From Halopseudomonas phragmitis (GTDB lineage: Bacteria; Pseudomonadota; Gammaproteobacteria; Pseudomonadales; Pseudomonadaceae): a stretch of 64,000 bases of DNA. Positions 1 to 64,000 of the stretch are shown here, one piece after another. Each line of letters starts with the position of its first letter. Position 1 is the stretch's first letter. Where the stretch lies: positions 2,875,501 through 2,939,500 of the forward strand of contig NZ_CP020100.1 of assembly GCF_002056295.1 (NCBI RefSeq). Direction: 5' to 3'. Under the pieces are notes generated by a model. It had not been told where the DNA came from. It ran no database searches and saw nothing but the letters and a program-made list of their open reading frames with translations. Both the position numbers and the translations under genes were made by a program.

Positions 1-1262
1 CCGGCTATTATGTGCATCAGACTCCGGCACTGACCGCGCCTACGCCACAGATTGCCCGGGTTGAGCATCCCTACGCGGTGACCCGCAGCAGCATCATCAG
101 CGAGATTCTGCGTCAGGCCCGGCGCGATGGCGTCATGCCGTTGGGCGCGGCGGTACCCTCCAGCGACTTTCTGCCATTGCGGGCGCTGCATCAGCAGATG
201 AGCAAGGTCACCCGTTTTCACAGTCAGAAAGCCTTCAGCTATACCTTTAGCCCAGGCTATGAGCCCCTGCGCCGGCAGGTTGCGATTCGGATGCGCGATG
301 CCGGAGCGATGGTCGACCCCGAGGGCGTGGTGATCACCAATGGCTGTGTCGAAGCATTGCAGTTGTGCCTGCGGGCGATTACCAGCCCCGGCGACCTGAT
401 CGCCACTGAATCACCCAGCTACTATGGCTTGCTGCAGTTGTGCGAGTTGCTTGGGCTCAAGGTGATTGAGATTCCCACCGACCCGGAAACCGGCTTGAGT
501 CTGGAAACGCTGCAGAAAGCCACTGAGAAGTGGCCGATCAAGGCTCTGGTGGTGACCTCGCGGGCCGGTAACCCGATGGGTGCGACCATGCCGGAAAACC
601 GCCAGCGCAAGCTGGTGGCGATGATGGCTCAGTTGAGCATTCCGATCATCGAAGATGATATCTATGGCGAGTTGATGTTTGACCACGGTCGCTCGCGGGC
701 GCTCAAGGCCTTCGACTGTTCGGATACGGTGATGTATTGCTCAAGCTTTTCCAAGACCATTTCGCCGGGCGTGCGCACTGGTTGGGTGGTGGCCGGCAAG
801 CATCAGGACACCATTGAAAAGCTGCAAACCTTTACCACGCTGTCGGCCTGCAGCGTTAGCCAGATGGCGGTTGCTGCCTATCTGGAGAACGGGGGCTATG
901 ACCGGCATCTGCGGCATATCCGTCAGGAGTATCGCAAGAACCTGAGCAGCTTCCAGTTGGCGGTTCAGCAGTACTTTCCCGAAGGGACCCAGATTACCCG
1001 GCCCAAGGGCGGCTTCATTCTCTGGGTCAGTCTGCCGGGCGGGGTGGATACCCAGGTGCTGTTTACCAGGGCGCTGGAGCAGGGGATCAGTATTGCACCG
1101 GGGGTTGTGTTCAGTAACTCGGACCAGTTCAACCACTGCTTGCGCCTGAACTGCGGTATACCTTGGAATCGCAATGCCGAGAGGGCGGTGATGACCTTGG
1201 GGGTGCTGGCTCAGCAGTTGCTGATCGAGCGCCAGACGCTGGAGCCGGCGCTGGCTGGCTAG
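1..1262 (+). CDS. MocR/PdxR-type PLP-dependent transcriptional regulator, 5'-truncated by window edge
   Basis: The reading frame is open from base 3, so the GTG at 12 is probably not the true start. The first visible residues, Gly-Tyr-Tyr-Val, look like the end of a GntR winged helix, as in MocR regulators where a DNA-binding domain precedes an aminotransferase fold. The rest is a fold-type I aminotransferase domain. It has a GYEPLRRQVA segment that fits the usual pyridoxal-phosphate fold, an SRAGNPMG segment, and SSFSKTISPGVRTGW holding the presumed PLP lysine. The protein most likely senses a PLP-linked amine or amino acid. Its targets are unknown, because the gene upstream lies outside the window. 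If the N-terminal domain were absent it would be a plain aminotransferase, but the Gly-Tyr-Tyr-Val lead-in argues against that. It converges on the LysR gene that follows. Confidence 0.82.
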   Translation, partial: GYYVHQTPALTAPTPQIARVEHPYAVTRSSIISEILRQARRDGVMPLGAAVPSSDFLPLRALHQQMSKVTRFHSQKAFSYTFSPGYEPLRRQVAIRMRDAGAMVDPEGVVITNGCVEALQLCLRAITSPGDLIATESPSYYGLLQLCELLGLKVIEIPTDPETGLSLETLQKATEKWPIKALVVTSRAGNPMGATMPENRQRKLVAMMAQLSIPIIEDDIYGELMFDHGRSRALKAFDCSDTVMYCSSFSKTISPGVRTGWVVAGKHQDTIEKLQTFTTLSACSVSQMAVAAYLENGGYDRHLRHIRQEYRKNLSSFQLAVQQYFPEGTQITRPKGGFILWVSLPGGVDTQVLFTRALEQGISIAPGVVFSNSDQFNHCLRLNCGIPWNRNAERAVMTLGVLAQQLLIERQTLEPALAG

Positions 1263-1279
1263 TGCTCGCGCGCTTGCTG

Positions 1280-1308
1280 AGCGCTCCTGCCGGCGGGGTA
1301 GGAGCGCT
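1280..1308. terminator. Hairpin between convergent genes
   Basis: A perfect 9-bp stem, AGCGCTCCT at 1280-1288 paired with AGGAGCGCT at 1300-1308, encloses an 11-nt loop. It lies in the 60-nt gap between the convergent MocR and LysR genes. There is only a short TCTT run after it on the plus strand, so it may terminate from both sides or be a REP-like palindrome. Confidence 0.5.
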
Positions 1309-1322
1309 TCTTCCGGAGGAGT

Positions 1323-2261
1323 TCAGACTACTGCGGTGGCCTTTTCCTTGTGTTCCTGGCGCTGAATCTGTTGCGACAGCTCAATGATCTGCTCACGCAT
1401 CCAGCGGTTGGCTGGATCCTGATCGGTGCTTTCATGCCAGAAAATGTGGGTTTCGATGGCTGGTACGTCATCGATCGGCAACTGGGCGAAATGCAAGTGG
1501 TGGCGTTTGGCGAAACGCTCATGCACGGTCATCACCAGATCGGTGTTGTCCAGCACCAGCGGTGCCATCTGATAATGCTGTGAACGCAGTACCACATTGC
1601 GCTGAATACCCATCTTGCCCAGAGCCAGATCGACATGCCCGAGGCCGTTGCGGCGGCTGGAAATGTGGATATGCGACTGGGCCAGGTAATCATCCAGGCT
1701 GAGCCGCTCCTTGCTGGCCAGCGGATGGCCCTGGCGCATCACGCAGACATAGCGGTCTTCGAACAGTTTGACGTGACGAACCTGGGTATCAGTGTTGAGC
1801 GGCGCGTCAATCGCGAAGTCCAGGCGGCCGGCGGCCAGTTCCTTGGTGGTTTCCCGGCGCTTGGCCAGGAAGCTGTCAATCTTGATGCCGGGAGCCAGGC
1901 GGCGAATGCGCGCGGCCAGCTGGGGCAGAATGACTGCCTCGTTGGCGTCGGTCATGCTGATGCGATAGGTCTTGGTTGCCTGTTCGGGATTGAAGCTGCG
2001 GCTTTCCTGAACCGAAACGCGCAACAGCTGCAACGCCTGACGCACCGGCGTAATGATGTTCTGGGCCATGGGAGTGGGGACCATGCCCTGGGCGGTCCGC
2101 ACGAACAGCGGGTCATTGAAGGTCTCGCGCAGGCGGGCGAGGGCGTTGCTCACTGCAGGTTGGGTGATGCCGACAATCTGCCCGGCACGGGTCAGGTTGG
2201 CCTCGGTATAGATGGCATCAAATACAATGAACAGGTTCAGATCAACTTTGCTGAGGTTCAT
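1323..2261 (-). CDS. LysR-family transcriptional regulator
   Basis: A 312-residue protein of standard LysR length. Residues 1-60 hold the winged helix-turn-helix, with the recognition segment GITQPAVSNALARLR near 31-45. Residues from about 90 form the periplasmic-binding-like effector domain. The opening MNLSKVDLNLFIVFDAIY is typical of the NodD/LeuO/SyrM branch. The gene is divergent from the acyl-CoA dehydrogenase at 2440 with a 178-nt shared intergenic region that holds a LysR-type palindrome. The simplest inference is that it controls that dehydrogenase and itself. The inducer cannot be read from sequence; an acyl-CoA or fatty-acid intermediate is a guess from context. Confidence 0.93.
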   Translation of the reverse strand: MNLSKVDLNLFIVFDAIYTEANLTRAGQIVGITQPAVSNALARLRETFNDPLFVRTAQGMVPTPMAQNIITPVRQALQLLRVSVQESRSFNPEQATKTYRISMTDANEAVILPQLAARIRRLAPGIKIDSFLAKRRETTKELAAGRLDFAIDAPLNTDTQVRHVKLFEDRYVCVMRQGHPLASKERLSLDDYLAQSHIHISSRRNGLGHVDLALGKMGIQRNVVLRSQHYQMAPLVLDNTDLVMTVHERFAKRHHLHFAQLPIDDVPAIETHIFWHESTDQDPANRWMREQIIELSQQIQRQEHKEKATAVV

Positions 2262-2306
2262 CGCAACATCCTTCGGTTGATTGGCTCAAGGTCGAGACAT
2301 GTGCTT

Positions 2307-2326
2307 TATACTTTTGGCCAAGTATA
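2307..2326. promoter_or_regulatory. Candidate LysR operator
   Basis: TATACTT at 2307-2313 and AAGTATA at 2320-2326 form a perfect 7-bp inverted repeat with a 6-nt spacer. It contains the T-N11-A signature (T2309, A2321) of LysR binding sites. It lies 46 bases upstream of the LysR start and 113 upstream of the acyl-CoA dehydrogenase, as expected for an autoregulated divergent pair. Confidence 0.5.
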
Positions 2327-2439
2327 TATCGCTTATGAATGTTTATACACACCAAAAATAGGTTAGATAAATCCCTCAGCCTCAACTAGCATTTTTCTGG
2401 TCGCAATCTTCGTTTGATAACCAGAAAAGGCAGGCAATC

Positions 2440-3648
2440 ATGGATTTTGGATATTCTCCCAAGGTGAAAGAGCTGCGCGAGCGCGTCGATGCGTTCATGC
2501 AGGAGCATGTGTTCCCGGCTGAGCCGATTTTTCACCAGCAAGTGGCTGAAGGTGATCGCTGGCAGCCTACCGCCATTGTTGAAGAGCTCAAGGTCAAGGC
2601 CAAGGCTGAGGGGCTATGGAACCTGTTCCTGCCTGAGTCGGAACTGGGCGCCGGCCTGACCAACCTCGAATATGCGCCGCTGGCTGAGCTGATGGGTCGT
2701 TCGGGCCTGGCTTCGGAAGCCTTCAACTGCAGCGCGCCGGATACCGGCAACATGGAAACTATCGTTCGCTACGGCAGCGAAGAGCACAAGGAAAAATGGC
2801 TCAAGCCGCTGCTGGCTGGTGAAATCCGCTCCTGCTTCGGTATGACCGAGCCGGGCGTAGCCTCTTCCGACGCTACCAACATGCAGGCCAATGCCCGCCG
2901 CGAAGGTGATGAGTGGGTAATCAACGGTCGCAAGTGGTGGACTTCCGGTGCCTGTGATCCGCGTTGCAAGATCATGATCTTCATGGGTCTGACCAATCCC
3001 GATGCGCCGCGTCACCAGCAGCACTCGATGATTCTGGTGCCGATGGATACCCCCGGCGTCAAGGTAATCCGCCCGCTGCCGGTCTTCGGTTACGACGATG
3101 CCCCGCATGGTCATGCTGAAGTTGTGCTGGAAAATGTCCGGGTCCCCTACAGCAACGTGCTGCTGGGTGAGGGTCGTGGCTTTGAAATCGCTCAGGGTCG
3201 CCTCGGGCCGGGCCGTATTCACCACTGCATGCGTTCGATCGGTGCTGCCGAGCGTGCTCTGGAGCTGATGTGCCGCCGTTCGGTCGAGCGTGAGGCCTTC
3301 GGTAAGCGTCTGGCGCAACTGGGTGGCAACATTGACCTGATTGCCGAGTCGCGCATCGAAATCAACCAGGCGCGCCTGCTGACCCTGCAAGCGGCTTATA
3401 TGATGGATACCGTAGGCAACAAGGTAGCCAAGAGCGAGATCGCCCAGATCAAGGTCGTGGCTCCGAATGTGGCTCTGCGCGTCATTGATCGTGCGATCCA
3501 GATGCACGGTGGTGCCGGGGTCTCGGAAGACTTCCCGCTGGCTCACATGTACGCCATGCAGCGCACCCTGCGTCTGGCCGACGGCCCGGATGAGGTACAC
3601 CGCGCGGCCATCGGCAAGCACGAGCTGGGCAAGTACATGGCTCGTTAA
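2440..3648 (+). CDS. Acyl-CoA dehydrogenase, ACAD10/11-like
   Basis: A 402-residue flavoprotein of the acyl-CoA dehydrogenase superfamily. Visible landmarks are [16 protein letters not shown] (FAD/substrate region), the [18 protein letters not shown] beta-domain segment, [14 protein letters not shown] and [11 protein letters not shown]. Near the C-terminus [11 protein letters not shown] replaces the IYEGT motif that carries the catalytic Glu in short- and medium-chain enzymes, so Asp381 sits where that Glu would be. This pattern matches the ACAD10/ACAD11 group, some members of which act on 4-hydroxyacyl-CoA derivatives in mammals and, through the Lva pathway, in P. putida (from memory). The substrate here is unproven. 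The start is the ATG at 2440 with a purine-rich AGGCAGG upstream. The gene is probably controlled by the divergent LysR gene and ends at a strong terminator. Confidence 0.9.
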
Positions 3649-3663
3649 GCCGGTACTGCTAAC

Positions 3664-3695
3664 AAAAAACCCGCCGTGTTTGGCGGGTTTTTTTT
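3664..3695. terminator. Bidirectional rho-independent terminator
   Basis: AAAAAACCCGCC (3664-3675) pairs perfectly with GGCGGGTTTTTT (3682-3693) around a 6-nt loop. There is a T run on the plus strand and an equivalent run on the minus strand. It serves both the acyl-CoA dehydrogenase and the converging infA. Confidence 0.9.
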
Positions 3696-3739
3696 GGCCG
3701 TGGCCGAAGGGACAGCGCGGGCGTTAGGCCCTGATCGGC

Positions 3740-3958
3740 TTAACGGGCGCGATAGGTGATGCGACCCTTGGTCAGGTCATAGGGGGTCAGTTCAACCCGC
3801 ACCTTGTCACCGGTCAGGATGCGGATGTAGTTCTTGCGCATCTTGCCTGAAATATGGGCAGTCACGACGTGGCCGTTCTCCAGCTCCACACGGAACATGG
3901 TGTTCGGCAAGGTGTCGATGATGGTGCCTTCCATTTCAATACTGTCTTCTTTCGCCAT
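3740..3958 (-). CDS. infA: Translation initiation factor IF-1
   Basis: A 72-residue protein, exactly the bacterial IF-1 length. It opens with [13 protein letters not shown] and contains the conserved [26 protein letters not shown] and [11 protein letters not shown] segments of the single OB fold. IF-1 binds the 30S A site and assists IF-2 and IF-3 during initiation. It is the last of the minus-strand aat-bpt-infA series, an order seen in Pseudomonas. A 140-nt gap separates it from bpt, leaving room for its own promoter and a structured leader. Confidence 0.98.
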
Positions 3959-3990
3959 TCAGCAAGGGCCTCTCAGGTATCTGTTTGCAG

Positions 3991-4012
3991 GCGGGCAAAT
4001 AGAGGTGCCCGC
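3991..4012 (-). other. Hairpin in infA leader
   Basis: GCGGGCA (3991-3997) pairs with TGCCCGC (4006-4012), giving a 7-bp stem with an 8-nt loop. It lies about 33 nt upstream of the infA start. On the minus strand the T run precedes the stem instead of following it, so it is not an ordinary terminator for bpt. It could be an mRNA leader structure. Confidence 0.4.
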
Positions 4013-4098
4013 AAAAAAGGTGAGCAATTGTGCCTTAAAAGCAACGAAGAGCCAAGTTTAGCCGGGTTTATTTTGCAGGTTGATGGCCTGACGGCAGT

Positions 4099-4806
4099 TC
4101 AGTTGATCAGGATCCAACGTTGGTTGACCAGCATTTCCAGCGGCCGATACTCGGTCTTGTAGTTCATTTTCCGGCAGCTCTTGATCCAGTAGCCCAGATA
4201 TACAGCTTCCAGTTGGCAGCGTTTGGCCTCTTCGATCTGCCAGAGAATTGCATAGCGTCCCAGGCTGCGTTTGGGCAGTTCGGGGGCGTAGAAGGTGTAG
4301 ACCGCCGACAGGCCGTTGTTCATGCGGTCGGTGACAGCTACCGCGACGAGGTGGCCATCCAGGCGAAACTCGTAGAATATGCTGAACGACCAGTCACGGA
4401 CCAGGAACGAGCTGAACTGCTCACGGCTGGGTGGGTACATGTCACCATCGGCATGTCGCGCTTCGATATAGCGCGCGTACAGGTGATAGGCTTCATCGCT
4501 GAGATGCGGGCGACAGGACGTGACGGTGATGTCGCGGTTGCGCTTGATGATGCGGCGCTGCTGGCTGCTGGGTTTGAAAGCTGTGACCGGGATTCTGGCA
4601 GCGATGCAGGCGTTACAGTGCCGGCAATGCGGACGATAGAGGTGATCGCCGCTGCGGCGAAACCCCAGTTCGGACAGTTGGCTGTAGGTGGTCAGGTCAA
4701 TGGGTTGTTGGGGGTCGAGAAACAGGGTGGTCGCCTGCTCGTCTGGCAGGTAACTGCAGGTATGCGGTTGGGTCGCATAGAACTTGAGTTGGGCCAGGTC
4801 TGTCAT
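4099..4806 (-). CDS. bpt: Leucyl-tRNA--protein transferase Bpt (ATE family)
   Basis: A 235-residue enzyme that transfers leucine from Leu-tRNA to N-terminal Asp or Glu residues, marking proteins for ClpS/ClpAP in the bacterial N-end rule. Diagnostic sequences are [18 protein letters not shown] near the N-terminus, the cysteine cluster in [18 protein letters not shown], and [12 protein letters not shown] near the C-terminus. It sits directly downstream of aat, the second N-end-rule transferase, with a 57-nt gap. In P. aeruginosa clpA lies next to this block; no clpA is present here, where the acyl-CoA dehydrogenase follows infA instead. Confidence 0.95.
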
Positions 4807-4863
4807 GGGAGTGTGTCGCGCTTCAGGCTACTCCGCCAAGTATAGAGCGGGGCTTGCGGGGCT

Positions 4864-5562
4864 TCAAAGGCAACCTGTCCATGGCCAGTGATTATCTGCA
4901 TTTTCAGGGCAGAACTGACGCAAGAGCTGGAGAAAGTCGGATCGTTCGATCGATTCGGCGCCCAGGCTGAACAGGTGATCGGTAGGCATCTGGCAGTCGA
5001 TCAGGGCAAACCCGGCGCGCTGCAAGTCACCGGTCAGATGGATGAAGCCGGTCTTTGAAGCGTTGCTGCGCAGGCTGAACATCGACTCGCCGAAAAAGAC
5101 CCGGCCCAGCGCGAGGCCGTAAAGTCCGCCAACCAGTTCATCTTGATCCCAGACTTCGACGGAGTGGGCAATACCCATCCGGTGCAGTTGCCGATAGGCC
5201 TGCTGCATCTCGTCGGTGATCCAGGTGCCCTCCGAGTAGGGGCGGGGGGCCGCGCACTGCCTCAATACCTGGTCGAAGCAGCGGTCATAGCTGATGCTGA
5301 AGGTGGTGTGTCGGAGGAACTTGTTCATGCTGCGCGAGATGTGCAGCTTATCGGGAAACAGCACGGTACGCGGGTTGGGGCACCACCAGAGCAAGGGTTG
5401 ACCATCCTGGTACCAGGGGAAAATACCCAGTCGATAAGCGCGGATCAGCCGTTGTGGCGAGAGGTCGCCGCCCAGTGCCAATAGGCCATTAGGGTCATCC
5501 AGCGCCATGTCGGCGGAAGGAAACTCCAGTGTGTGCGGATTAAGCCAGGTCAGGTGGCCCAT
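4864..5562 (-). CDS. aat: Leucyl/phenylalanyl-tRNA--protein transferase
   Basis: This enzyme adds Leu or Phe to N-terminal Arg and Lys, creating N-degrons for ClpS/ClpAP. Family blocks are present: [12 protein letters not shown] at the start, [76 protein letters not shown] and [10 protein letters not shown]. The frame is open further upstream (a possible ATG at 5628 gives 254 residues), but family members begin at the LTWL block. I therefore take the ATG at 5562, giving 232 residues. In P. aeruginosa trxB1 lies between aat and ftsK; it is absent here and aat is directly divergent from ftsK. Confidence 0.94.
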
Positions 5563-5678
5563 GTGTGCAATGTCCGGCCTTTCAAACGGTTTATCAAGAA
5601 GCGTGTATAAGCTATTGTCCCTTATCAAGATAGTGTCAATGCGTGATGGAACGCAAACGCGCGTGGGTGGTCAATCGT

Positions 5679-5684
5679 TATAAT
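5679..5684 (+). promoter_or_regulatory. Candidate -10 element of ftsK promoter
   Basis: A perfect TATAAT lies 53 nt upstream of the ftsK start in the aat-ftsK divergent region. No good -35 hexamer is visible 16-18 nt upstream, so an activator or extended contacts would be required. Confidence 0.35.
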
Positions 5685-5736
5685 CCTGACTCCCACTGTT
5701 ACAATAGCTGATTGAATTGATACGGAAGACTGCGTT

Positions 5737-8130
5737 TTGAAGGATACCCAAGCACAGAAAGCCCCGATTGCCTGGCGTGAGCAGTTGAGTCTGCGCCTGC
5801 GTGAGGGCGCCCTGTTGGCGATGATTGCACTGTGTCTGTACTTGTTCATGGCGCTGTCCACTTACCATACAGCTGACCCGGGCTGGACCCGCAGCGGTGA
5901 TGTTGTGGATGTGCACAACGCCGGTGGGCGGATGGGCGCCTGGATCGCCGATGTGCTGCTGCTGGTACTCGGGTACCTGGCTTATCTGTTTCCGGTGATT
6001 GTTGCGGTCAAGGTCTGGCAGATGTTCCGTCGCCGCCATCAGCCGCTGGTCTGGAATGGTTGGCTGTTTTCCTGGAGGCTGATCGGTTTTGTGCTGACGC
6101 TGCTGGCCGGTACGGCCCTGGCGGCTCTGCATGGTGGTGTGCCTGCTGGTTTTCCAGAAGGTGCCGGGGCGGGCGGGGTGCTGGGTCAACTGCTGCGCGA
6201 GATCAGTTATCCGGTGCTGAACATGCAAGGCAGCACCTTGCTGTTTCTGACGTTGTTCCTGTTCGGCATCACGGTTTTCACCAATCTGTCCTGGTTCAAG
6301 GTTATGGACCTGACCGGGCGCATTACCCTGGATCTGCTCGATCTGCTCAAGCGTGCCTGGCTCAACTGGCGGGCGCGCAAGGCTGACCAGCGCCTGGCTG
6401 AAGGCGAGCCGGTGCGCAGTGCGCCGCGCCGTGAGCCGGCGGTGTCGGCTGAGGAGCAAAAGCGCGCCGAACAGGCTCGTTCGCAGCGTCAGGAAGCGTT
6501 GGCCAAGCATGTGGCCGCCCAGGAGCATCGCCAGCCGCCGCAGATTGTGCCGCCGGACCCGAAACCGGCGCAGGCCAGTGTGCGGTTGCAGAAGGAGAAG
6601 CAGTCCAAGCTGTTCGATGCGGTTGAGCCCGGCTCGTTGCCGCCGATTTCGTTGCTGGACCCGGCCAGCAAGAAGACCAAGGGCTTTTCCCCCGAGTCGC
6701 TGGAAGGCATGTCGCGGCTGCTGGAACTCAAGCTCAAGGATTTCGGGGTCGAAGCCGAGGTCGAAAAGGTTCAGCCTGGTCCGGTCATTACCCGTTTTGA
6801 AATTCAGCCTGCGCCTGGGGTCAAGGTCAGCAAAATTTCCAATCTGGCCAAGGATCTGGCGCGCTCGCTGGCGGTCATAAGTGTACGGGTGGTTGAAGTG
6901 ATTCCCGGCAAGACCACGGTGGGCATCGAGATTCCCAACGAAGACCGTGAAATCGTGCGGTTGTCCGAGGTGTTGGAGACCCGTGAATTCGACGAGGCGC
7001 AGTCGCCGGTTACCCTGGCGCTGGGCCACGATATTGGCGGCCACCCGGTGATGGCTGACCTGGCCAAGATGCCGCACTTGCTGGTGGCCGGTACCACGGG
7101 CTCGGGTAAGTCGGTTGGGGTCAACGCCATGCTGCTGTCGATCCTGTTCAAGGCCGGCCCGGATGAAGTGCGGCTGATCATGATCGACCCGAAGATGCTT
7201 GAACTGTCGATCTACGAGGGTATCCCGCATCTATTGGCGCCGGTGGTGACCGACATGAAAGAAGCAGCCAATGCGCTGCGTTGGTGCGTGGCCGAGATGG
7301 AGCGCCGCTACAAGCTGATGGCGGCCATGGGGGTGCGTAACCTGGCTGGCTTCAACCGCAAGGTCAAGGATGCCCAGAAGGCCGGCACGCCGCTGACCGA
7401 CCCGCTGTACCGGCGCGAGTCGATGGAAGATGAGCCGCCCTTGCTGGAAAGCCTGCCGATCATCGTGGTGGTGATCGACGAGTTCGCTGACATGATGATG
7501 ATCGTCGGCAAGAAGGTCGAAGAGCTGATCGCGCGGATCGCCCAGAAGGCCCGGGCGGCTGGCATCCACCTGATTCTGGCGACCCAGCGGCCATCGGTGG
7601 ACGTGATCACCGGTCTGATCAAGGCCAATATCCCGACCCGGATGGCGTTCCAGGTGTCGAGCAAGATCGATTCGCGCACCATTCTCGATCAGGGTGGTGC
7701 CGAGCAGTTGCTGGGGCATGGTGACATGCTGTTCATGCCGCCGGGCACCAGCCTGCCGGTGCGTGTGCATGGCGCCTTTGTTTCCGACGATGAAGTGCAC
7801 CGGCTGGTGGATGAGTGGAAGCAGCGCGGCGAGCCTGACTACATACAGGATATCGTCGACGGTGTGGATGACGGCGGTGGCGGCAGCTACGAGAGTGGCG
7901 GCTCCGGTGGTGGCGGTGATGACCTGGAAGACGATCCGCTTTACGACCAGGCCGTGCAGTTCGTCACCGAGAGTCGCCGGGCTTCGATTTCGGCCGTGCA
8001 GCGCAAGCTGAAAATCGGTTATAACCGCGCCGCGAGAATGATCGAGGCCATGGAAATGGCTGGCGTGGTGACACCCATGAATACCAACGGCTCGCGCGAG
8101 GTGATCGCGCCAGCCCCCTTACGTGATTAA
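5737..8130 (+). CDS. ftsK: DNA translocase FtsK
   Basis: A 797-residue divisome protein that pumps chromosomal DNA toward dif and activates XerCD. The N-terminus carries about four membrane helices (residues 25-190). A charged linker to about residue 290 precedes the RecA-like motor, with Walker A GTTGSGKS near 455 and Walker [13 protein letters not shown] near 578. A glycine-rich tether (about 705-730) leads to the winged-helix gamma domain, [11 protein letters not shown] to the end, which reads KOPS sites. The start is TTG at 5737 with GGAAG about 10 nt upstream; no ATG in frame fits better. It is the first gene of a plus-strand run with lolA and rarA. Confidence 0.97.
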
Positions 8131-8147
8131 CGGAGAACCCTCCTATC

Positions 8148-8786
8148 ATGCTGAAAACACTGTTGCGTCCGCTGCTTGCCGGTGTCTGCCTGGCTGCCAT
8201 GCCGTTGCTGGCCCAGGCTGATGATCAGGCCAAGGCGGCTGAGCGCCTCAATCAGCTGCTGTCCCAGGCTCAAACCCTGACTGCCAACTTCTCCCAGATG
8301 ACCCTCAGTAGCAATGGCGCCAGCCTGCAGGAAACTACGGGCAGCATGACGCTCAAGCGTCCGGGGAAGTTTCGCTGGCACACTGATCCGCCGCTGGAGC
8401 AGTTGCTGGTGTCCGATGGCCGGCAGGTCTGGCTGTATGACCCGGACCTGATGCAGGTTACCGTTCAGGAAATGGATCAGCGCCTGACCCATACCCCGGC
8501 GCTGCTGCTGTCCGGTGATGTCAGCACCCTGCAGGACAATTTCGAGATTGCCTGGACCGAAGGCGGCAGCGTGGTCGATTTCACCCTGACGCCCAAGGCG
8601 GCCGACACGCTGTTTGAAACCTTGCGGCTGTCGTTCCGTGATGGGCTGATCAACGATATGCAGATGAGCGATCCCATTGGTCAGCGGACCAATATCCTGT
8701 TCACCAATGTCCAGCTCAACCCAGCCATGGATGAAGCCCAGTTCACCTTCGAGATTCCGGAAGGTGTCGATGTGATCAGCGAGTAA
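8148..8786 (+). CDS. lolA: Outer-membrane lipoprotein carrier protein LolA
   Basis: A 212-residue periplasmic chaperone that receives lipoproteins from LolCDE and delivers them to LolB. It has a cleavable signal peptide (residues 1-24, ending in LLAQADD) and the LolA landmarks [28 protein letters not shown] and [19 protein letters not shown]. It starts 17 nt after ftsK, behind a GGAGA ribosome site, and is followed within 3 nt by rarA. The ftsK-lolA-rarA order is conserved in Pseudomonas. Confidence 0.97.
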
Positions 8787-8789
8787 GTC

Positions 8790-10115
8790 GTGGCCGGCCT
8801 GTTTCCTGATACGCCGGCTCATCAGCCGTTGGCAGCGCGGATGCGTCCGCGCAGTCTGGATGAGTACGCTGGCCAGAGCCATCTGCTGGGCCCGGGGCGG
8901 CCATTGCGGGTGGCATTGGAGCAGGGCGCCCTGCATTCGATGATTTTCTGGGGGCCGCCAGGGGTAGGCAAGACCACCTTGGCCAAACTCCTGGCGACCC
9001 TGGCTGATGCCCATTTCGTGACCCTGTCGGCGGTGCTGGCAGGGGTCAAGGATATTCGCGCGGCGGTCGATGAAGCCCGCCAGCATGCGGCCCAGAGTGG
9101 ACGTCAGACCATTCTGTTCGTCGATGAAGTGCATCGCTTCAACAAGGCTCAGCAGGATGCCTTTCTGCCCTATGTCGAAGACGGCACCGTGCTGTTCATT
9201 GGTGCTACTACCGAAAACCCGTCGTTTGAGCTGAACAACGCCTTGCTGTCGCGTGCCAGGGTCTATGTGCTCAAGTCGCTGGATGAGCAGGCGTTGGCTG
9301 ATTTGCTCAAGCGTGCGCTAAGCGATGCCGAGCGCGGGCTGGGTCAGCACCAGCTGTCGATCAGCGACGAAGCGCAGCAGATTTTGTTGGGAGCCGCCGA
9401 TGGCGATGCCCGCCGGCTGCTCAACCTGCTGGAGATCGCCGCCGATCTGGTCGAGGATGGCGGCACGATTGGTACCGAGCTGGTCGCTGATCTGCTCAAT
9501 GACACTCGTCGACGTTTCGACAAGGGTGGCGAGGCTTTTTACGATCAGATTTCCGCACTACACAAATCGGTGCGCGGCTCCAACCCTGACGCGACTCTGT
9601 ACTGGTTCGCCCGGATGCTCGATGGTGGCTGCGATCCGCTCTATATCGCTCGCCGGGTAGTGCGCATGGCCAGTGAGGATATCGGCAATGCCGACCCACG
9701 GGCCCTGACCCTGGCGCTCAATGCCTGGGATGTGCAGGAGCGCCTTGGCAGCCCGGAAGGCGAGCTGGCGGTGGCACAGGCGCTGGTGTATCTGGCCTGC
9801 GCGCCCAAGAGCAATGCGGTGTACAAGGCCTTCAACAGCGCTATGAAGGATGTGTCTGAGCAGCCTTCGCATGAGCCACCGCTGCACCTGCGTAATGCGC
9901 CGACCAAATTGATGAAGGAGCTGGGTTACAGCGAAGGCTATCGCTACGCCCATGACGAGCCGGAGGCCTATGCCGCCGGTGAAGACTACTTCCCCGAGGC
10001 GCTGGAGCCTCGTCAGTACTACCATCCGGTGCCGCGTGGGCTGGAAAGCAAGATCGCCCAGAAGCTTGAGCACCTGCGCAGCCTGGACAAGGCCAGCAGC
10101 AGGCAACGCCGTTAA
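8790..10115 (+). CDS. rarA: Replication-associated recombination protein RarA (MgsA) AAA+ ATPase
   Basis: A 441-residue clamp-loader-like AAA+ protein acting at stalled replication forks. Walker A is GPPGVGKTT at residues 55-63, Walker B is ILFVDEVHRF, the sensor 1 region is GATTENPSFELN, and the C-terminal tetramerisation region contains DGGCDPLYIARRVVRMASEDIGNADPRAL. The start is GTG at 8790, 3 nt after the lolA stop, implying translational coupling. In many Pseudomonas genomes crcB follows; here a palindromic repeat lies between rarA and serS instead. Confidence 0.97.
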   Translation: MAGLFPDTPAHQPLAARMRPRSLDEYAGQSHLLGPGRPLRVALEQGALHSMIFWGPPGVGKTTLAKLLATLADAHFVTLSAVLAGVKDIRAAVDEARQHAAQSGRQTILFVDEVHRFNKAQQDAFLPYVEDGTVLFIGATTENPSFELNNALLSRARVYVLKSLDEQALADLLKRALSDAERGLGQHQLSISDEAQQILLGAADGDARRLLNLLEIAADLVEDGGTIGTELVADLLNDTRRRFDKGGEAFYDQISALHKSVRGSNPDATLYWFARMLDGGCDPLYIARRVVRMASEDIGNADPRALTLALNAWDVQERLGSPEGELAVAQALVYLACAPKSNAVYKAFNSAMKDVSEQPSHEPPLHLRNAPTKLMKELGYSEGYRYAHDEPEAYAAGEDYFPEALEPRQYYHPVPRGLESKIAQKLEHLRSLDKASSRQRR

Positions 10116-10149
10116 ACCGGACCCACCGTCGCTCTTAAGCCGCACCCGC

Positions 10150-10230
10150 CGTCATTGCGAGAAGCGTAGCGCCGAAGCAATCCATTCACAGGCCATGGAT
10201 CACCACGCGGCTGCGCCGCTGGTGATGACG
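10150..10230. repeat. Interspersed palindromic repeat with CGTCAT/ATGACG ends
   Basis: The element begins CGTCATTGCGAG, ends ATGACG (terminal 6-bp inverted repeat), and contains GCAATCCAT. An internal hairpin pairs CACCA-C-GCGGC with GCCGC-TGGTG at 10201-10224. The CGTCATTGCGAG...GCAATCC layout recurs in extragenic repeats of many proteobacteria. It occupies most of the 222-nt rarA-serS gap. Only one copy is seen in this window. Confidence 0.55.
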
Positions 10231-10331
10231 AAAGAGAACAAACGCCGACTCTCTGTACTGCGTATGCGGTTCGCAGCCCGGGCGGATCGGTATACACTAG
10301 CCAGCCTATTCACCCGTAACTGAAAAGATGA

Positions 10332-11621
<1,290 letters not shown>

Positions 11622-11630
11622 GAAACACTG

Positions 11631-13046
11631 ATGGAATATCTCCCGCTATTTCACAATCTGCAGGGCCGCCTGGTCCTGGTGGTTGGTGGTGGAGAAATTG
11701 CCCTGCGCAAGGCTCGACTGCTGAGCGAGGCCGGCGCACGTTTGCGCGTGGTGGCGCCGCAGATTGAGCCGCAGCTCGAAACCCTGGTTGAGCAGGGCGG
11801 TGGCGAGTGTCTGGTGCGGGGGTATCAGTCGGCTGATCTGAATGATACCCAACTGGTGATAGCCGCCACTGATGATCAGGCACTGAACGCTCAGGTTTCG
11901 GCAGATGCCCAGGCGCGCCAGCTACCGGTCAACGCGGTGGATGCGCCGCAACTGTGTACGGTGATCTTTCCCGCGATTGTCGACCGTTCCCCCTTGATGA
12001 TCGCGGTGTCCAGCGGCAGTCATGCGCCAGTGCTGGCGCGCCTGACCCGGGCCCGGATCGAAACCCTGTTTCCGCACAGCTACGGCAGGCTGGCGCAATT
12101 GGCCAAGCGTTTTCGTGACAAGGTCAAGGCGGCCTTCCCGCAGATCAATCAGCGCCGGGTATTCTGGGAGAACGTATTCCAGGGCGATATTGCTGAGCGG
12201 ATTTTTGCCGGTCAGGATGAGGCGGCCGAACGTTTGCTGGAGCGTCGCCTGGCCGAGCAGGCCGGGCAGGGCTATCAGGGCGAGGTTTATCTGGTTGGTG
12301 CTGGCCCCGGTGATCCCGATTTGCTCACGTTCCGGGCGCTGCGTCTGATGCAGCAGGCGGATGTGGTGCTCTACGACCGCCTGGTGGCTCCGGCGATCAT
12401 CGACCTGTGCCGGCGTGACGCCGAGCGCATTTATGTCGGCAAGGCCCGGGCCGAGCATGCGGTGCCGCAGGAGCAGATCAACCAGTTGCTGGTCGATCTG
12501 GCCAGGCAGGGCAAGCGTGTATTGCGCCTGAAGGGCGGCGACCCGTTCATTTTCGGTCGTGGTGGTGAAGAAATCGAAGAACTGGCGGCCAATGGCGTAG
12601 CCTTTCAGGTTGTGCCGGGGATTACCGCCGCCAATGGCTGTTCGGCCTATGCTGGCATTCCGCTGACCCACCGCGACCATGCCCAATCGGTGCGCTTTGT
12701 CACCGGCCATCGCAAGGATGGCAGTACCGATTTGCCCTGGAACGATCTGGTTGCCCCGGGACAGACGCTGGTATTTTACATGGGGCTGGTTGGCCTGGCT
12801 GATATCTGTGCCGGCCTGATAAGCCATGGGCGTGATGAAAATACCCCGATGGCGCTGGTTCAGCAGGGTACGACCAGCAACCAGAAAGTCTTGATAGGAA
12901 CACTCAAGACTATGCCTCAACTGGTTGAAAATACAGAAATTAAGCCACCTACATTACTTTTCGTTGGTGAAGTGGTGCAACTGCATGACAAGCTCAAGTG
13001 GTTCAAGCCGGAGCAGGTGGAATCCGGGGCTGGTGGGGTTCTGTAA
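11631..13046 (+). CDS. cysG: Siroheme synthase CysG (trifunctional)
   Basis: A 471-residue fusion that converts uroporphyrinogen III to siroheme for sulfite and nitrite reductases. Residues 1-210 are the dehydrogenase/ferrochelatase half, with the NAD-binding [15 protein letters not shown] segment and [11 protein letters not shown]-type loop (read here as [14 protein letters not shown]). Residues 218 onward are the SAM-dependent uroporphyrinogen III methyltransferase, with [39 protein letters not shown] and [20 protein letters not shown]. It lies directly after serS. In P. aeruginosa the tus genes follow nearby, whereas here about 21 kb of other genes intervene. Confidence 0.97.
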
Positions 13047-13111
13047 CCCTGCCGTGCTGTCTGGTTATTGCTGCTAGGCTGCAAGTGACGCTCAGGGACA
13101 AGGAATAATCG

Positions 13112-14173
13112 ATGGCACGCAAGCTGGTAGCCAAACGCAGTCGCAAAGCCGGCAAGGCCCCCGGCACCTTGATGCATATCGGCCAGCCCCGTGATGATCT
13201 GGCGGCGATCAGGGTGATTGAGTATGACGCCGAAGGGCTCGATGACCGGCGCATCCATGATGCCGGTCAGTACCATGAGCCCAATGGAGGCCGGGTCGCC
13301 TGGCTCAATGTCGATGGTGTGCATCAGGCCGACGTGATCGAGGCCCTGGGCAAGGGCTTCAAGCTGCATCCACTGGTCATGGAAGATATCCTCAATACTG
13401 ACCAGCGACCCAAGGTCGAAGATTACGACGGCTATCTCTACCTGGTGTTGCGAATGCTGCGTTTCGATGAGCAGGAACAGCAGATTCACTCCGAGCAACT
13501 CAGCCTGATCCTGGGCCAGCACTTTGTTCTGTCACTCCAGGAGCATCCGGGCGATGTGTTTGATGGGGTCAGGGAGCGTTTGCGCAACGGCCGGCGGATT
13601 CGCTTCATGCAAGCCGACTACCTGGGTTATGCCTTGCTTGATGCGGTGGTCGATCACTACTTCGTAGTTCTGGAACAGCTCAGCGAGCATATCGAGCGGC
13701 TCGAGGATGAGCTGATCGACAACCCGACCCCGACGACACTGGGTCGTATCCATCACTTCAAGCGGGAAATGCTGCTGCTGCGCAAGTCGATCTGGCCGCT
13801 GCGCGAGGTGCTGAGTCGACTGTCACGTGATGAGAGTCCGCTGATCAGCGCCGAAACCCGGTTGTTCCTGCGTGATGTTTACGACCACACCATCCATGTG
13901 CTCGATACCATCGACACCCTGCGTGAGCTGCTGGTTGGCATGCTTGATCTCTATCTGTCCAGCACCAGCAACCGGATGAACCAGGTGATGAAGGTGCTGA
14001 CCATCATCGCCACGCTGTTCATGCCGCTGACGTTTCTGGCAGGTGTCTATGGCATGAATTTCGAGCATATGCCGGAATTGGCCTGGCCATGGGCCTATCC
14101 GGCAGTGCTGGTGTTGATGCTGATGATCGCGATTGGTCTGCTGATTGCGTTCCGACGCAGGCACTGGCTCTGA
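13112..14173 (+). CDS. CorA-family magnesium/cobalt transporter
   Basis: A 353-residue inner-membrane divalent cation channel. The large cytoplasmic domain (1-285) leads into two C-terminal helices, IATLFMPLTFLAGVYGMNF and the final WAYPAVLVLMLMIAIGLLI. The signature YGMNF lies between them and forms the selectivity filter. The loop FEHMPELAWPW is typical of the CorA of Thermotoga type more than the ZntB type. The start ATG has AAGGAAT upstream. Its stop codon abuts the stop of the converging sulfatase with no spacer. Confidence 0.93.
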   Translation: MARKLVAKRSRKAGKAPGTLMHIGQPRDDLAAIRVIEYDAEGLDDRRIHDAGQYHEPNGGRVAWLNVDGVHQADVIEALGKGFKLHPLVMEDILNTDQRPKVEDYDGYLYLVLRMLRFDEQEQQIHSEQLSLILGQHFVLSLQEHPGDVFDGVRERLRNGRRIRFMQADYLGYALLDAVVDHYFVVLEQLSEHIERLEDELIDNPTPTTLGRIHHFKREMLLLRKSIWPLREVLSRLSRDESPLISAETRLFLRDVYDHTIHVLDTIDTLRELLVGMLDLYLSSTSNRMNQVMKVLTIIATLFMPLTFLAGVYGMNFEHMPELAWPWAYPAVLVLMLMIAIGLLIAFRRRHWL

Positions 14174-15967
14174 TCAGCGCCGCCGACGGCGCCAGCGGGC
14201 ATGCAGACGCCAGCCGAAAAACAGCAGCACAATGATGGCGCCCAGCAGTAACTTGTCTGCATGGCGGGCGAGCAATTGTTCCCGGGCGTTGCGATTCAAT
14301 TGATCCCAGGCGTTGTAGTCATCCGGCACCTCAACCAGCCCGTGCTCGGCCACGAAACTGCGATAGGCCTGCATCAGTGCCGCCACCCGCTCAGGTTGCT
14401 GCTCTGACAGGTCATGGCGCTCCAGTGGGTCATCACGCAGGTTGAACAGCAGGGTGCCGGGGCGGGCGGCAATGGCGCTTGAACGCGATGTCACTAGTTT
14501 GTAGTCACCCTGCCAGATGGCGATGCCACCCGCCAGCTCATAGACAATGACCTCCTCGGGGGCATGGATACGCTCACTCTCACCGCGCAGCAGCGGAACC
14601 ATGCTGGTGCCCATGATGCGATGCACTGGGCGGCCCTGGTACTCGCCGTCCGGCGCTGGGGTGTTGGTCAGCTCCAGCAGGGTTGGGGCGATATCGGTCA
14701 CATAGCCGAAAGCACCGGTGCGTGAGCCAGGCTCGATGACGCCGGGGTAACGCATGATCATAGGTACCCGCAAGCCGCCGTTGAACGGTGATCCCTTGTA
14801 GGAGTAGAACGGCGAGTTGGAGGCGTAGGCCCAGCCAGGGCCGTACTCGCTCCAGCTACCGGGGCGCCCCAGGTCTGTGTAGTCGTGGTCGTAACGCAGG
14901 CGATAGAACAGCGGTGCTATCTCGGTCAGCACCGTAGATTCGCCGCCGTTGTCGCTCATGAAGATGACCAGGGTGTTGTCATATTCGCCGCTGGCCTTGA
15001 GGTGCTCAATGACCCGGCCGATGCTTTCATCCATGGCTTCGGCCATGGCGGCGAATACTGCCATCTGGCGAGCACGATAGGCGCGCTCGTCATCACTGAG
15101 GCTGTCCCAGTCGATGGACGGCGTGTCATAGAAGGTCCCCCAGTCACTGGTGACTACCGATTCTGCGGTGCGGGGCAGTACTCCCATGGCAGTCAGCCGC
15201 TCATAGCGGCGCTGGCGAATGACATCCCAGCCGTCCTGGTAGGTCTCGGCGTATTTTTCTACATAGGCTTCCGGAGCATGATGCGGCGCATGCACGGCCT
15301 GGAAGGCAAGATAGGCGAAGAACGGCTTGTCGCTGTCCGGTTCGCTGCTCAGGTATTCGATCAGCTTGTCGGCATAGTAGAACGAGGAATAGAAGTCATC
15401 CGGCAGGTTGATCGGTTGGCCATCCTCGAGCCAGGTTGCGGTTCCGGCAGGCAGATAGTGTTTGGCTTCCCAGTTGTCGGCGCCGCTTTCGAGCAGGGCG
15501 ACCGAGCGCTGGAAACCTCTGGCGCTGGGCAGGCTTTGCGCCCGTTCGCCCAGATGCCATTTCCCGGCCATGTAGGTGCGGTAGCCAGCGTCGCTTAGCA
15601 AGGTTGGTAGGGTAACGGCCTGATCGTTGAGCCAGGTTTCGTAGCCGGGCTGGCCTTTCTGGTTGTCGGCCATGATCTCCTTCATGTTGCCCATGCCGAC
15701 CTTGTGACTGGTGACGCCGGTCATCAGCATTGCCCGGGTTGGTGAGCAGGTGGCTGACACGTTGAAGTTGCTGAACTGCAGGCCTTCGGCGGCCAGCGCG
15801 TCGATATTCGGGGTGCTGATCTCGCCGCCATAAACACCGGGGTCGGAGAATCCCAGGTCATCGGCAACGATCAGCAGAATGTTGGGGCGGGTGTCTGCCA
15901 GGGCGGATAACGGCGCCAGTAATGCAAGAGCGCCCAACAGCCGGGCCAGGGGAGGGAGTCTGAACAT
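14174..15967 (-). CDS. Arylsulfatase-type sulfatase with signal peptide and C-terminal membrane anchor
   Basis: A 597-residue member of the alkaline phosphatase superfamily. The signal peptide spans residues 1-24. NILLIVADDLGFSD carries metal ligands Asp36 and Asp37. CSPTR (Cys74) is a complete CxPxR motif, where Cys is converted to formylglycine, and it is followed by AMLMTG. AGKWHLGE and FMSDNGGES supply further active-site residues. Unusually the chain ends in a hydrophobic helix (about 572-590) followed by a tail with five consecutive arginines, predicting an enzyme tethered to the inner membrane and facing the periplasm. No formylglycine-generating enzyme or sulfate transporter lies in the window, so maturation must depend on a distant gene. 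The substrate is unknown. Confidence 0.9.
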   Translation of the reverse strand: MFRLPPLARLLGALALLAPLSALADTRPNILLIVADDLGFSDPGVYGGEISTPNIDALAAEGLQFSNFNVSATCSPTRAMLMTGVTSHKVGMGNMKEIMADNQKGQPGYETWLNDQAVTLPTLLSDAGYRTYMAGKWHLGERAQSLPSARGFQRSVALLESGADNWEAKHYLPAGTATWLEDGQPINLPDDFYSSFYYADKLIEYLSSEPDSDKPFFAYLAFQAVHAPHHAPEAYVEKYAETYQDGWDVIRQRRYERLTAMGVLPRTAESVVTSDWGTFYDTPSIDWDSLSDDERAYRARQMAVFAAMAEAMDESIGRVIEHLKASGEYDNTLVIFMSDNGGESTVLTEIAPLFYRLRYDHDYTDLGRPGSWSEYGPGWAYASNSPFYSYKGSPFNGGLRVPMIMRYPGVIEPGSRTGAFGYVTDIAPTLLELTNTPAPDGEYQGRPVHRIMGTSMVPLLRGESERIHAPEEVIVYELAGGIAIWQGDYKLVTSRSSAIAARPGTLLFNLRDDPLERHDLSEQQPERVAALMQAYRSFVAEHGLVEVPDDYNAWDQLNRNAREQLLARHADKLLLGAIIVLLFFGWRLHARWRRRRR

Positions 15968-16028
15968 GCAAGTAGTCCGCTTTGTCGTTGTTGTTATGGG
16001 TGCACTGGTTAGATCGAGTTCAGAGTCT

Positions 16029-16137
16029 GCCCGATTGGCGCTGACCTGTTCTGGACACGCCGTAAACCCTTCCCTGAGGGCTCGTAGATGCCATCCCTGG
16101 CATCTAACGGTCCAGAACAGGTCAGCGCCAACCGGGC
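16029..16137. repeat. Long palindromic extragenic repeat with nested hairpins
   Basis: Two 28-nt arms (16029-16056 and 16110-16137) are inverted copies with one mismatch, centred on GCTGACCTGTTCTGGAC and its complement. The interior holds CCCT/AGGG (16067-16070 with 16077-16080) and a perfect 9-bp stem TAGATGCCA/TGGCATCTA (16085-16093 with 16098-16106) with a TCCC loop. Folded, this gives a three-way junction. It lies between the divergent sulfatase and amidotransferase genes. The CCATCCCTGG-type core resembles extragenic repeats I remember from marine pseudomonads and relatives. Confidence 0.75.
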
Positions 16138-16299
16138 TACTGAGCTTTCGTGCAGCTAATCAGTGTTTCTCTGGAGCATAGCGCAGAGTTGGCTCATGGC
16201 CGAGCATTCGTTGGCACTGTTTCTTAAACACAATGTTCCGGGGAAAGGCCTGCACTGCTACATTGACAGCCCTGTTCAGCGCTTTTGCCAGGAGGATGC

Positions 16300-16983
16300 A
16301 TGCGCGCCCATTATCTCCAACACGCACCCTTTGAAGGATTGGGGCGGCTTGAGCCGGCTCTGCTTGCCCGGGGCTATCAGATTAGCGTTACCCGGCTGTT
16401 TGCCAATGAGAGCCTGCCGGCATTGGCCGATATCGATCTGCTGATCGTGATGGGCGGGCCAATGAGCGTCAATGATGAGGCCCAGTTTCCCTGGCTGGTC
16501 GCCGAAAAGGCCTTTATTGCCGGGGCGATAGCCGCAGGCCTGCCGGTCCTGGGAATTTGCCTGGGCGCTCAGTTGATTGCCTGTAGTCAGGGGGCCAGGG
16601 TGTACCCCAATCATCTGCGGGAAATTGGCTGGTTTCCGGTCCAGGCTGTTGGGGCCGGAGCCGAGAACTGGCAGTTTCCGGCGCAGGTACTGGTGTTGCA
16701 CTGGCATGGTGAGACCTTTGACTTGCCACCTGGTGCAGTGCATCTGGCCCGCAGCCCGGGTTGCGAGCACCAGGCATTCCAGTTGGGGCGCAATGTGATT
16801 GGCTTGCAGTTCCACCCCGAAGCCACGCCGGAGCTGTTGCGCGAGTTCGTCGAGCAGGCCGAGGATGACCTGACGGCTGATCAGTATGTGCAGCCGGCCG
16901 AGCGCATTCTGGCTGTCAGTACCGAGCAATTGGCCCAGACCGGCGCCTTGCTGGAAAATCTGCTCGACTATCTTCTGGCGTAG
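16300..16983 (+). CDS. Class I glutamine amidotransferase (GMP synthase-like)
   Basis: A stand-alone 227-residue glutaminase-type domain. The nucleophile Cys87 is in GICLGAQL, and the His172/Glu174 dyad is in QFHPEATPE. The oxyanion-loop region MGGPMSVNDE is also present. It resembles the glutaminase half of GuaA but has no synthetase domain, as in YfeJ/YcjG-like proteins whose acceptors are unknown. The ATG at 16300 is chosen because AGGAGG lies 4 nt upstream; a TTG at 16285 would add five residues. A 7-bp hairpin (16983-17000) begins at the stop codon. Confidence 0.85.
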   Translation: MRAHYLQHAPFEGLGRLEPALLARGYQISVTRLFANESLPALADIDLLIVMGGPMSVNDEAQFPWLVAEKAFIAGAIAAGLPVLGICLGAQLIACSQGARVYPNHLREIGWFPVQAVGAGAENWQFPAQVLVLHWHGETFDLPPGAVHLARSPGCEHQAFQLGRNVIGLQFHPEATPELLREFVEQAEDDLTADQYVQPAERILAVSTEQLAQTGALLENLLDYLLA

Positions 16984-17211
16984 CTCGTCCACTGACGAGC
17001 ACGGCCAAGGCTGTGCCGGTATCTATGCTTTGTCCGAGTATTCACTCTGGAATGGGGCTTTGGGAGGAGTTTGCGGGTCATTGGTTTGACCTATTTGTGG
17101 AGTTCTGGCTGAATTCGGCACGATCAATACGACCTTTGTCTATATTGAACTGGTGGGGCAGGTCTTTGAAGCTTGCGAGTTCATAACTAAACCAATAAGC
17201 AGGAGCCTTGC

Positions 17212-18891
17212 ATGAGTGCCATGATCGTGATGTTCGCGGGTCTGGCCATGATGGCGCTGGGGTATTTCATTTACTCCAAGTTCATCGCGGAAAAGATCTA
17301 TCGCCTCGATCCCGATTTCAAAACACCCGCCCATGAATACGAAGATGGCGTCGATTTTGTTCCGACCAACAAATTCGTGCTCTGGGGTCACCATTTTACT
17401 TCGGTAGCTGGTGCGGCGCCGATTGTCGGCCCGGCGATCGCGGTGATCTGGGGCTGGGGGCCGGCGTTTGCCTGGGTCGTTCTTGGTACTATCTTCTTTG
17501 CCGGTGTGCACGATACCGGGGCGATCTGGGCCAGCGTGCGCAATAAGGCCAAGTCGGTCGGCGCCTTGACCGGCGATGTGGTCGGCAAGCGGGCTCGCAG
17601 CATTTTCATGATCGTGATCTTCCTCGTGCTGCTGATGGTCAATGCGGTGTTCGCGGTGGTTATCGCGCGTTTGATGATGAGCTTTCCGACGGCGGTGGTG
17701 CCGGTCTGGGGGGCGATCTTCGTTGCCTTGATCATCGGTCAGGTGATCTATCGGCGGATTCTCAGCCTGCCGGTGGTCTCAATCCTCGGGGTGATTGCCC
17801 TGTACGCGCTGATCTGGGCAGGCCCTTCCATGCCGCTGCAAATGCCGGCTGAAGTGCTGCCGGGCGTGTCCGGCAACGCTACCTGGATCCTGCTGTTGTT
17901 CGTCTATGCCGCGATTGCTTCGGTACTGCCGGTCTGGGTACTGCTGCAGCCGCGTGACTATATCAACGGCCTGCAACTGTTCGTCGGTCTGTTCGTGCTG
18001 TATGGCGCGGTGGTGATGCTGAATCCGACCATGGTCGCGCCGATGTTCAACAGCGATGTACCGCCGGGAACGCCTTCGCTGGTTCCCTTGCTGTTTGTGA
18101 CCATCGCCTGTGGTGCGATTTCTGGCTTCCATGGTCTGGTGTCCTCGGGTACTACCTCCAAGCAGCTCAATCGTGAGCCTGACGCCCGGTTTGTCGGTTA
18201 CTTCGGTGCCATGGGCGAAGGCGGTCTGGCGCTGGCCGCGATTCTGGTCGCCACTGCCGGCTTTGCCAGCCTGGCTGATTGGCAAGCCATGTACCATGCC
18301 TTCGGCCAGGGCGGTGTAACTGCCTTCGTACAGGGCGGTGCCTACATCATTCACCATGGTTTGGGTATGCCGGAAGTTACCGCAGCAACCTTGCTGACCG
18401 TAATGGCTGCGCTGTTTGCCGGTACCACTATGGATACCGGCCTGCGTCTGCAGCGCTACATCTTCCAGGAGTGGGGTGAAATCTATAAGCAGGAATGGAT
18501 GAAGAAGCCGCTGCCGGCAACTCTGCTGGCCGTAGGTTCCTGTCTGTTGCTGGCCTTTGGTGCCGGTGGTGCCGATGGTTCAGGCGGCATGATCATCTGG
18601 CCGCTGTTCGGTACTACCAACCAGTTGCTGGCGGGCCTGACTCTGCTGGTGATCACTGTCATGCTGGTTCACCTGCGCCGGCCCATGTGGTTTACCCTGG
18701 TACCGCTGTGCTTCCTGCTGGTGATGACCGTGACGGCGCTGCTGTTCCAGTTGCGCACCTTCTACGAGCAGGGCAACTACTTCCTGCTGGGGCTGGATAT
18801 CGTGGTGCTGATTGCCGCGATACTGGTGGCACTGGAATGTGCCGCGGCGCTCAAACGTCATCGCGCTGCGGTGGCCAGCGAGTCTCAGTAG
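17212..18891 (+). CDS. CstA-family carbon starvation / peptide-pyruvate carrier, short form
   Basis: A 559-residue polytopic membrane protein with about 14 hydrophobic segments. CstA-family landmarks are GHHFTSVAGAAPIVGPAIAV near residues 62-80, GVHDTGAIWASVRNKAKSVG, LQPRDYINGLQLFVG, ISGFHGLVSSGTTSKQL and LFGTTNQLLAGLTL. E. coli CstA and BtsT are near 700 residues, so this is the short branch. Family members take up pyruvate or peptides, but the substrate here is unknown. A small CC-ending protein starts 1 nt after the stop and an ArsA-like ATPase follows, so the three genes look like one operon. The ATG at 17212 has AGGAG about 10 nt upstream. Confidence 0.92.
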   Translation: MSAMIVMFAGLAMMALGYFIYSKFIAEKIYRLDPDFKTPAHEYEDGVDFVPTNKFVLWGHHFTSVAGAAPIVGPAIAVIWGWGPAFAWVVLGTIFFAGVHDTGAIWASVRNKAKSVGALTGDVVGKRARSIFMIVIFLVLLMVNAVFAVVIARLMMSFPTAVVPVWGAIFVALIIGQVIYRRILSLPVVSILGVIALYALIWAGPSMPLQMPAEVLPGVSGNATWILLLFVYAAIASVLPVWVLLQPRDYINGLQLFVGLFVLYGAVVMLNPTMVAPMFNSDVPPGTPSLVPLLFVTIACGAISGFHGLVSSGTTSKQLNREPDARFVGYFGAMGEGGLALAAILVATAGFASLADWQAMYHAFGQGGVTAFVQGGAYIIHHGLGMPEVTAATLLTVMAALFAGTTMDTGLRLQRYIFQEWGEIYKQEWMKKPLPATLLAVGSCLLLAFGAGGADGSGGMIIWPLFGTTNQLLAGLTLLVITVMLVHLRRPMWFTLVPLCFLLVMTVTALLFQLRTFYEQGNYFLLGLDIVVLIAAILVALECAAALKRHRAAVASESQ

Positions 18892-18892
18892 C

Positions 18893-19177
18893 ATGAAGGC
18901 TTCCAAGCCTCCGAAAGATATGCGGGCCTGGCTCAGCCAGGCCCGCTTCTTTGCTGAAGAGGTCTACAGCTCACGCTATCGGGGTGCCATAGCCCGGGCC
19001 CGGCGCGATGAGGATGACCTGTTCATGTTGCTGGTGTTCTCTGAATTGATGGGCGTGCCGAATCCCGCTTCGTATTACACCCTAGAGTTGCAACCACTGC
19101 TGCTCGAGCGCTTCCATGACTGGCATCGACGGATGGGGATGGAACATTCGCCGCTGGATCATTTTCGTTGTTGCTGA
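18893..19177 (+). CDS. Small CC-terminal protein (cory-CC-star family-like)
   Basis: A 94-residue soluble, strongly charged protein whose last residues are HFRCC, so two cysteines end the chain. Near residue 27 it has SSRYRG, an Arg-Tyr core. Both features fit the NCBI family I remember as cory-CC-star, which is of unknown function. It starts 1 nt after the cstA stop with no strong ribosome site, implying translational coupling. The ArsA-like gene starts 24 nt after it. The terminal Cys pair could bind a metal, form a mixed disulfide or be lipidated; nothing in the sequence decides between these. There is no signal peptide or membrane helix. Confidence 0.75.
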   Translation: MKASKPPKDMRAWLSQARFFAEEVYSSRYRGAIARARRDEDDLFMLLVFSELMGVPNPASYYTLELQPLLLERFHDWHRRMGMEHSPLDHFRCC

Positions 19178-19201
19178 GCCGCATACGGCAGGGATATTCG
19201 C

Positions 19202-20209
19202 ATGTTCGATTTGCTAGACCGACGCTTGGTCTGGGTTGGTGGAAAGGGTGGGGTGGGCAAGACCACCGTATCTTCAGCTCTGGCGGTGTTGGCCGCCTCC
19301 CGGGGTAAACGTTGCCTGGTGGTGTCGACCGACCCGGCGCACAGCCTGGGGGATGCCCTGGGCCGTGAGCTGGACGACAGTGCTACCCGGGTGTTGCCTA
19401 ATCTGGATGCCATTGAGATTGATCCTGATGCCGAGGTGGACAGCCATCTCAAGCGGGTGCTGGGGCAGATGCGCCGCTTTGCTTCCTCAACCATGATGCC
19501 GGAGCTGGAGCGGCAGATGCAGTTGACCCGCCAGTCGCCCGGTACTCAGGAAGCAGCTTTGTTGGAACGGATCGCCCGGTTGATCAATGATCGGGAGTCT
19601 GAGTATGACCTGATCATCTTCGATACCGCTCCGACCGGACACACCCTGCGGCTGCTGACCTTGCCGGAGGCCATGGCGGCCTGGACCGATGGTCTGCTGG
19701 CACACAATCGCAAATCCCAGGAGTTGGGCAAGGTGCTCAAGCATCTGACGCCGAAAAGCGGCCGGGATATGCCAACCCCGTTCGATGATCCGGACAAGGA
19801 CCAGTTCAGTGATCTGGATGAGCGCACCCGTGAGGTGGCGCAGACCCTGATCAACCGGCGACGGCTGTTCCATCAGGCCCGGCGTCATCTGGAAGATCCG
19901 AAGGAAAGTGGCTTTCTGTTCGTGCTTACGCCCGAGCGGTTGCCGATTCTGGAAACCGTTCGAGCGGTGGCGACGCTTGAATCCGTAGGTATTCCGGTGG
20001 TGGCGACCTTGGTCAACCGGGTGATTCCCGAAGATGCCGATGGCGAGTTTCTGCGCCGTCGGCGGGAGCAGGAAGCGACCTATCTGGAGCGGATCGATCA
20101 GGAACTGGCCCGCTTGCCTCGGCCGCGCCTGCCCTGGATGGAGACCGACGTGCAGGGGTTGGAGGCTTTGCAGGAGGTGGCCGGGCAATTAGAACGCCTG
20201 GGGTTTTAG
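19202..20209 (+). CDS. ArsA/GET3-family ATPase
   Basis: A 335-residue single-domain P-loop ATPase of the SIMIBI class. The signature P-loop GKGGVGKT spans residues 14-21, switch I is TDPAHSLGDALG (Asp44), and switch II is DTAPTGHTLRLL (141-152). ArsA has two such domains and GET3 dimers have one, so a homodimer is expected. Only one cysteine (in KRCLVV) is visible. The arsenite-binding Cys triad of ArsA and the CxxC zinc motif of GET3 are both missing, which makes arsenite export unlikely. Its place behind CstA and a CC-ending protein suggests that it energises or assembles that carrier, an inference by analogy with ArsA-ArsB. It ends 5 nt before the converging TetR gene. Confidence 0.88.
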   Translation: MFDLLDRRLVWVGGKGGVGKTTVSSALAVLAASRGKRCLVVSTDPAHSLGDALGRELDDSATRVLPNLDAIEIDPDAEVDSHLKRVLGQMRRFASSTMMPELERQMQLTRQSPGTQEAALLERIARLINDRESEYDLIIFDTAPTGHTLRLLTLPEAMAAWTDGLLAHNRKSQELGKVLKHLTPKSGRDMPTPFDDPDKDQFSDLDERTREVAQTLINRRRLFHQARRHLEDPKESGFLFVLTPERLPILETVRAVATLESVGIPVVATLVNRVIPEDADGEFLRRRREQEATYLERIDQELARLPRPRLPWMETDVQGLEALQEVAGQLERLGF

Positions 20210-20214
20210 GTTCC

Positions 20215-20880
20215 TTAGCTACGTGAGTGAGCGCGCAATAGCAGATCTACCCCGCGTTCGACCCGGCGCCGGCGTGCGGCACTGTCCGGCACGTCGCAGC
20301 CATTCATCATCAGCCCGGTAATCAACGAACCTTTCCACAGGCCGATCAGTTGTTCGGCACTTTCAACGGGGTCATCAAGCTGGATCTGCCCACGGGCCGC
20401 TGCGGTTTCCAGATACTGTGCCGCACGCAGGACAAAGGCCCAGGGACCGTCTCGGTAGATCATGCGACCGTGTTCGCCATGTCGTGCACCATGGGCAATG
20501 ATCGAGCGCATGATTTTGATGCCCCGTTCACTAGTCAGAAAATCCAGCAGGTGCTCGCCCAGAGCGACCAACTGCGTGCGCAGGTCATCCAGTGAACCGT
20601 TGTGTTCGGGCAGGTGCCCGACCATGGTCTGGTGATGGCGTTCCAGCACTGCCTGCAACAGCGCTTCGGCATTGTCGAAATAACGGTAGAGCGTGCCCTT
20701 GGCCACACCGGCGCGGCGCGCCACCGACTCCATGCCAAATTGCGGATCACCCTCGGCAATGCTTTCCAGCGCCGCTTCAAGGATGTCATCCAACTTGCGT
20801 GGATCTACTGGGCGACCGGGTCCATTGCCACTGGATCGTTTACCGGAAAGCTTGCTGGCTGGGGCCATATTGTTATCCAT
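20215..20880 (-). CDS. TetR-family repressor of the adjacent RND efflux genes
   Basis: A 221-residue regulator. The N-terminal helix-turn-helix (about 45-70) reads ESVARRAGVAKGTLYRYFDN, a classic TetR motif; the rest is the helical ligand domain. A basic, disordered-looking N-terminal extension of about 25 residues precedes it. It is divergent from the RND membrane fusion protein, with 93 nt between them. It therefore probably represses the pump and itself and is released by a pump substrate. No clear operator palindrome stands out in the gap beyond a loose AGTAA/TTACT pair (20888-20915). Confidence 0.92.
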   Translation of the reverse strand: MDNNMAPASKLSGKRSSGNGPGRPVDPRKLDDILEAALESIAEGDPQFGMESVARRAGVAKGTLYRYFDNAEALLQAVLERHHQTMVGHLPEHNGSLDDLRTQLVALGEHLLDFLTSERGIKIMRSIIAHGARHGEHGRMIYRDGPWAFVLRAAQYLETAAARGQIQLDDPVESAEQLIGLWKGSLITGLMMNGCDVPDSAARRRRVERGVDLLLRAHSRS

Positions 20881-20973
20881 CTATGCGAGTAATGCTCCGG
20901 TCATGCTATTTACTGCACGGCACCGTTCTGTAATTATCGGCCTGACTAAAGCCAACAACAAGGTTAACAGGCT

Positions 20974-22029
20974 ATGCGTATTTTCGTCCCGGTTATGGGC
21001 TTGGTTTTGCTGGCTGGTTGCGGTTCTGATGCGGCAGCGCCGCCAACTCAACAGGTAGTCAAAGTCCGAGCAGTCGAGGTGCAGGCGGGTGCGGAGCGGC
21101 ACTGGACGTTGAACGGTACGGTACAAGCCCGGCATCAGGCCAGCCTGGCATTCCGTCTGCCTGGCGAAATCAGTGAGCGGCTGGTGCAGGCTGGCGAGCG
21201 GGTTGAGGCTGGCGATGTGTTGTTGCGACTGGACCCAAGGGACATTCGCCAGCAACTCAATGCGGCCCAGGCGGCTTTGAGCGCGGCCAGGGCTCAGGCT
21301 GATAACGCCGAGGCCAATCGGCGCCGGCTGGAAACCCTGCGTGAACAGCATCTGGTGCCATTGCAGGTGTACGAGGATGCTGCCGCCAGTGCCCGGGCTG
21401 CGCGTGAAGCCATGCGCAGCGCCGAAGCGGCACTTGAGCAGGCCCGCAGTGCTCGGGATTATGCCGAGTTGCGAGCGCCGGCCAGTGGCATTCTGGTTGA
21501 GGTCAGTGGCCAGGTCGGGCAGGTGGTGGCGGCCGGGCAGAGTGTGGCTCAACTGGCCTATGACGGGCTCCGCGAGGTCGAGGCATTCATTCCCGAGCTG
21601 CGTCGGCGCAGCATCCCACAGCAGGGCCGTGTAGAGCTGTTTGGCAATGGCCAACAAGCCAATGTGACACTGCGTGAAATGGCCGGTTCGGCCGATCCCC
21701 AGACCCGTAGTTGGCGGGCCCGTTTCGTGATCGAGCAGCAAGCCAGCGACTGGCCTCTGGGAAGCAGTGTAACGCTGCACCTGAATGGTCAAACCGGCAC
21801 GGACAGTGAGTTGTTGCTGAGCTTGCCTTTGGGCGCCCTGATTGATCGTGGCCAGGGGCTCGGGGTCTGGGTTATCGAAGAAGGGCGGGTACACCGACAG
21901 CCGGTCGAACTGGTTCGCACTGACACCGAGCAAGCCTACGTGCGCAGTGCTCTGGCTGCTGGAGCGCAGGTGGTGGCGCTGGGCGCGCACCTGCTCGAGG
22001 ATGGTCAGCGGGTCGAGGTGCTGCCATGA
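20974..22029 (+). CDS. RND efflux periplasmic adaptor (membrane fusion protein), lipoprotein
   Basis: A 351-residue adaptor that links an RND pump to an outer-membrane channel. The lipobox LLAGC places the lipidated Cys at residue 16. QARHQASLAFRLPGEISERLVQAGERVEAGDVLLRLD is split here as the first lipoyl half (about 48-85). A coiled-coil hairpin (90-155) and the second lipoyl half around ELRAPASGILVEV follow, then beta-barrel and membrane-proximal domains. The stop overlaps the pump start by 4 nt (ATGA). No outer-membrane factor gene lies nearby, so a shared TolC/OprM-type channel is expected. Confidence 0.93.
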   Translation: MRIFVPVMGLVLLAGCGSDAAAPPTQQVVKVRAVEVQAGAERHWTLNGTVQARHQASLAFRLPGEISERLVQAGERVEAGDVLLRLDPRDIRQQLNAAQAALSAARAQADNAEANRRRLETLREQHLVPLQVYEDAAASARAAREAMRSAEAALEQARSARDYAELRAPASGILVEVSGQVGQVVAAGQSVAQLAYDGLREVEAFIPELRRRSIPQQGRVELFGNGQQANVTLREMAGSADPQTRSWRARFVIEQQASDWPLGSSVTLHLNGQTGTDSELLLSLPLGALIDRGQGLGVWVIEEGRVHRQPVELVRTDTEQAYVRSALAAGAQVVALGAHLLEDGQRVEVLP

Positions 22030-25000
22030 GTCTTGACCCTTTGCGCTTCAACGTCTCGGCCCTGGCAGTACGCGAGCGCTCGGTCACCCTGTTTTTCCTG
22101 CTGTTGATCTCGCTGGCCGGGCTGTATGCCTTTCTGGCCCTGGGGCGCGCCGAAGATCCGAGCTTTACCGTACGCACCACGGTGGTAACTGCGGCCTGGC
22201 CGGGCGCCAGTGCGCTGCAGATGCAGCAGCAGGTGGCAGACCCGCTGGAAAAGCGCCTGCAGGAAGTGGCCTATTTCGACAAGGTGCAAACCACGGCTCG
22301 TCCCGGCCGGGTCGATATGCAGGTGACTTTTCAGGACTACACCCCCTCCAGTGCCTTGCCGCAATTGTTCTACGAAATTCGCAAGCGCATGCAGGACGAA
22401 GTGGCCAACCTGCCGCCGGGGGTTCAGGGGCCATTCGTCAATGATGACTTTTCCGATGTGTACTTTTCGCTGTATGCCCTCACAGCACCGGGCCTGCCGG
22501 CCCGGCAACTGGTGCGTGAGGCCGAGCAACTGCGCGATCAGTTCAGCCGGGTAGCCGGGGTGCAGAAAGTGCGGGTAATCGGTGAGCGCCGTGAACAGGT
22601 GTTTGTCGATGTCGATCAGCACCAACTGGCGCAAATGGGAGTTACCCTGGAGCAGATCGGCGATGCACTGGATGCCTATAACCGCTTGCTGCCGGCAGGC
22701 CTGATCGAGACAGCCGGGCCTCGTCTGTACTGGCGTCTGGATGCCGATCTGGCCGACCTTGAAGCCATTGCGGCGGTGCCGTTGCGTATCGGTGAGCGGC
22801 TGATTCGGCTGGGCGATGTCGCTGAGGTTCAGCGTGGTTACGAGGAGCCCGCGAGCTATCTGGTACGCGCCTTCGGTGAAGAGGCGTTGTTGATCGGGGT
22901 AGTAATGCAGGCTGGCGAGAATGGTCTGGAAGTGGGCCAGCGCCTGGCCGAGAAGCATCAGCAACTGGTGGCCGGTATGCCGCTGGGTATGGAGCTGCGC
23001 CAGGTCACCAACCAGCGCGAGGCCATCACCCGGGCGGTTGAGCTGTTCCAGTACAAGTTCTTGCTGGCGGTGCTGGTGGTGATGCTGGTCAGCTTTGCCA
23101 GTATCGGTTTGCGCCCGGGTCTGATTGTCGGCATTGCCGTGCCGCTGACTCTGGGCATCACCTTCATGTTGATGCTGATGCGCGGGATGAATCTGGACCG
23201 GATCACCCTGGGGGCGTTGATCATTGCTCTGGGCTTGCTGGTGGATGATGCGATCATCGCCATCGAGATGATGTTGGTGAAAATGGAGGAGGGCTGGGAC
23301 CGGGTCAAGGCCGCCGCCCATGCCTGGACGGTGACCGCCGCGCCCATGCTGTCTGGCACCCTGGTGACCATTATCGGCTTTGTGCCTATTGGTTTTGCCC
23401 GCTCCGGTGTAGGTGAGTACACCGGCAATATTTTCTGGGTATTGGCCTTTGCGCTGCTGGCCTCATGGCTGGTGGCGGTGGTGTTTACCCCGTTTCTGGG
23501 CGTGGTTCTGCTCAAGGACGTGCCCAAGTCTTCTCAGTCACACCAGGGCCAGTACCAGAGCGCCGGTTATCAGCGGTTTCGCCAACTGATCCAGAACTGT
23601 GTGCGTTACCGCAAGACGGTAGTGCTGGCCACCTTTGGTTTGTTTGTGCTGGCAGTATTGGGAATGATGGGGCCGGTACAGAAGCAATTTTTCCCCTCAT
23701 CGGACCGACCCGAAGTGCTGGTCGATATCTACATGCCCGAAGGCTCCAGCATGACCACCACCGAGGCGCTGGCACGGCGGGTTGAGGCGGTTCTGGTGGA
23801 AGACCCGGATGTACTGTCACTGTCGAGCTATATCGGTGCCGGGGCGCCGCGGTTCTTCCTGTCATTGAATCCGGAACAGGCCAACCCGGCCTTTGCCAAA
23901 CTGATTGCGATTGCCGAGGATGCTGCCGGGCGTGATCGGATCATGCAGGCTTTACGGCAACGGGTTGCCGCCGGCGAGTTTGGCGAGGCTCGGGTGCGGG
24001 TGCATCGGCTGGTATTTGGCCCGCCAGTGACCTGGCCGGTGAGTTTCAGAGTGCTTGGTCCTGACCCAATGCAACTGCGTGCCTTCGCTGCTCAGGTGCG
24101 TGAGGTGCTGCAGGCTCATCCGCATATCGTTGATGCCCACCTGGACTGGGGCGAGCGGGTACCTTCGGTGCGTCTGGATATTGACCCTGAACGCCTGCGC
24201 GCGATTGGTCTGACACCCCGTGAGCTGGCGCGCCAGCTACAGCTGCAATGGGGTGGGGTGCCGGTCACCCAACTGCGTCAGGACGTGCGCAGTGTGCAGT
24301 TGGTGCTGCGTGGCGATGGCAGTGGTCTGGGCGAACTGGCGGACCTGCCGATTCGCACGGCCGACGGGCGCAGTATCAGCCTGGCCCAGGCAGGGTTGAT
24401 TCGGCTCGACAGCGAAGACCCGGTACTCAAGCGTTACACCCGTGAACCCTATATCACCGTGCAGGCCGATGTTCAGGGTGCCCAGCCGCCGGACGTGACC
24501 TGGGCCCTGTGGCGTGATCTGGCTGAACTGCGAGCAGCCTTGCCGCCGGGCTACTACCTGGATATTGGCGGCACTGTGGAGCAATCGGCCAAGGGGCAGG
24601 AGTCGATCCGCAAGGTTCAGCCGGTGATGCTGGCGCTGATGTTGGTGGTGATCATGCTGCAGATGCGCAGCTTCTCCGGGACTTTCATGGTACTGGCAAC
24701 TGCGCCGCTGGGGGTGATCGGGGCAACGCTGGCCCTGTTGGTCGGAAATCAGCCGTTCGGGTTTGTTGCGCTGCTGGGGCTGACCGGGCTGGCTGGAATC
24801 CTGATGCGCAACACGCTGATTCTGGCCCAGCAGATCGATGACAACCTGCAAGCTGGCATGGCCCGGCATACGGCTCTGGTCGAAGCGACGGTACAGCGTA
24901 CCCGGCCGGTTCTGTTGACCGCGTTGGCGGCGGCACTGGCCTTCGTCCCCCTGACTTTCGATGCGTTCTGGGGGCCGATGGCCTATGTGCTGATCGGCGG

Positions 25001-25079
25001 AACCTTGGTCGGGACCCTGATTACCCTGTTTTTCCTGCCGGCGCTCTATGCGCTGTGGTTCCGGGTAAGGGCTACCTGA
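22026..25079 (+). CDS. RND-family efflux pump inner-membrane subunit
   Basis: A 1017-residue proton-driven transporter of the AcrB/HAE-1-like superfamily, with the usual 12 helices and two large periplasmic loops (after TM1 and TM7). TM4 carries LGLLVDDAIIAIEMM, whose paired Asp residues form the proton relay, and the GFVPIGFARSG segment follows. In the second half, LLGLTGLAGILMRNTLIL and the late RPVLLTALAAALAF match the duplicated fold. It is translationally coupled to the adaptor. The substrate cannot be read from sequence. The end overlaps the converging binding-protein gene by 8 nt. Confidence 0.95.
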   Translation: MSLDPLRFNVSALAVRERSVTLFFLLLISLAGLYAFLALGRAEDPSFTVRTTVVTAAWPGASALQMQQQVADPLEKRLQEVAYFDKVQTTARPGRVDMQVTFQDYTPSSALPQLFYEIRKRMQDEVANLPPGVQGPFVNDDFSDVYFSLYALTAPGLPARQLVREAEQLRDQFSRVAGVQKVRVIGERREQVFVDVDQHQLAQMGVTLEQIGDALDAYNRLLPAGLIETAGPRLYWRLDADLADLEAIAAVPLRIGERLIRLGDVAEVQRGYEEPASYLVRAFGEEALLIGVVMQAGENGLEVGQRLAEKHQQLVAGMPLGMELRQVTNQREAITRAVELFQYKFLLAVLVVMLVSFASIGLRPGLIVGIAVPLTLGITFMLMLMRGMNLDRITLGALIIALGLLVDDAIIAIEMMLVKMEEGWDRVKAAAHAWTVTAAPMLSGTLVTIIGFVPIGFARSGVGEYTGNIFWVLAFALLASWLVAVVFTPFLGVVLLKDVPKSSQSHQGQYQSAGYQRFRQLIQNCVRYRKTVVLATFGLFVLAVLGMMGPVQKQFFPSSDRPEVLVDIYMPEGSSMTTTEALARRVEAVLVEDPDVLSLSSYIGAGAPRFFLSLNPEQANPAFAKLIAIAEDAAGRDRIMQALRQRVAAGEFGEARVRVHRLVFGPPVTWPVSFRVLGPDPMQLRAFAAQVREVLQAHPHIVDAHLDWGERVPSVRLDIDPERLRAIGLTPRELARQLQLQWGGVPVTQLRQDVRSVQLVLRGDGSGLGELADLPIRTADGRSISLAQAGLIRLDSEDPVLKRYTREPYITVQADVQGAQPPDVTWALWRDLAELRAALPPGYYLDIGGTVEQSAKGQESIRKVQPVMLALMLVVIMLQMRSFSGTFMVLATAPLGVIGATLALLVGNQPFGFVALLGLTGLAGILMRNTLILAQQIDDNLQAGMARHTALVEATVQRTRPVLLTALAAALAFVPLTFDAFWGPMAYVLIGGTLVGTLITLFFLPALYALWFRVRAT

Positions 25080-26352
25080 GTTGTTCCGGCTGGCCGTGGG
25101 CACGGCGCTCGGCCAGCCACTCCGGGTGTGAGATAACGGCCTGTTCACCGGCCAGCCGGCTGACGATCTCGAAATAGTCCTGGCGCATGGGGTCGCGCAT
25201 GACCTCAGCCCGGGGCTTGATCCGCACAGCATAGACGCTTTGCACATTCTGGTGATCAAACCCGCGCCAGCGCTGTGCGTCTTTGAGCAGTTGATACTCA
25301 TGGTCTTCCAGAGCACTGATCAGTGCTTCACTGGCCAGTGTGCCGTTGCGGGTAACCGCCTCTGCCCATTGATAGACAATGCTGTAAGCTGAGGCCGCCG
25401 AGGTTGACGGGTAGCTCTGATAGCGCTCGGCGAAGTCGCGAACAAAAGCCTGGCCGCGCTGATTGCCCAGCTCGAAGGGCAGGTTCCAGGTCCAGGCGGA
25501 GCCAGCCAGCACGCCCTCCATGATCGCCGGGCCAACCTGCTCGACCATGCTCAAGGTAATGTTGGGAACCACGATCTGGGAGTTGCGAGTCAGGCCGAAC
25601 TCATGGGCCACGCGCATGGCCTTGACCATCTGATCACCGAACAGCACCAGTACCAGCACATCCGGCTTGGCGTCGGCAGCTTGACGCAAGGCGGCACGCA
25701 GCTCGCTCTGGGTGGCGCCGGGGAATGACAGCAGGCTGGCGGGATGCTGGCGGCTGTCTTCGGTGGCGGTGAAGCGGCGCATTGAGGCTTCAGTGGTATG
25801 GCCCCAGGTATAGTCAGCGGTCACGTAGTAGTAACTGCGTCCTGGCAGTTGCTCCTGCAAATAGCCGCCCAGAACCTTGGAGGCCATCCAGGCGTTGTAA
25901 CTCTCGCGGAACATGTAGCGATGGGCATCCTTGCCGGTAGTATCGTTGGAGTAGGTCAGGGTGCCGAAATACACCACGCCACGCTGGGCGGCACGTTTGC
26001 CGGCGGCGATGGCAACTGCGCTGGAGGCGCCCCCAAACAGCATCCTTGCGCCCTGATCGACCAACGAATCGACATTGGCAACGGCCTGGGCCGGACGCGA
26101 GGCGCTATCGGCTTCGATCAGTTGCAGAGGCCGGCCAAGTACGCCGCCGCGATTGTTGAGTTCTTCCACCGCCATCAGCGCGCCACGGATCTGCATCAGT
26201 CCCTCTTCACGGTATTCGCCGCTACGCGGAACATTCAGACCCAGCACGATGGGCTCGGCAGCCAGGGCAGGGAAGGCTGCCAGCAGGGCCACAACCAACA
26301 ACAGGTGTTTCAGTGGGGCGAAGAAAAAAATGCTCAGTGAGGGGCGACTCAT
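25072..26352 (-). CDS. Orphan periplasmic substrate-binding protein, UrtA/AmiC-like (PBP type 1)
   Basis: A 426-residue secreted protein. The signal peptide is residues 1-32 (ending FPALAAEP). Mature sequence shows the branched-chain amino acid/urea type fold: LNVPRSGEYREEGLMQIRGA, AVEELNNRGGVLGRPL, and FPGATQSELRAALRQA. The best general match is the urea/short-chain amide binding group. No ABC permease or ATPase is encoded nearby, so transport is doubtful. It is divergent, 186 nt away, from a membrane diguanylate cyclase, and a sensory role with such a partner is possible. Confidence 0.83.
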   Translation of the reverse strand: MSRPSLSIFFFAPLKHLLLVVALLAAFPALAAEPIVLGLNVPRSGEYREEGLMQIRGALMAVEELNNRGGVLGRPLQLIEADSASRPAQAVANVDSLVDQGARMLFGGASSAVAIAAGKRAAQRGVVYFGTLTYSNDTTGKDAHRYMFRESYNAWMASKVLGGYLQEQLPGRSYYYVTADYTWGHTTEASMRRFTATEDSRQHPASLLSFPGATQSELRAALRQAADAKPDVLVLVLFGDQMVKAMRVAHEFGLTRNSQIVVPNITLSMVEQVGPAIMEGVLAGSAWTWNLPFELGNQRGQAFVRDFAERYQSYPSTSAASAYSIVYQWAEAVTRNGTLASEALISALEDHEYQLLKDAQRWRGFDHQNVQSVYAVRIKPRAEVMRDPMRQDYFEIVSRLAGEQAVISHPEWLAERRAHGQPEQLR

Positions 26353-26538
26353 GGCCTATCCTTGTTTTGTTGTTGTTTGAGTGTCACCTGTCTGGATAAC
26401 ACGGACTGGCACCAGCCCGGCATTACCTATTGGTCGAGTGTTTACAGGGTTGTGAAGTCGATCAATGAACTGGTATCCGCTGCGTGCAGGCATTAGGATG
26501 GCGGCCATTACAATACGCCAAGGAACCCGGCGACCTTC

Positions 26539-27723
26539 ATGCTTGATATCAAAACCCTCATGCTGGTGTTGGCACTTGCCACGGTGGTTTCCGTGGTGGG
26601 CTTGCTGATCGCCAGTTTGCTTAACCGCCAGGTGCTGGCCATTCGTTATTGGGCGGCGGGTCTGGCCTGCTTCTTTACCGGTCTTTTCCTCCAGGTTGCC
26701 AGCCCGCCATTGCCGTTGTGGTTGAGTGCTGTAGCCATTACCCAGGCCTATTTCGTGATCTGGTGGGGCACCCGCTGTTACCGCTTCTCGCAACGGCTGC
26801 CGCGTTTCTGGCTGGTCATGATGCTGATAGGCCTGGCTCAGGGCCTGACGTTCTTCATACTCAGTGATTCGTTGCGTTGGAGCATCGTGTTCCACAGCTC
26901 AGTGGCAGTTGTTATGTGTGGGCTGACCATCCGCGAGCTGTGGAAGCTGAATCTTGGTCAGCCGCTGCTGCCATTGTTCTGGACTCTGCTTTGGGGCGTA
27001 CACGGTCTGGTGTATCTGCGCCGGACGTTGCTGTACCTGTTCGACAGCCACTACAGCCAGGTGACCAGCTTCGAGCAGGCAATTGAGATTGAGGCGCTGA
27101 ACTACCTGGAGGGCACGGTATTTCTCTATGGGTTCTCGCTGATGTGCGTGATTCTGACCACGCTGCGCCTGCAACAGGCTCTGCGTCGCCAGGCGACCCG
27201 TGACCCATTGACCGATCTGCTGAACCGTCGGGCTTTTGAAGAGGCAGCACTGAATGCACTGGCTTTGGGGCGGCGCGGGCAACGGCCGTTGACCTTGTTG
27301 CTTATGGATCTGGATAAATTCAAGTCGATCAATGATCAGCATGGTCACAAGACCGGTGATCAGGTGCTGGGCGCTTTCGCCGAACACTTGCACGCCCACG
27401 CCCGCACGGCTGACCTGATTTGCCGGTTCGGGGGGGAAGAGTTCGTGGTATTGCTGCCTGATACCGATCGGGACCAGGCGCAGAGCATGGCCGAGAGGAT
27501 TCGACGCTCCTGGGCCGAGGTGGTGCTCGATACGCCCAACGGGCCGCTGGCTACCACGGTGTCGATTGGTCTGGCGCAAACCTGTCATGACCCGGCTGAA
27601 ACGCTTTACAGCCTGTTGGAGCAGGCAGACCAGGCGCTATACCGGGCCAAACAGAATGGTCGCAACCGGACCGAACAGGCCGACGGCCTGCGACTGTCGG
27701 CGCTGGAGGGGGCGATCGTCTGA
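26539..27723 (+). CDS. Membrane-bound diguanylate cyclase (GGDEF)
   Basis: A 394-residue enzyme making cyclic di-GMP from two GTP. Residues 1-210 contain about six to seven membrane helices without a large periplasmic domain. The GGDEF domain follows: DPLTDLLNRRAFEEA, LMDLDKFKSINDQHGHKTGDQ, and an intact active site GGEEF at 298-302. RTAD at 289-292 is an RxxD inhibitory site five residues ahead, so product inhibition is expected. No EAL domain is present. It is the only diguanylate cyclase in the window and could feed the cellulose synthase encoded 16 kb away, though nothing shows a direct link. Confidence 0.93.
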   Translation: MLDIKTLMLVLALATVVSVVGLLIASLLNRQVLAIRYWAAGLACFFTGLFLQVASPPLPLWLSAVAITQAYFVIWWGTRCYRFSQRLPRFWLVMMLIGLAQGLTFFILSDSLRWSIVFHSSVAVVMCGLTIRELWKLNLGQPLLPLFWTLLWGVHGLVYLRRTLLYLFDSHYSQVTSFEQAIEIEALNYLEGTVFLYGFSLMCVILTTLRLQQALRRQATRDPLTDLLNRRAFEEAALNALALGRRGQRPLTLLLMDLDKFKSINDQHGHKTGDQVLGAFAEHLHAHARTADLICRFGGEEFVVLLPDTDRDQAQSMAERIRRSWAEVVLDTPNGPLATTVSIGLAQTCHDPAETLYSLLEQADQALYRAKQNGRNRTEQADGLRLSALEGAIV

Positions 27724-27730
27724 GGCAGGT

Positions 27731-28153
27731 CTATTCAGCCTGACTCAGCAGTTGGCGAACCGCCTGAAGATTGCCAGGTTGTTGCAGACGGCCGATTTCT
27801 TCACCTGCACCATTGAGCAATACCAGATCACCGTCGTAAGTGCTGTACCGGTCGGCAAAGGCCTGCCCGTCAGGCTGACCCTGGTGGGCGATGCGCATGT
27901 CCAGACGGGTCTGATACTCTGGGTTGAGCTGTTTGAGATACTCCAGGACTTCGGCCCCGCCCAGGTAATGGATGTCGCGGGTTAGTACCAGTACCGGCTT
28001 GCCCTGGCCTATGCCGGACAGATCGGTGGAAATGCCGGCTCTGGGCAGTTGCTGGATGACCACCGCGCTGACGCCGGCCAGCAGTACCAGCATGAATGTC
28101 CATTTGATCCAGGCGGGGATATGCCGTTGGGGCTTGCTGGTGGTCGAGTTCAT
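27731..28153 (-). CDS. Hypothetical membrane-anchored protein, thioredoxin-like domain possible
   Basis: A 140-residue protein with one N-terminal membrane helix (about 14-36) and a periplasmic domain. I do not recognise the family. The pattern KPVLVLTRDIHYLGGAEVLEYLKQLN followed by DGDLVLLNGAGEEIGRL is reminiscent of a thioredoxin-like alpha/beta fold, but there is no CxxC. It converges on the diguanylate cyclase (7-nt gap). The ATG at 28153 has AGAGG upstream. Confidence 0.7.
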   Translation of the reverse strand: MNSTTSKPQRHIPAWIKWTFMLVLLAGVSAVVIQQLPRAGISTDLSGIGQGKPVLVLTRDIHYLGGAEVLEYLKQLNPEYQTRLDMRIAHQGQPDGQAFADRYSTYDGDLVLLNGAGEEIGRLQQPGNLQAVRQLLSQAE

Positions 28154-28284
28154 GTGGCCTCTCAGGGTTAAAGACGCGGATTATCCCATATTCACGGCGC
28201 ATGTCCGGGCTCGGTTAAAGCTCTGTTACCTTTTTATTAGCAGATGTTCAGGCATGGCCTTTTGATGGCGTTTGTCATGGTGCT

Positions 28285-28300
28285 GTCATCTTGATGACAT
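28285..28300. promoter_or_regulatory. Palindrome upstream of chemoreceptor gene
   Basis: TGTCATC (28285-28291) and GATGACA (28294-28300) form a perfect 7-bp inverted repeat with a 2-nt centre. A further TTGTCAT half-site lies just upstream at 28273. It lies 39 nt before the chemoreceptor start and could be an operator; the binding protein is not known. Confidence 0.4.
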
Positions 28301-28338
28301 AGAGTGATGCCCAACCTCGCAGTTGGAAATTCACTCGT

Positions 28339-30678
28339 ATGACAATCGCAACCCGCCTGATGCTTGGCGTTTCGCTGCTCACTCTCATGGCCGTGGTCAT
28401 CGCGGCGGGAATCACCGGTTGGCAGGCGCTGGAGCGCAGCTCCGAGGTGGTAGAGCACAGTGTCGAGCAGCAGTTTCAGGCAGTGGCCGCCGGTCGCCAG
28501 ACCAGCCTCAGCCTGCAGCTTGAGAGTCACCATGACCTATTGCTGTCGATGGCCAACAACCGTCTGACCCAGGAAGCGGTCTATGGATTTGTTCGGCCCT
28601 TTGTGTCCTTTCGCTATGAAGTTTCGGCGCCGAGCCTGGATCAACTCAAGGCCAGCATGAAGGACTGGTACGCCAGTCACTATCAGCCCCTGTACGGAGC
28701 CCAGACACAGGGCCAGCGCGCTGATTATGAGAGCTGGATCGAAGCGACCCGCTATGAGGGACTGCTGATCCAACAGTTTTATGTGCACGACAACCCCAAT
28801 CCGGCCGATCAGTTGGGTGAGTTGGTCGATCGGGACGATGCGACCATCTATGGCCAGCAACATCGCCGTTATCAGGAAAGCTACCGGGAAATCACCCAGC
28901 GCTATGGTTATCACGACCTGATGCTGATTGATGCTGCCAGCCTTGAGGTGATCTATAGCGTCAACAAGGGGCCGGTTTTCGCCACTTCATTGCGCGATGG
29001 ACCATTCGCCACCAGCGCCCTGGCCGAACTGGTGCAGAGTATGCGTGAGCAGCCGCTCAAGGATGAGTTCAAAGTGTCACGCTTTTCCCGGTTCGACGCA
29101 CACTTCAACCAGCATGTGGTGTTCTTCGGCGTGCCGGTATTCCACCCGGTTTATAGCCCCGACAAGCCATTGGGCTTTCTGGTAGTACAGATGCCGGCTG
29201 AGCGCTTCACACAGATCATGACTGCCGGTGGCAATTGGGCTGCAATTGGTCTGGGTGATACCGGCGACTCCTATCTGGTTGCCTCTGATGGACGTCTGAT
29301 CACCGAACCGCGGGCAATGCTCGAACAGCCGGATGCCACGCTGGCACGCCTGAACCTGTCCGGTCAGCAAGCTGGTGACGCTCAGGCTATTCAGCGCTAC
29401 CGTCAGCTCAATGGTCGGCTGCGGATCGACAGCCCTGCGCTGAAAGCGGCACTGGAGGGTGAGAGTGGCCTTGGCCGGCAAACCAACCTGCTGGGTGAGA
29501 CGGTATTGATGAGTTGGCAACCGGTGATGCTGGGTGGTGAGCGCTATGCATTGATTACCGAACAGTCGCTGGCTGAGAGTTTTGGCGCGGTGGCGCGTCT
29601 GAGCCATGACATCATGCTGGCTGTGGGGCTGGCGGTGGTTGTGCTGGGGGCATTGGCAGCTCTGGCCTCTTGGTGGCTGACCCGAATGATTGCAACGCCG
29701 CTGACGCGCTTGAGCGGCACCATCGGGCAAAGCGCCCGTGAGCGGGATTTGCGTATTAGTCTGCCGGTACGTGGGCGTGATGAGATCGCTCAGATTGCCG
29801 CCTCACTGAACCAACTGTTCGAAACCTTTTCTGGATTGGTCGCCAGGATTCGTCAGACCGCCGAAGACACGGCCTCAGCCAGCACTCGCACGGTTGGTAT
29901 CGGTAATGAGTGCCAGGCCGCCGCTGAGCGCCAGCAGCAGGCTTTGCAAGCATTGGATGCTGAATCCAGAGCCTTGCAGCGGGCGCTTCAGGCGATCACC
30001 GGGTTGGTGAGCCAAGCCGCTGAGCAGGCGCGGCTGGCCGATGATGGCGCTGTGCAGGGGCACGAAGCGGTACGCCAGGTGAGCCAGTTGATCCGGCAGT
30101 TGTCCGATGAAGTCACCCAGTCCTGTGACAGCATGCAGCAACTGGAGCAGGCCGCCGGCGCTATCGTGTCGGTACTCGATACCATTGAAGGGATTGCCGA
30201 GCAGACCAACCTGCTGGCGCTCAATGCTGCGATCGAAGCTGCCCGAGCCGGCGAGCATGGCCGTGGCTTTGCGGTAGTGGCCGATGAGGTCAGGCGGCTT
30301 TCCAGCAGTACTCAGGAGGCTACCGGTCAGATCCAGACCATGCTCGACCGCTTGCGCTCAACTGTAGCTGACGCTTCGGCAGGCTTGCGCAAGGAGCAGG
30401 ATAGCGCGACCCAGTGTCTGCACGGGGCAGCCGAGGCCGAGGGGCTGCTGGTACGGATTCGTGATCAGGTTGGAGATATCAGTCAGGCAACCCGGGCCAT
30501 CGACCGGGCGGTCCGGGATGAAAATCAGCGGGCTCAGGGCATGGGCCAGACCCTGGATGGCATTCGTCAGGATGCCGAACGCACCGCCCAGGCCATGGCC
30601 GAGCTGTCTCAGACTGCCACTGCCCAGGAGCGCCTGGCTCAGCAGGGCCGCGAGGCGGCCAACGCTTTCAGGGTGTGA
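28339..30678 (+). CDS. Methyl-accepting chemotaxis protein with periplasmic Cache-type sensor
   Basis: A 779-residue chemoreceptor. TM1 spans about residues 8-28 and TM2 about 425-447, enclosing a periplasmic domain of nearly 400 residues. That domain includes [21 protein letters not shown], typical of double-Cache sensors. HAMP (about 448-500) and the signalling domain follow, with the conserved tip [22 protein letters not shown] and [14 protein letters not shown]. No CheR/CheB-tethering pentapeptide ends the chain. The ligand is unknown. No other chemotaxis genes lie nearby, so it is an orphan receptor using the main CheA/CheW array. Confidence 0.93.
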
Positions 30679-30769
30679 TAAGAACGAGTCCAGTGGGTAT
30701 AAAAGATGACCGTGGGAGGCTGACTGACTAGAATGCCTGGATGACCACAGCCTACAGGGAATCATTGGC

Positions 30770-32308
30770 TTGAACGCATTCAGGAGCCCGCTGGGCTGGT
30801 TGTTGCTGGTCGTTCTGTTGAGCGGCTGTGCAACACGCCTGCCACCACAGGATCTGCCTCTTGAGCATGCCCAGCCTGCCGCCAGCGATGGCTTGATCGG
30901 GGGCTATGTCGAAGCAGCGGTGGCCGGCCAGGAGTCAGGGTTGTCGGGCTTCAGTCTGCTCTATCGCGGTATGGATGCGCTGGCCGCGCGCCTGCATCTG
31001 ATCGAGCAGGCTCGCCAAAGCCTGGATATCCAGTACTACATCTACAATGGCGATGTAACCGGCGGGCTGATTGCAGAGCGCCTGCTGAGTGCGGCTGACC
31101 GTGGGGTGAGGGTGCGGCTGCTGCTGGATGATATTGGCAGTGGGGTCAATGAGTTCAAGATCGCTACCCTGGACCAGCACCCCAATATCGAGATTCGGCT
31201 GTTCAATCCGCTCAGTTTACGCCAGGGCTGGCTGCGTTATGTCAGCAAGGTTGGCGAGTTCGGACGGATCAATTATCGCATGCACAACAAGGTGCTGATC
31301 GCCGACAACCAGGCGATGATTACCGGTGGACGCAATATTGGCGATGAGTATTTCGCCTTGAGCGAGCTGGACTTTCAGGATATCGATGTGTTGGGTATCG
31401 GCCCGATCAGCCGAGCCGCCAGCAACAGTTTTGATGCCTACTGGAACAGCCACAAATCGGTACCTGTGCGTCTTTTGACCCGACGCCCCGGGCGTTCCGA
31501 ACTGGTGCGGCTACGCAAGCGCCTGGAGTCTGTCAGTACCGACCTGCGCCAGGGCCCGTATCAGAAAGCGGTAGAAGGTTCTCCGTTTAATCAGCCGTTT
31601 ACCGACAACAAGGTCAGTTGGCACTGGGGGGAGGCAACCTGGCTGGCTGACCCGCCGGACAAGGCCGACCCCCACGGCGACCATAATCAGGTTCCCTACC
31701 TGGGTATGCACCTGGCCCGGCAGGTGCGTGCCAGCCAGCATGAGCTGCAGTTGATGACGGCTTATTTCGTGCCGGGCGCCGACGGTCAGGGTTTTCTGAT
31801 GGATATGGTCAATCAGGGGCTGGAGGTCTCGATTTTGACCAACTCGTTGGCCACCACTGATGTCCTGGCCGTACACAGTGGCTATGTGCGCTACCGCGAG
31901 CCGTTGCTGGCGCATGGGGTACGTATCTGGGAGTTACGCCCGCTGGCTGCCCAGCAGGAGCGTGCCAGCCCGTTTCTGGGTGAGTCGGTAGCCAGCCTGC
32001 ATGCCAAAACCTTTGTGTTCGACCGCGAGCGGGTGTTCGTCGGTTCGATCAATCTGGACCCGCGCTCGATCAGCCTCAATACCGAGGCCGGAGTTCTGGT
32101 GCAGCAGCCGGCGCTGGCTGGGGAGATGGTCGAGCTGTTTGAGCGCTGGACTTCGGACGATTACGCCTACCGCCTGAGTCTGGATGAACAGGGGCGTCTG
32201 CAGTGGCACGCCGAGGGTCAGACCTGGACCCGAGAGCCCAAGGCAGGTCCGACCCGACGCATCATGACCTGGCTATTACGTCTGTTGCCGATCGAGAGCC
32301 AGCTGTAG
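30770..32308 (+). CDS. Phospholipase D-family lipoprotein, ClsC-like cardiolipin synthase
   Basis: A 512-residue protein with two HxK(x)4D motifs. The first, MHNKVLIADNQAMITGGRN, is near residue 170, and the second, LHAKTFVFDRERVFVGSIN, is near 410. The N-terminal lipobox VLLSGC puts a lipidated Cys at residue 20, so it is anchored to a periplasm-facing membrane leaflet. It is best matched to ClsC, which joins phospholipids to make cardiolipin. The start is TTG at 30770 with AGGGA about 10 nt upstream; the ATG at 30741 is out of frame. A second, ClsA-like enzyme is encoded 0.5 kb downstream on the other strand. Confidence 0.88.
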   Translation: MNAFRSPLGWLLLVVLLSGCATRLPPQDLPLEHAQPAASDGLIGGYVEAAVAGQESGLSGFSLLYRGMDALAARLHLIEQARQSLDIQYYIYNGDVTGGLIAERLLSAADRGVRVRLLLDDIGSGVNEFKIATLDQHPNIEIRLFNPLSLRQGWLRYVSKVGEFGRINYRMHNKVLIADNQAMITGGRNIGDEYFALSELDFQDIDVLGIGPISRAASNSFDAYWNSHKSVPVRLLTRRPGRSELVRLRKRLESVSTDLRQGPYQKAVEGSPFNQPFTDNKVSWHWGEATWLADPPDKADPHGDHNQVPYLGMHLARQVRASQHELQLMTAYFVPGADGQGFLMDMVNQGLEVSILTNSLATTDVLAVHSGYVRYREPLLAHGVRIWELRPLAAQQERASPFLGESVASLHAKTFVFDRERVFVGSINLDPRSISLNTEAGVLVQQPALAGEMVELFERWTSDDYAYRLSLDEQGRLQWHAEGQTWTREPKAGPTRRIMTWLLRLLPIESQL

Positions 32309-32315
32309 CGTTACC

Positions 32316-32693
32316 CTAATGAACCAGTTGGCTCGATACCTTGAGGTAGTCCTGGCCATGTTTGCGCACGGCTTCTGCATCATAACGCTCCGAGGCCAGG
32401 TGCACTTCCTCCAGGGTTTCCGCCAGCTCTGCGCTGTCCTGGCGGATCCGTTCCAGGGCGTTCTCCAGGGTATAGGTGAGTTCGTGTACCTGGGTCATGG
32501 TCTCGGTGGTGAGCTCTCCGGCCAGGATGTTTTCCAGCCGCTTGTTGTATTCAACGAAGTTGCTCAGAGCCTGTTCCAGGCTATTGGCGGGCAGCCCCTT
32601 GAAGTGCTCGATATCGCCGCTGGCCAGCGCGGTATTGACTGACATCAGCGCAGCCGTGAGGGTTACAGGTAGCAGGAAGACTCTCATAATCAC
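32316..32693 (-). CDS. Small secreted helical protein (DUF6746-like), Fur-box gene
   Basis: A 125-residue protein with a signal peptide (residues 1-24, ending in ALASGD). The mature part appears all-helical, with EHFKGLPANSLEQALSNF, LAGELTTETMTQVHELTYTLENALERI and LAETLEEVHLASERYDAE. I recall this pattern as DUF6746, of unknown function. It superficially resembles a cytochrome-b562-like four-helix bundle, but the haem-ligand pattern is not evident. A Fur box lies directly upstream of its ribosome site (GAGGTGATT). It sits between two cardiolipin synthase genes and converges on the upstream one. Confidence 0.75.
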   Translation of the reverse strand: MIMRVFLLPVTLTAALMSVNTALASGDIEHFKGLPANSLEQALSNFVEYNKRLENILAGELTTETMTQVHELTYTLENALERIRQDSAELAETLEEVHLASERYDAEAVRKHGQDYLKVSSQLVH

Positions 32694-32700
32694 CTCGATA

Positions 32701-32719
32701 GTAAATGATAATCATACGC
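32701..32719 (-). promoter_or_regulatory. Fur box
   Basis: The 10-nt core TGATAATCAT (32706-32715) is identical to the core of the consensus GATAATGATAATCATTATC, and three flanking bases on the left and one on the right also match (14 of 19). It starts 8 nt before the start codon and overlaps a possible -10 TATGAT on the minus strand, as expected for iron-Fur repression. Confidence 0.7.
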
Positions 32720-32797
32720 AATTGAGAATCTAGCAGTGCTTGCCTGCGTTGTCTAGCGGGCAGGGCGATAATGTACAGGCTGGGTAGTAGAGCGGCT

Positions 32798-34240
32798 TCA
32801 GAGTAGCGGACTCATGAAGAACATCAACCGCTCCAGTGCCCGTGCCGGGCGGCTGCGTTGTTGCCAGCGGTCCAGTTCAAGGGCCTCGCTGCGGGCCATA
32901 TAGCCCCTGAGCAGCTGGCGAATATGTGCGCAGCTTTCCGGAGTGAACAGCGCTACGGTCAGTTCAAAATTGAGTTGCAGGCTGCGGATATCCAGGTTGA
33001 CGCTGCCGACCAGGGCGAGTTGATCATCCATCAGCATCGCTTTGGTATGCAGCAGTCCACCATCGAACTGCAGAATCTCAACACCAGCCCGCAGCAACGG
33101 CTCGAAATAGGAACGGCTGGCCCAGCCGACCATCAGCGAGTCATTGTGCTTGGGTAGCAGCACCTGTACCCGCACACCGCGCTTGGCGGCCTGACATAGC
33201 GCCTCGAAAATGCTTTCCGAAGGCACAAAGTAGGGCGTGCTGATGACAATGCTTTCGTTGGCCCGGTAGATGCTCGATAGCACTGCCTGCCCGATCAGGT
33301 CATCACCAACACCGGGACCCGATGGAATGATCGACATCCACTGATGGCAGCCAAGCTGTCCGGCTTCCAGTTTGGGCAGCCGCCGCTGGCCGGTCTCGAC
33401 CTCCCAGTCCCAGGCGAATACCTTGGCCAGCCCGGTTGCCGCCTGGCCCTCGATGCGCAGCATGATGTCGATCCAGGGGCCGACATCGGCTTCACGCTTG
33501 AAGAACGCCGGGTCAGCCATGTTCATAGAGCCGGTAAAGGCCAGCCGATCATCAATTACTATCAGCTTGCGGTGCATGCGCAGATCGATGCGGTGGACCA
33601 GGGCGCGCAACAGGCGCACCGGCAGCGCCGGCACCACGGCGATACCGGCATCGACCATGCGGGTGCGCCAGCGTGAGCGAAAGAATTTACGGCTGCCGGC
33701 ATGGTCGATCAGCAGCGAGACCTTGACTCCACGCTGACTGGCCTCGATCAAGGCCTCGGCCAGTTCATCAACCCGGCCTCCGGGATGCCAGATGTAGGTC
33801 AGAATGTTGATGCTGTGCTGGGCGCTGCGGACATCGGTACAGAGCTGCTCGAAAATGCTCTCAGGGCTGTCGAGCAGGCGCATCTGTTCGTAACCCAGCG
33901 CACCGATGCCCATGCGATGAGACAGCAATTGGTGAATAGCCAGGGTAAGTTGCCCACCGGGCCATGGCCTGCGCAGCCCGGCGAACCCATTGGCCAGGTT
34001 TTCCAGGTAGGGTTCGACCATGGCCTCGGAGCGGGCTGCCCGCTTGCGGCCCAGGTTGAGCTCGCCAAACATCAGGTAAAACACTGCGCCCAACAGCGGC
34101 AGAATATAAATCACCAGCAGCCAGGCCAGGGTCACGCTGACCGGGCGACGACGGGTAATAACGCGAATGGTTACCGCGGCGGTAAACAACCAATACAACA
34201 CCGCCCCAATCAGGCCCAGAATGGTTTGCAGGTTGTCCAT
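32798..34240 (-). CDS. cls: Cardiolipin synthase ClsA-like
   Basis: A 480-residue membrane enzyme that condenses two phosphatidylglycerols into cardiolipin and glycerol. Two N-terminal helices (residues 5-27 and 37-58) are followed by two phospholipase D half-sites: RMHRKLIVIDDRLAFTGSMN (His223) and LLHTKAMLMDDQLALVGSVN. Length and layout match E. coli ClsA. It is upstream of nothing obviously cotranscribed; tusE lies 62 nt away on the same strand and could share transcripts with it. Confidence 0.94.
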   Translation of the reverse strand: MDNLQTILGLIGAVLYWLFTAAVTIRVITRRRPVSVTLAWLLVIYILPLLGAVFYLMFGELNLGRKRAARSEAMVEPYLENLANGFAGLRRPWPGGQLTLAIHQLLSHRMGIGALGYEQMRLLDSPESIFEQLCTDVRSAQHSINILTYIWHPGGRVDELAEALIEASQRGVKVSLLIDHAGSRKFFRSRWRTRMVDAGIAVVPALPVRLLRALVHRIDLRMHRKLIVIDDRLAFTGSMNMADPAFFKREADVGPWIDIMLRIEGQAATGLAKVFAWDWEVETGQRRLPKLEAGQLGCHQWMSIIPSGPGVGDDLIGQAVLSSIYRANESIVISTPYFVPSESIFEALCQAAKRGVRVQVLLPKHNDSLMVGWASRSYFEPLLRAGVEILQFDGGLLHTKAMLMDDQLALVGSVNLDIRSLQLNFELTVALFTPESCAHIRQLLRGYMARSEALELDRWQQRSRPARALERLMFFMSPLL

Positions 34241-34302
34241 TGCTCTCCCGGTAATGGCTGTTGGGCACGGTTACTGTAGCAGGCCTGGCAACTTCCGGCT
34301 GC

Positions 34303-34641
34303 TTACAAACAGTTGTCTGGCTTGGGCAGTCCGGCAATCTTGCTGGCCAGCTTGGCCGGGCTGCCGGGAAACAGCTTCATCAGATACATACTGTTGCCCT
34401 TGTCCGCTCCCAGTTCCTGGCCAATGTACTTGACCAGCGGGCGCATGGCCGGGGACAGCTGGAACTGCGCATAAAAGCGCCTAAGGGCATGAATGACCTC
34501 GAAATGCTCGGCGGAGAGCTCAATCCCTTCGCTGCGGGCCAGTTCAGCGGCTACCGCTTCGGACCAGTCCTCGAGGTTGACCAGAAAGCCGTGCTTGTCC
34601 AGCGGTACATTCAGCCCGTCGCTTTTAATCGATGTGGTCAC
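34303..34641 (-). CDS. tusE: Sulfur relay protein TusE (DsrC family)
   Basis: A 112-residue DsrC-like protein that takes sulfur from TusBCD and hands it to MnmA for 2-thiouridine at the wobble base of tRNAs for Lys, Glu and Gln. It has the family signature FLVNLEDWSEAVAAELA and HFEVIHALRRFYAQF, and ends KPDNCL, so the catalytic penultimate Cys111 is present. Its start overlaps the tusB end by 4 nt. It is the last gene of the tusD-C-B-E operon. Confidence 0.96.
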   Translation of the reverse strand: MTTSIKSDGLNVPLDKHGFLVNLEDWSEAVAAELARSEGIELSAEHFEVIHALRRFYAQFQLSPAMRPLVKYIGQELGADKGNSMYLMKLFPGSPAKLASKIAGLPKPDNCL

Positions 34642-34937
34642 CAGCTCACCACCTTGTCGTAACTAACGCACAGGTCGACCATCCGCTGATAATCGATACT
34701 GCTGACCCCTGCAGGCAGATCATCCAGCGCCAGCCCGCGGGCCAGCAGGTCAGGCTCAAGGGCAAACAGTTGTATGCCAGGGGCCAGCTGGCTCAGCTGT
34801 TGGCGAGCTTCACTGCCGGGCAACAGGGCGTACACCGCGTCTTCGATCAACAGTAGTCCCTGATCCTCGACCAGAACCTGCAGGCAGGAACTCAGACGCG
34901 GTTCGTTGTGGGGTGAGTGGCGAACAATATGCAGCAT
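34638..34937 (-). CDS. tusB: Sulfurtransferase complex subunit TusB
   Basis: A small DsrH-family protein, part of the TusBCD hexamer. It begins MLHIVRHSPHNEPRLSSCL and shows LLLIEDAVYALLPGS and the late IDYQRMVDLCVSYDKVVSW, close to the E. coli ending. I take the ATG at 34937 because homologues begin MLH. A GTG at 34949, overlapping the tusC stop, would add four residues and cannot be excluded. Confidence 0.92.
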   Translation of the reverse strand: MLHIVRHSPHNEPRLSSCLQVLVEDQGLLLIEDAVYALLPGSEARQQLSQLAPGIQLFALEPDLLARGLALDDLPAGVSSIDYQRMVDLCVSYDKVVSW

Positions 34938-34945
34938 GGCAGGGC

Positions 34946-35299
34946 TCACAGGTTGATGATCTGATCGTAGTGTTCCATCAGCGTAGCGATCTCGACGCCT
35001 TCGAGTGCACGTACCGGCAGGGCGCAGTGCTCAAGTGTCAGCCCCCGGGCGCTGAGTGAGCGCTGACAGGCCAGCAGGTCTTCAACGCCGAACAGGGGCA
35101 GCGCCTGGAGGTTGGCAGCCAGGGACTTCTGCTCGATCAGACTGGCGTCCTGCCCCTTGAGCAGTTGCAGCACCCCGTCATCCATGAACAACATACCTAC
35201 GGGGACGCCAAAGGCCGCAGCGGCCAGTGTCATGTCCAGGGCTTCACGGGCGGCGAGGCGGGTAGGGGGGTGGCGACTGATGATCAGCAGGCTTTTCAT
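34946..35299 (-). CDS. tusC: Sulfurtransferase complex subunit TusC
   Basis: A 117-residue DsrF-family subunit. MKSLLIISRHPPTRLAAREALDMTLAAAAF and FMDDGVLQLLKGQDAS (given here as separate blocks) match the family core, in which the subunit supports TusD without itself carrying the transferred sulfur. It starts 2 nt after the tusD stop and overlaps the GTG alternative of tusB. Confidence 0.94.
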   Translation of the reverse strand: MKSLLIISRHPPTRLAAREALDMTLAAAAFGVPVGMLFMDDGVLQLLKGQDASLIEQKSLAANLQALPLFGVEDLLACQRSLSARGLTLEHCALPVRALEGVEIATLMEHYDQIINL

Positions 35300-35301
35300 G
35301 T

Positions 35302-35691
35302 TCAGCTCCCAAAACTCACGGCCCGGTCAGCGCTTTGCAGCGCATCGACCCACTGGCCCAGCCCGGAAAGATCCCAAGGTGTGCCGGTATTGGCGGCGTG
35401 ACGATCCCAGCGCTGGGCTTCTTCTTCATTCAGCACTCCACGGCGCAGCGCCGCGGCAATACACACCACCGCATCAAGCTTGTGTTCAGTGATGAACTGG
35501 CGCCACTCGTGGGTGATGTCGTTTTCATCCTGGGGCTGCACACCCAGATTCGAGGCGATATGCACCGCGTCCCGATAGAAAAACAAACGGTTGATCTCGT
35601 GCCCGGCATCTACTACTGCACGAGCAAAATTGAGTGCGGAGCGGGCCGCAGGATCTTGCGGGCCAGCCAGCAAGGCAATGGCGAAATTCAT
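35302..35691 (-). CDS. tusD: Sulfurtransferase complex subunit TusD
   Basis: A 129-residue DsrE-family subunit that accepts sulfur from TusA and passes it to TusE. The active cysteine lies in AVVCIAAALRRGV near residue 77, and the N-terminal FAIALLAGPQDPAA matches the beta-strand and loop of the family. It is the first gene of the tus operon, with AGGTGG seven nt upstream of the ATG. A strong hairpin ends 19 nt before the start codon. Confidence 0.95.
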   Translation of the reverse strand: MNFAIALLAGPQDPAARSALNFARAVVDAGHEINRLFFYRDAVHIASNLGVQPQDENDITHEWRQFITEHKLDAVVCIAAALRRGVLNEEEAQRWDRHAANTGTPWDLSGLGQWVDALQSADRAVSFGS

Positions 35692-35709
35692 CGATAGACC
35701 ACCTGAAGC

Positions 35710-35738
35710 AATGAGGCCCGCACTGGGCGGGCCTCATT
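35710..35738 (-). other. Perfect 12-bp hairpin between yccA and tusD
   Basis: AATGAGGCCCGC (35710-35721) pairs perfectly with GCGGGCCTCATT (35727-35738). On the minus strand it follows yccA but has no T run after it. The tusD ribosome site begins within about 15 nt. It may be a terminator for yccA, an attenuator, or a leader/mRNA-processing stem for tus. Confidence 0.7.
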
Positions 35739-35760
35739 AGTATAAACAAAAGCGTGCCGA

Positions 35761-36432
35761 TCAATCGTTGTTGAACACACCCAGCAACTGCAGCAGGCTG
35801 AGGAACAGATTGTAGATGGACACGAACAGCGTCACAGTGGCCATGATGTAGTTGTCTTCACCGCCATGAATGATGGCGCTGGTCTGATACAGGATCACCG
35901 CCGAGGAGAACAGCACGAAGCCGGCGGAGATGGCCAGTTGCAGGCCGCTTATCTGGATGAAGAAGCTGGCAACAATGGCGCACAGCAGTACGATGAAGCC
36001 CGCCAGAATGAAGCCGGACAGGAAGCTGAAATCCTTGCGGGTAATAATCGCGTACGCCGACAGACCAAAGAACACCAACGCAGTCATGCCCAGCGCCATG
36101 CTGACCAGTTGGCCGCCGTTGGGCAAAGACAGGTAGACGTTGAGAATCGGCCCCAGGGTGTAACCCATGAACCCGGTCAGTGCGAAGGTCAGAACCAACC
36201 CCATGCCAGAGTTACGGAACTTGGAAATGGCGAACAGCAGCCCGTAGAAGCCAACCAGGGTGATGATCAGGCCGGGATGCGGCAGGTTCAGGCTCATCGA
36301 CATCAGTGCAACGAAGGCACTGAATGCCAGGGTCATGGCCAGCAGGCTGTAGGTATTGCGAAACAGCTTGCTGACTTCCGCCTCGTTGACACCTGCATGG
36401 TGCAGGGCGTTATGGCGCTCTTGGATATTCAT
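35761..36432 (-). CDS. yccA: Bax1-I/YccA-family membrane protein
   Basis: A 223-residue inner-membrane protein with seven hydrophobic segments and the Bax inhibitor-1 pattern, including LVLTFALTGFMGYTLGPIL and the final TLFVSIYNLFLSLLQLLG. In E. coli YccA is a substrate and modulator of the FtsH protease. The ATG at 36432 is chosen because AGGGGAG lies upstream and the length then fits the family; a TTG at 36456 would add eight residues. It precedes the tus genes on the same strand, as in P. aeruginosa. Confidence 0.93.
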   Translation of the reverse strand: MNIQERHNALHHAGVNEAEVSKLFRNTYSLLAMTLAFSAFVALMSMSLNLPHPGLIITLVGFYGLLFAISKFRNSGMGLVLTFALTGFMGYTLGPILNVYLSLPNGGQLVSMALGMTALVFFGLSAYAIITRKDFSFLSGFILAGFIVLLCAIVASFFIQISGLQLAISAGFVLFSSAVILYQTSAIIHGGEDNYIMATVTLFVSIYNLFLSLLQLLGVFNND

Positions 36433-36576
36433 AAGTGCAGGGCTCCCCTTGGTCAATCCTTGATGGATGCTGTGATCATACCTGCTGGAAGCGTCAAATC
36501 AAGGCATGAGGGGTTTCGAGCTGTTTCATACGCCAACCGGTTAACAGTCTATTTGCGCAATAACACACGCAGGCCA

Positions 36577-36604
36577 TTGACTAGGCTCAGCTTTCCGGTA
36601 GTAT
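36577..36604 (+). promoter_or_regulatory. Sigma-70 promoter of tRNA-Ser
   Basis: TTGACT (36577-36582) and TAGTAT (36599-36604) are separated by 16 nt. The -10 element ends 10 nt before the mature tRNA 5' end. Confidence 0.72.
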
Positions 36605-36614
36605 TGCGGGCCGT

Positions 36615-36704
36615 GGAGGGATGGCAGAGCGGTTGAATGCACCGGTCTTGAAAACCGGCGAAGGTGAAAGCCTTCCCAGGGTTCGAATCCCTGTCCCTCC
36701 GCCA
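36615..36704 (+). tRNA. tRNA-Ser (anticodon TGA)
   Basis: A 90-nt tRNA including encoded CCA. The acceptor stem pairs GGAGGGA (36615-36621) with TCCCTCC (36694-36700), followed by G and CCA. The anticodon loop CTTGAAA carries TGA at 36649-36651, closed by CCGGT/ACCGG. The long variable arm and the T arm GGTTCGAATCC are as expected for serine. It reads UCN codons. An apparent open frame on the other strand across this gene is not coding. Confidence 0.98.
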
Positions 36705-36706
36705 AA

Positions 36707-36744
36707 CAAATAAAAAAACCGGCCTTGTGCCGGTTTTTTATTTG
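36707..36744 (+). terminator. Rho-independent terminator of tRNA-Ser
   Basis: An A-rich arm ending AACCGGC pairs with GCCGGTT followed by TTTTATTTG, around a CTTGT loop. It starts 3 nt after the tRNA CCA end. Confidence 0.88.
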
Positions 36745-37073
36745 TAATGCCCAGCCCTTTTGGCTTATCAGTACAACATTTCCGCCAGCCATCAAGCCCT
36801 CGGCATGCTCTGCTACGCTGGAGTTGTCAGGCGCGCTGCTGCCCTGCATTGCGCCCGAACCTGAAGCCAGCGAATCTACTACCTTGGAGGGATACAGCTC
36901 GTATTGAGCTGCAGCTAGACTTGCGTTACGACAATTAGACCGCAGGCACTACATATGTGCACGGACGGCACTACGGCTGCTCCTGAACCAGGGGGCTTAC
37001 CGAATCATAACCGCGTCTGATTGCTCGTGCTGGCCGATCCCAGTGAGCCAATGACCGGTCTCAGGAGATCGAC
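36745..37073. other. Intergenic region without recognised gene
   Basis: About 330 nt between the tRNA terminator and the NIT-type chemoreceptor. Short open frames exist but lack ribosome sites and family features. A 6-bp inverted repeat CAGCTC/GAGCTG lies at 36895-36911. AGGAG precedes the chemoreceptor ATG. I see no sigma-28 promoter or RNA gene. Confidence 0.5.
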
Positions 37074-39041
37074 ATGGACACTCTTTTGCGCAACATCCGC
37101 CTCAGCCGCAAGTTACTACTAATTCTAGCCTTGCCGATGCTGGGGTTCATCGTTCTGGCTGGTTTGCTCATCAATGACAGCCTCAAAGCGCTGAATATTA
37201 ATCGCCAGATCGTCCAGGCGACTGTCCTCGCCGAGGATGTCAGCAACCTGGTCACCATGTTGCAGCGTGAACGTGGCGGCAGCGGGGTATTCATTGGTAG
37301 CCAGGGCCGTTCGATGCGCGAACAGTTGTCGGTCTTTCGCACCGATGTTGACCAAGCGTTAGCCAACCTGCGACGCAGCGCGGCGTCGGATCAACGAGTG
37401 CAGGGTATCCTCGGACAGTTTGGCGAGCTTGAGGTTTTGCGTCGCGAGGTCGATGGGCTTGGTATCAGCGGTCGTGACTCGGGAGCCCGTTACACCCGCC
37501 TGATCCTGGAGCTTATCGGTTTCACCCATGCTTTGGGGGAGGATGTGAACGATATGGCGCTGGCCCGGGCGTTGGGATCGCTCACCCAGTTTGTTGAGAT
37601 GAAGGAACGGGCCGGGCGGGAACGGGCCTTGCTGGGCGTGGTCTTCAACCAGAATTACTTCGACTCGACGCTATTGTCGAGTTTTAGCCGTAATCTGGGC
37701 GAGTTTCAGGCTTATTGGGAAATCTTCCAGCGTAGTGCCGATGTTGCTTTTACCCGTCAGTATGAGCAGCTCATACAGCACCCTGGCGTTCAGGAAGTGG
37801 CGCAACTGCAGCAACTTGCCTTCAGCGTGAGCATGGGGGAGCCGTTGAACGTCAATGCTGAACACTGGTTTCAGAAATCTACCGAACGTATCGACATGAT
37901 GGCCGAGATTGAGCTGGGCCTGGCGCAGGCGGCCAACCGCCTGGCAAGTGCAGGCTATGCAGCGGCCATGCGTTCGCTGGTGCTTGCCCTGGTGGCGGTC
38001 GGCGTGGCGTTGTTGGCCGTGCTGCTGCTGGCGTTCGTCATCATCCGCAATATCAATCAGGCGGTGACCGAACTCAATCGCTCGCTCGGCAGCCTGGCTC
38101 AGCGCGACCTGACCGCCCGTGCGAACTACCACGGCACCGATGAGTTCGGCCTGATCGCTGGCAACCTCAATCGTATGGCCGATGAGCTGAACCGGGTCAT
38201 CATGGAAATCGGCGGGGCTACCGTTCAGGTCGCCACTGCAGCCGAGGAAGCCTCGACCGTCACCCTGCAGACCAGCCGGGGGCTGGACCAGCAACGCCAG
38301 AGCACCGAACTTGTAGTGACCGCCATGCACCAGATGAGTGCTACGGTGCGCGATGTGGCGCGCAGCACCAATGATGCTGCGGCGTTGTCCAGTCAGGTCA
38401 ACGACCATGCTGCCCAGGGCCGGGAGGAAATTCGTCAGACGGTTGCACTGATTCAGCAACTGTCCGAACAAGCGCGAGAAACAGCCAAGACTATCGGCGA
38501 AGTGAAGAAAGAGAGCGCGTCGATATCTTCGGTAATTGACGTGATCCGTGGCATAGCTGAGCAGACCAATCTGCTGGCCTTGAACGCAGCCATTGAGGCT
38601 GCCCGTGCCGGCGAGCAGGGCAGAGGGTTCGCGGTGGTAGCCGACGAGGTGCGCTCGCTGGCACAGAAAACCCAGGAGTCGACAGGCTATATCCAGAATA
38701 TGGTGTCCAACCTTCAAAGCGGCTCGGATAAGGCTACCCAGTCCATGGACATTACTCTGGCCACTGCCGAATCGGGTTCGGCGCGGGTGGCGCGGGCTGG
38801 TGAACTGCTGGCGGAAATCGCCGAAGGCGTGGCGGGTATCAATGACCGCAACATCCAAATCGCTTCGGCCGCCGAGGAGCAGAGTTCGGTAGCCGAAGAC
38901 ATCAACCACAATGTGTTGTCGATCAACGAAGTGGCCATCCAGGTCAGCGCTGGGGCTGAGCAGACCGCCGCGACCAGCCACGAGTTGGCTCGCCTTGCTG
39001 AGAAGCTGCAGGCGCTGGTCGAGCGTTTCAGGACTGCTTAG
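37074..39041 (+). CDS. Methyl-accepting chemotaxis protein with NIT (nitrate/nitrite-sensing-type) domain
   Basis: A 655-residue chemoreceptor. TM1 is about residues 13-34 and TM2 about 301-324. The periplasmic region fits the NIT helical bundle: [20 protein letters not shown] near 59-78, [13 protein letters not shown] near 88-100, and [19 protein letters not shown] near 173-191. HAMP, then the signalling tip [22 protein letters not shown], complete the chain, with no CheR-binding tail. NIT domains were named for nitrate/nitrite sensing, but ligands have rarely been tested. The ATG at 37074 has AGGAG upstream. Confidence 0.92.
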
Positions 39042-39084
39042 TTCAGGTCTTGGTGGAGTGGTAAGAGCGGTCGTCTGCAGGCTT

Positions 39085-40053
39085 TTAAACCTCCACAAAC
39101 GACAATAGCGCCGTATTCACTTGCTCAACCGCTTCGCTCTGAATCCAGTGGCCTTTGCCTGGCAGCATGAGGATTTGCAGATCGGGGATTCGTTTGCCCA
39201 TCATTTTTCTCAGCCTGTCTTCATCGGCACCGCGGATGGTGCTGTCGCCGCTGCCAACAAGGAATAGCACTGGGCAGGTAATCTGGTGCTCACGGTATGG
39301 CTGCATCAGGCGCCAGTTCTCATCCAGATTGCGGTAGTAATTGATGCCGCCAGCGAATCCACTATGCCGGTAGGTGTCGATGTAGTAGGCCAGTGCCTCG
39401 TCGCTCAGCCAGGCCGGCTGCTGGCGTGGTTTGCCCAGACGGCCGATCCAGCCACCACCTTCGCTGATTGAACGGCCAAGGATCGGCGGATGCCGAGGGG
39501 TATCCGGTGAACAGTAGAGCGCGCGCAAAATGCCCTCCGGGTCGGCATCGAATTCGGCTTCGGCGACACCCGGCTGCTGAAAGTAAAGCTGATAGAAGAA
39601 GTCGTTCTGGAAGTGTTCACGCAACTGGGTAATGGGCGAGCGCTCGGAGACCGGGTGCAACGGGACGCTCATATTGACGAGCCTGGAAACCAGTTCCGGG
39701 TGGCGCAGGGTGAATTGCCAGCAATTGATTGCGCCCCAGTCATGACCAATCAGCACTACTGGGGAGCCACCGCTGGCCTGGAGCAGTAGTTCGCGCATGA
39801 ACTCGCAGATGCGCACCGCGTTGTACTGCTCAATCGAATCAAGCGCATCGGTTTCACCAAACCCGGGCATGTCCGGGGCAATGGCGCGGTAGCCGGCATT
39901 GGCCAGTGCGACCATCTGCCGGCGCCAGGAGTACCAGCACTCGGGCCAGCCGTGAATGAACAGCGCTACCGGCCCCTGACCCAAGCAAGCTACACGGGTA
40001 CTCAGATTGCTGACAGTCCAGTTTTCGAGGGTGATGTCTTCAACAGTGTACAT
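39085..40053 (-). CDS. Alpha/beta hydrolase, soluble epoxide hydrolase-like
   Basis: A 322-residue alpha/beta hydrolase. HGWPE at 34-38 is the oxyanion loop (HGxP) of epoxide hydrolases. GHDWGA holds Asp105, an aspartate nucleophile as in epoxide hydrolases and haloalkane dehalogenases, not the serine of esterases. The lid has a Tyr in INYYRNLDENW, and the late GKGHWIQSE provides the His. HGxP plus a lid Tyr favours epoxide hydrolase. The ATG at 40053 has AGGGAACGG upstream and is preferred to an ATG at 40110, which would add 19 residues. Confidence 0.86.
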   Translation of the reverse strand: MYTVEDITLENWTVSNLSTRVACLGQGPVALFIHGWPECWYSWRRQMVALANAGYRAIAPDMPGFGETDALDSIEQYNAVRICEFMRELLLQASGGSPVVLIGHDWGAINCWQFTLRHPELVSRLVNMSVPLHPVSERSPITQLREHFQNDFFYQLYFQQPGVAEAEFDADPEGILRALYCSPDTPRHPPILGRSISEGGGWIGRLGKPRQQPAWLSDEALAYYIDTYRHSGFAGGINYYRNLDENWRLMQPYREHQITCPVLFLVGSGDSTIRGADEDRLRKMMGKRIPDLQILMLPGKGHWIQSEAVEQVNTALLSFVEV

Positions 40054-40182
40054 ATCCGTTCCCTGACTTGTGATTGGGGGCTTAACGTGCCGATAGACAA
40101 AGCATGACAAATAGCTGGATCAAGAGCAGCCAATAACACCTGGGTCTATTGGAGGTCATAAGGTAGGGCGTCGGGGTGGCTC

Positions 40183-40194
40183 CCCCTTAAGGGG
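40183..40194. promoter_or_regulatory. 12-bp perfect palindrome in a divergent intergenic region
   Basis: CCCCTTAAGGGG is self-complementary and sits between the divergent hydrolase (start 40053) and the conserved small gene at 40277. It could be an operator for either gene; the regulator is unknown. Confidence 0.4.
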
Positions 40195-40276
40195 TACGCA
40201 CCTGCCTCTTTTTAGTCGCCAGTGTGGTTGTTTCGGCTGCTAAGCTGGCTGCATTCGCCAGTAGAGGTCAGAGGCC

Positions 40277-40681
40277 ATGACAATTCAATCCTATGCCGAC
40301 TTTATTCAGGCCGCGCGCAGCCAGAGCGAGCCGCAGCGGCTGCTGTTCGTGTTCGCCAGGGCCGAGCTTCCGGAAGGGGCGACCGAAGAACAGCGCTTGC
40401 AGTTTGAGCAGGGCATCGGCGGGGCGCTGAGCCCGGTACTCTGTGTCGACAAGTTGCCACATCAGGCGGCGAACTTTGCCGATCTGGTGGCCGAGTCGCA
40501 GCAGACCGGGGTGCATTGGGATCTGGCGTTCGTTTCGGCCATGAGTGGACGTGGGGGCATAACGCCGAACAGTGATGAGGCTGAGCAGCCGCTGAAAATG
40601 ATGATGGAGCAAATCCAGGCCGGCATGGTGGCGCAGTTTCTGGCGATCAGTCGTGCTGGTGAGCTGATCGAGCTTTACTGA
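40277..40681 (+). CDS. Conserved hypothetical protein of Pseudomonas
   Basis: A 134-residue soluble acidic protein. Conserved-looking blocks are EPQRLLFVFARAELPEG, GIGGALSPVLCVDKLP, and HWDLAFVSAMSGRGG. I remember homologues in Pseudomonas, some carrying the name ribonucleotide reductase subunit alpha, but no such domain is visible and that name should not be carried over. The function is unknown. It ends in a strong hairpin shared with the converging TPR gene. Confidence 0.75.
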   Translation: MTIQSYADFIQAARSQSEPQRLLFVFARAELPEGATEEQRLQFEQGIGGALSPVLCVDKLPHQAANFADLVAESQQTGVHWDLAFVSAMSGRGGITPNSDEAEQPLKMMMEQIQAGMVAQFLAISRAGELIELY

Positions 40682-40695
40682 ATGTATGGTCCAGC

Positions 40696-40747
40696 TGGCC
40701 GGTCGCTGGGGGTGTTTGTAATACCAAACCTCCACGCGATCCGGCCA
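40696..40747. terminator. Compound hairpin between convergent genes
   Basis: Outer stem TGGCCGG-TCGC (40696-40706) pairs with GCGA-T-CCGGCCA (40736-40747) with one bulged T. An inner stem GTTTG/CAAAC (40714-40718 with 40725-40729) sits above it. It lies 15 nt after the small gene and just before the stop of the converging TPR gene. No strong T run follows on either strand. Confidence 0.6.
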
Positions 40748-40757
40748 TTAATCTGAA

Positions 40758-42398
40758 TCAAAGTCGGGCCAGGGACTCTCTGGCTTGAGTGATTTCCGCA
40801 CGCTCGCTGTCATGTGCTGCACTCATGGTGATCAGGCGCCGGTAATAATCACGAGCCTTGCTTGAGTCGCCACTGGCCTCAGCTGCACGGGCGGCGCCAT
40901 AGAGACCACGGAATCGATTGGGGTCGCGTTGCAAGGAACGCTCAAACTCCTCCAGAGCCAGGGTAGCCTGCCCGTTGCTCAGCAGCATTTCGCCAAGCAA
41001 TTCGCGCGAGGGTACAACATTACCGGGTGTTACTGGGCTCTTGTCGCTGGCGTCTTCAGCATCCGCCGCCGCACGCATCAGTTGTAGGGCTTCGTCAGTG
41101 TGCTGTTCGCCCAAAGCGATCCAGGCACGTACGGCGTTGATCTGAAAAGCACTCTGGCCGGCCCAATAGCTGTTGTTGGCCTCTGCCAGCTTGGCCTGTA
41201 GCGCCTCAAGCTGTTTCAGGTCGCGCCGTGCTGTGGCAAGATCGCCAGTGCGTGCTGCGCCCAGGGCGCGGGTGAATACCAGAATGCTTTCAGCTTGCGG
41301 AAACCGCTCCCAGGCCAGGCTGGATGGTTTTAAGGTGAGCGCGGCGGCCTGATGCCAGTCGCCCCGTTCACTCGCGTAACGGGCAGGCATGGCGGCAAAG
41401 GCATACGCGGCAACGAAATTTTCCACATTGACCTGCTGAATCGCTGCGGCTTCCTCAACCAGACGCAGCGCGGCCTGATCCTGGCCCTGTTGCATATGGC
41501 CGTAGACCATGTAATCCATGGCATGCAAGGCGTCGTAGGCTCCGATACCCAGAGTCGTCTCCTTGAGTTCGTTCTTGGCGGCCTGGTAAGAGGCCTGGTT
41601 GCTGTCGACCACCTCCTGCCACATACCAAGCCGGGTAAAGATGTGCGACGGCATATGCAGAGCATGGGGAACATCGGGAGCTATGTGGCTATAGGACTGC
41701 GCTGCCTCGAGGCCTTTATCAACCAGTTCGGCGTAGTCGTAAGTATGAATCAGGTAGTGTGCTACACCGGGGTGCTCAGGGTAACGCTCGAATAATGGTT
41801 CCAGAATCGCAGCAGCCTTGTACTGGTTGGAGAAGCTCTTGTCCGCTGGCTGCGCGGTGATGTTCAGGGCCAGGGCATAGAGGATTTGTGCTTCAACATC
41901 TTCCTGGTACTTGTTGGCCAGGGCCTCCATGGCTTGCTCGTAGGCCAGGGCGCGAGGGCGAAATTCGGTGGTTTCCCAGTTCTCGAAGAGATTGCCCAGC
42001 GCAGCGATGTAGTCGCGCTCGCGTTCGCTTGCGGCGCCAATCTTTCTGGCCAGTTCAGCATCCGGGGCACCTGCTTTTGAGGCGTTCGGGTTGGTTGCCC
42101 AGGCAAAGGGATTGCCCATGGACATTATTGATAACCCCCAGTGAGCCATGCCGCACTCAGGGTCCAGTTGCAAGACTGTGTTAAAGGCGGACTTGGCCGG
42201 GTCGAACCAGAACGAATGGAACAAGGCCATCGCTCGGTTAAAGGCCTGTTGCGCTTCGGGATTGCAGGATACTACGAAGTCTACTTCGCCTAGTCGCTCG
42301 ACAGCCTGGTCTGGTTTGGTGTCAGCCAGAGCGGTACTGGAAAGCAAGCAGGATGCTGCGCTAAACATGAACGCGTTGATCAGATGTATGCATTTCAT
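40758..42398 (-). CDS. Secreted TPR-repeat protein with conserved histidine motifs
   Basis: A 546-residue protein with a signal peptide (1-25, ending in TALADTK), followed by helical repeats of TPR type along the whole chain. Two motifs stand out in the middle: HPGVAHYLIHTYD and HALHMPSHIFTRLGMW, with five and three nearby histidines or partners that I remember as family-wide. They could form a metal or haem site, but this is inference. The function is unknown. The start has GGGAGG nine nt upstream, and a 6-bp hairpin CACGAG/CTCGTG (42418-42433) lies in the leader. Confidence 0.8.
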   Translation of the reverse strand: MKCIHLINAFMFSAASCLLSSTALADTKPDQAVERLGEVDFVVSCNPEAQQAFNRAMALFHSFWFDPAKSAFNTVLQLDPECGMAHWGLSIMSMGNPFAWATNPNASKAGAPDAELARKIGAASERERDYIAALGNLFENWETTEFRPRALAYEQAMEALANKYQEDVEAQILYALALNITAQPADKSFSNQYKAAAILEPLFERYPEHPGVAHYLIHTYDYAELVDKGLEAAQSYSHIAPDVPHALHMPSHIFTRLGMWQEVVDSNQASYQAAKNELKETTLGIGAYDALHAMDYMVYGHMQQGQDQAALRLVEEAAAIQQVNVENFVAAYAFAAMPARYASERGDWHQAAALTLKPSSLAWERFPQAESILVFTRALGAARTGDLATARRDLKQLEALQAKLAEANNSYWAGQSAFQINAVRAWIALGEQHTDEALQLMRAAADAEDASDKSPVTPGNVVPSRELLGEMLLSNGQATLALEEFERSLQRDPNRFRGLYGAARAAEASGDSSKARDYYRRLITMSAAHDSERAEITQARESLARL

Positions 42399-42544
42399 TT
42401 TGGGCCTCCCGGGGGGGCACGAGGAGTCTCGTGACAGGAAAAGGGTGGGAGAGTGTGGTGTAGCTGGTAGTGTTCTGTAAGGTTAGTTGAAATGCAGGGC
42501 TTGTCGATTTGCTGATCAGGCTAAGGGTTATCCAGTTGGTTATT

Positions 42545-42718
42545 TCAAATAGCGACCCGATGCAGAATGACGGCAAACACCGGGACCAGCATGCACAGTG
42601 CGCCAGCCCAGAGCATGCCGATGCCGCGTGGATTGTCGCGCAGGCCGAAACCCAGGCCGAGCAGGGTCAGGCCCAGCAGGAACAGTATCAGTGCGTACCA
42701 GAAGTAGTCGGTATCCAT
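42545..42718 (-). CDS. Small two-helix membrane protein
   Basis: A 57-residue protein beginning MDTDYFWYALILFLLG. It has two hydrophobic helices, YALILFLLGLTLLGLGFGL and GMLWAGALCMLVPVFAVIL, split by RDNPRG. The ATG at 42718 is preferred because AAGGA lies about 10 nt upstream; an upstream ATG at 42793 would add a non-hydrophobic leader. It lies 145 nt downstream of bcsC on the same strand, so readthrough from the cellulose operon is possible. The family was not recognised. Confidence 0.6.
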   Translation of the reverse strand: MDTDYFWYALILFLLGLTLLGLGFGLRDNPRGIGMLWAGALCMLVPVFAVILHRVAI

Positions 42719-42863
42719 CAGCCAATCCTTGTGTTGCGGGCCATTAAAAGCCTGGCTTGTGGGCTCTGGCCGTGAAGTCAGAGCCCAGTTCATGCCGACA
42801 GTCTAGGCGCTGGCGCCGGAGCGGATGTTGATCCGGGTCATCTTTAGCCTGTTCTGCCTATTT

Positions 42864-45800
42864 TTATCGCCAATCAGCATAAGGCGACAGCGGCTCAACG
42901 GGCATTGGCAGGTTGCCGCGCCAGGGTTTGAGCGTATAGCGCAGGTACATGAAAGCCTGGCTGGGGGCGTAATCCTTGCTGTAGGCCCAGTTGATCCCAC
43001 CGCCCAGCACCAGATGATCAGTCAGGCGGCGCTCGCCCATGCCCTGCATACGCAGGCCAACACCACTGCTGTTGCTTGAGTTGTTGAACTGGCGTGCGCC
43101 AGGGTCAGGGGTAAAGCCTGCGGCAGCGATGCGCTCAGCAGCGCTGCTCAGATACAACCGGTCACCGCCATCGTATTTGGAGGTTGACCAGCCAACCGAG
43201 CTCTCAAAGGCTACCGACCAGTTGGCGCTGCGTCGGGCATAACTGAAGGGTACTCCAACAGAGAAGTAGCGTTGGGGGCTGTAGTAGCCGCCCTGGCCCA
43301 GGGTGTATTCGTCTAGTCCTTTGTCGTAGCCCCAGTACATCAGGGTCAGGCCGGTGCGCATGCGCTCGTCGACCTGGTCGATCAGGCGGTAGTAATAGCC
43401 GGTCATGGCGGTCAGACGCTGATTGTCCTGAACCTTCTCGCCCAGTAGGCGGTGAAAGCCGAAGCTGGCCCAGATGCCATCAACGCCACCCTGATCATGG
43501 CTGAGACCCAGGGTCAGGCCATTGGCGGTGACGCCGCCCCAGGAGGTGCGAGTGACCGGATCCACTGCACCGGCATAGGACAGCACCGAGTTGCTCATGG
43601 GCCGACGCGAGGCGGTCAGGGTGTAACCCAGAGTGCGCCAGTCACCACGGTAACTTAGCCCGCCTAACCAGTTCGATAGTTCAAAGCCGAGCGGGGAGTG
43701 ACCGATATCCCAGCCCCAGCGTTCACCAGCCCAGCCCACGGCCAGGCCGGTGCCGGAGGTGCTTTGTGAGGGGACCTGGCAACCTTCGATGGTGAAGTTA
43801 CAGGTGCCGAACAGGCTGTTTTGCCCGGGCTTGCTGACATTCAGGTCGACATGCTCGGCCTGTAAAAAACCGGTCCCGCCATGCACCGGTGCATCGACGC
43901 GCAAGATGGTGGTCTGGCGCTTGAGGTCGGACAGCCCGGATACGTCGCTGTCGCTGCGCCAGCCGTAATCGTGTTGCAGTCGTACAGTCGGGTTCTGTTG
44001 TTGATACAGGCTGTCCACGCTGCTGCGCAGGCTGCGGGTCAGCCAGTCATCGTCGTCCTTGAGTCGGCTGGCGGCGGTCATTTGCCGATCATTGCGCGGG
44101 TTCACCGCGCCGGGGGCCAGCAAACCGTTGGTAGCCATACCCTGAGCGTAGAGGTCCAGTGCGCGCTGCGGGTCTTGCTGGGCGTGCAGGCGAGCGGCGT
44201 CACGGTAGAGCAGGGCGTCGGCCTGGCCGCTTTCGATCAATTCGTCGAATATTGCATTGGCGGCAGCCGGGTTGCCCAGGCCGGCCAGTGCGTTGGCGTA
44301 ACGCCGGCGGTAGTTGACGCTGGTGTCTTCCGGGAGTTCCAGTTGCTCCAGTGTCTGGCGGGCTTGGACAGTCCGACCTTCTGCGGTCCAGGTTTCCACC
44401 AGCCCGAGGATGGCGTCCGGGTTGCCGGGCTCCATTTCCAGCGCTTGTTGGTAATAGGCTTCGGCCTGACGGTAATCCCCGGCCAGGTAACGCCAACTGG
44501 CGACGGTAGCCAGATCGCCGGCGGTGGGATTGTCCAGCAACATGGCGATGGCCTCGGGTTCCTGGCCGGCGTCGCGCAGTGCGTAGGCTTCGGCCAGGCG
44601 CTGTCTGCGGGCAATTCGCTCGGCCAGTGCCTGCATTCCTTCGTTCCAATCCGCTTGTGGAATGGGTTGCAGCGTCGCCAGCGCTTCCTGGTCGCGTTGC
44701 AGGCCGGCCAGGTAAAGGCCGTGAGCATAGCGGGCCTCGGGGTTGGTGCCCTGGCGTTGCAGCAGCCTGTTGAACTGGTCGTCGGCTTCAGGCATACGCC
44801 CTTGTTCGGCTAGCAGATTGGCCAGCCGATAGGTGGTCCAGGGGGCGTCGGGCGAGAGACGAACACTTTGCTGGAGCAGGGTGATGGCCCGGTCCCAGTC
44901 CTGTTGCTCCAAAGCGCTGTCAACCTGAGCCTGCAGTTGTTCCTGCACGACACTGTTGCGCAAGTCAGCGTAGCTGGCCCGTGTTCCTGCCGGCAGTGAA
45001 TCAATGACCTGTAAAGCCTGGTCGGGCGAGCGCTGGCGATAGAAGTCAACCAAGGTATAGATGAGCCGACCGTTGGTGGGTTGTTGTCGTTGCGCCTGAC
45101 GCAACAGTCGCTCGGCGGCCTGGTCGTTGCCCTGTGCCAATTCGACGTTGGCCAGACCGATCAGGCCATCGACGTGATCAGGCTTGGTTTGCTGGGCCTG
45201 CTGGTAGGCCTGGCGGGCGGCACTGTAGTTGCCGGCCTCAAGGGCGGCATGGCCCTGTTGCAGGAGCAGCAGGCTGCGGTTGAAGTTTTTCAGGTCTTCC
45301 CACTTGGCCAGCCAGGCGCTTTCCTGTTCGTATCGCAGAGCATTGGCAAATGAGTTGGCGGCCTCCTCATAACGGCCCTGATTCATCTGTACCTGAGCAA
45401 GATGGCCATGCAGATTGCCGTCATTGGGATAGTTGCGCAGGGCCTGGCGCAGCAGCGGTTCGGCGGCGGCATGTTCGCCGCGATCGACCAGGGCCTTGCC
45501 ACGTGCGCCGGCTTGCCAGGCCGGATCGGCCAGCAGGCGTTGCTGACGGCTGAGGTTTTCCTGGGCGTTGGTCAGTAGCGGGGAATCGGGATAGCGCTCT
45601 ACGAATGACTGCAGGGCCCGCACAGTGGATTGACTGATCGGCAGATCGCTGAGGTGGTTATATTCCAGCTCTGCGGCCTTTTCCCTGGCTTGCGGGTCGG
45701 TTGCTAGTGCCTGCAGTGTAGTGAGTGCTTCCTGAGGGCGATCCTCGGACATCAACAGGCGGGCCAGGAGTTCTCTCAGTTCCCGGTTGCCTGGGTATTG

Positions 45801-46346
45801 GCGGTCCAGCTCCTGAAGTTTCCGGATTGCTTGCGCACGTTGTGGCTGCACGCCGCTCAGGGTGCGCCAATACTCCAGTGATAGGGCAAAGTCCGGTGGC
45901 TCGTCGCCGAGTAAGGCCTGGTAGCCTGATGCAGCTTGCTCGGTGTGGCCTGCGGCGGCCAGCAGGCGGGTTTCCTGCAAGGCCTGTTGGCCCTCAGGCG
46001 TATACAGGTGGACCATGGTTTCGGCCCGCTTCAACAGGCTGGAGCCGGGCGCTCGCTGGCGCAATTCGGTGAGTCTGAACTCGGCCGCTTCCCGGTCACC
46101 CGCCTGCAACTCCTGCGTCAGCCTGGTTATGACAACGTCAGGGTGTTCCGGCGCTATCAGTTCGAGACGCCCTAAGGCGTCTTCAACCAGATCATCGCGA
46201 TACATGGCCTGGCCTGTGCGCAGCCGCTCGACCAGCCATTGCTGTTGATCAACGGCTGCGTCCGGCTGTGCTACTGCTGTGCTTGACAGGCCGCTGAGCA
46301 GCAAAACCCAGGTGGCCAACAGCTTACGTCCGGCTAATTGTGACAT
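42864..46346 (-). CDS. bcsC: Cellulose synthase outer-membrane channel subunit BcsC
   Basis: A 1160-residue periplasmic TPR scaffold plus outer-membrane beta-barrel through which the glucan leaves the cell. The signal peptide covers residues 1-26. About 18 TPR-like repeats run from residue 35 to about 780 (for example NLHGHLAQVQMNQGRYEEAA). The C-terminal 350 residues show alternating barrel strands, from LQHDYGWRSDSDVSG to the final PYADWR. It overlaps bcsZ by 13 nt and is the last gene of the operon. Confidence 0.96.
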   Translation of the reverse strand: MSQLAGRKLLATWVLLLSGLSSTAVAQPDAAVDQQQWLVERLRTGQAMYRDDLVEDALGRLELIAPEHPDVVITRLTQELQAGDREAAEFRLTELRQRAPGSSLLKRAETMVHLYTPEGQQALQETRLLAAAGHTEQAASGYQALLGDEPPDFALSLEYWRTLSGVQPQRAQAIRKLQELDRQYPGNRELRELLARLLMSEDRPQEALTTLQALATDPQAREKAAELEYNHLSDLPISQSTVRALQSFVERYPDSPLLTNAQENLSRQQRLLADPAWQAGARGKALVDRGEHAAAEPLLRQALRNYPNDGNLHGHLAQVQMNQGRYEEAANSFANALRYEQESAWLAKWEDLKNFNRSLLLLQQGHAALEAGNYSAARQAYQQAQQTKPDHVDGLIGLANVELAQGNDQAAERLLRQAQRQQPTNGRLIYTLVDFYRQRSPDQALQVIDSLPAGTRASYADLRNSVVQEQLQAQVDSALEQQDWDRAITLLQQSVRLSPDAPWTTYRLANLLAEQGRMPEADDQFNRLLQRQGTNPEARYAHGLYLAGLQRDQEALATLQPIPQADWNEGMQALAERIARRQRLAEAYALRDAGQEPEAIAMLLDNPTAGDLATVASWRYLAGDYRQAEAYYQQALEMEPGNPDAILGLVETWTAEGRTVQARQTLEQLELPEDTSVNYRRRYANALAGLGNPAAANAIFDELIESGQADALLYRDAARLHAQQDPQRALDLYAQGMATNGLLAPGAVNPRNDRQMTAASRLKDDDDWLTRSLRSSVDSLYQQQNPTVRLQHDYGWRSDSDVSGLSDLKRQTTILRVDAPVHGGTGFLQAEHVDLNVSKPGQNSLFGTCNFTIEGCQVPSQSTSGTGLAVGWAGERWGWDIGHSPLGFELSNWLGGLSYRGDWRTLGYTLTASRRPMSNSVLSYAGAVDPVTRTSWGGVTANGLTLGLSHDQGGVDGIWASFGFHRLLGEKVQDNQRLTAMTGYYYRLIDQVDERMRTGLTLMYWGYDKGLDEYTLGQGGYYSPQRYFSVGVPFSYARRSANWSVAFESSVGWSTSKYDGGDRLYLSSAAERIAAAGFTPDPGARQFNNSSNSSGVGLRMQGMGERRLTDHLVLGGGINWAYSKDYAPSQAFMYLRYTLKPWRGNLPMPVEPLSPYADWR

Positions 46347-47449
46347 GGCGCTGTCCAGGCCGGCTGTAACCGACCTGCCTCATCGAAGCGATAACGTTGT
46401 TCGTCCCAGCCTTGGCCAAACAGCAGCAATGACTGGTTGTAGTAGGCATCCTCGGCGGGAGGGTGCTGAATCAGGCGTTCACGTTGTGCGTTCAATTGGT
46501 CGTCGTAACCCTCCAAGGCTTGCAGCATGGGCAGTAGTGCTGCGGAAAATCCGGCCGGACCCCGACCCTGGGTTTCGCCGCTCAGGCTGTCGACTGCTTC
46601 CGGTGGTAGCCCCTGACTGCGGGTCTGTTCGAGCATGGGTTGAAAGTGGTTGAGCAGTTCCGCCCGACCGGGGGCCTGCGGTGCGAGCATGCCGATCCAC
46701 AGATAGACCCGAATGGCGTCATAACTGCCCTGGGCCTGATCTTTGGGTATGTGCACTCCCTCACCTATGCGCCAGTGCAACCAGTTTGGGGCGAAGCCCT
46801 TGGGCGAGCCAAGCAGCATCAACTGGTGACTGTTGGTGGCCAACTCGGCCCAAACGCCGGCTATCTGGGCAAATCTTTGCAGTAACTGCGGAGGCAGGTA
46901 ACTGAGGTTGAAGCGCCAGCCTTCGCTGGTCTCGAATCCACGGTCGCCGGGCAGCAGCATCAGGCCCAGATCGGGGACCACACGCAGGCTCTGCGCGGCG
47001 GTACGCCAGAGCATTTCGGTGCCAAGCCGGGTGTAGTCAGGTTCGTCCCAGAGCCTGCCGGCTTCGAGCAGACTGTAGGCGATCCACAGGTCGGAGTCGG
47101 TGGCGTTGTTGCTGTCGAGCACCCGCCACTGACCTTCGCCGTCACGCCCCCATTGCCAGGCTGGCAGCTGTTGGCTCAGGTCGCCGCCGGCCAGGTTGTT
47201 GCTGGTCCAGCGCACGAGCTTGTCGAAGCTTTCCCGGTCGTTGGCCAGCAGGGCGAAGAACATGGCATAGCTTTGCCCCTCTGAGGTAGTGATCAACTGG
47301 GCTGATGAGCGGTCAATGATGCGCCCGTCCTCGCTCATCATGGCCTGGCGGTAGCGCTCCCAGGCCGGCCACTGGCACTCAGCAGCCATGAGTTGCCAGG
47401 GCAGAGCCAGTAGCGACGCGAGTGCCAGGGCGCGCATGGTTGTCCTCAA
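46334..47449 (-). CDS. bcsZ: Periplasmic endo-1,4-beta-glucanase BcsZ (GH8)
   Basis: A 371-residue family 8 glycosidase with a signal peptide (1-22). TTSEGQSYAM places the presumed acid Glu57, the DSDLWIAYSLL segment holds Asp120, and SYDAIRVYLW places the presumed base Asp244. BcsZ trims misassembled glucan in the periplasm and is needed for efficient export. It overlaps bcsB by 4 nt (ATGA) and bcsC by 13. Confidence 0.96.
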   Translation of the reverse strand: MRTTMRALALASLLALPWQLMAAECQWPAWERYRQAMMSEDGRIIDRSSAQLITTSEGQSYAMFFALLANDRESFDKLVRWTSNNLAGGDLSQQLPAWQWGRDGEGQWRVLDSNNATDSDLWIAYSLLEAGRLWDEPDYTRLGTEMLWRTAAQSLRVVPDLGLMLLPGDRGFETSEGWRFNLSYLPPQLLQRFAQIAGVWAELATNSHQLMLLGSPKGFAPNWLHWRIGEGVHIPKDQAQGSYDAIRVYLWIGMLAPQAPGRAELLNHFQPMLEQTRSQGLPPEAVDSLSGETQGRGPAGFSAALLPMLQALEGYDDQLNAQRERLIQHPPAEDAYYNQSLLLFGQGWDEQRYRFDEAGRLQPAWTAPCHN

Positions 47450-49740
47450 TCCTGTTGGTGCAGACGTCGTTCAGAAACCCAGCGCAGCGCCTGCCACAGC
47501 AGGAATGCCGCCAGCAGCATGCACAGGACCGCCATGACCGCCAGCCAGACCGGGTGGTTGGACAGCAGATACCAGAGTTTCAGCCACCAGGGCAGGTAGC
47601 CGACGAAGTATTGTGGCCCAACCAACTGACTCTGGACGCCACTTTCGCGGATCACCGCCACCGAGCCACGTACTGCATCCAGCTTGCCCGAGTCGCCCAG
47701 CGTTTCACGCAGCAGGCTGAAGTCGGCATCATCGTTGGCCATGAAGGCCACGACGCTGCGCTGGTTGTGGAATGGCGACTGCATGCCGGCAATGGCCGCA
47801 ATTGGGGCGCGGGCGGTGACGTCAACCCGTGAGTCAGCTGGGAAGGCGGTATGGTCGATACGGTCGACTTTTTCCCGCAGCGGGCTGGAGGCATGCATGA
47901 TCCAGTCGCTGGAGCGCTCAAGAACCAGGTTCAGATCGGAGCGATCATGTAGGTCGGGAGCCAGTGAGCCCAGAACCAGCAGGTCGGCGTTGGTCTGCCG
48001 GGCGGCACTCCAGTCGTCGCTGATCTCGAAGGCCATGGCCGGGTAGCCGGTCTGGGCACCGACGCTGGCAAGAATCTCCAGCAGTGTGGAGAGCTGGACG
48101 GCGTTGGGGGCGCTGGGCACGATCACCAGGGTTTCCGAGAGGTCAGCCATACGGCTGAACGGGAAGCCGCTGTGGGCGAAGGCCCAGAGATCCGGCATGG
48201 CCATGTAGTGGTAATAACCGGACAGGTCGATGCTGGAGTCTTCATCGATCAGGGCGCGGGTATCGACCGGCAGCGAGGTCTGACAGAAATCGCGCTGGGC
48301 GCTGCCGTAGGTACTGGCAAAGCTGAAGTCATAGCGCAGGGTGTTGCGGGCGCCAAGCTTGAGCGAGGGGACCAGCAACCGATCCTGGGCATTGGCGGTT
48401 TCTACCGCGGTGACGGCCAGACGCATGCGCTCCAGACGGTTATGAGTGCCGCGCGAGAGTGACAGGCCGGTGATGAACTGGTCATTGAGGCTGATGCTCA
48501 GACGTGATTCATCCTTGGTTGCCGGCGGTGTGTAACGATATTTGGTCTGCAGGGGAATGCCCTGGTTGCGCCAGACGAACAGATCTGGCGGCAAGTTGAT
48601 GTCCACTGTGATCGGGCGCGGTTGCAGGCCGGAGGTATGCAACTGTGTGGGGTAGTCGATCAGCTCGGCAAAGCGCACGGGGCGGTCGGTTGGTGTCCAG
48701 TTGGGCGCGTCATAGGGTTTGCGCGGCTGCAGGGTTTGCACTTCGTTGACAACGACCCGCGAACCACGGAACAGGTTGCCGCCCAGGGCCAGAGCGCGGG
48801 CACCGTCGAGCAGATCCTGCTCATCCCGGCCCCAGATCACCAGCACTTTGCTGTAGCTGTGCTCGGGGTGGTCGATCAGTTCGACCACGGGGGCTTCTAC
48901 CGCTGGGAAACGTTCCAGGTCAGCGAGGAAGCTCGGACGCCGGTCATTGGCAGCGAACACAACCGAGCTATGCACTTGGTCCCGGTTTACCCCGGTTGAG
49001 GGCAGACGATCGAACAATACTGGGAATTCCGTGCCACGCCAGCCGGCCAAACTGCCGAAATACGAGGCCAGGACCCCGGCAGCTTTCTGCTCACCGAGCG
49101 TGGGCTGATCGTGAAAGACCATGTGAACCTGGGTCTTGCCATGATCGCGGGAGTCGAAGAATGGCAAGGGGAAGAATGCCAGGTCATTTCTCAGGGCCAC
49201 GGCATGCTCGCGCAGGGAAATCTGGCTGCCATGGGCGACATTCAGCCACAGCGCGCTGTTGCCCGGATCTTCGCAGATGTCGGTGTAGTGACCGATGAAT
49301 TCCAGGCGCACCCGGTTGAAGTCCGACAGCAGGTAGGGGGCCAGGGCGACCTGACGGCGAGTCCGGGTGCCCAGTTGCTCTTCATCGATAACCACTGTGC
49401 CCATCAGTACGTCGTTGAGGTAAACCCGCAGGTGCGACAGGTTCGGCAGCAATGCTGGCGAAGGGGTGTAGTCGAGCATCAGGCTGGCGTCACTGGCAAT
49501 CCGGTCACGGCGCAGGGTGAACTCGATCTGCTGGCTGTTATGAATCCCGAGCAACAGGCTGTCTTTGGGATCACCCAATTCGCCAAAGGTGTGGTTGCTG
49601 ATCCAGGTCGGCGTGCGCACAACCTCTTCGGTAACAGGCTGCGCAGTCTCGTCTGGCAGAGAGTCTGCTTCTTGAGCGTTGACACTGGCCAGGGCCAGCA
49701 GCGCGACAGGGGCGATCAGAAGATGTTTAAAGCGGCTCAT
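47446..49740 (-). CDS. bcsB: Cellulose synthase periplasmic subunit BcsB
   Basis: A 764-residue subunit that guides the nascent glucan across the periplasm and whose C-terminal helix packs against BcsA. The signal peptide starts MSRFKHLLIAPVALLALAS. The repeated carbohydrate-binding and flavodoxin-like domains include DSLLLGIHNSQQIEFTLRRD and GHYTDICEDPGNSALWLN. A C-terminal membrane helix, VWLAVMAVLCMLLAAFLLW, follows an amphipathic segment. I take the ATG at 49740, overlapping bcsA by 14 nt; the longer frame to 49905 lacks a signal-peptide start. Confidence 0.95.
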   Translation of the reverse strand: MSRFKHLLIAPVALLALASVNAQEADSLPDETAQPVTEEVVRTPTWISNHTFGELGDPKDSLLLGIHNSQQIEFTLRRDRIASDASLMLDYTPSPALLPNLSHLRVYLNDVLMGTVVIDEEQLGTRTRRQVALAPYLLSDFNRVRLEFIGHYTDICEDPGNSALWLNVAHGSQISLREHAVALRNDLAFFPLPFFDSRDHGKTQVHMVFHDQPTLGEQKAAGVLASYFGSLAGWRGTEFPVLFDRLPSTGVNRDQVHSSVVFAANDRRPSFLADLERFPAVEAPVVELIDHPEHSYSKVLVIWGRDEQDLLDGARALALGGNLFRGSRVVVNEVQTLQPRKPYDAPNWTPTDRPVRFAELIDYPTQLHTSGLQPRPITVDINLPPDLFVWRNQGIPLQTKYRYTPPATKDESRLSISLNDQFITGLSLSRGTHNRLERMRLAVTAVETANAQDRLLVPSLKLGARNTLRYDFSFASTYGSAQRDFCQTSLPVDTRALIDEDSSIDLSGYYHYMAMPDLWAFAHSGFPFSRMADLSETLVIVPSAPNAVQLSTLLEILASVGAQTGYPAMAFEISDDWSAARQTNADLLVLGSLAPDLHDRSDLNLVLERSSDWIMHASSPLREKVDRIDHTAFPADSRVDVTARAPIAAIAGMQSPFHNQRSVVAFMANDDADFSLLRETLGDSGKLDAVRGSVAVIRESGVQSQLVGPQYFVGYLPWWLKLWYLLSNHPVWLAVMAVLCMLLAAFLLWQALRWVSERRLHQQD

Positions 49741-52339
49741 ATGTTGCCAACCGTTGCTGTGAAGTGGGAATGGTGACGGGCGCAGGGCCGGTCGGCCAGC
49801 GCGGGAAAAAACTGCCGATCCAGGCCAGCAGGGACAGAATCGGGTCGATGAATATACGCAGCCAGGCCGGCAGGAACTGATACAGCCGGTAATAGCCTTT
49901 GGCACCGACTCGCAGCATGTCCATAAAACTTTGCACCGGGCGTTCCGGGCCGTTGTCCAACTGCCAGTTCAGCCAGGCGTCGGCACGGGCGAAGGTGCAC
50001 TGGACGAAGTCGATCTTTTGCTTCTGACTCAGTTCGGCAAAGCGGATCCCGACAAACCGTGCGTCGCTGCGGCTGATAACACCGGGGAAGGTGAATTCCT
50101 GATCGCCACGGCGCATCAGCAGGGATACCTCCGAGCCAATCGGCAGCGACAGGCTGGTATTGAGTACCAGACCAACCCCGCCGCCTGAGTAATCCTGCAG
50201 AACTCCGGGGTAGAGGTGCCCGCTGCCAAGCTTCAGAGCGGCCGGCAACTTGACCTGAACGCGATGGTTTTCACGTACCTGCCGCACTTCGGCAGCAATC
50301 GCCACGGCGGCGCCGATCAGCAGCAGGTTGTAGAGCACCCAGAGCGAGGTGATGATCACAGTGCCGACTTCCTGCGGCGGGCCGTAGAGAAAACGCCAGA
50401 CAGCAAACCCCAGGCCGGTGAAGTTCAGCGCTGCCAGTACCAGGTAGGGGCGGGCGATTTTCCAGTCGAACTGGTTTGACTCGATCAGCCCGCCTTTGGC
50501 GGTGACGTTGAACTTGCCCTTGCTGGGGTTGATCAGGGCAACAGTAGTTGGGCGGGCGATATACCAGGCCAACACTGTTTCGTAGACCTCGCCCCAGAAG
50601 GTTTTACGATGCTGGCCCTGCATTCGTGAACTGGTCAGGCTCGAGTGCACCATGTGAGGTATCACGTACAGCACGATCATCAAGGCTGGTGCGTAAATGA
50701 TGTAGGCATGCAGAAGCAGGAAGGCCAGCGGAGCCAATAGGAAGATCAGGCGCGGCAGGCCGGCCAGAAAGTGCAGCATGGCATTGGCGTAACAGATCCG
50801 CTGGAACAGGCTCAGGCCCTTGCCGAATAAGGGATTGTCGATACGGAAGATCTGCGCCATACCGCGAGCCCAGCGAATCCGCTGACCGATATGCGCGGAC
50901 AGGCTTTCGGTTGCCAGACCCGCCGCCTGGGGGATACGCACATAGGCCGAGTTCCAGCCACGCCGGTGCATACGCAGGGCGGTATGAGCGTCCTCGGTCA
51001 CAGTTTCCACCGCGAAGCCGCCAATCTCTTCCAGCGCCTTGCGCCGCAGTACGGCGCAGGAGCCACAGAAGAAGGTGGCATTCCACATATCGTTGCCGTC
51101 TTGAACCAGCCCGTAGAACAGCTCGCCCTCATTGGGGTTGCGGCGAAACACATTGAGGTTGCGCTCGAACGGGTCCGGAGACAGAAAATGGTGTGGGGTC
51201 TGGACCAGCGCCATTTTCGGGTCACGCAGGAACCAGCCAACTGTAAACTGCAAAAATGAGCGTACCGGGATATGGTCGCAATCGAAAACTGCGATCAGTT
51301 CACCGTCGGTTTTGGTCAGCGCATGGTTGAGGTTCCCCGCCTTGGCGTGGTTGTTGTCGGGGCGGGTGATGTAGCCCACACCGACTTCTGCGGCAAATTT
51401 GCGGAACTGTTCGCGACGACCATCATCAAGCAGGTAGATGCGCAGCTTGTCTTTGGGCCAGTCAACACCCATGGCGGCGTAGACAGTGTTGCGGACGACG
51501 GACAGTGGCTCGTTGTAGGTGGCGATCATCAAATCCACAGTGGGCCACTGGCTGGAGTCTTTGGGCAGCTCGACAGGTTTGCGTTTCAGCGGCCAGCAGG
51601 ACTGGATGTAGCCCAGTATCAGGATCAGCCAGGCATAGGTTTCGGCCGCCAGCAGTAACAGGCCGGTGGTCAGGTCGAGCCAGTCGTTCCAGTTCAGTGT
51701 TGCGGTGTAGCGCCACCACAGGTAACGACACGAAATCAGCACCGATAGCATGATCATCAGCAGGGTCGGAAATCGCCCTGGCATATGCCGTACCAGCATG
51801 GCTACGACCCACAACAGCAACACGAAAACCAGCTGGGCCATGTAACCGAAGGGCTGCGTTATACAGAAAATACCAAGCGCCAGGGTTACCACTCCCAGCA
51901 ATATATTGACCAGGCGTTGCTGCTGCCGGCTGCTGCGATTCCACCAGTGCCGGCTGCGCTGCATGGGGCGGCTGTCCATGGTTCTGAACGGGACAGACTC
52001 CAGATAACCGCGCAGGCGGATGGCAGATGTGCGGTAACCGGCCCGGAATGAGCGCCAGGCATCGCGAATGGCATAGGCCTTGGGCTTGGGTTGATGGTGG
52101 ATCAGCAACAGCCAGATCGACTGCACTGCATAGCGCAACGGGTCGCCCAGACGCGGCCGCTGGGCGCTGGCGATCTGTGGGAACCAGTAATCGGCATACT
52201 TGCGTACCGACCGCCAACTGGGATTTTCCAGGCGCAGAAAGGTCCAGGCCAGCAGGGTACAGAAAGCCAGGAGCAGGGCGGTCAGGGGACCGGCACCGCG
52301 CTCTTCGCGCAAGCGACTGTAAGGGAAATAGCGGTCCAT
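49727..52339 (-). CDS. bcsA: Cellulose synthase catalytic subunit BcsA
   Basis: An 870-residue GT2 processive glucosyltransferase that polymerises UDP-glucose and translocates the chain. Catalytic landmarks are LLDDG (Asp305/306), FDCDH (Asp353, Asp355), TED (448-450, catalytic base Asp450) and QRIRW (486-490). The gating loop is FNVTAKGG. The C-terminal PilZ domain binds cyclic di-GMP through RENHR (689-693) and DYSGGG (Asp716, Ser718). The long N-terminal extension with extra helices is the E. coli type. The ATG at 52339 overlaps the bcsQ stop (ATGA). Confidence 0.97.
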   Translation of the reverse strand: MDRYFPYSRLREERGAGPLTALLLAFCTLLAWTFLRLENPSWRSVRKYADYWFPQIASAQRPRLGDPLRYAVQSIWLLLIHHQPKPKAYAIRDAWRSFRAGYRTSAIRLRGYLESVPFRTMDSRPMQRSRHWWNRSSRQQQRLVNILLGVVTLALGIFCITQPFGYMAQLVFVLLLWVVAMLVRHMPGRFPTLLMIMLSVLISCRYLWWRYTATLNWNDWLDLTTGLLLLAAETYAWLILILGYIQSCWPLKRKPVELPKDSSQWPTVDLMIATYNEPLSVVRNTVYAAMGVDWPKDKLRIYLLDDGRREQFRKFAAEVGVGYITRPDNNHAKAGNLNHALTKTDGELIAVFDCDHIPVRSFLQFTVGWFLRDPKMALVQTPHHFLSPDPFERNLNVFRRNPNEGELFYGLVQDGNDMWNATFFCGSCAVLRRKALEEIGGFAVETVTEDAHTALRMHRRGWNSAYVRIPQAAGLATESLSAHIGQRIRWARGMAQIFRIDNPLFGKGLSLFQRICYANAMLHFLAGLPRLIFLLAPLAFLLLHAYIIYAPALMIVLYVIPHMVHSSLTSSRMQGQHRKTFWGEVYETVLAWYIARPTTVALINPSKGKFNVTAKGGLIESNQFDWKIARPYLVLAALNFTGLGFAVWRFLYGPPQEVGTVIITSLWVLYNLLLIGAAVAIAAEVRQVRENHRVQVKLPAALKLGSGHLYPGVLQDYSGGGVGLVLNTSLSLPIGSEVSLLMRRGDQEFTFPGVISRSDARFVGIRFAELSQKQKIDFVQCTFARADAWLNWQLDNGPERPVQSFMDMLRVGAKGYYRLYQFLPAWLRIFIDPILSLLAWIGSFFPRWPTGPAPVTIPTSQQRLATYEPL

Positions 52340-53058
52340 CAGGCCGGCTCCCCGCGCAGGGTCAGGCACCAGGTGGCCAGCGTCAGCAGTTCATTGGCTA
52401 CCAGACTTTGCGGCGCGTGCAGGCCGACCGGAGCCTTGAATGCCAAGGCTTCGCGCATGGCCTCGTCGCGATGAATGATCAAGGGGACTAGGCGGGCAGC
52501 AAAACGTTCGCGCCAGAGCAACAGCAGATCACTCTGCAGCCGGCTGGCCGGATCATGGCGGTTGACCAGCAGCAGCCGGTTTGAGGGCTGTTGCTCAAGC
52601 AGGATATGGCAACTGGCGTCAGCTTCGACGACCTGAATCTTGATGTCGCAGTTGCTGGCAGCCGTGTGTCCGGGCAGGCGCTGGGGCAGGTCGAGCAACG
52701 CCCAGTCATACTGATCACGCAACTGAGCGGTGCGCTCAGCCCAAAGCCCGGGGGAGCTGGCCAGTTTTTGTTCGACAATCCGCTGTTCTGACGTGCTGAC
52801 CTTGCCATAGGGCAGTATGCAAAGCCCGGGTTCTATCTCCCAGGCCTGCTCGTGCCATGGTTGACCGTCAAGCATTGCCCGGGCCCAGCCGCCGGACTCG
52901 CTAACGGCCAGATTGAAATGCAGGCGCAACAGGTTTTCCGGGCATAGGTCCACCAGTATTACCCGCTCCCCAAGAGCATGTAGAGCGTGCCCCATCGCGG
53001 CCAGTAGAGAAGTTACCCCCACACCGCCGCGCACACCCTGAAGACTCAAGGAGATCAA
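52339..53058 (-). CDS. bcsQ: Cellulose biosynthesis MinD/ParA-like protein BcsQ
   Basis: A 239-residue SIMIBI-type protein that, with BcsR and BcsE, builds the cytosolic vestibule of the E. coli-type synthase. QGVRGGVGVTS near residues 7-17 occupies the P-loop position and VDLCPENLLRLHFN is the typical downstream block. The usual Lys-Thr-Thr of MinD is Val-Thr-Ser here, more divergent than the Thr-Thr-Thr I recall in E. coli BcsQ. The start is TTG at 53058, overlapping the bcsR stop, with GGAG nine nt upstream. Confidence 0.93.
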   Translation of the reverse strand: MISLSLQGVRGGVGVTSLLAAMGHALHALGERVILVDLCPENLLRLHFNLAVSESGGWARAMLDGQPWHEQAWEIEPGLCILPYGKVSTSEQRIVEQKLASSPGLWAERTAQLRDQYDWALLDLPQRLPGHTAASNCDIKIQVVEADASCHILLEQQPSNRLLLVNRHDPASRLQSDLLLLWRERFAARLVPLIIHRDEAMREALAFKAPVGLHAPQSLVANELLTLATWCLTLRGEPA

Positions 53059-53255
53059 CGTGTGATCTCCTGTTCCAGTTCGGCCAGTAGCGGCCAGTAG
53101 CTACGGGCCTGTTGCACCCGGTTCAGCAGCGAGGTGTCCTGGTAACGCAGTTCCGGCACCCCAGCCTCTGTCAACAAGCGCCCGGTGTCGTTGGCATCCA
53201 GTGCCTGCTCAAGGCCCAACTGACTCAGGGGAAGCGTGCGGGGTAGGGTAGCCAT
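53055..53255 (-). CDS. bcsR: Cellulose biosynthesis regulator BcsR
   Basis: A 66-residue small protein. The C-terminal RSYWPLLAELEQ matches the RWPLLAE ending of E. coli BcsR, which stabilises BcsQ in the BcsR-BcsQ heterotetramer. The length and position directly before bcsQ agree. It overlaps bcsG by 31 nt and bcsQ by 4. Confidence 0.85.
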   Translation of the reverse strand: MATLPRTLPLSQLGLEQALDANDTGRLLTEAGVPELRYQDTSLLNRVQQARSYWPLLAELEQEITR

Positions 53256-54877
53256 GTCCCATTCTCCTTGATACGAACATAGGGTTTGCCGTCATACTCG
53301 AGCACCACAGTGCCGGAGTTTTCGGCCACCCAGGGGGTTTCTGGCAGGTCGGCCAGCAGACTGTCCCATGCCAGTGGGGAGTCAGGGCCAGCGGCATGTA
53401 GGCGATGAATGATTTCAGCCAGAGCCAGATAGCTGCTTTGGCCGCCGATGCGTGCAGGCTGATTTCGAGCTTCTATATCCATGCCGATGAATTTGATTGC
53501 GACCGGCACATGGGTAATGGCCTGGCTGGGGATTTCACGCATGCCTGAGATCTGCATTCGGTCGCCATGCAGGTTGGCGCCATGTTCGGGGACTATCATC
53601 ACCACGATCCGACGGCCACTGCGTTCAAGTTGCTGAATGAAGGCCGCCAGGTCGTTGACAAGGGTGTTGGCCAACTCCTGATAGTCGGCCCGACGGGTAC
53701 TGCCATTTGGCAGGACCATGCGGTTGCCGTCATGCAGGGTGGTGGTGTTATAGAACAGGGCGACCGATTCGTCTGCACGGTTTTCGCGCTGTTGCCACCA
53801 GCGCGCCAGGACTTCCCTGTCGCGCCAGATTGGCGAGCTGTCGAAGCTGACTACCGCGCGCTGCATGCCGGCGGTATCCAGTTGCGGTTCAGGCAGGTTG
53901 CCCTGGGCGCGAACGTCACCGATAAAGTTGTCGAACTGACCATTGTGGTTGAGCAGTACGTTATTGTTGAAACCAAGCTGGCGCAGCTGATCCATCAGGA
54001 AACATTGTTCTGGGGTCGAGGCATACAGGCGCTCATGCGAGGACTGTCCGCATCCGGCCCGCAACAAACGTATGGCCGCGGGGCCGCTGTAGGCAGTGGC
54101 CGAGTTGAAGTTGTCAAAGATCACGTCCATCTGCTCGAACAGACGGTTTTCCTTCAGGCCAGCGGCGCTCAGGTCATCCCAGGCCAGGGAGCAGACATTG
54201 AGCAGCAACAGGTCAAAGGGCTCTGCCGGCGTAGCTACTTCACTAAAGTCGATAAAACGCTCGGCTTCACGGTTGTAGAAGTCCTGCAAGTAGCTGTTCA
54301 GAGTCGGGGTGTCCGGCTCAGCACGAGGTGCCTGACCCGGTTGCGTTAGGGTGGCCAGTTCGGTACCGGGAATCTGGGCCAGTACTGGCTGATTGAACGG
54401 GGTGAAGTCGGTGAACTGCTGCAAACTCAACCAGCCTAAGCCCAACACAGTAAAGGTGGTTAGCCTGACCCAGTGCTGCAGGTAGAGGTACACGACCAAC
54501 ATGACCAGAATCAGAGCGCTTAACTGCCAGTTGATGAAGCGCTCCAACAGCTCCAGCATGTACATCCAGCTGAAGTCGAGCACTCCGGGTTGTTCCAGCA
54601 GTCTGGAAAATGGTGGGAACCAGGTGTCCTGGTAAAACAGGGCAACCCCGATTGGAATGGCGATCAGTGTGCGCAAAATCCTAAGTGGTCGCCAGCCCAG
54701 TGGGAACAGCAAAAAGGCCGCAAACGCCAGGTTCGGCAGCAGCTGCAGGTTCAGATAGCCGAGCCAATACAGCACCAGCTTGAGCAGGAAATACAAATTC
54801 CAAAGCCCCAGCCCAGTCCAGCTGGACTCGCTTTGCGCAGCAACGGCTGGCAATTCATAGTTACTCATGCTGGTCAC
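53225..54877 (-). CDS. bcsG: Cellulose phosphoethanolamine transferase BcsG
   Basis: A 550-residue inner-membrane enzyme of the alkaline phosphatase superfamily. About five N-terminal helices (25-155) precede the periplasmic catalytic domain. AYSGPAAIRLLRAGCGQ places the nucleophile Ser264; LLLNVCS (Cys229) and VPEHGANLHGDRMQ supply zinc-site and nearby residues, as in E. coli BcsG. It transfers phosphoethanolamine from lipid to cellulose, so modified cellulose is predicted. It overlaps bcsF by 17 nt. Confidence 0.96.
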   Translation of the reverse strand: MTSMSNYELPAVAAQSESSWTGLGLWNLYFLLKLVLYWLGYLNLQLLPNLAFAAFLLFPLGWRPLRILRTLIAIPIGVALFYQDTWFPPFSRLLEQPGVLDFSWMYMLELLERFINWQLSALILVMLVVYLYLQHWVRLTTFTVLGLGWLSLQQFTDFTPFNQPVLAQIPGTELATLTQPGQAPRAEPDTPTLNSYLQDFYNREAERFIDFSEVATPAEPFDLLLLNVCSLAWDDLSAAGLKENRLFEQMDVIFDNFNSATAYSGPAAIRLLRAGCGQSSHERLYASTPEQCFLMDQLRQLGFNNNVLLNHNGQFDNFIGDVRAQGNLPEPQLDTAGMQRAVVSFDSSPIWRDREVLARWWQQRENRADESVALFYNTTTLHDGNRMVLPNGSTRRADYQELANTLVNDLAAFIQQLERSGRRIVVMIVPEHGANLHGDRMQISGMREIPSQAITHVPVAIKFIGMDIEARNQPARIGGQSSYLALAEIIHRLHAAGPDSPLAWDSLLADLPETPWVAENSGTVVLEYDGKPYVRIKENGTWLPYPARFP

Positions 54878-55064
54878 TCGAGTCGGCGGTGGACGTTGGT
54901 TCTGCCAGGCGGCGCACCCCCCGATATTTCATGTAGCGAGGTAGCATCAGGCCCTCGATCCAGCGCGAGAACTGCTTCCCGATGCTCATGAGGGCAAATA
55001 CGACCAGCACAGTTAGCACGCTGCTAAGTGCTGCAACTTCAAGCAGTTCCGAATACATCGTCAT
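54861..55064 (-). CDS. bcsF: Cellulose biosynthesis membrane protein BcsF
   Basis: A 67-residue single-span protein with a helix at about 10-28 and a basic cytosolic tail (KQFSRWIEGLMLPRYMKYRGVRR region). In E. coli, BcsF recruits BcsE and is needed for phosphoethanolamine modification by BcsG. It overlaps bcsE by 26 nt; a start two codons later is also possible. Confidence 0.88.
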   Translation of the reverse strand: MTMYSELLEVAALSSVLTVLVVFALMSIGKQFSRWIEGLMLPRYMKYRGVRRLAEPTSTADSSDQHE

Positions 55065-56637
55065 GTGACTCGTTAAGTTTTAGCGTGATGCGTCGCGGGC
55101 TCAGATCGGTGCGGGCAGGCTGCTCCAGCGGGCTGTCCAGCTCATGCTCAACCGGATCGGCTTCGGCGGTCTCTTCGGGTAACTCTGAGTGGGCAAAGAT
55201 TTCCCTGGGGAGCTGTTCGGGATGCTGAAACAGCTGGCGCTGGGAGAACAGACTGGTCCAGGGCAGCTTGCAGATGTTGCCCAGTGCAGCTTCCAGACCT
55301 TCGGCACTACAGGCGAACAGGAACAGATACAGCTTGCCATCAATCATTGTGGCAATATCGCCAAAGCGGCGGATGCTCAATTGCCCAAGACACTGGGCGG
55401 GTTTCAGACTGCTGGAGATCTGCAGCTCGACCAACTGATGGGAAATATCGCCGGAGGCGGTTTCGTACACCTGATCAAGGGTGGCCAGAAACTCCGATGG
55501 TTGCAGCAAACCACGTACTTGCGGTGGCTGTAATCTGGCCATCAGTGCTTCCATATCATCGCTGGCCGGACGAAACCAGAGCTGCCCCTGAATGCTGTTG
55601 ATCAACATCAGGAAGTGTTCGCCTGGGGTACGGGCAGGAATGATCAGATTGGCACCGCTGACCAGCAGCAACTGTTGATCGCGGTGACGCAGACAGGCAT
55701 TCAGCTCCCGGACGACAATTTTTATGGCACTGCCGCAGGCGTTGCGCAGGCGCCTGGCCATACGCGCCAGGGATTCGACCTGACGGTTTTCGTTGACGGC
55801 CAGTACCACGGTCGCGGCTTTGGCGTTAAGGGCTCGATTGAACAGGGTTTCCGCTTGCTCGAAGACGAGCCAGCGTGCCGATAGCGAAGGGATGTCTTGC
55901 AGAGCGCTGCGTTGTATCAGGAACTGGTCGTGATCCGGGGCATGTAACGCCGACTTGTCCAGCAACCCCAGTTCCCGACCAACAAACGACTGCTTGTGCC
56001 ATTCCAATTGGTAGGTTCGGGCGGCGCTGACGCCGAGACTGTTGCGCCAGAACTGTACCTGATAGGTAATGCTGCCCTGTTGACGCTGCATAGTGGCAAA
56101 TCCGGCCATATAGGCGTTCATGCGCACCGGGTCTTGATCAAAGATGGTGCTCAGTCCGTGATTCATTATCACCAGCGTGCAATGGGACTTATGCAGCCAG
56201 CGGCTGAGCTGCCGCAGCCAGGAGGCCGCCTCATCATCCTCAATGGCTGACCAGGCCGATTCAGGCAGCACCATAAGCACCAGACTGCCCTTGGTCTTGA
56301 TGCAGCGCTTGAGCTCGATGAGCAGGTGGCGTACCGCCAAGGGGGCAGCGTCCAGGGCGATGTCGAACAGGCGCAGGCGGTTGGGGCCCTTGTCAGAGGG
56401 TATTGGTTCAAGGATGGCGTCGAGCATCCCGTTGGCGGCAATCAGAGTGGTGCTTTGTGTGGAGGGGAGAGCGGCCAAAAACTGCCGTGCCAGGCGGCGG
56501 ATATCCGACTCCTGCTCAATTGCCAGCCAGTACAGGCAACCCTGATCGAGGGCAGTATGCTCCCGCGGCAGCTTACGAAAAGCTAAAGTAGGGTACTCCA
56601 AGTGACTCTCCCATCCTTCCGTAGTTTTTTTCGACAT
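55039..56637 (-). CDS. bcsE: Cyclic di-GMP-binding cellulose regulator BcsE
   Basis: A 532-residue cytosolic protein, first in the cellulose operon. In E. coli BcsE binds cyclic di-GMP and joins BcsRQ and BcsF at the synthase. NACLRHRDQQLLLVSGANLIIP contains RHRD (317-320), fitting the RxxD I-site of the GIL domain. The N-terminal receiver-like and NTPase-like domains are visible only as general alpha/beta pattern. It ends in an acidic, Pro-rich tail. Confidence 0.93.
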   Translation of the reverse strand: MSKKTTEGWESHLEYPTLAFRKLPREHTALDQGCLYWLAIEQESDIRRLARQFLAALPSTQSTTLIAANGMLDAILEPIPSDKGPNRLRLFDIALDAAPLAVRHLLIELKRCIKTKGSLVLMVLPESAWSAIEDDEAASWLRQLSRWLHKSHCTLVIMNHGLSTIFDQDPVRMNAYMAGFATMQRQQGSITYQVQFWRNSLGVSAARTYQLEWHKQSFVGRELGLLDKSALHAPDHDQFLIQRSALQDIPSLSARWLVFEQAETLFNRALNAKAATVVLAVNENRQVESLARMARRLRNACGSAIKIVVRELNACLRHRDQQLLLVSGANLIIPARTPGEHFLMLINSIQGQLWFRPASDDMEALMARLQPPQVRGLLQPSEFLATLDQVYETASGDISHQLVELQISSSLKPAQCLGQLSIRRFGDIATMIDGKLYLFLFACSAEGLEAALGNICKLPWTSLFSQRQLFQHPEQLPREIFAHSELPEETAEADPVEHELDSPLEQPARTDLSPRRITLKLNESHDDVFGTA

Positions 56638-56826
56638 CCAATATCAGTAATCACAGCCCTGATATGACAGAGTGTAGTCAATGTCTTGCCCTATGCAGGG
56701 GCAAACAATCATCTGAACCTTTCCATTTCTGTGCTTGGGAAGTGCTGGGGTTTCAGATGCGAGGGGCTGAAGAATTCCCGTACTTGACTTGCTTGCGTGC
56801 TGTCATATTTTTGGCGACAAGGTCTT

Positions 56827-56856
56827 TTTATGAGAATTGAAATGGCAATATGTCAA
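56827..56856 (-). promoter_or_regulatory. Candidate sigma-70 promoter of the bcs operon
   Basis: On the minus strand TTGACA (56851-56856) is followed after 18 nt by CATAAA (56827-56832). This gives a leader of roughly 180 nt before bcsE. It is the best -35/-10 pair in the 302-nt gap between lpxH and bcsE. Confidence 0.45.
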
Positions 56857-56862
56857 AGAAGT

Positions 56863-56904
56863 GTCATTTTGACGGAATGCTCGGAGTAGTGTCAATACGA
56901 CACT
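56863..56904. promoter_or_regulatory. Cluster of palindromic sites upstream of the bcs promoter
   Basis: GTCATTTTGAC (56863-56873) and a perfect AGTGTC-AATAC-GACACT repeat (56888-56904) lie just upstream of the -35 element. AGTGTCA occurs twice, 28 nt apart (56860 and 56888). The GTCA...TGAC layout recalls the FleQ consensus of P. aeruginosa, but the spacing is shorter than that consensus. Confidence 0.45.
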
Positions 56905-56917
56905 GCCTAGATGGCGT

Positions 56918-56950
56918 AGAAAAAATAAGGAAACCTGATTTAGGTCAGGT
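56918..56950 (-). terminator. Terminator of the ppiB-lpxH unit
   Basis: ACCTGA (56933-56938) and TCAGGT (56945-56950) form a 6-bp stem that overlaps the lpxH stop. On the minus strand it is followed by TTCCTTATTTTTTC. Confidence 0.6.
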
Positions 56951-57665
56951 CAAAGGACTCTAGCTGCTGGCCGTTCTGATCGATGGTCAAGACCCAGCCG
57001 TACTTGTCCCAGTCGCCAAGCACAATGCGTTGGGCGGGTTGGCCGTCCAGCATCAGATCATGCACGGCAGGCCGGTGGGTATGGCCATGAATCAGGGTGT
57101 GCACTTTGAATTTACGCATGACGTCAGCGACGGCGCCCAGATTGACATCGGTGATGTCGCTGGGCTTGAGTCGGGTACGGGCCATGCTTTCGGCGCGCAG
57201 TTTGCGGCCGATGCGATAGCGGGTCTTCAGCGGCAGATTGCGCAGGATGAAACGGCTGACCGGGTTACGCAGCCAGCGGCGCATTTTCATGTAGCCCAGG
57301 TCATCGATGCAGAGGCTGTCGCCATGCATCAGCAGTACCGGCTCGCCGTTGAGTTCGATGCGTTGGGGGTCGCTCAGCAGGGTGCAGCGCGCTTCACGGC
57401 AGAAACGCCGGCCAATCAGAAAGTCACGATTGCCGTGCATCAAAAATACCTTCACGCCCCGGTTTGCCAGTTGGGCGAGGGCGGTGGTAACTTCGCGCGC
57501 CAGCGGGTTGGGGTCGTCATCGCCGAGCCAGACCTCGAAGAAGTCACCCAATATATAGAGGGCGTCGGCAGTTGCTGCACGCTCGCGCAGGAAAGACAAG
57601 AACGCCCGGGTGATATCCGGGCGTTCGGCTTCCAGATGCAGATCGGAAATGAACAGGTAGCGCAA
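56940..57665 (-). CDS. lpxH: UDP-2,3-diacylglucosamine diphosphatase
   Basis: A 241-residue calcineurin-type phosphoesterase that makes lipid X (2,3-diacylglucosamine 1-phosphate) in lipid A synthesis. Metal-binding motifs are FISDLHL (Asp8, His10), [31 protein letters not shown], and the final [12 protein letters not shown]. It starts 1 nt after ppiB and is cotranscribed with it. lpxH-ppiB divergent from glnS-cysS matches P. aeruginosa. Confidence 0.97.
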
Positions 57666-57666
57666 G

Positions 57667-58161
57667 TTACTCGACCAGTTCAGCGCGCTCGATGATCACG
57701 TCCTCGACCGGCACGTCCTGATGGCCGGCGCGCATGGTGGTCGATACGGCCTTGATCTGGTTGACTACGTCCAGACCCTCGACCACCTGACCGAACACGG
57801 CATAACCCCAGCCCTGAATGGTCGGGGCAGTGTGGTTGAGGAAGTCATTATCGGCGACGTTGATGAAGAACTGGGCGCTGGCCGAATGCGGCTCCATGGT
57901 CCGGGCCATGGCGATGGTGCCGATCTTGTTGCCGATGCCGTTGTTGGCTTCGTTCTCGATTGGGGCGCGGGTATCTTTCTGCTTCATGCCCGGCTCGAAG
58001 CCGCCGCCCTGGATCATGAAGTTACCAATCACCCGGTGAAAGATGGTGTTGTCATAGTGGCCGTCACGGACATACTGCTTGAAGTTTGCAACGGTCTTGG
58101 GCGCCTTGTCGGCAAAGAGCTCCAGGGTAATGACGCCATAGTTGGTGTGCAGTTTGACCAT
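57667..58161 (-). CDS. ppiB: Peptidyl-prolyl cis-trans isomerase B (cytosolic cyclophilin)
   Basis: A 164-residue cyclophilin with no signal peptide. The active-site blocks are [13 protein letters not shown] (Arg and Phe), [25 protein letters not shown], and [14 protein letters not shown]. It accelerates proline isomerisation in the cytoplasm. It is divergent from glnS with a 164-nt gap. Confidence 0.97.
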
Positions 58162-58325
58162 GTCGGATAGTCCTCGGGGTTGTTCGCGAATAAATCATTG
58201 ATCAGTCAGGTACGCGCATTCAGGCGCCTGACCATTTGCGTTATGATAAGCGTTTTGGCCAAGGCGGCCTAGATAAAATCGGCAATGCCCACCGGCAGCG
58301 CCCCGAACTGAGTCACATAAACCCT

Positions 58326-59993
58326 ATGAACAAACCGGAATCCACCGCGCCCGCCCACTTCCTTCGCCAGATCGTCCAGGCCGACCTGGAAGCAGGCAAG
58401 CACAGCCAGATCGTCACCCGCTTTCCGCCGGAGCCCAACGGCTACCTGCACATCGGGCATGCCAAATCGATCTGTCTGAACTTCGGCCTGGCTGGGGAGT
58501 TTGGCGGCGTCTGCAACCTGCGTTTCGATGATACCAACCCGACCAAGGAAGAGCAGGAGTACATTGACGCGATCAAGCAGGACGTCGAGTGGCTGGGTTT
58601 CCAGTGGGCGGGCGAAGTGCGTCACGCCTCGGACTACTTCGACCAGTTGCACGCCTGGGCCATCGAGCTGATCAAGGCGGGCAAGGCCTATGTCTGCGAC
58701 CTGACCCCAGAGCAGGCCCGCGAATACCGTGGCAGCCTGACCGAGCCGGGCAAGAACAGCCCGTTCCGTGATCGCAGTGTCGAGGAAAACCTGGACCTGT
58801 TCGCTCGTATGACCGCCGGTGAGTTCGCCGATGGCGCCAAGGTGCTGCGGGCCAAGATCGACATGAGCGCGCCGAACATGAATCTGCGTGATCCGATCAT
58901 CTACCGCATTCGTCATGCCCATCACCACCAGACCGGCGACAAATGGTGCGTGTACCCTAGCTATGACTTCACCCATGGCCAGTCAGACGCCATCGAGGGC
59001 ATCACTCACTCGATCTGCACCCTGGAGTTTGAGGATCACCGCCCACTGTACGAATGGTTCCTCGACAACCTGCCGGTACCCTGCAAACCACGCCAGTACG
59101 AGTTCGCCCGCCTGAACCTGAACTACACGGTGACCAGCAAGCGCAAGCTCAAGCAACTGGTAGATGAAGGCCATGTGGATGGCTGGGATGATCCGCGCAT
59201 GTCGACCCTGAGCGCTTTCCGTCGGCGCGGCTACACCCCTGCATCTATTCGCGAGTTTTGCGAACGCATTGGCGTGACCCGCTCTGACGGTGTGGTCGAT
59301 ATGGGCATGCTGGAGTTCTGCATTCGTGACGACCTGGATGCCCATGCGCCGCGGGCCATGTGCGTGCTGCGCCCGCTCAAGGTGGTGATTACCAATTACC
59401 CCGAAGGGCAGGTGGAGACCCTGGAACTGCCGCGTCACCCCAAGCAGGATATCGGTGTGCGTGTGCTGCCGTTCAGCCGTGAAATCTACATCGATCGCGA
59501 CGATTTCATGATCGATCCGCCCAAGGGTTACAAGCGTCTGGAGCCGGGTGGTGAAGTACGCCTGCGCGGCAGCTATGTGATCCGTGCCGACGAGGCGATC
59601 ACCGACGCCGAGGGCAACATTGTCGAGCTGCGCTGCAGCTACGATCCGGACACTCTGGGCAAGAATCCCGAAGGCCGCAAGGTCAAGGGGGTGATTCACT
59701 GGGTGCCGGCGGCTGAAAGCATCGAGTGCGAAGTGCGCCTGTATGATCGCCTGTTCAAGACCGCCAACCCGGACAAGGGTGAAGAGGGTGGCAGTTTCCT
59801 CGACAACATCAACCCTGAGTCGCTGGTGGTGCTCAAGGGCTGCCGCGCCGAGCCGTCGCTGGCCGAGGCCAGCCTGGCCGATCGCTTCCAGTTCGAGCGT
59901 GAGGGTTACTTCTGCCTGGACAGCAAGGACTCCAGTGCCGAACTGCCGGTGTTCAACCGCACCGTCACCCTGCGTGACTCCTGGGGGGGCTGA
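58326..59993 (+). CDS. glnS: Glutamine--tRNA ligase
   Basis: A 555-residue class I synthetase charging tRNA-Gln. [16 protein letters not shown] holds the HIGH motif, [15 protein letters not shown] is the typical following block, and VTSKRKL stands for KMSKS. The C-terminal anticodon-binding beta-barrels end at TLRDSWGG. I take the ATG at 58326 (MNKPEST); the frame extends upstream to 58236, but the family starts near here. The stop overlaps the cysS start by one base (TGATG). Confidence 0.97.
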
Positions 59994-61378
59994 TGGCGCT
60001 GTCGATCTACAACACCCTGAGCAAGGACAAGGCCCCGTTCCAGCCGCTGGAAGGCAATCACGTACGCATGTACGTGTGCGGCATGACCGTATATGACTTC
60101 TGTCATATCGGCCATGCCCGGGTGATGGTCGCTTTCGATGTGATCGCGCGCTGGCTGCGCCACAGTGGCTACCAGCTTACCTACGTGCGCAACATCACTG
60201 ATATCGACGACAAGATCATCAAGCGCGCCAACGAGAACGGCGAGAGCTTCCAGGCCCTGACCGGGCGGATGATCGAGGCCATGCACGAGGATGAGCGCAA
60301 GCTCGCAGTGCTGCCGCCGGATCAGGAGCCACGGGCCAGCGAACACATTGCCGGCATGCATACTATGATCCAGACCCTGATCGACAAGGGCTACGCCTAT
60401 GCCGCCAGCAATGGCGATGTGTATTACCGGGTTGGCAAGTTCGAGGGCTATGGCAAGCTGTCGCGGCGCAAGATTGAGGACCTGAAGATCGGTGCCCGCA
60501 TCGAGGTCGATGAAGCCAAGCAAGACCCGCTGGATTTCGTGCTGTGGAAAGCGGCCAAGCCTGGCGAGCCGAGTTGGGCCTCGCCTTGGGGCGAGGGTCG
60601 CCCCGGCTGGCATATCGAATGCTCGGTCATGTCTACCTGCTGCCTGGGTGATACCTTCGATATCCACGGCGGCGGTCCGGACCTGGTATTTCCACACCAT
60701 GAGAACGAGATTGCCCAGAGCGAAGCCGCAACGGGCAAACCTTACGCCGCTGCCTGGATGCATGCCGGCGCGGTGCGAGTGGATGGCGAAAAGATGTCCA
60801 AGAGTCTGGGCAACTTCTTCACCATCCGCGAGGTGCTGGAGAAGTACCACCCCGAGGTGGTGCGCTACCTGTTGGTGGCCAGTCATTACCGCAGTGCTAT
60901 CAATTACTCCGAGGATAACCTCAAGGAAGCCAAGTCGGCGCTGGAGCGTTTTTATAATGCTCTCAAGGGGTTGCCTCAGGCTCCTGCGACTGGAGGTGAA
61001 GAGTTTGTCGCGCGTTTTGCCGCAGCAATGGATGATGACTTCAACACCCCGGAAGCCTGCGCGGTGCTGTTCGATATGGCTCGTGAGGTCAATCGCCTGA
61101 AGGACAGCGATCCCCAGTCTGCTGCGGCCCTGGCCGCACGTCTGCGTGAACTGGCCGGGCTACTGGGCGTGCTACAACTGGATGCCGATGCCTTCCTACA
61201 GGCAGGCGCTGCCGGCAAGGTCGATGCGGCTGAGGTGGAAGCGCTGATTCAGGCTCGCCTGCAAGCGCGGGCCGAGAAGAACTGGGCCGAATCCGACCGT
61301 ATCCGTGATCAGCTCACTGCCATGGGGGTGGTGTTGGAAGATGGCAAGGGCGGTACCACCTGGCGCCTGGCTGATTAG
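59993..61378 (+). CDS. cysS: Cysteine--tRNA ligase
   Basis: A 461-residue class I synthetase. [17 protein letters not shown] holds the first zinc Cys and the HIGH motif. WHIECSVMS and [11 protein letters not shown] give the remaining zinc-site residues, and EKMSKSLGN is the KMSKS loop. It is translationally coupled to glnS. In P. aeruginosa folD follows, whereas here a palindromic repeat and a serine hydrolase do. Confidence 0.97.
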
Positions 61379-61386
61379 CCTACGGC

Positions 61387-61446
61387 AGGAGCGTCTGCGA
61401 GCACGAATGAATCTTGCAGCCGCATTCGCGGCCGCAGGCCGCTCCT
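61387..61446. repeat. REP-like palindromic element
   Basis: AGGAGCG (61387-61393) and CGCTCCT (61440-61446) are inverted ends of a 60-nt element. Inside, GCCGC-ATTC-GCGGC (61419-61432) forms a 5-bp hairpin. Read on the minus strand it begins AGGAGCGGCC, the kind of sequence typical of Pseudomonas REP units. It fills the gap between cysS and the converging hydrolase, and may also stop transcription. Confidence 0.6.
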
Positions 61447-61467
61447 AGCCAGGGTGGTGCATGCGAC

Positions 61468-62685
61468 TCAATCGACTATCGCGCCATTGATAATGGCGCG
61501 TAGCTCCTGCCGAATCGCGTAACTGGAAGAAGGGATCAACTGGGTCATGAAGATCATGATCAGATCCTCGACTGGGTCGATGAAGAAATTGGTACTGGCC
61601 ATACCGCCCCAACCGTACTCGCCGCATGAGCCAATGGTTTGTGATCTGGCGACATCCTGCTTGACCGAGAATCCCAAGCCAAAGCCGGTGCCATCATAGG
61701 GCGTTTCGCTGAACGAGCCAGCGCGGGCCAGGCTGGGCAGATCCTGGTTGCCGGGCAGGTGATTCAGGCGCATGAACTCGAGTGTCTTGCGGCCAATGAT
61801 TCGGGCACCTTCAAACTCGCCGCCATTGGCCAGGGCCTGGGCAAAGCGGTAGTAGTCATCAATGGTCGAGATCAGGCCGCCACCGCCGGAAAGAAAGTTG
61901 GGTTTGCGGCTGAAGTGCGATCTGTGCGGGTCGTCCTGCAGGCTGAAGCGATCACCCGGCTGGTACTGATAGCAGGCCGCGAAACGCCCGAGCTTGTCGG
62001 CCGGTACGCTGAAGAAGGTATCCTGCATCCCCAACGGCTGAAAAATATGCTCGGCGAAATACTCGTCCAGGCTCTGGCCTGACAGCAGTTGGACCAGATA
62101 GCCGCAGACATCGGTAGCCACCGAGTAATTCCACGCGGTTCCCGGTGAGAACTCCAGCGGCAGGCGCGACAGCTCATCCACCAACTGTTCCAGGGTCATC
62201 CCGCCGCTGCCATCCAGCTTCAGCTCGCGGTAGGCGGCATCGACGTTGCTGCGATTCATGAAACTGTAGGTCAGGCCCGATTGATGGGTGAGCAGGTCGC
62301 GCACGGTCATTGGCCGCTGACAGGCGCTGGTCACGAACTGAGGGTAGACCCCGGCCTTGTAGACACGCAGGTTCTGCCATGAAGGAATGTACTTGCTTAC
62401 CGGATCATCCAGCAGGAAGCGACCCTGCTCGTAAAGCTGCATCAAAGCGATCGAAGTGATCGGCTTGGTCATCGAATAGATGCGAAACAGCGTGTCGCGC
62501 TCAATCGGCAGATTTCGCTCAACATCCCGCAGCCCTTGAGCCTTGCACCAGACTACCTCGCCGCGCCGGGCTACCATGGTCAAGGTGCCAGCCAGTTTTC
62601 CGGGGGCCAGATAGGCACGTTGAATGTGCTCGGCAATACGGTCTAGGCGGCCAAGGTCAAGGCCGGCGATCAGGGAGTCAGTCAT
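61468..62685 (-). CDS. Class C beta-lactamase-like serine hydrolase (EstB-type)
   Basis: A 405-residue enzyme of the beta-lactamase/esterase group. SMTK (Ser71, Lys74) is the SxxK nucleophile motif, and WNYSVATD supplies the Tyr. The absence of a signal peptide makes a true periplasmic beta-lactamase unlikely; cytosolic esterases such as EstB have this form. The ATG at 62685 is chosen by length; an ATG at 62706 would add seven residues, and neither has a strong ribosome site. The physiological substrate is unknown. Confidence 0.86.
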
Positions 62686-62828
62686 GCAGGGTGTCCGGTG
62701 GATCATTGAGGTGGCTACGTTACCTGTATCTCGTTGACCGCTTCAAGCTTTGTCATTGCCCTCTTGTGGGCGAGATGGCCGATCGGTAAGAATCGTGCCA
62801 CCTTCAGCCGCATGAGGAATGCCATGAA

Positions 62829-63206
62829 ATGAGCCAAGCGTCTCCCTGTCTGAATTGTGGTGCCTGTTGTGCCACTTTCAGGGTTTCGTTTTACTGGGCA
62901 GAAACGGATGCCGCCCCGGAGGGTTCAATCCCCCAACATCTGACGGAACAGGTAACTCCGCATATCAGCTGTATGCGCGGCACTAATCAGAAACCGACGC
63001 GCTGCGTGGCGCTACTTGGTGAGGTTGGTGAGGCGGTACGTTGCAGCATCTACGAAAAAAGATCTTCCACCTGCCGGGAGTTCATCTGGCATGGTGAGAA
63101 TGGTCAGGACAATCTGGATTGTCAGCGCGCCAGGGCCGCCCATGGCCTGCCCCCGCTGCCATCCAATCCCCAAGGCCCGGGCCTGATCCCGATCATCGCT
63201 GCGTGA
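62829..63206 (+). CDS. YkgJ-family cysteine-cluster protein
   Basis: A 125-residue protein with CLNCGACC near the start (Cys7, 10, 13, 14) and later cysteines at about 48, 59, 72, 82 and 97. This is the zinc/iron-chelating YkgJ (UPF0153) pattern. The function is unknown. The ATG has GAGGAA 12 nt upstream. Confidence 0.86.
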
Positions 63207-63207
63207 A

Positions 63208-63239
63208 ACTCACGCTCCGCCATAAGGCGGGGCGTGAGT
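63208..63239. terminator. Hairpin terminator between convergent genes
   Basis: A 14-bp stem with one G-T pair joins ACTCACGCTCCGCC (63208-63221) and GGCGGGGCGTGAGT (63226-63239) around ATAA. It lies directly after the YkgJ stop and before the alpha-E protein stop. Confidence 0.78.
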
Positions 63240-63257
63240 GTTAAGCCGCTTTAACGC

Positions 63258-64000
63258 CTACTGCTGTTGCTGGGCCTGAACATCATGCGGGCCATTGAAC
63301 CAGGTGTGGTGGATAGCCTCATGCAGCTCTATGAAGTCGAGCTGAATTTCATCGACGAAGGCATGCAGCCGGTCAGGCTCGGCAGCTAATGGCAAGATAT
63401 CGGCTTCGGCCAGATGCTTGAGGCAGGCCTCGACCTCCTTTAGCGCTGTTTCATGGCGGGGCAGGGTGCGCAGCCCGGCGGCCAGTTGTTCCAGACTGCA
63501 GGCTACCGACCGGGGGAAATGGCGGTCCTGCAACAGGTAGCGCAGTACGTCAGGCCCGCGAATGCGCAGGCGTACATGCTGGCGATACATTTGATAACCG
63601 GTCAGGGATTTAAGCACGCTCATCCACTGCAGGGTTTCAAAGGGGGTCAGGTCCTCGGGGCTGCGCGGTAACAGGTTGGCTGAACGCACGTCGATCACTC
63701 GGGTGGTCATGTCAGCGCGCTCCAACTGCCTGCCCAGCATCAGGAATGTGCGTGCCGGGGTGTAGCTTAAAGTTCCTTCGATCAAGCCGGTGACGGTCTG
63801 GCAGCTACGAATAACCCGACCGAGAAAGGCGTCGCGCCGGCGCGGGGTGATACCGGCTTCCACCTGTTCCTTGACGTTGAGATAGAGCTGGTTGACCTCT
63901 TCCCAGATTTCCCGCGGGATGACATCACGAGTGGTGCGCAAATTCTCCCGGGCTGCGGCCAGGGAGCTTATGATCGAGCCGGAATAGCGGGTGTCGCCGC
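63258..64000 (-). CDS. Alpha-E domain protein (DUF403), 5'-truncated by window edge
   Basis: The C-terminal 247 residues of an all-helical alpha-E protein. The frame stays open through the window edge and reads GDTRYSGSIISSLAAARENL before the TTG at 63941, which is therefore an internal codon. Landmarks are IPREIWEEVNQLYLNVK, RTFLMLGRQLERADMTTR, FETLQWMSVLKSLTGYQMY and the final ELHEAIHHTWFNG. These proteins (about 315 residues) are usually encoded with a circularly permuted ATP-grasp enzyme and a transglutaminase-like protein, which would lie upstream beyond the window. Their biochemical role is not settled. Confidence 0.9.
   Translation of the reverse strand, partial: GDTRYSGSIISSLAAARENLRTTRDVIPREIWEEVNQLYLNVKEQVEAGITPRRRDAFLGRVIRSCQTVTGLIEGTLSYTPARTFLMLGRQLERADMTTRVIDVRSANLLPRSPEDLTPFETLQWMSVLKSLTGYQMYRQHVRLRIRGPDVLRYLLQDRHFPRSVACSLEQLAAGLRTLPRHETALKEVEACLKHLAEADILPLAAEPDRLHAFVDEIQLDFIELHEAIHHTWFNGPHDVQAQQQQ

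Follow-up and report, generated by a model that had tools for sequence, protein, structure and literature searches.

Genes for a CstA carrier, a small protein and an ArsA-type ATPase were described as a joint operon in 2010 from genome comparisons by Castillo & Saier, who reported 26 cases of CstA with ArsA, 24 of them with the small protein CstX, and gave sizes of about 90 aa for CstX and about 330 aa for the single-domain ArsA (PMC2963123). According to the same source the trees of CstA, CstX and ArsA are congruent, and it was proposed that ArsA energises CstA and that CstX couples both. A comparable arrangement is the CstA-YbdD system of Escherichia coli, a constitutive pyruvate uptake system in which CstA is likewise followed by a small protein ending in Arg-Cys-Cys (PMC5847655). 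Strains deleted for ybdD or cstA reportedly retain 20% and 13%, respectively, of the wild-type pyruvate uptake (PMC5847655); plasmid-borne cstA alone restored uptake in cells where chromosomal ybdD may have remained, and E. coli CstA is reported to be driven by the proton gradient (PMC7730263). Relatives of YbdD in the KCU-star/DUF466 family (NF033934) end in cysteine or in a predicted selenocysteine (Sec) that follows a cysteine, a Cys-Sec end for which comparison has been made with thioredoxin reductase (PMC4607533).

The arsenite pump ArsA-ArsB(-ArsD) likewise combines an ArsA-type ATPase with a carrier and with a small protein containing cysteines. ArsD carries vicinal cysteines. To the same ATPase family belongs Get3 (TRC40) of archaea and eukaryotes, in which a CxxC motif has a role with zinc.

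The window, a 64,000-nucleotide stretch of the Halopseudomonas phragmitis chromosome, contains a tandem trio of such genes on the + strand, with these features:

17212-18891, + strand: cstA, short-form CstA carrier, 559 aa (PF02554, 456.7 bits, cut-off 27)
18109-18111, + strand: codon of Cys300 of CstA, within TIACGAISGFH (alignment of 132 CstA proteins)
18893-19177, + strand: gene of the CC protein (cory-CC-star; putative CstX), 94 aa (NF041419, 134.9 bits, cut-off 80)
18922-18946, + strand: perfect 25-nt palindrome, 12 pairs, inside the start of the CC protein gene (from the sequence)
19169-19174, + strand: Cys-Cys terminal codons of the CC protein (from the sequence; present in 80/80 relatives, the best 80 of at least 543)
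19202-20209, + strand: gene of a single-domain ArsA/Get3-type ATPase, 335 aa (TIGR00345, 265.9 bits, cut-off 135; PF02374, 249.4 bits, cut-off 24.3)
19238-19264, + strand: P-loop GGKGGVGKT of the ATPase, residues 13-21 (from the sequence; alignment of 86 proteins)

The ATG of the CC protein gene, at 18893, lies 1 nt past the cstA stop, and that of the ATPase gene, at 19202, lies 24 nt past the stop of the CC protein gene. The first-pass annotation gave its coordinates and both gaps exactly. It was also right in calling the carrier short-form (559 aa against 701 aa, or 2106 nt, for E. coli cstA), in reading a 94-residue protein with a Cys-Cys end, which here is HFRCC, and in recognising a one-domain ArsA/GET3-like ATPase. 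The frames flanking the trio were judged by eye to be glutamine amidotransferase-like and TetR repressor-like. With CstA, a small partner, a single-domain ArsA and no ars genes, the locus is of the CstA-CstX-ArsA type, agreeing with the operons of Castillo & Saier in its three families and in similar protein sizes (PMC2963123). The small protein, named cory-CC-star (CC_star_Cory) by NCBI, is inferred to be their CstX from its size and gene order. CstX was, however, called a single-TMS protein in that paper (PMC2963123), whereas no membrane span or tail anchor was found in the CC protein of the window, its best 19-residue hydropathy being 1.1; in the available passages of the same paper the Cys-Cys end, YbdD and unlinked pairs are not mentioned. 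The first-pass annotation knew of no experimentally described system of this composition. This stands in so far as no laboratory experiment on the trio was found in the open-licence literature, but both the composition and the energising inference had been published in 2010 (PMC2963123).

The association of the three families extends well beyond the window. Among the best 80 of at least 543 relatives of the CC protein, mostly from Halomonadaceae, Halopseudomonas and similar Gammaproteobacteria, cstA lies directly upstream of the CC protein gene in 79/80 loci, overlapping it or at most 186 nt away, and the ATPase gene lies directly downstream in 80/80, at most 225 nt away (CstA and ArsA counted above 150 bits; gaps are rough, being taken from the first possible start codons). 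In a sample of 194 genomes of the order, with at most 10 or 11 candidates scored per genome, the CC protein was found in 20 and single-domain ArsA, among the matches listed, in the same 20 (Fisher p 1e-27, uncorrected for relatedness). These genomes span seven family codes; short CstA is present in all 20, and the CC protein and ATPase genes are adjacent in all 20. CstA lies on another contig in 6/20 with the CC-ATPase pair still adjacent (flanking sequence checked for three of these), which indicates that the pair is kept with CstA even without a common operon, and at one further locus (L088) the adjacent pair has its CstA elsewhere in the genome. The neighbourhood survey called for in the first-pass annotation thus gave co-occurrence far above chance, and the association of the trio is not a chance one. 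Its tightest unit is the CC protein with the single-domain ArsA, which points to the CC protein as client or partner of the ATPase. Statistics for archaea, Actinomycetota and Bacillota are those of PMC2963123, and our plasmid records (L007-L009, L090-L095) are anecdotes.

That the three genes are mere neighbours with no functional tie is, as far as co-occurrence can tell, scarcely credible: nothing speaks for it beyond the usual reservation about kinship among the genomes sampled, and the same 20/194 genomes over seven family codes (among the matches listed) and the co-retention of unlinked genes speak against it.

The Cys-Cys terminus is the constant feature of the CC protein, occurring in every one of the best 80 of at least 543 relatives. 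The AF2 model is mostly helical (mean pLDDT 78), with a loose tail (about 55 in the last block). A fold search gave nothing at E 0.001 (best E 4.3), a Pfam search including PF04328 (YbdD/Sel_put) gave no match at E 0.1, and the protein did not match NF033934. No fusion of the partner genes was seen among the best 80 of at least 543 loci; one long frame at L065 resembled a CstA-CC fusion and was rejected, cstA ending there at 5944 in a different frame. Among viral contigs, 20 pattern matches included no relative.

The ends of YbdD proteins are nearly as uniform: R/K-Cys-Cys in 30/31 and Cys-Pro-Cys in 1/31 (30 of 40 places plus E. coli). In 35/38 genomes the YbdD gene is no more than 395 nt from a CstA match, a distance used because the count of Cys-Cys neighbours at long-CstA loci (18/30, L126-L155) came from a strict filter, some of whose misses were overlong frames (e.g. 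G028). None of the 38 YbdD-bearing genomes has a single-domain ArsA among the matches listed; in the order sample 1/13 does (G342, among the matches listed), and this genome also has the CC protein. PF04328 has no match in the whole genome of the window, and long CstAs also exist in genomes without a YbdD match (e.g. G034, G018 and G053). The E. coli system differs from the window in its long CstA, in a small protein of family PF04328 (70 bits against NF033934, below the cut-off of 85) and in having no ATPase gene beside it.

Homology of the CC protein with YbdD was suggested by eye from a shared G-x-P-N/D...Y...F...G...RCC pattern, an alignment that had no significance against shuffled or reversed profiles. 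Profile-profile comparison gave P 0.0099-0.05, the reversed profile scored about as well, and shuffled profiles that kept the RCC tail were as good in 23/150 (local) and 6/150 (global) cases. The YbdD profile left out L098 and L117, whose reading frames did not lie where expected and whose proteins both end in RCC, and the shuffle test also left out the CPC variant L113. That the CC protein is a YbdD homologue is accordingly not demonstrable from these sequences. The tail itself is common to YbdD systems that lack the ATPase, which suggests that it most likely acts at the carrier.

For CstA, the AF2 model of the protein encoded in the window resembles APC/LeuT-fold carriers (probability 1.00, TM about 0.3-0.4, mean pLDDT 63). 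Identity with the long CstA of E. coli is 32%, and the score against NF011590, the characterised pyruvate/proton symporter CstA, is 247 bits, far below the equivalog cut-off of 1188, so that the substrate is not transferable from the characterised protein. Cys300 is invariant in all 132 aligned CstAs (proteins above 450 aa; the CC group comprised 86, i.e. 85 loci and the window, of which 81 passed). It was considered as a docking thiol for the tail and rejected, as it is equally invariant in 7/7 short CstAs near which no partner was found, and in 13/13 others, a mixed group mostly without a Cys-Cys neighbour (L202 has a YbdD-type one); no thiol specific to the Cys-Cys tail was found on CstA in this alignment. 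Position 303 was likewise tried as a partner mark, being Ile in 87/88 CstAs with the CC protein and Val in 9/9 compared without it, a pattern that does not generalise because 26/31 YbdD-type CstAs also carry Val. Short CstAs about 60% identical to that of the window occur in five genomes (G015, G248, G259, G347 and G360) in which neither the CC protein nor single-domain ArsA was found among the matches listed (completeness of G259, 86%; contamination of G347, 9%). Neither partner thus appears strictly needed by the CstA fold.

The ATPase carries the KGGVGKT motif of its family, every position of GGKGGVGKT being at least 97% conserved in 86 aligned proteins, some of whose frames are cut or extended too far upstream. 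It falls well short of TIGR04291, the two-domain arsenical pump-driving ArsA (151.9 bits against 650). Its nearest solved structure by sequence is 3zq6 (E 1.9e-58), and 3ug6 is also among its three best matches; both, which we take to be archaeal Get3-type proteins, show the CxxC in their sequences. This motif is absent in 86/86 aligned ATPases, that of the window included, and no cysteine is conserved in the aligned family. A zinc site at the dimer of the ATPase, with the tail cysteines standing in for the Get3 CxxC, was considered and rejected, since systems that lack the ATPase have the tail as well.

From these observations (gene order, families, co-occurrence, unlinked co-retention, and a Cys-Cys end that is constant in the CC protein and recurs in YbdD) we tentatively favour, at somewhat under an even chance, a single uptake system composed of an ion-driven CstA, a CC subunit in the role of YbdD and an ATPase that handles the CC protein. 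CstA would be a LeuT-fold carrier that presumably runs on an ion gradient and takes up a small organic acid (pyruvate being the best guess) or a peptide. The CC protein would be an accessory subunit doing for CstA what YbdD does for the E. coli carrier, with the mobile Cys-Cys as its probable working end in contact with the carrier. The ATPase, putatively a Get3/ArsA-type homodimer, would load the CC protein onto CstA or release it in an ATP-dependent way; ATP would control assembly or activity and would not power every transport step. As judged from the sequences, the most likely task of the ATPase is to attend to the CC protein and not to power transport.

The proposal of Castillo & Saier, made again in the first-pass annotation, is that ATP hydrolysis by the ATPase is coupled to transport by CstA by way of the CC protein, on the model of ArsA and ArsB. 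Operon composition and co-occurrence, the family name (TRC40/GET3/ArsA transport-energizing ATPase) and the published tree congruence (PMC2963123) are in its favour, and its premise that the families belong together holds. It is nevertheless unlikely, being weakened by the reported proton-driven transport of E. coli CstA (PMC7730263), which has no adjacent ATPase gene, by the CstAs for which no partner was found and by CC-ATPase pairs that stand apart from CstA. The arsenite pump is also a poor model in detail: its ArsA has a double domain and its carrier is of another family, while the ATPase of the window is single-domain and lacks both the Get3 CxxC and any conserved cysteine. A Get3-like targeting role, in which the ATPase would guide either the CC protein or CstA into the membrane and do nothing afterwards, would fit the kinship with 3zq6 and 3ug6 and the ATPase gene always adjoining that of the small protein; with the CxxC absent and a likely client that is not tail-anchored, it is very unlikely. 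A redox or metal switch, in which the tail gates CstA in response to thiol redox or to a bound soft metal while a Get3-like chaperone ATPase protects or resets it, draws on the unvarying Cys-Cys end, on the predicted Cys-Sec relatives of YbdD with the thioredoxin-reductase comparison made by their authors (PMC4607533) and on invariant Cys300. Cys300 is just as invariant in CstAs for which no partner was found, however, and a metal would meet no conserved cysteine on the ATPase; the switch as a whole is unlikely, although it would be compatible with the ion-driven, ATPase-handled system favoured above. The CC protein as a redox- or metal-sensitive adaptor, also proposed in the first-pass annotation, is plausible, with its tail to be tied to the carrier first because ATPase-less YbdD partners share it.

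A broader reading, distinctly unlikely at present, is that CstAs generally use a detachable Cys-Cys or Cys-Sec partner tail in transport or gating, which in one branch an ArsA/Get3 ATPase charges, places or recycles; the two small families would then have converged on, or descended from, a thiol tail. The trio has been known since 2010, and the link to YbdD is new, no paper joining CstA-CstX-ArsA operons, the CstA-YbdD carrier and the terminal-Sec DUF466 selenoprotein having been found in the literature. These three literatures would concern one object, and joining them would assign a role both to a family of predicted selenoproteins and to ArsA-like ATPases of an orphan branch. If correct, a thiol tail serviced by ATP on a carrier driven by ions would be a new form of transporter regulation.

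Rfam gave a single match over 16800-20400, below the gathering score of its family. The palindrome at the start of the CC protein gene was considered in two counts, of 69 distinct rows (L082 left out) and of 79, and its sequence makes an RNA hairpin that sets relative expression possible.

The first-pass annotation had claimed a tandem of genes for a CstA-type carrier, a small protein ending in Cys-Cys (the CC protein) and an ArsA-like ATPase, with gaps of 1 nt between cstA and the CC gene and 24 nt between the CC gene and the ATPase gene; coordinates and curated family scores confirmed the order, and both gaps were also confirmed.

17212-18891, + strand: cstA, encoding a 559-aa CstA (PF02554, 456.7 bits, above the curated cut-off)
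18893-19177, + strand: CC protein, 94 aa, C-terminus HFRCC (NF041419 'cory-CC-star', 134.9 bits, above the curated cut-off)
18922-18946: perfect palindrome of 25 nt within the opening codons of the CC gene, read from the sequence
19202-20209, + strand: ArsA/Get3-type ATPase, 335 aa (TIGR00345, 265.9 bits; PF02374, 249.4 bits; above the curated cut-offs)

A distance of 228 nt separates cstA from the end of the frame 5' of it, which looks by eye like a glutamine amidotransferase, and the TetR-like gene 3' of the ATPase gene is convergent, so the operon probably consists of these three genes and nothing else. A search of 16900-20950 for sigma-70-like promoters gave none (1.5 in shuffled sequence). 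The genome carries a single CstA, split over two profile segments, and a profile search of it found no YbdD-type protein. Adjoining the operon (20215-25079), a TetR-like repressor and an RND-type efflux pair were recognized by eye, with no sign of a link to the trio.

The three genes form a genuine but unsolved system, which sequence analysis had already brought to light in 2010, when 26 CstA-ArsA associations were described, 24 of them including the small 'CstX', with trees reported as congruent (Castillo & Saier, 2010; PMC2963123). No laboratory experiment on it was found in the open-licence literature, in agreement with the earlier remark that no system of this composition had been described experimentally. 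What is new here is the exact co-occurrence of the families, unlinked pairs included, and the Cys-Cys end common to the CC protein, the YbdD partner of CstA and its predicted selenoprotein relatives, from which a test follows.

An alignment of six CC proteins, run against the genome collection, gave at least 543 relatives. Among the nearest 80, which were kept, every CC protein ended in Cys-Cys, the ATPase gene lay directly 3' of the CC gene at 80/80 loci and the CstA gene directly 5' at 79/80; the sole exception, locus L088, has its CstA elsewhere in the same genome. In a phylum sample of 200 genomes the CC protein was present in three and CstA in 109. Strong single-domain ArsA occurred in the same three genomes, adjoining the CC gene; the remaining strong ArsA matches were two-domain proteins in seven genomes (frames of 579-600 aa) and, in genome G184, pieces on two contigs, of uncertain domain type. 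In an order sample of 194 genomes, the CC protein was found in 20, spread over seven family codes, and single-domain ArsA in the same 20, adjoining in all; two extra ArsA genomes had frames of 582 and 604 aa. Short CstA occurred in 24 genomes, including all 20 with the CC protein (Fisher p, uncorrected for kinship: 1e-27 for CC protein with single-domain ArsA, 1e-23 with short CstA). The neighbourhood survey proposed in the first-pass annotation thus shows the families to co-occur beyond chance, and in neither the 80 loci nor the two samples were the CC protein and the ATPase found apart.

The CC-ATPase pair is retained together with CstA even outside a shared operon. In six of the 20 CC genomes of the order sample, all from family f93, CstA and the pair lie on different contigs, and the two sites have different flanks in the three of these that were read; L088 is an additional case. 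In a quick CstA tree of 43 rows, separation called for three changes, and well-supported branches forced at least two of these. This retention argues for a functional tie acting in trans. Away from CstA in f93, the pair (L206, 2989-4247; L208, 2889-4138; L210, 2927-4188) has upstream of it, on the same strand, genes resembling a sodium-dependent LeuT-type transporter and RatA/RnfH by eye. Conversely, short CstAs 59-61% identical to the window's are present in five genomes in which neither the CC protein nor single-domain ArsA was found, G015 and, from the order sample, G248, G259 (86% complete), G347 (9% contaminated) and G360, so the carrier can apparently manage without these partners.

In Escherichia coli, ybdD directly follows cstA and encodes a 65-aa protein ending in GGARCC, with no ATPase gene beside the two. 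Mutation of cstA lowered pyruvate uptake to 13% and mutation of ybdD to 20%; CstA and YbdD were described as a single transporter system (Hwang et al., PMC5847655). PF04328 (YbdD-type) proteins were present in 38 of the 200 phylum-sample genomes, in 35 no more than 395 nt from a CstA match; two others have CstA on a different contig and one has no CstA match. Among the 31 C-termini read (all 30 loci fetched, of 40 places, and E. coli), 30 were R/K-Cys-Cys and one was Cys-Pro-Cys (L113); small frames beside cstA at L142 and L202 also end in Cys-Pro-Cys. For some species of Campylobacterales, selenocysteine is predicted at the final position (PMC4607533), and the family with this predicted terminus is named KCU-star by NCBI (PMC13188914). 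Single-domain ArsA was found in none of the 38 YbdD genomes and, in the order sample, in one of 13 (G342), where the CC protein is present too. Since CstA goes with the Cys-Cys end in both settings but with the ATPase in only one, the tail would work at the carrier and the ATPase at the CC protein. Long CstAs also occur in genomes that have no YbdD match (e.g. G034, G018, G053), so CstAs do not all have a Cys-Cys partner.

No Pfam family matches the CC protein, which is not assigned to PF04328. Profile-profile comparison with YbdD gave P of 0.0099-0.05, with a reversed profile scoring about equally, and shuffled profiles keeping the Arg-Cys-Cys end did as well in 23/150 (local) and 6/150 (global) cases; either remote kinship or convergence may lie behind the resemblance.

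The best explanation, which we hold tentatively, is that CstA would be a carrier driven by an ion gradient, the CC protein a subunit whose Cys-Cys would act on it, and the ATPase a protein servicing that subunit. E. coli CstA is reported to be proton-driven (Gasperotti et al., PMC7730263), and the best matches of the window's CstA model (modest, mean pLDDT 63) were mostly APC/LeuT-fold secondary carriers, at TM-scores of about 0.3-0.4 only. The main rival, which we regard as unlikely, makes CstA an ATP-energised carrier. This energising idea of the first-pass annotation is not new, its core having been published as the proposal that ArsA energises CstA with coupling via CstX (Castillo & Saier, 2010; PMC2963123). 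Cysteines have roles in arsenite ArsA (PMC2963123), whereas the trio ATPases mostly have none or one (73/86); CxxC, present in the aligned 3zq6 and 3ug6, occurs in 0/86.

The AlphaFold2 model of the CC protein (mean pLDDT 78, dropping to about 55 at the C-terminus) comprises helices at residues 8-53 (long), 58-61 (short) and 66-81, followed by a loose tail. The hydropathy of this protein reaches 1.1 in its best 19-residue stretch, which gives no support here to the 'single TMS' described in 2010. In CstA, Cys300 (TIACGAISGFH) is invariant in 132/132 aligned sequences, with partners present or absent. Three long CstAs without a small Cys-Cys-ending neighbour (L191, L192, L200; genera g58 and g51) have Cys at position 303, near this residue. 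On a Cytobacillus plasmid (L009, 3630-3917), cstA and the CC gene are separated by a gene for a 95-aa protein without Pfam or NCBIfam match.

The palindrome suggests a candidate functional RNA hairpin at the CC gene start, which might adjust how much CstA is made relative to its partners. Conservation of the protein sequence accounts for part of its pairing; relatives show covariation between paired third positions (pair 4: 60/69 paired, 48.5 expected, 0/1000 shuffles). The evidence is only suggestive because, against a control keeping relatedness, the helix came top among 79 possible centres but the ranks of its individual pairs were 16, 118, 255 and 1784 of 3486.
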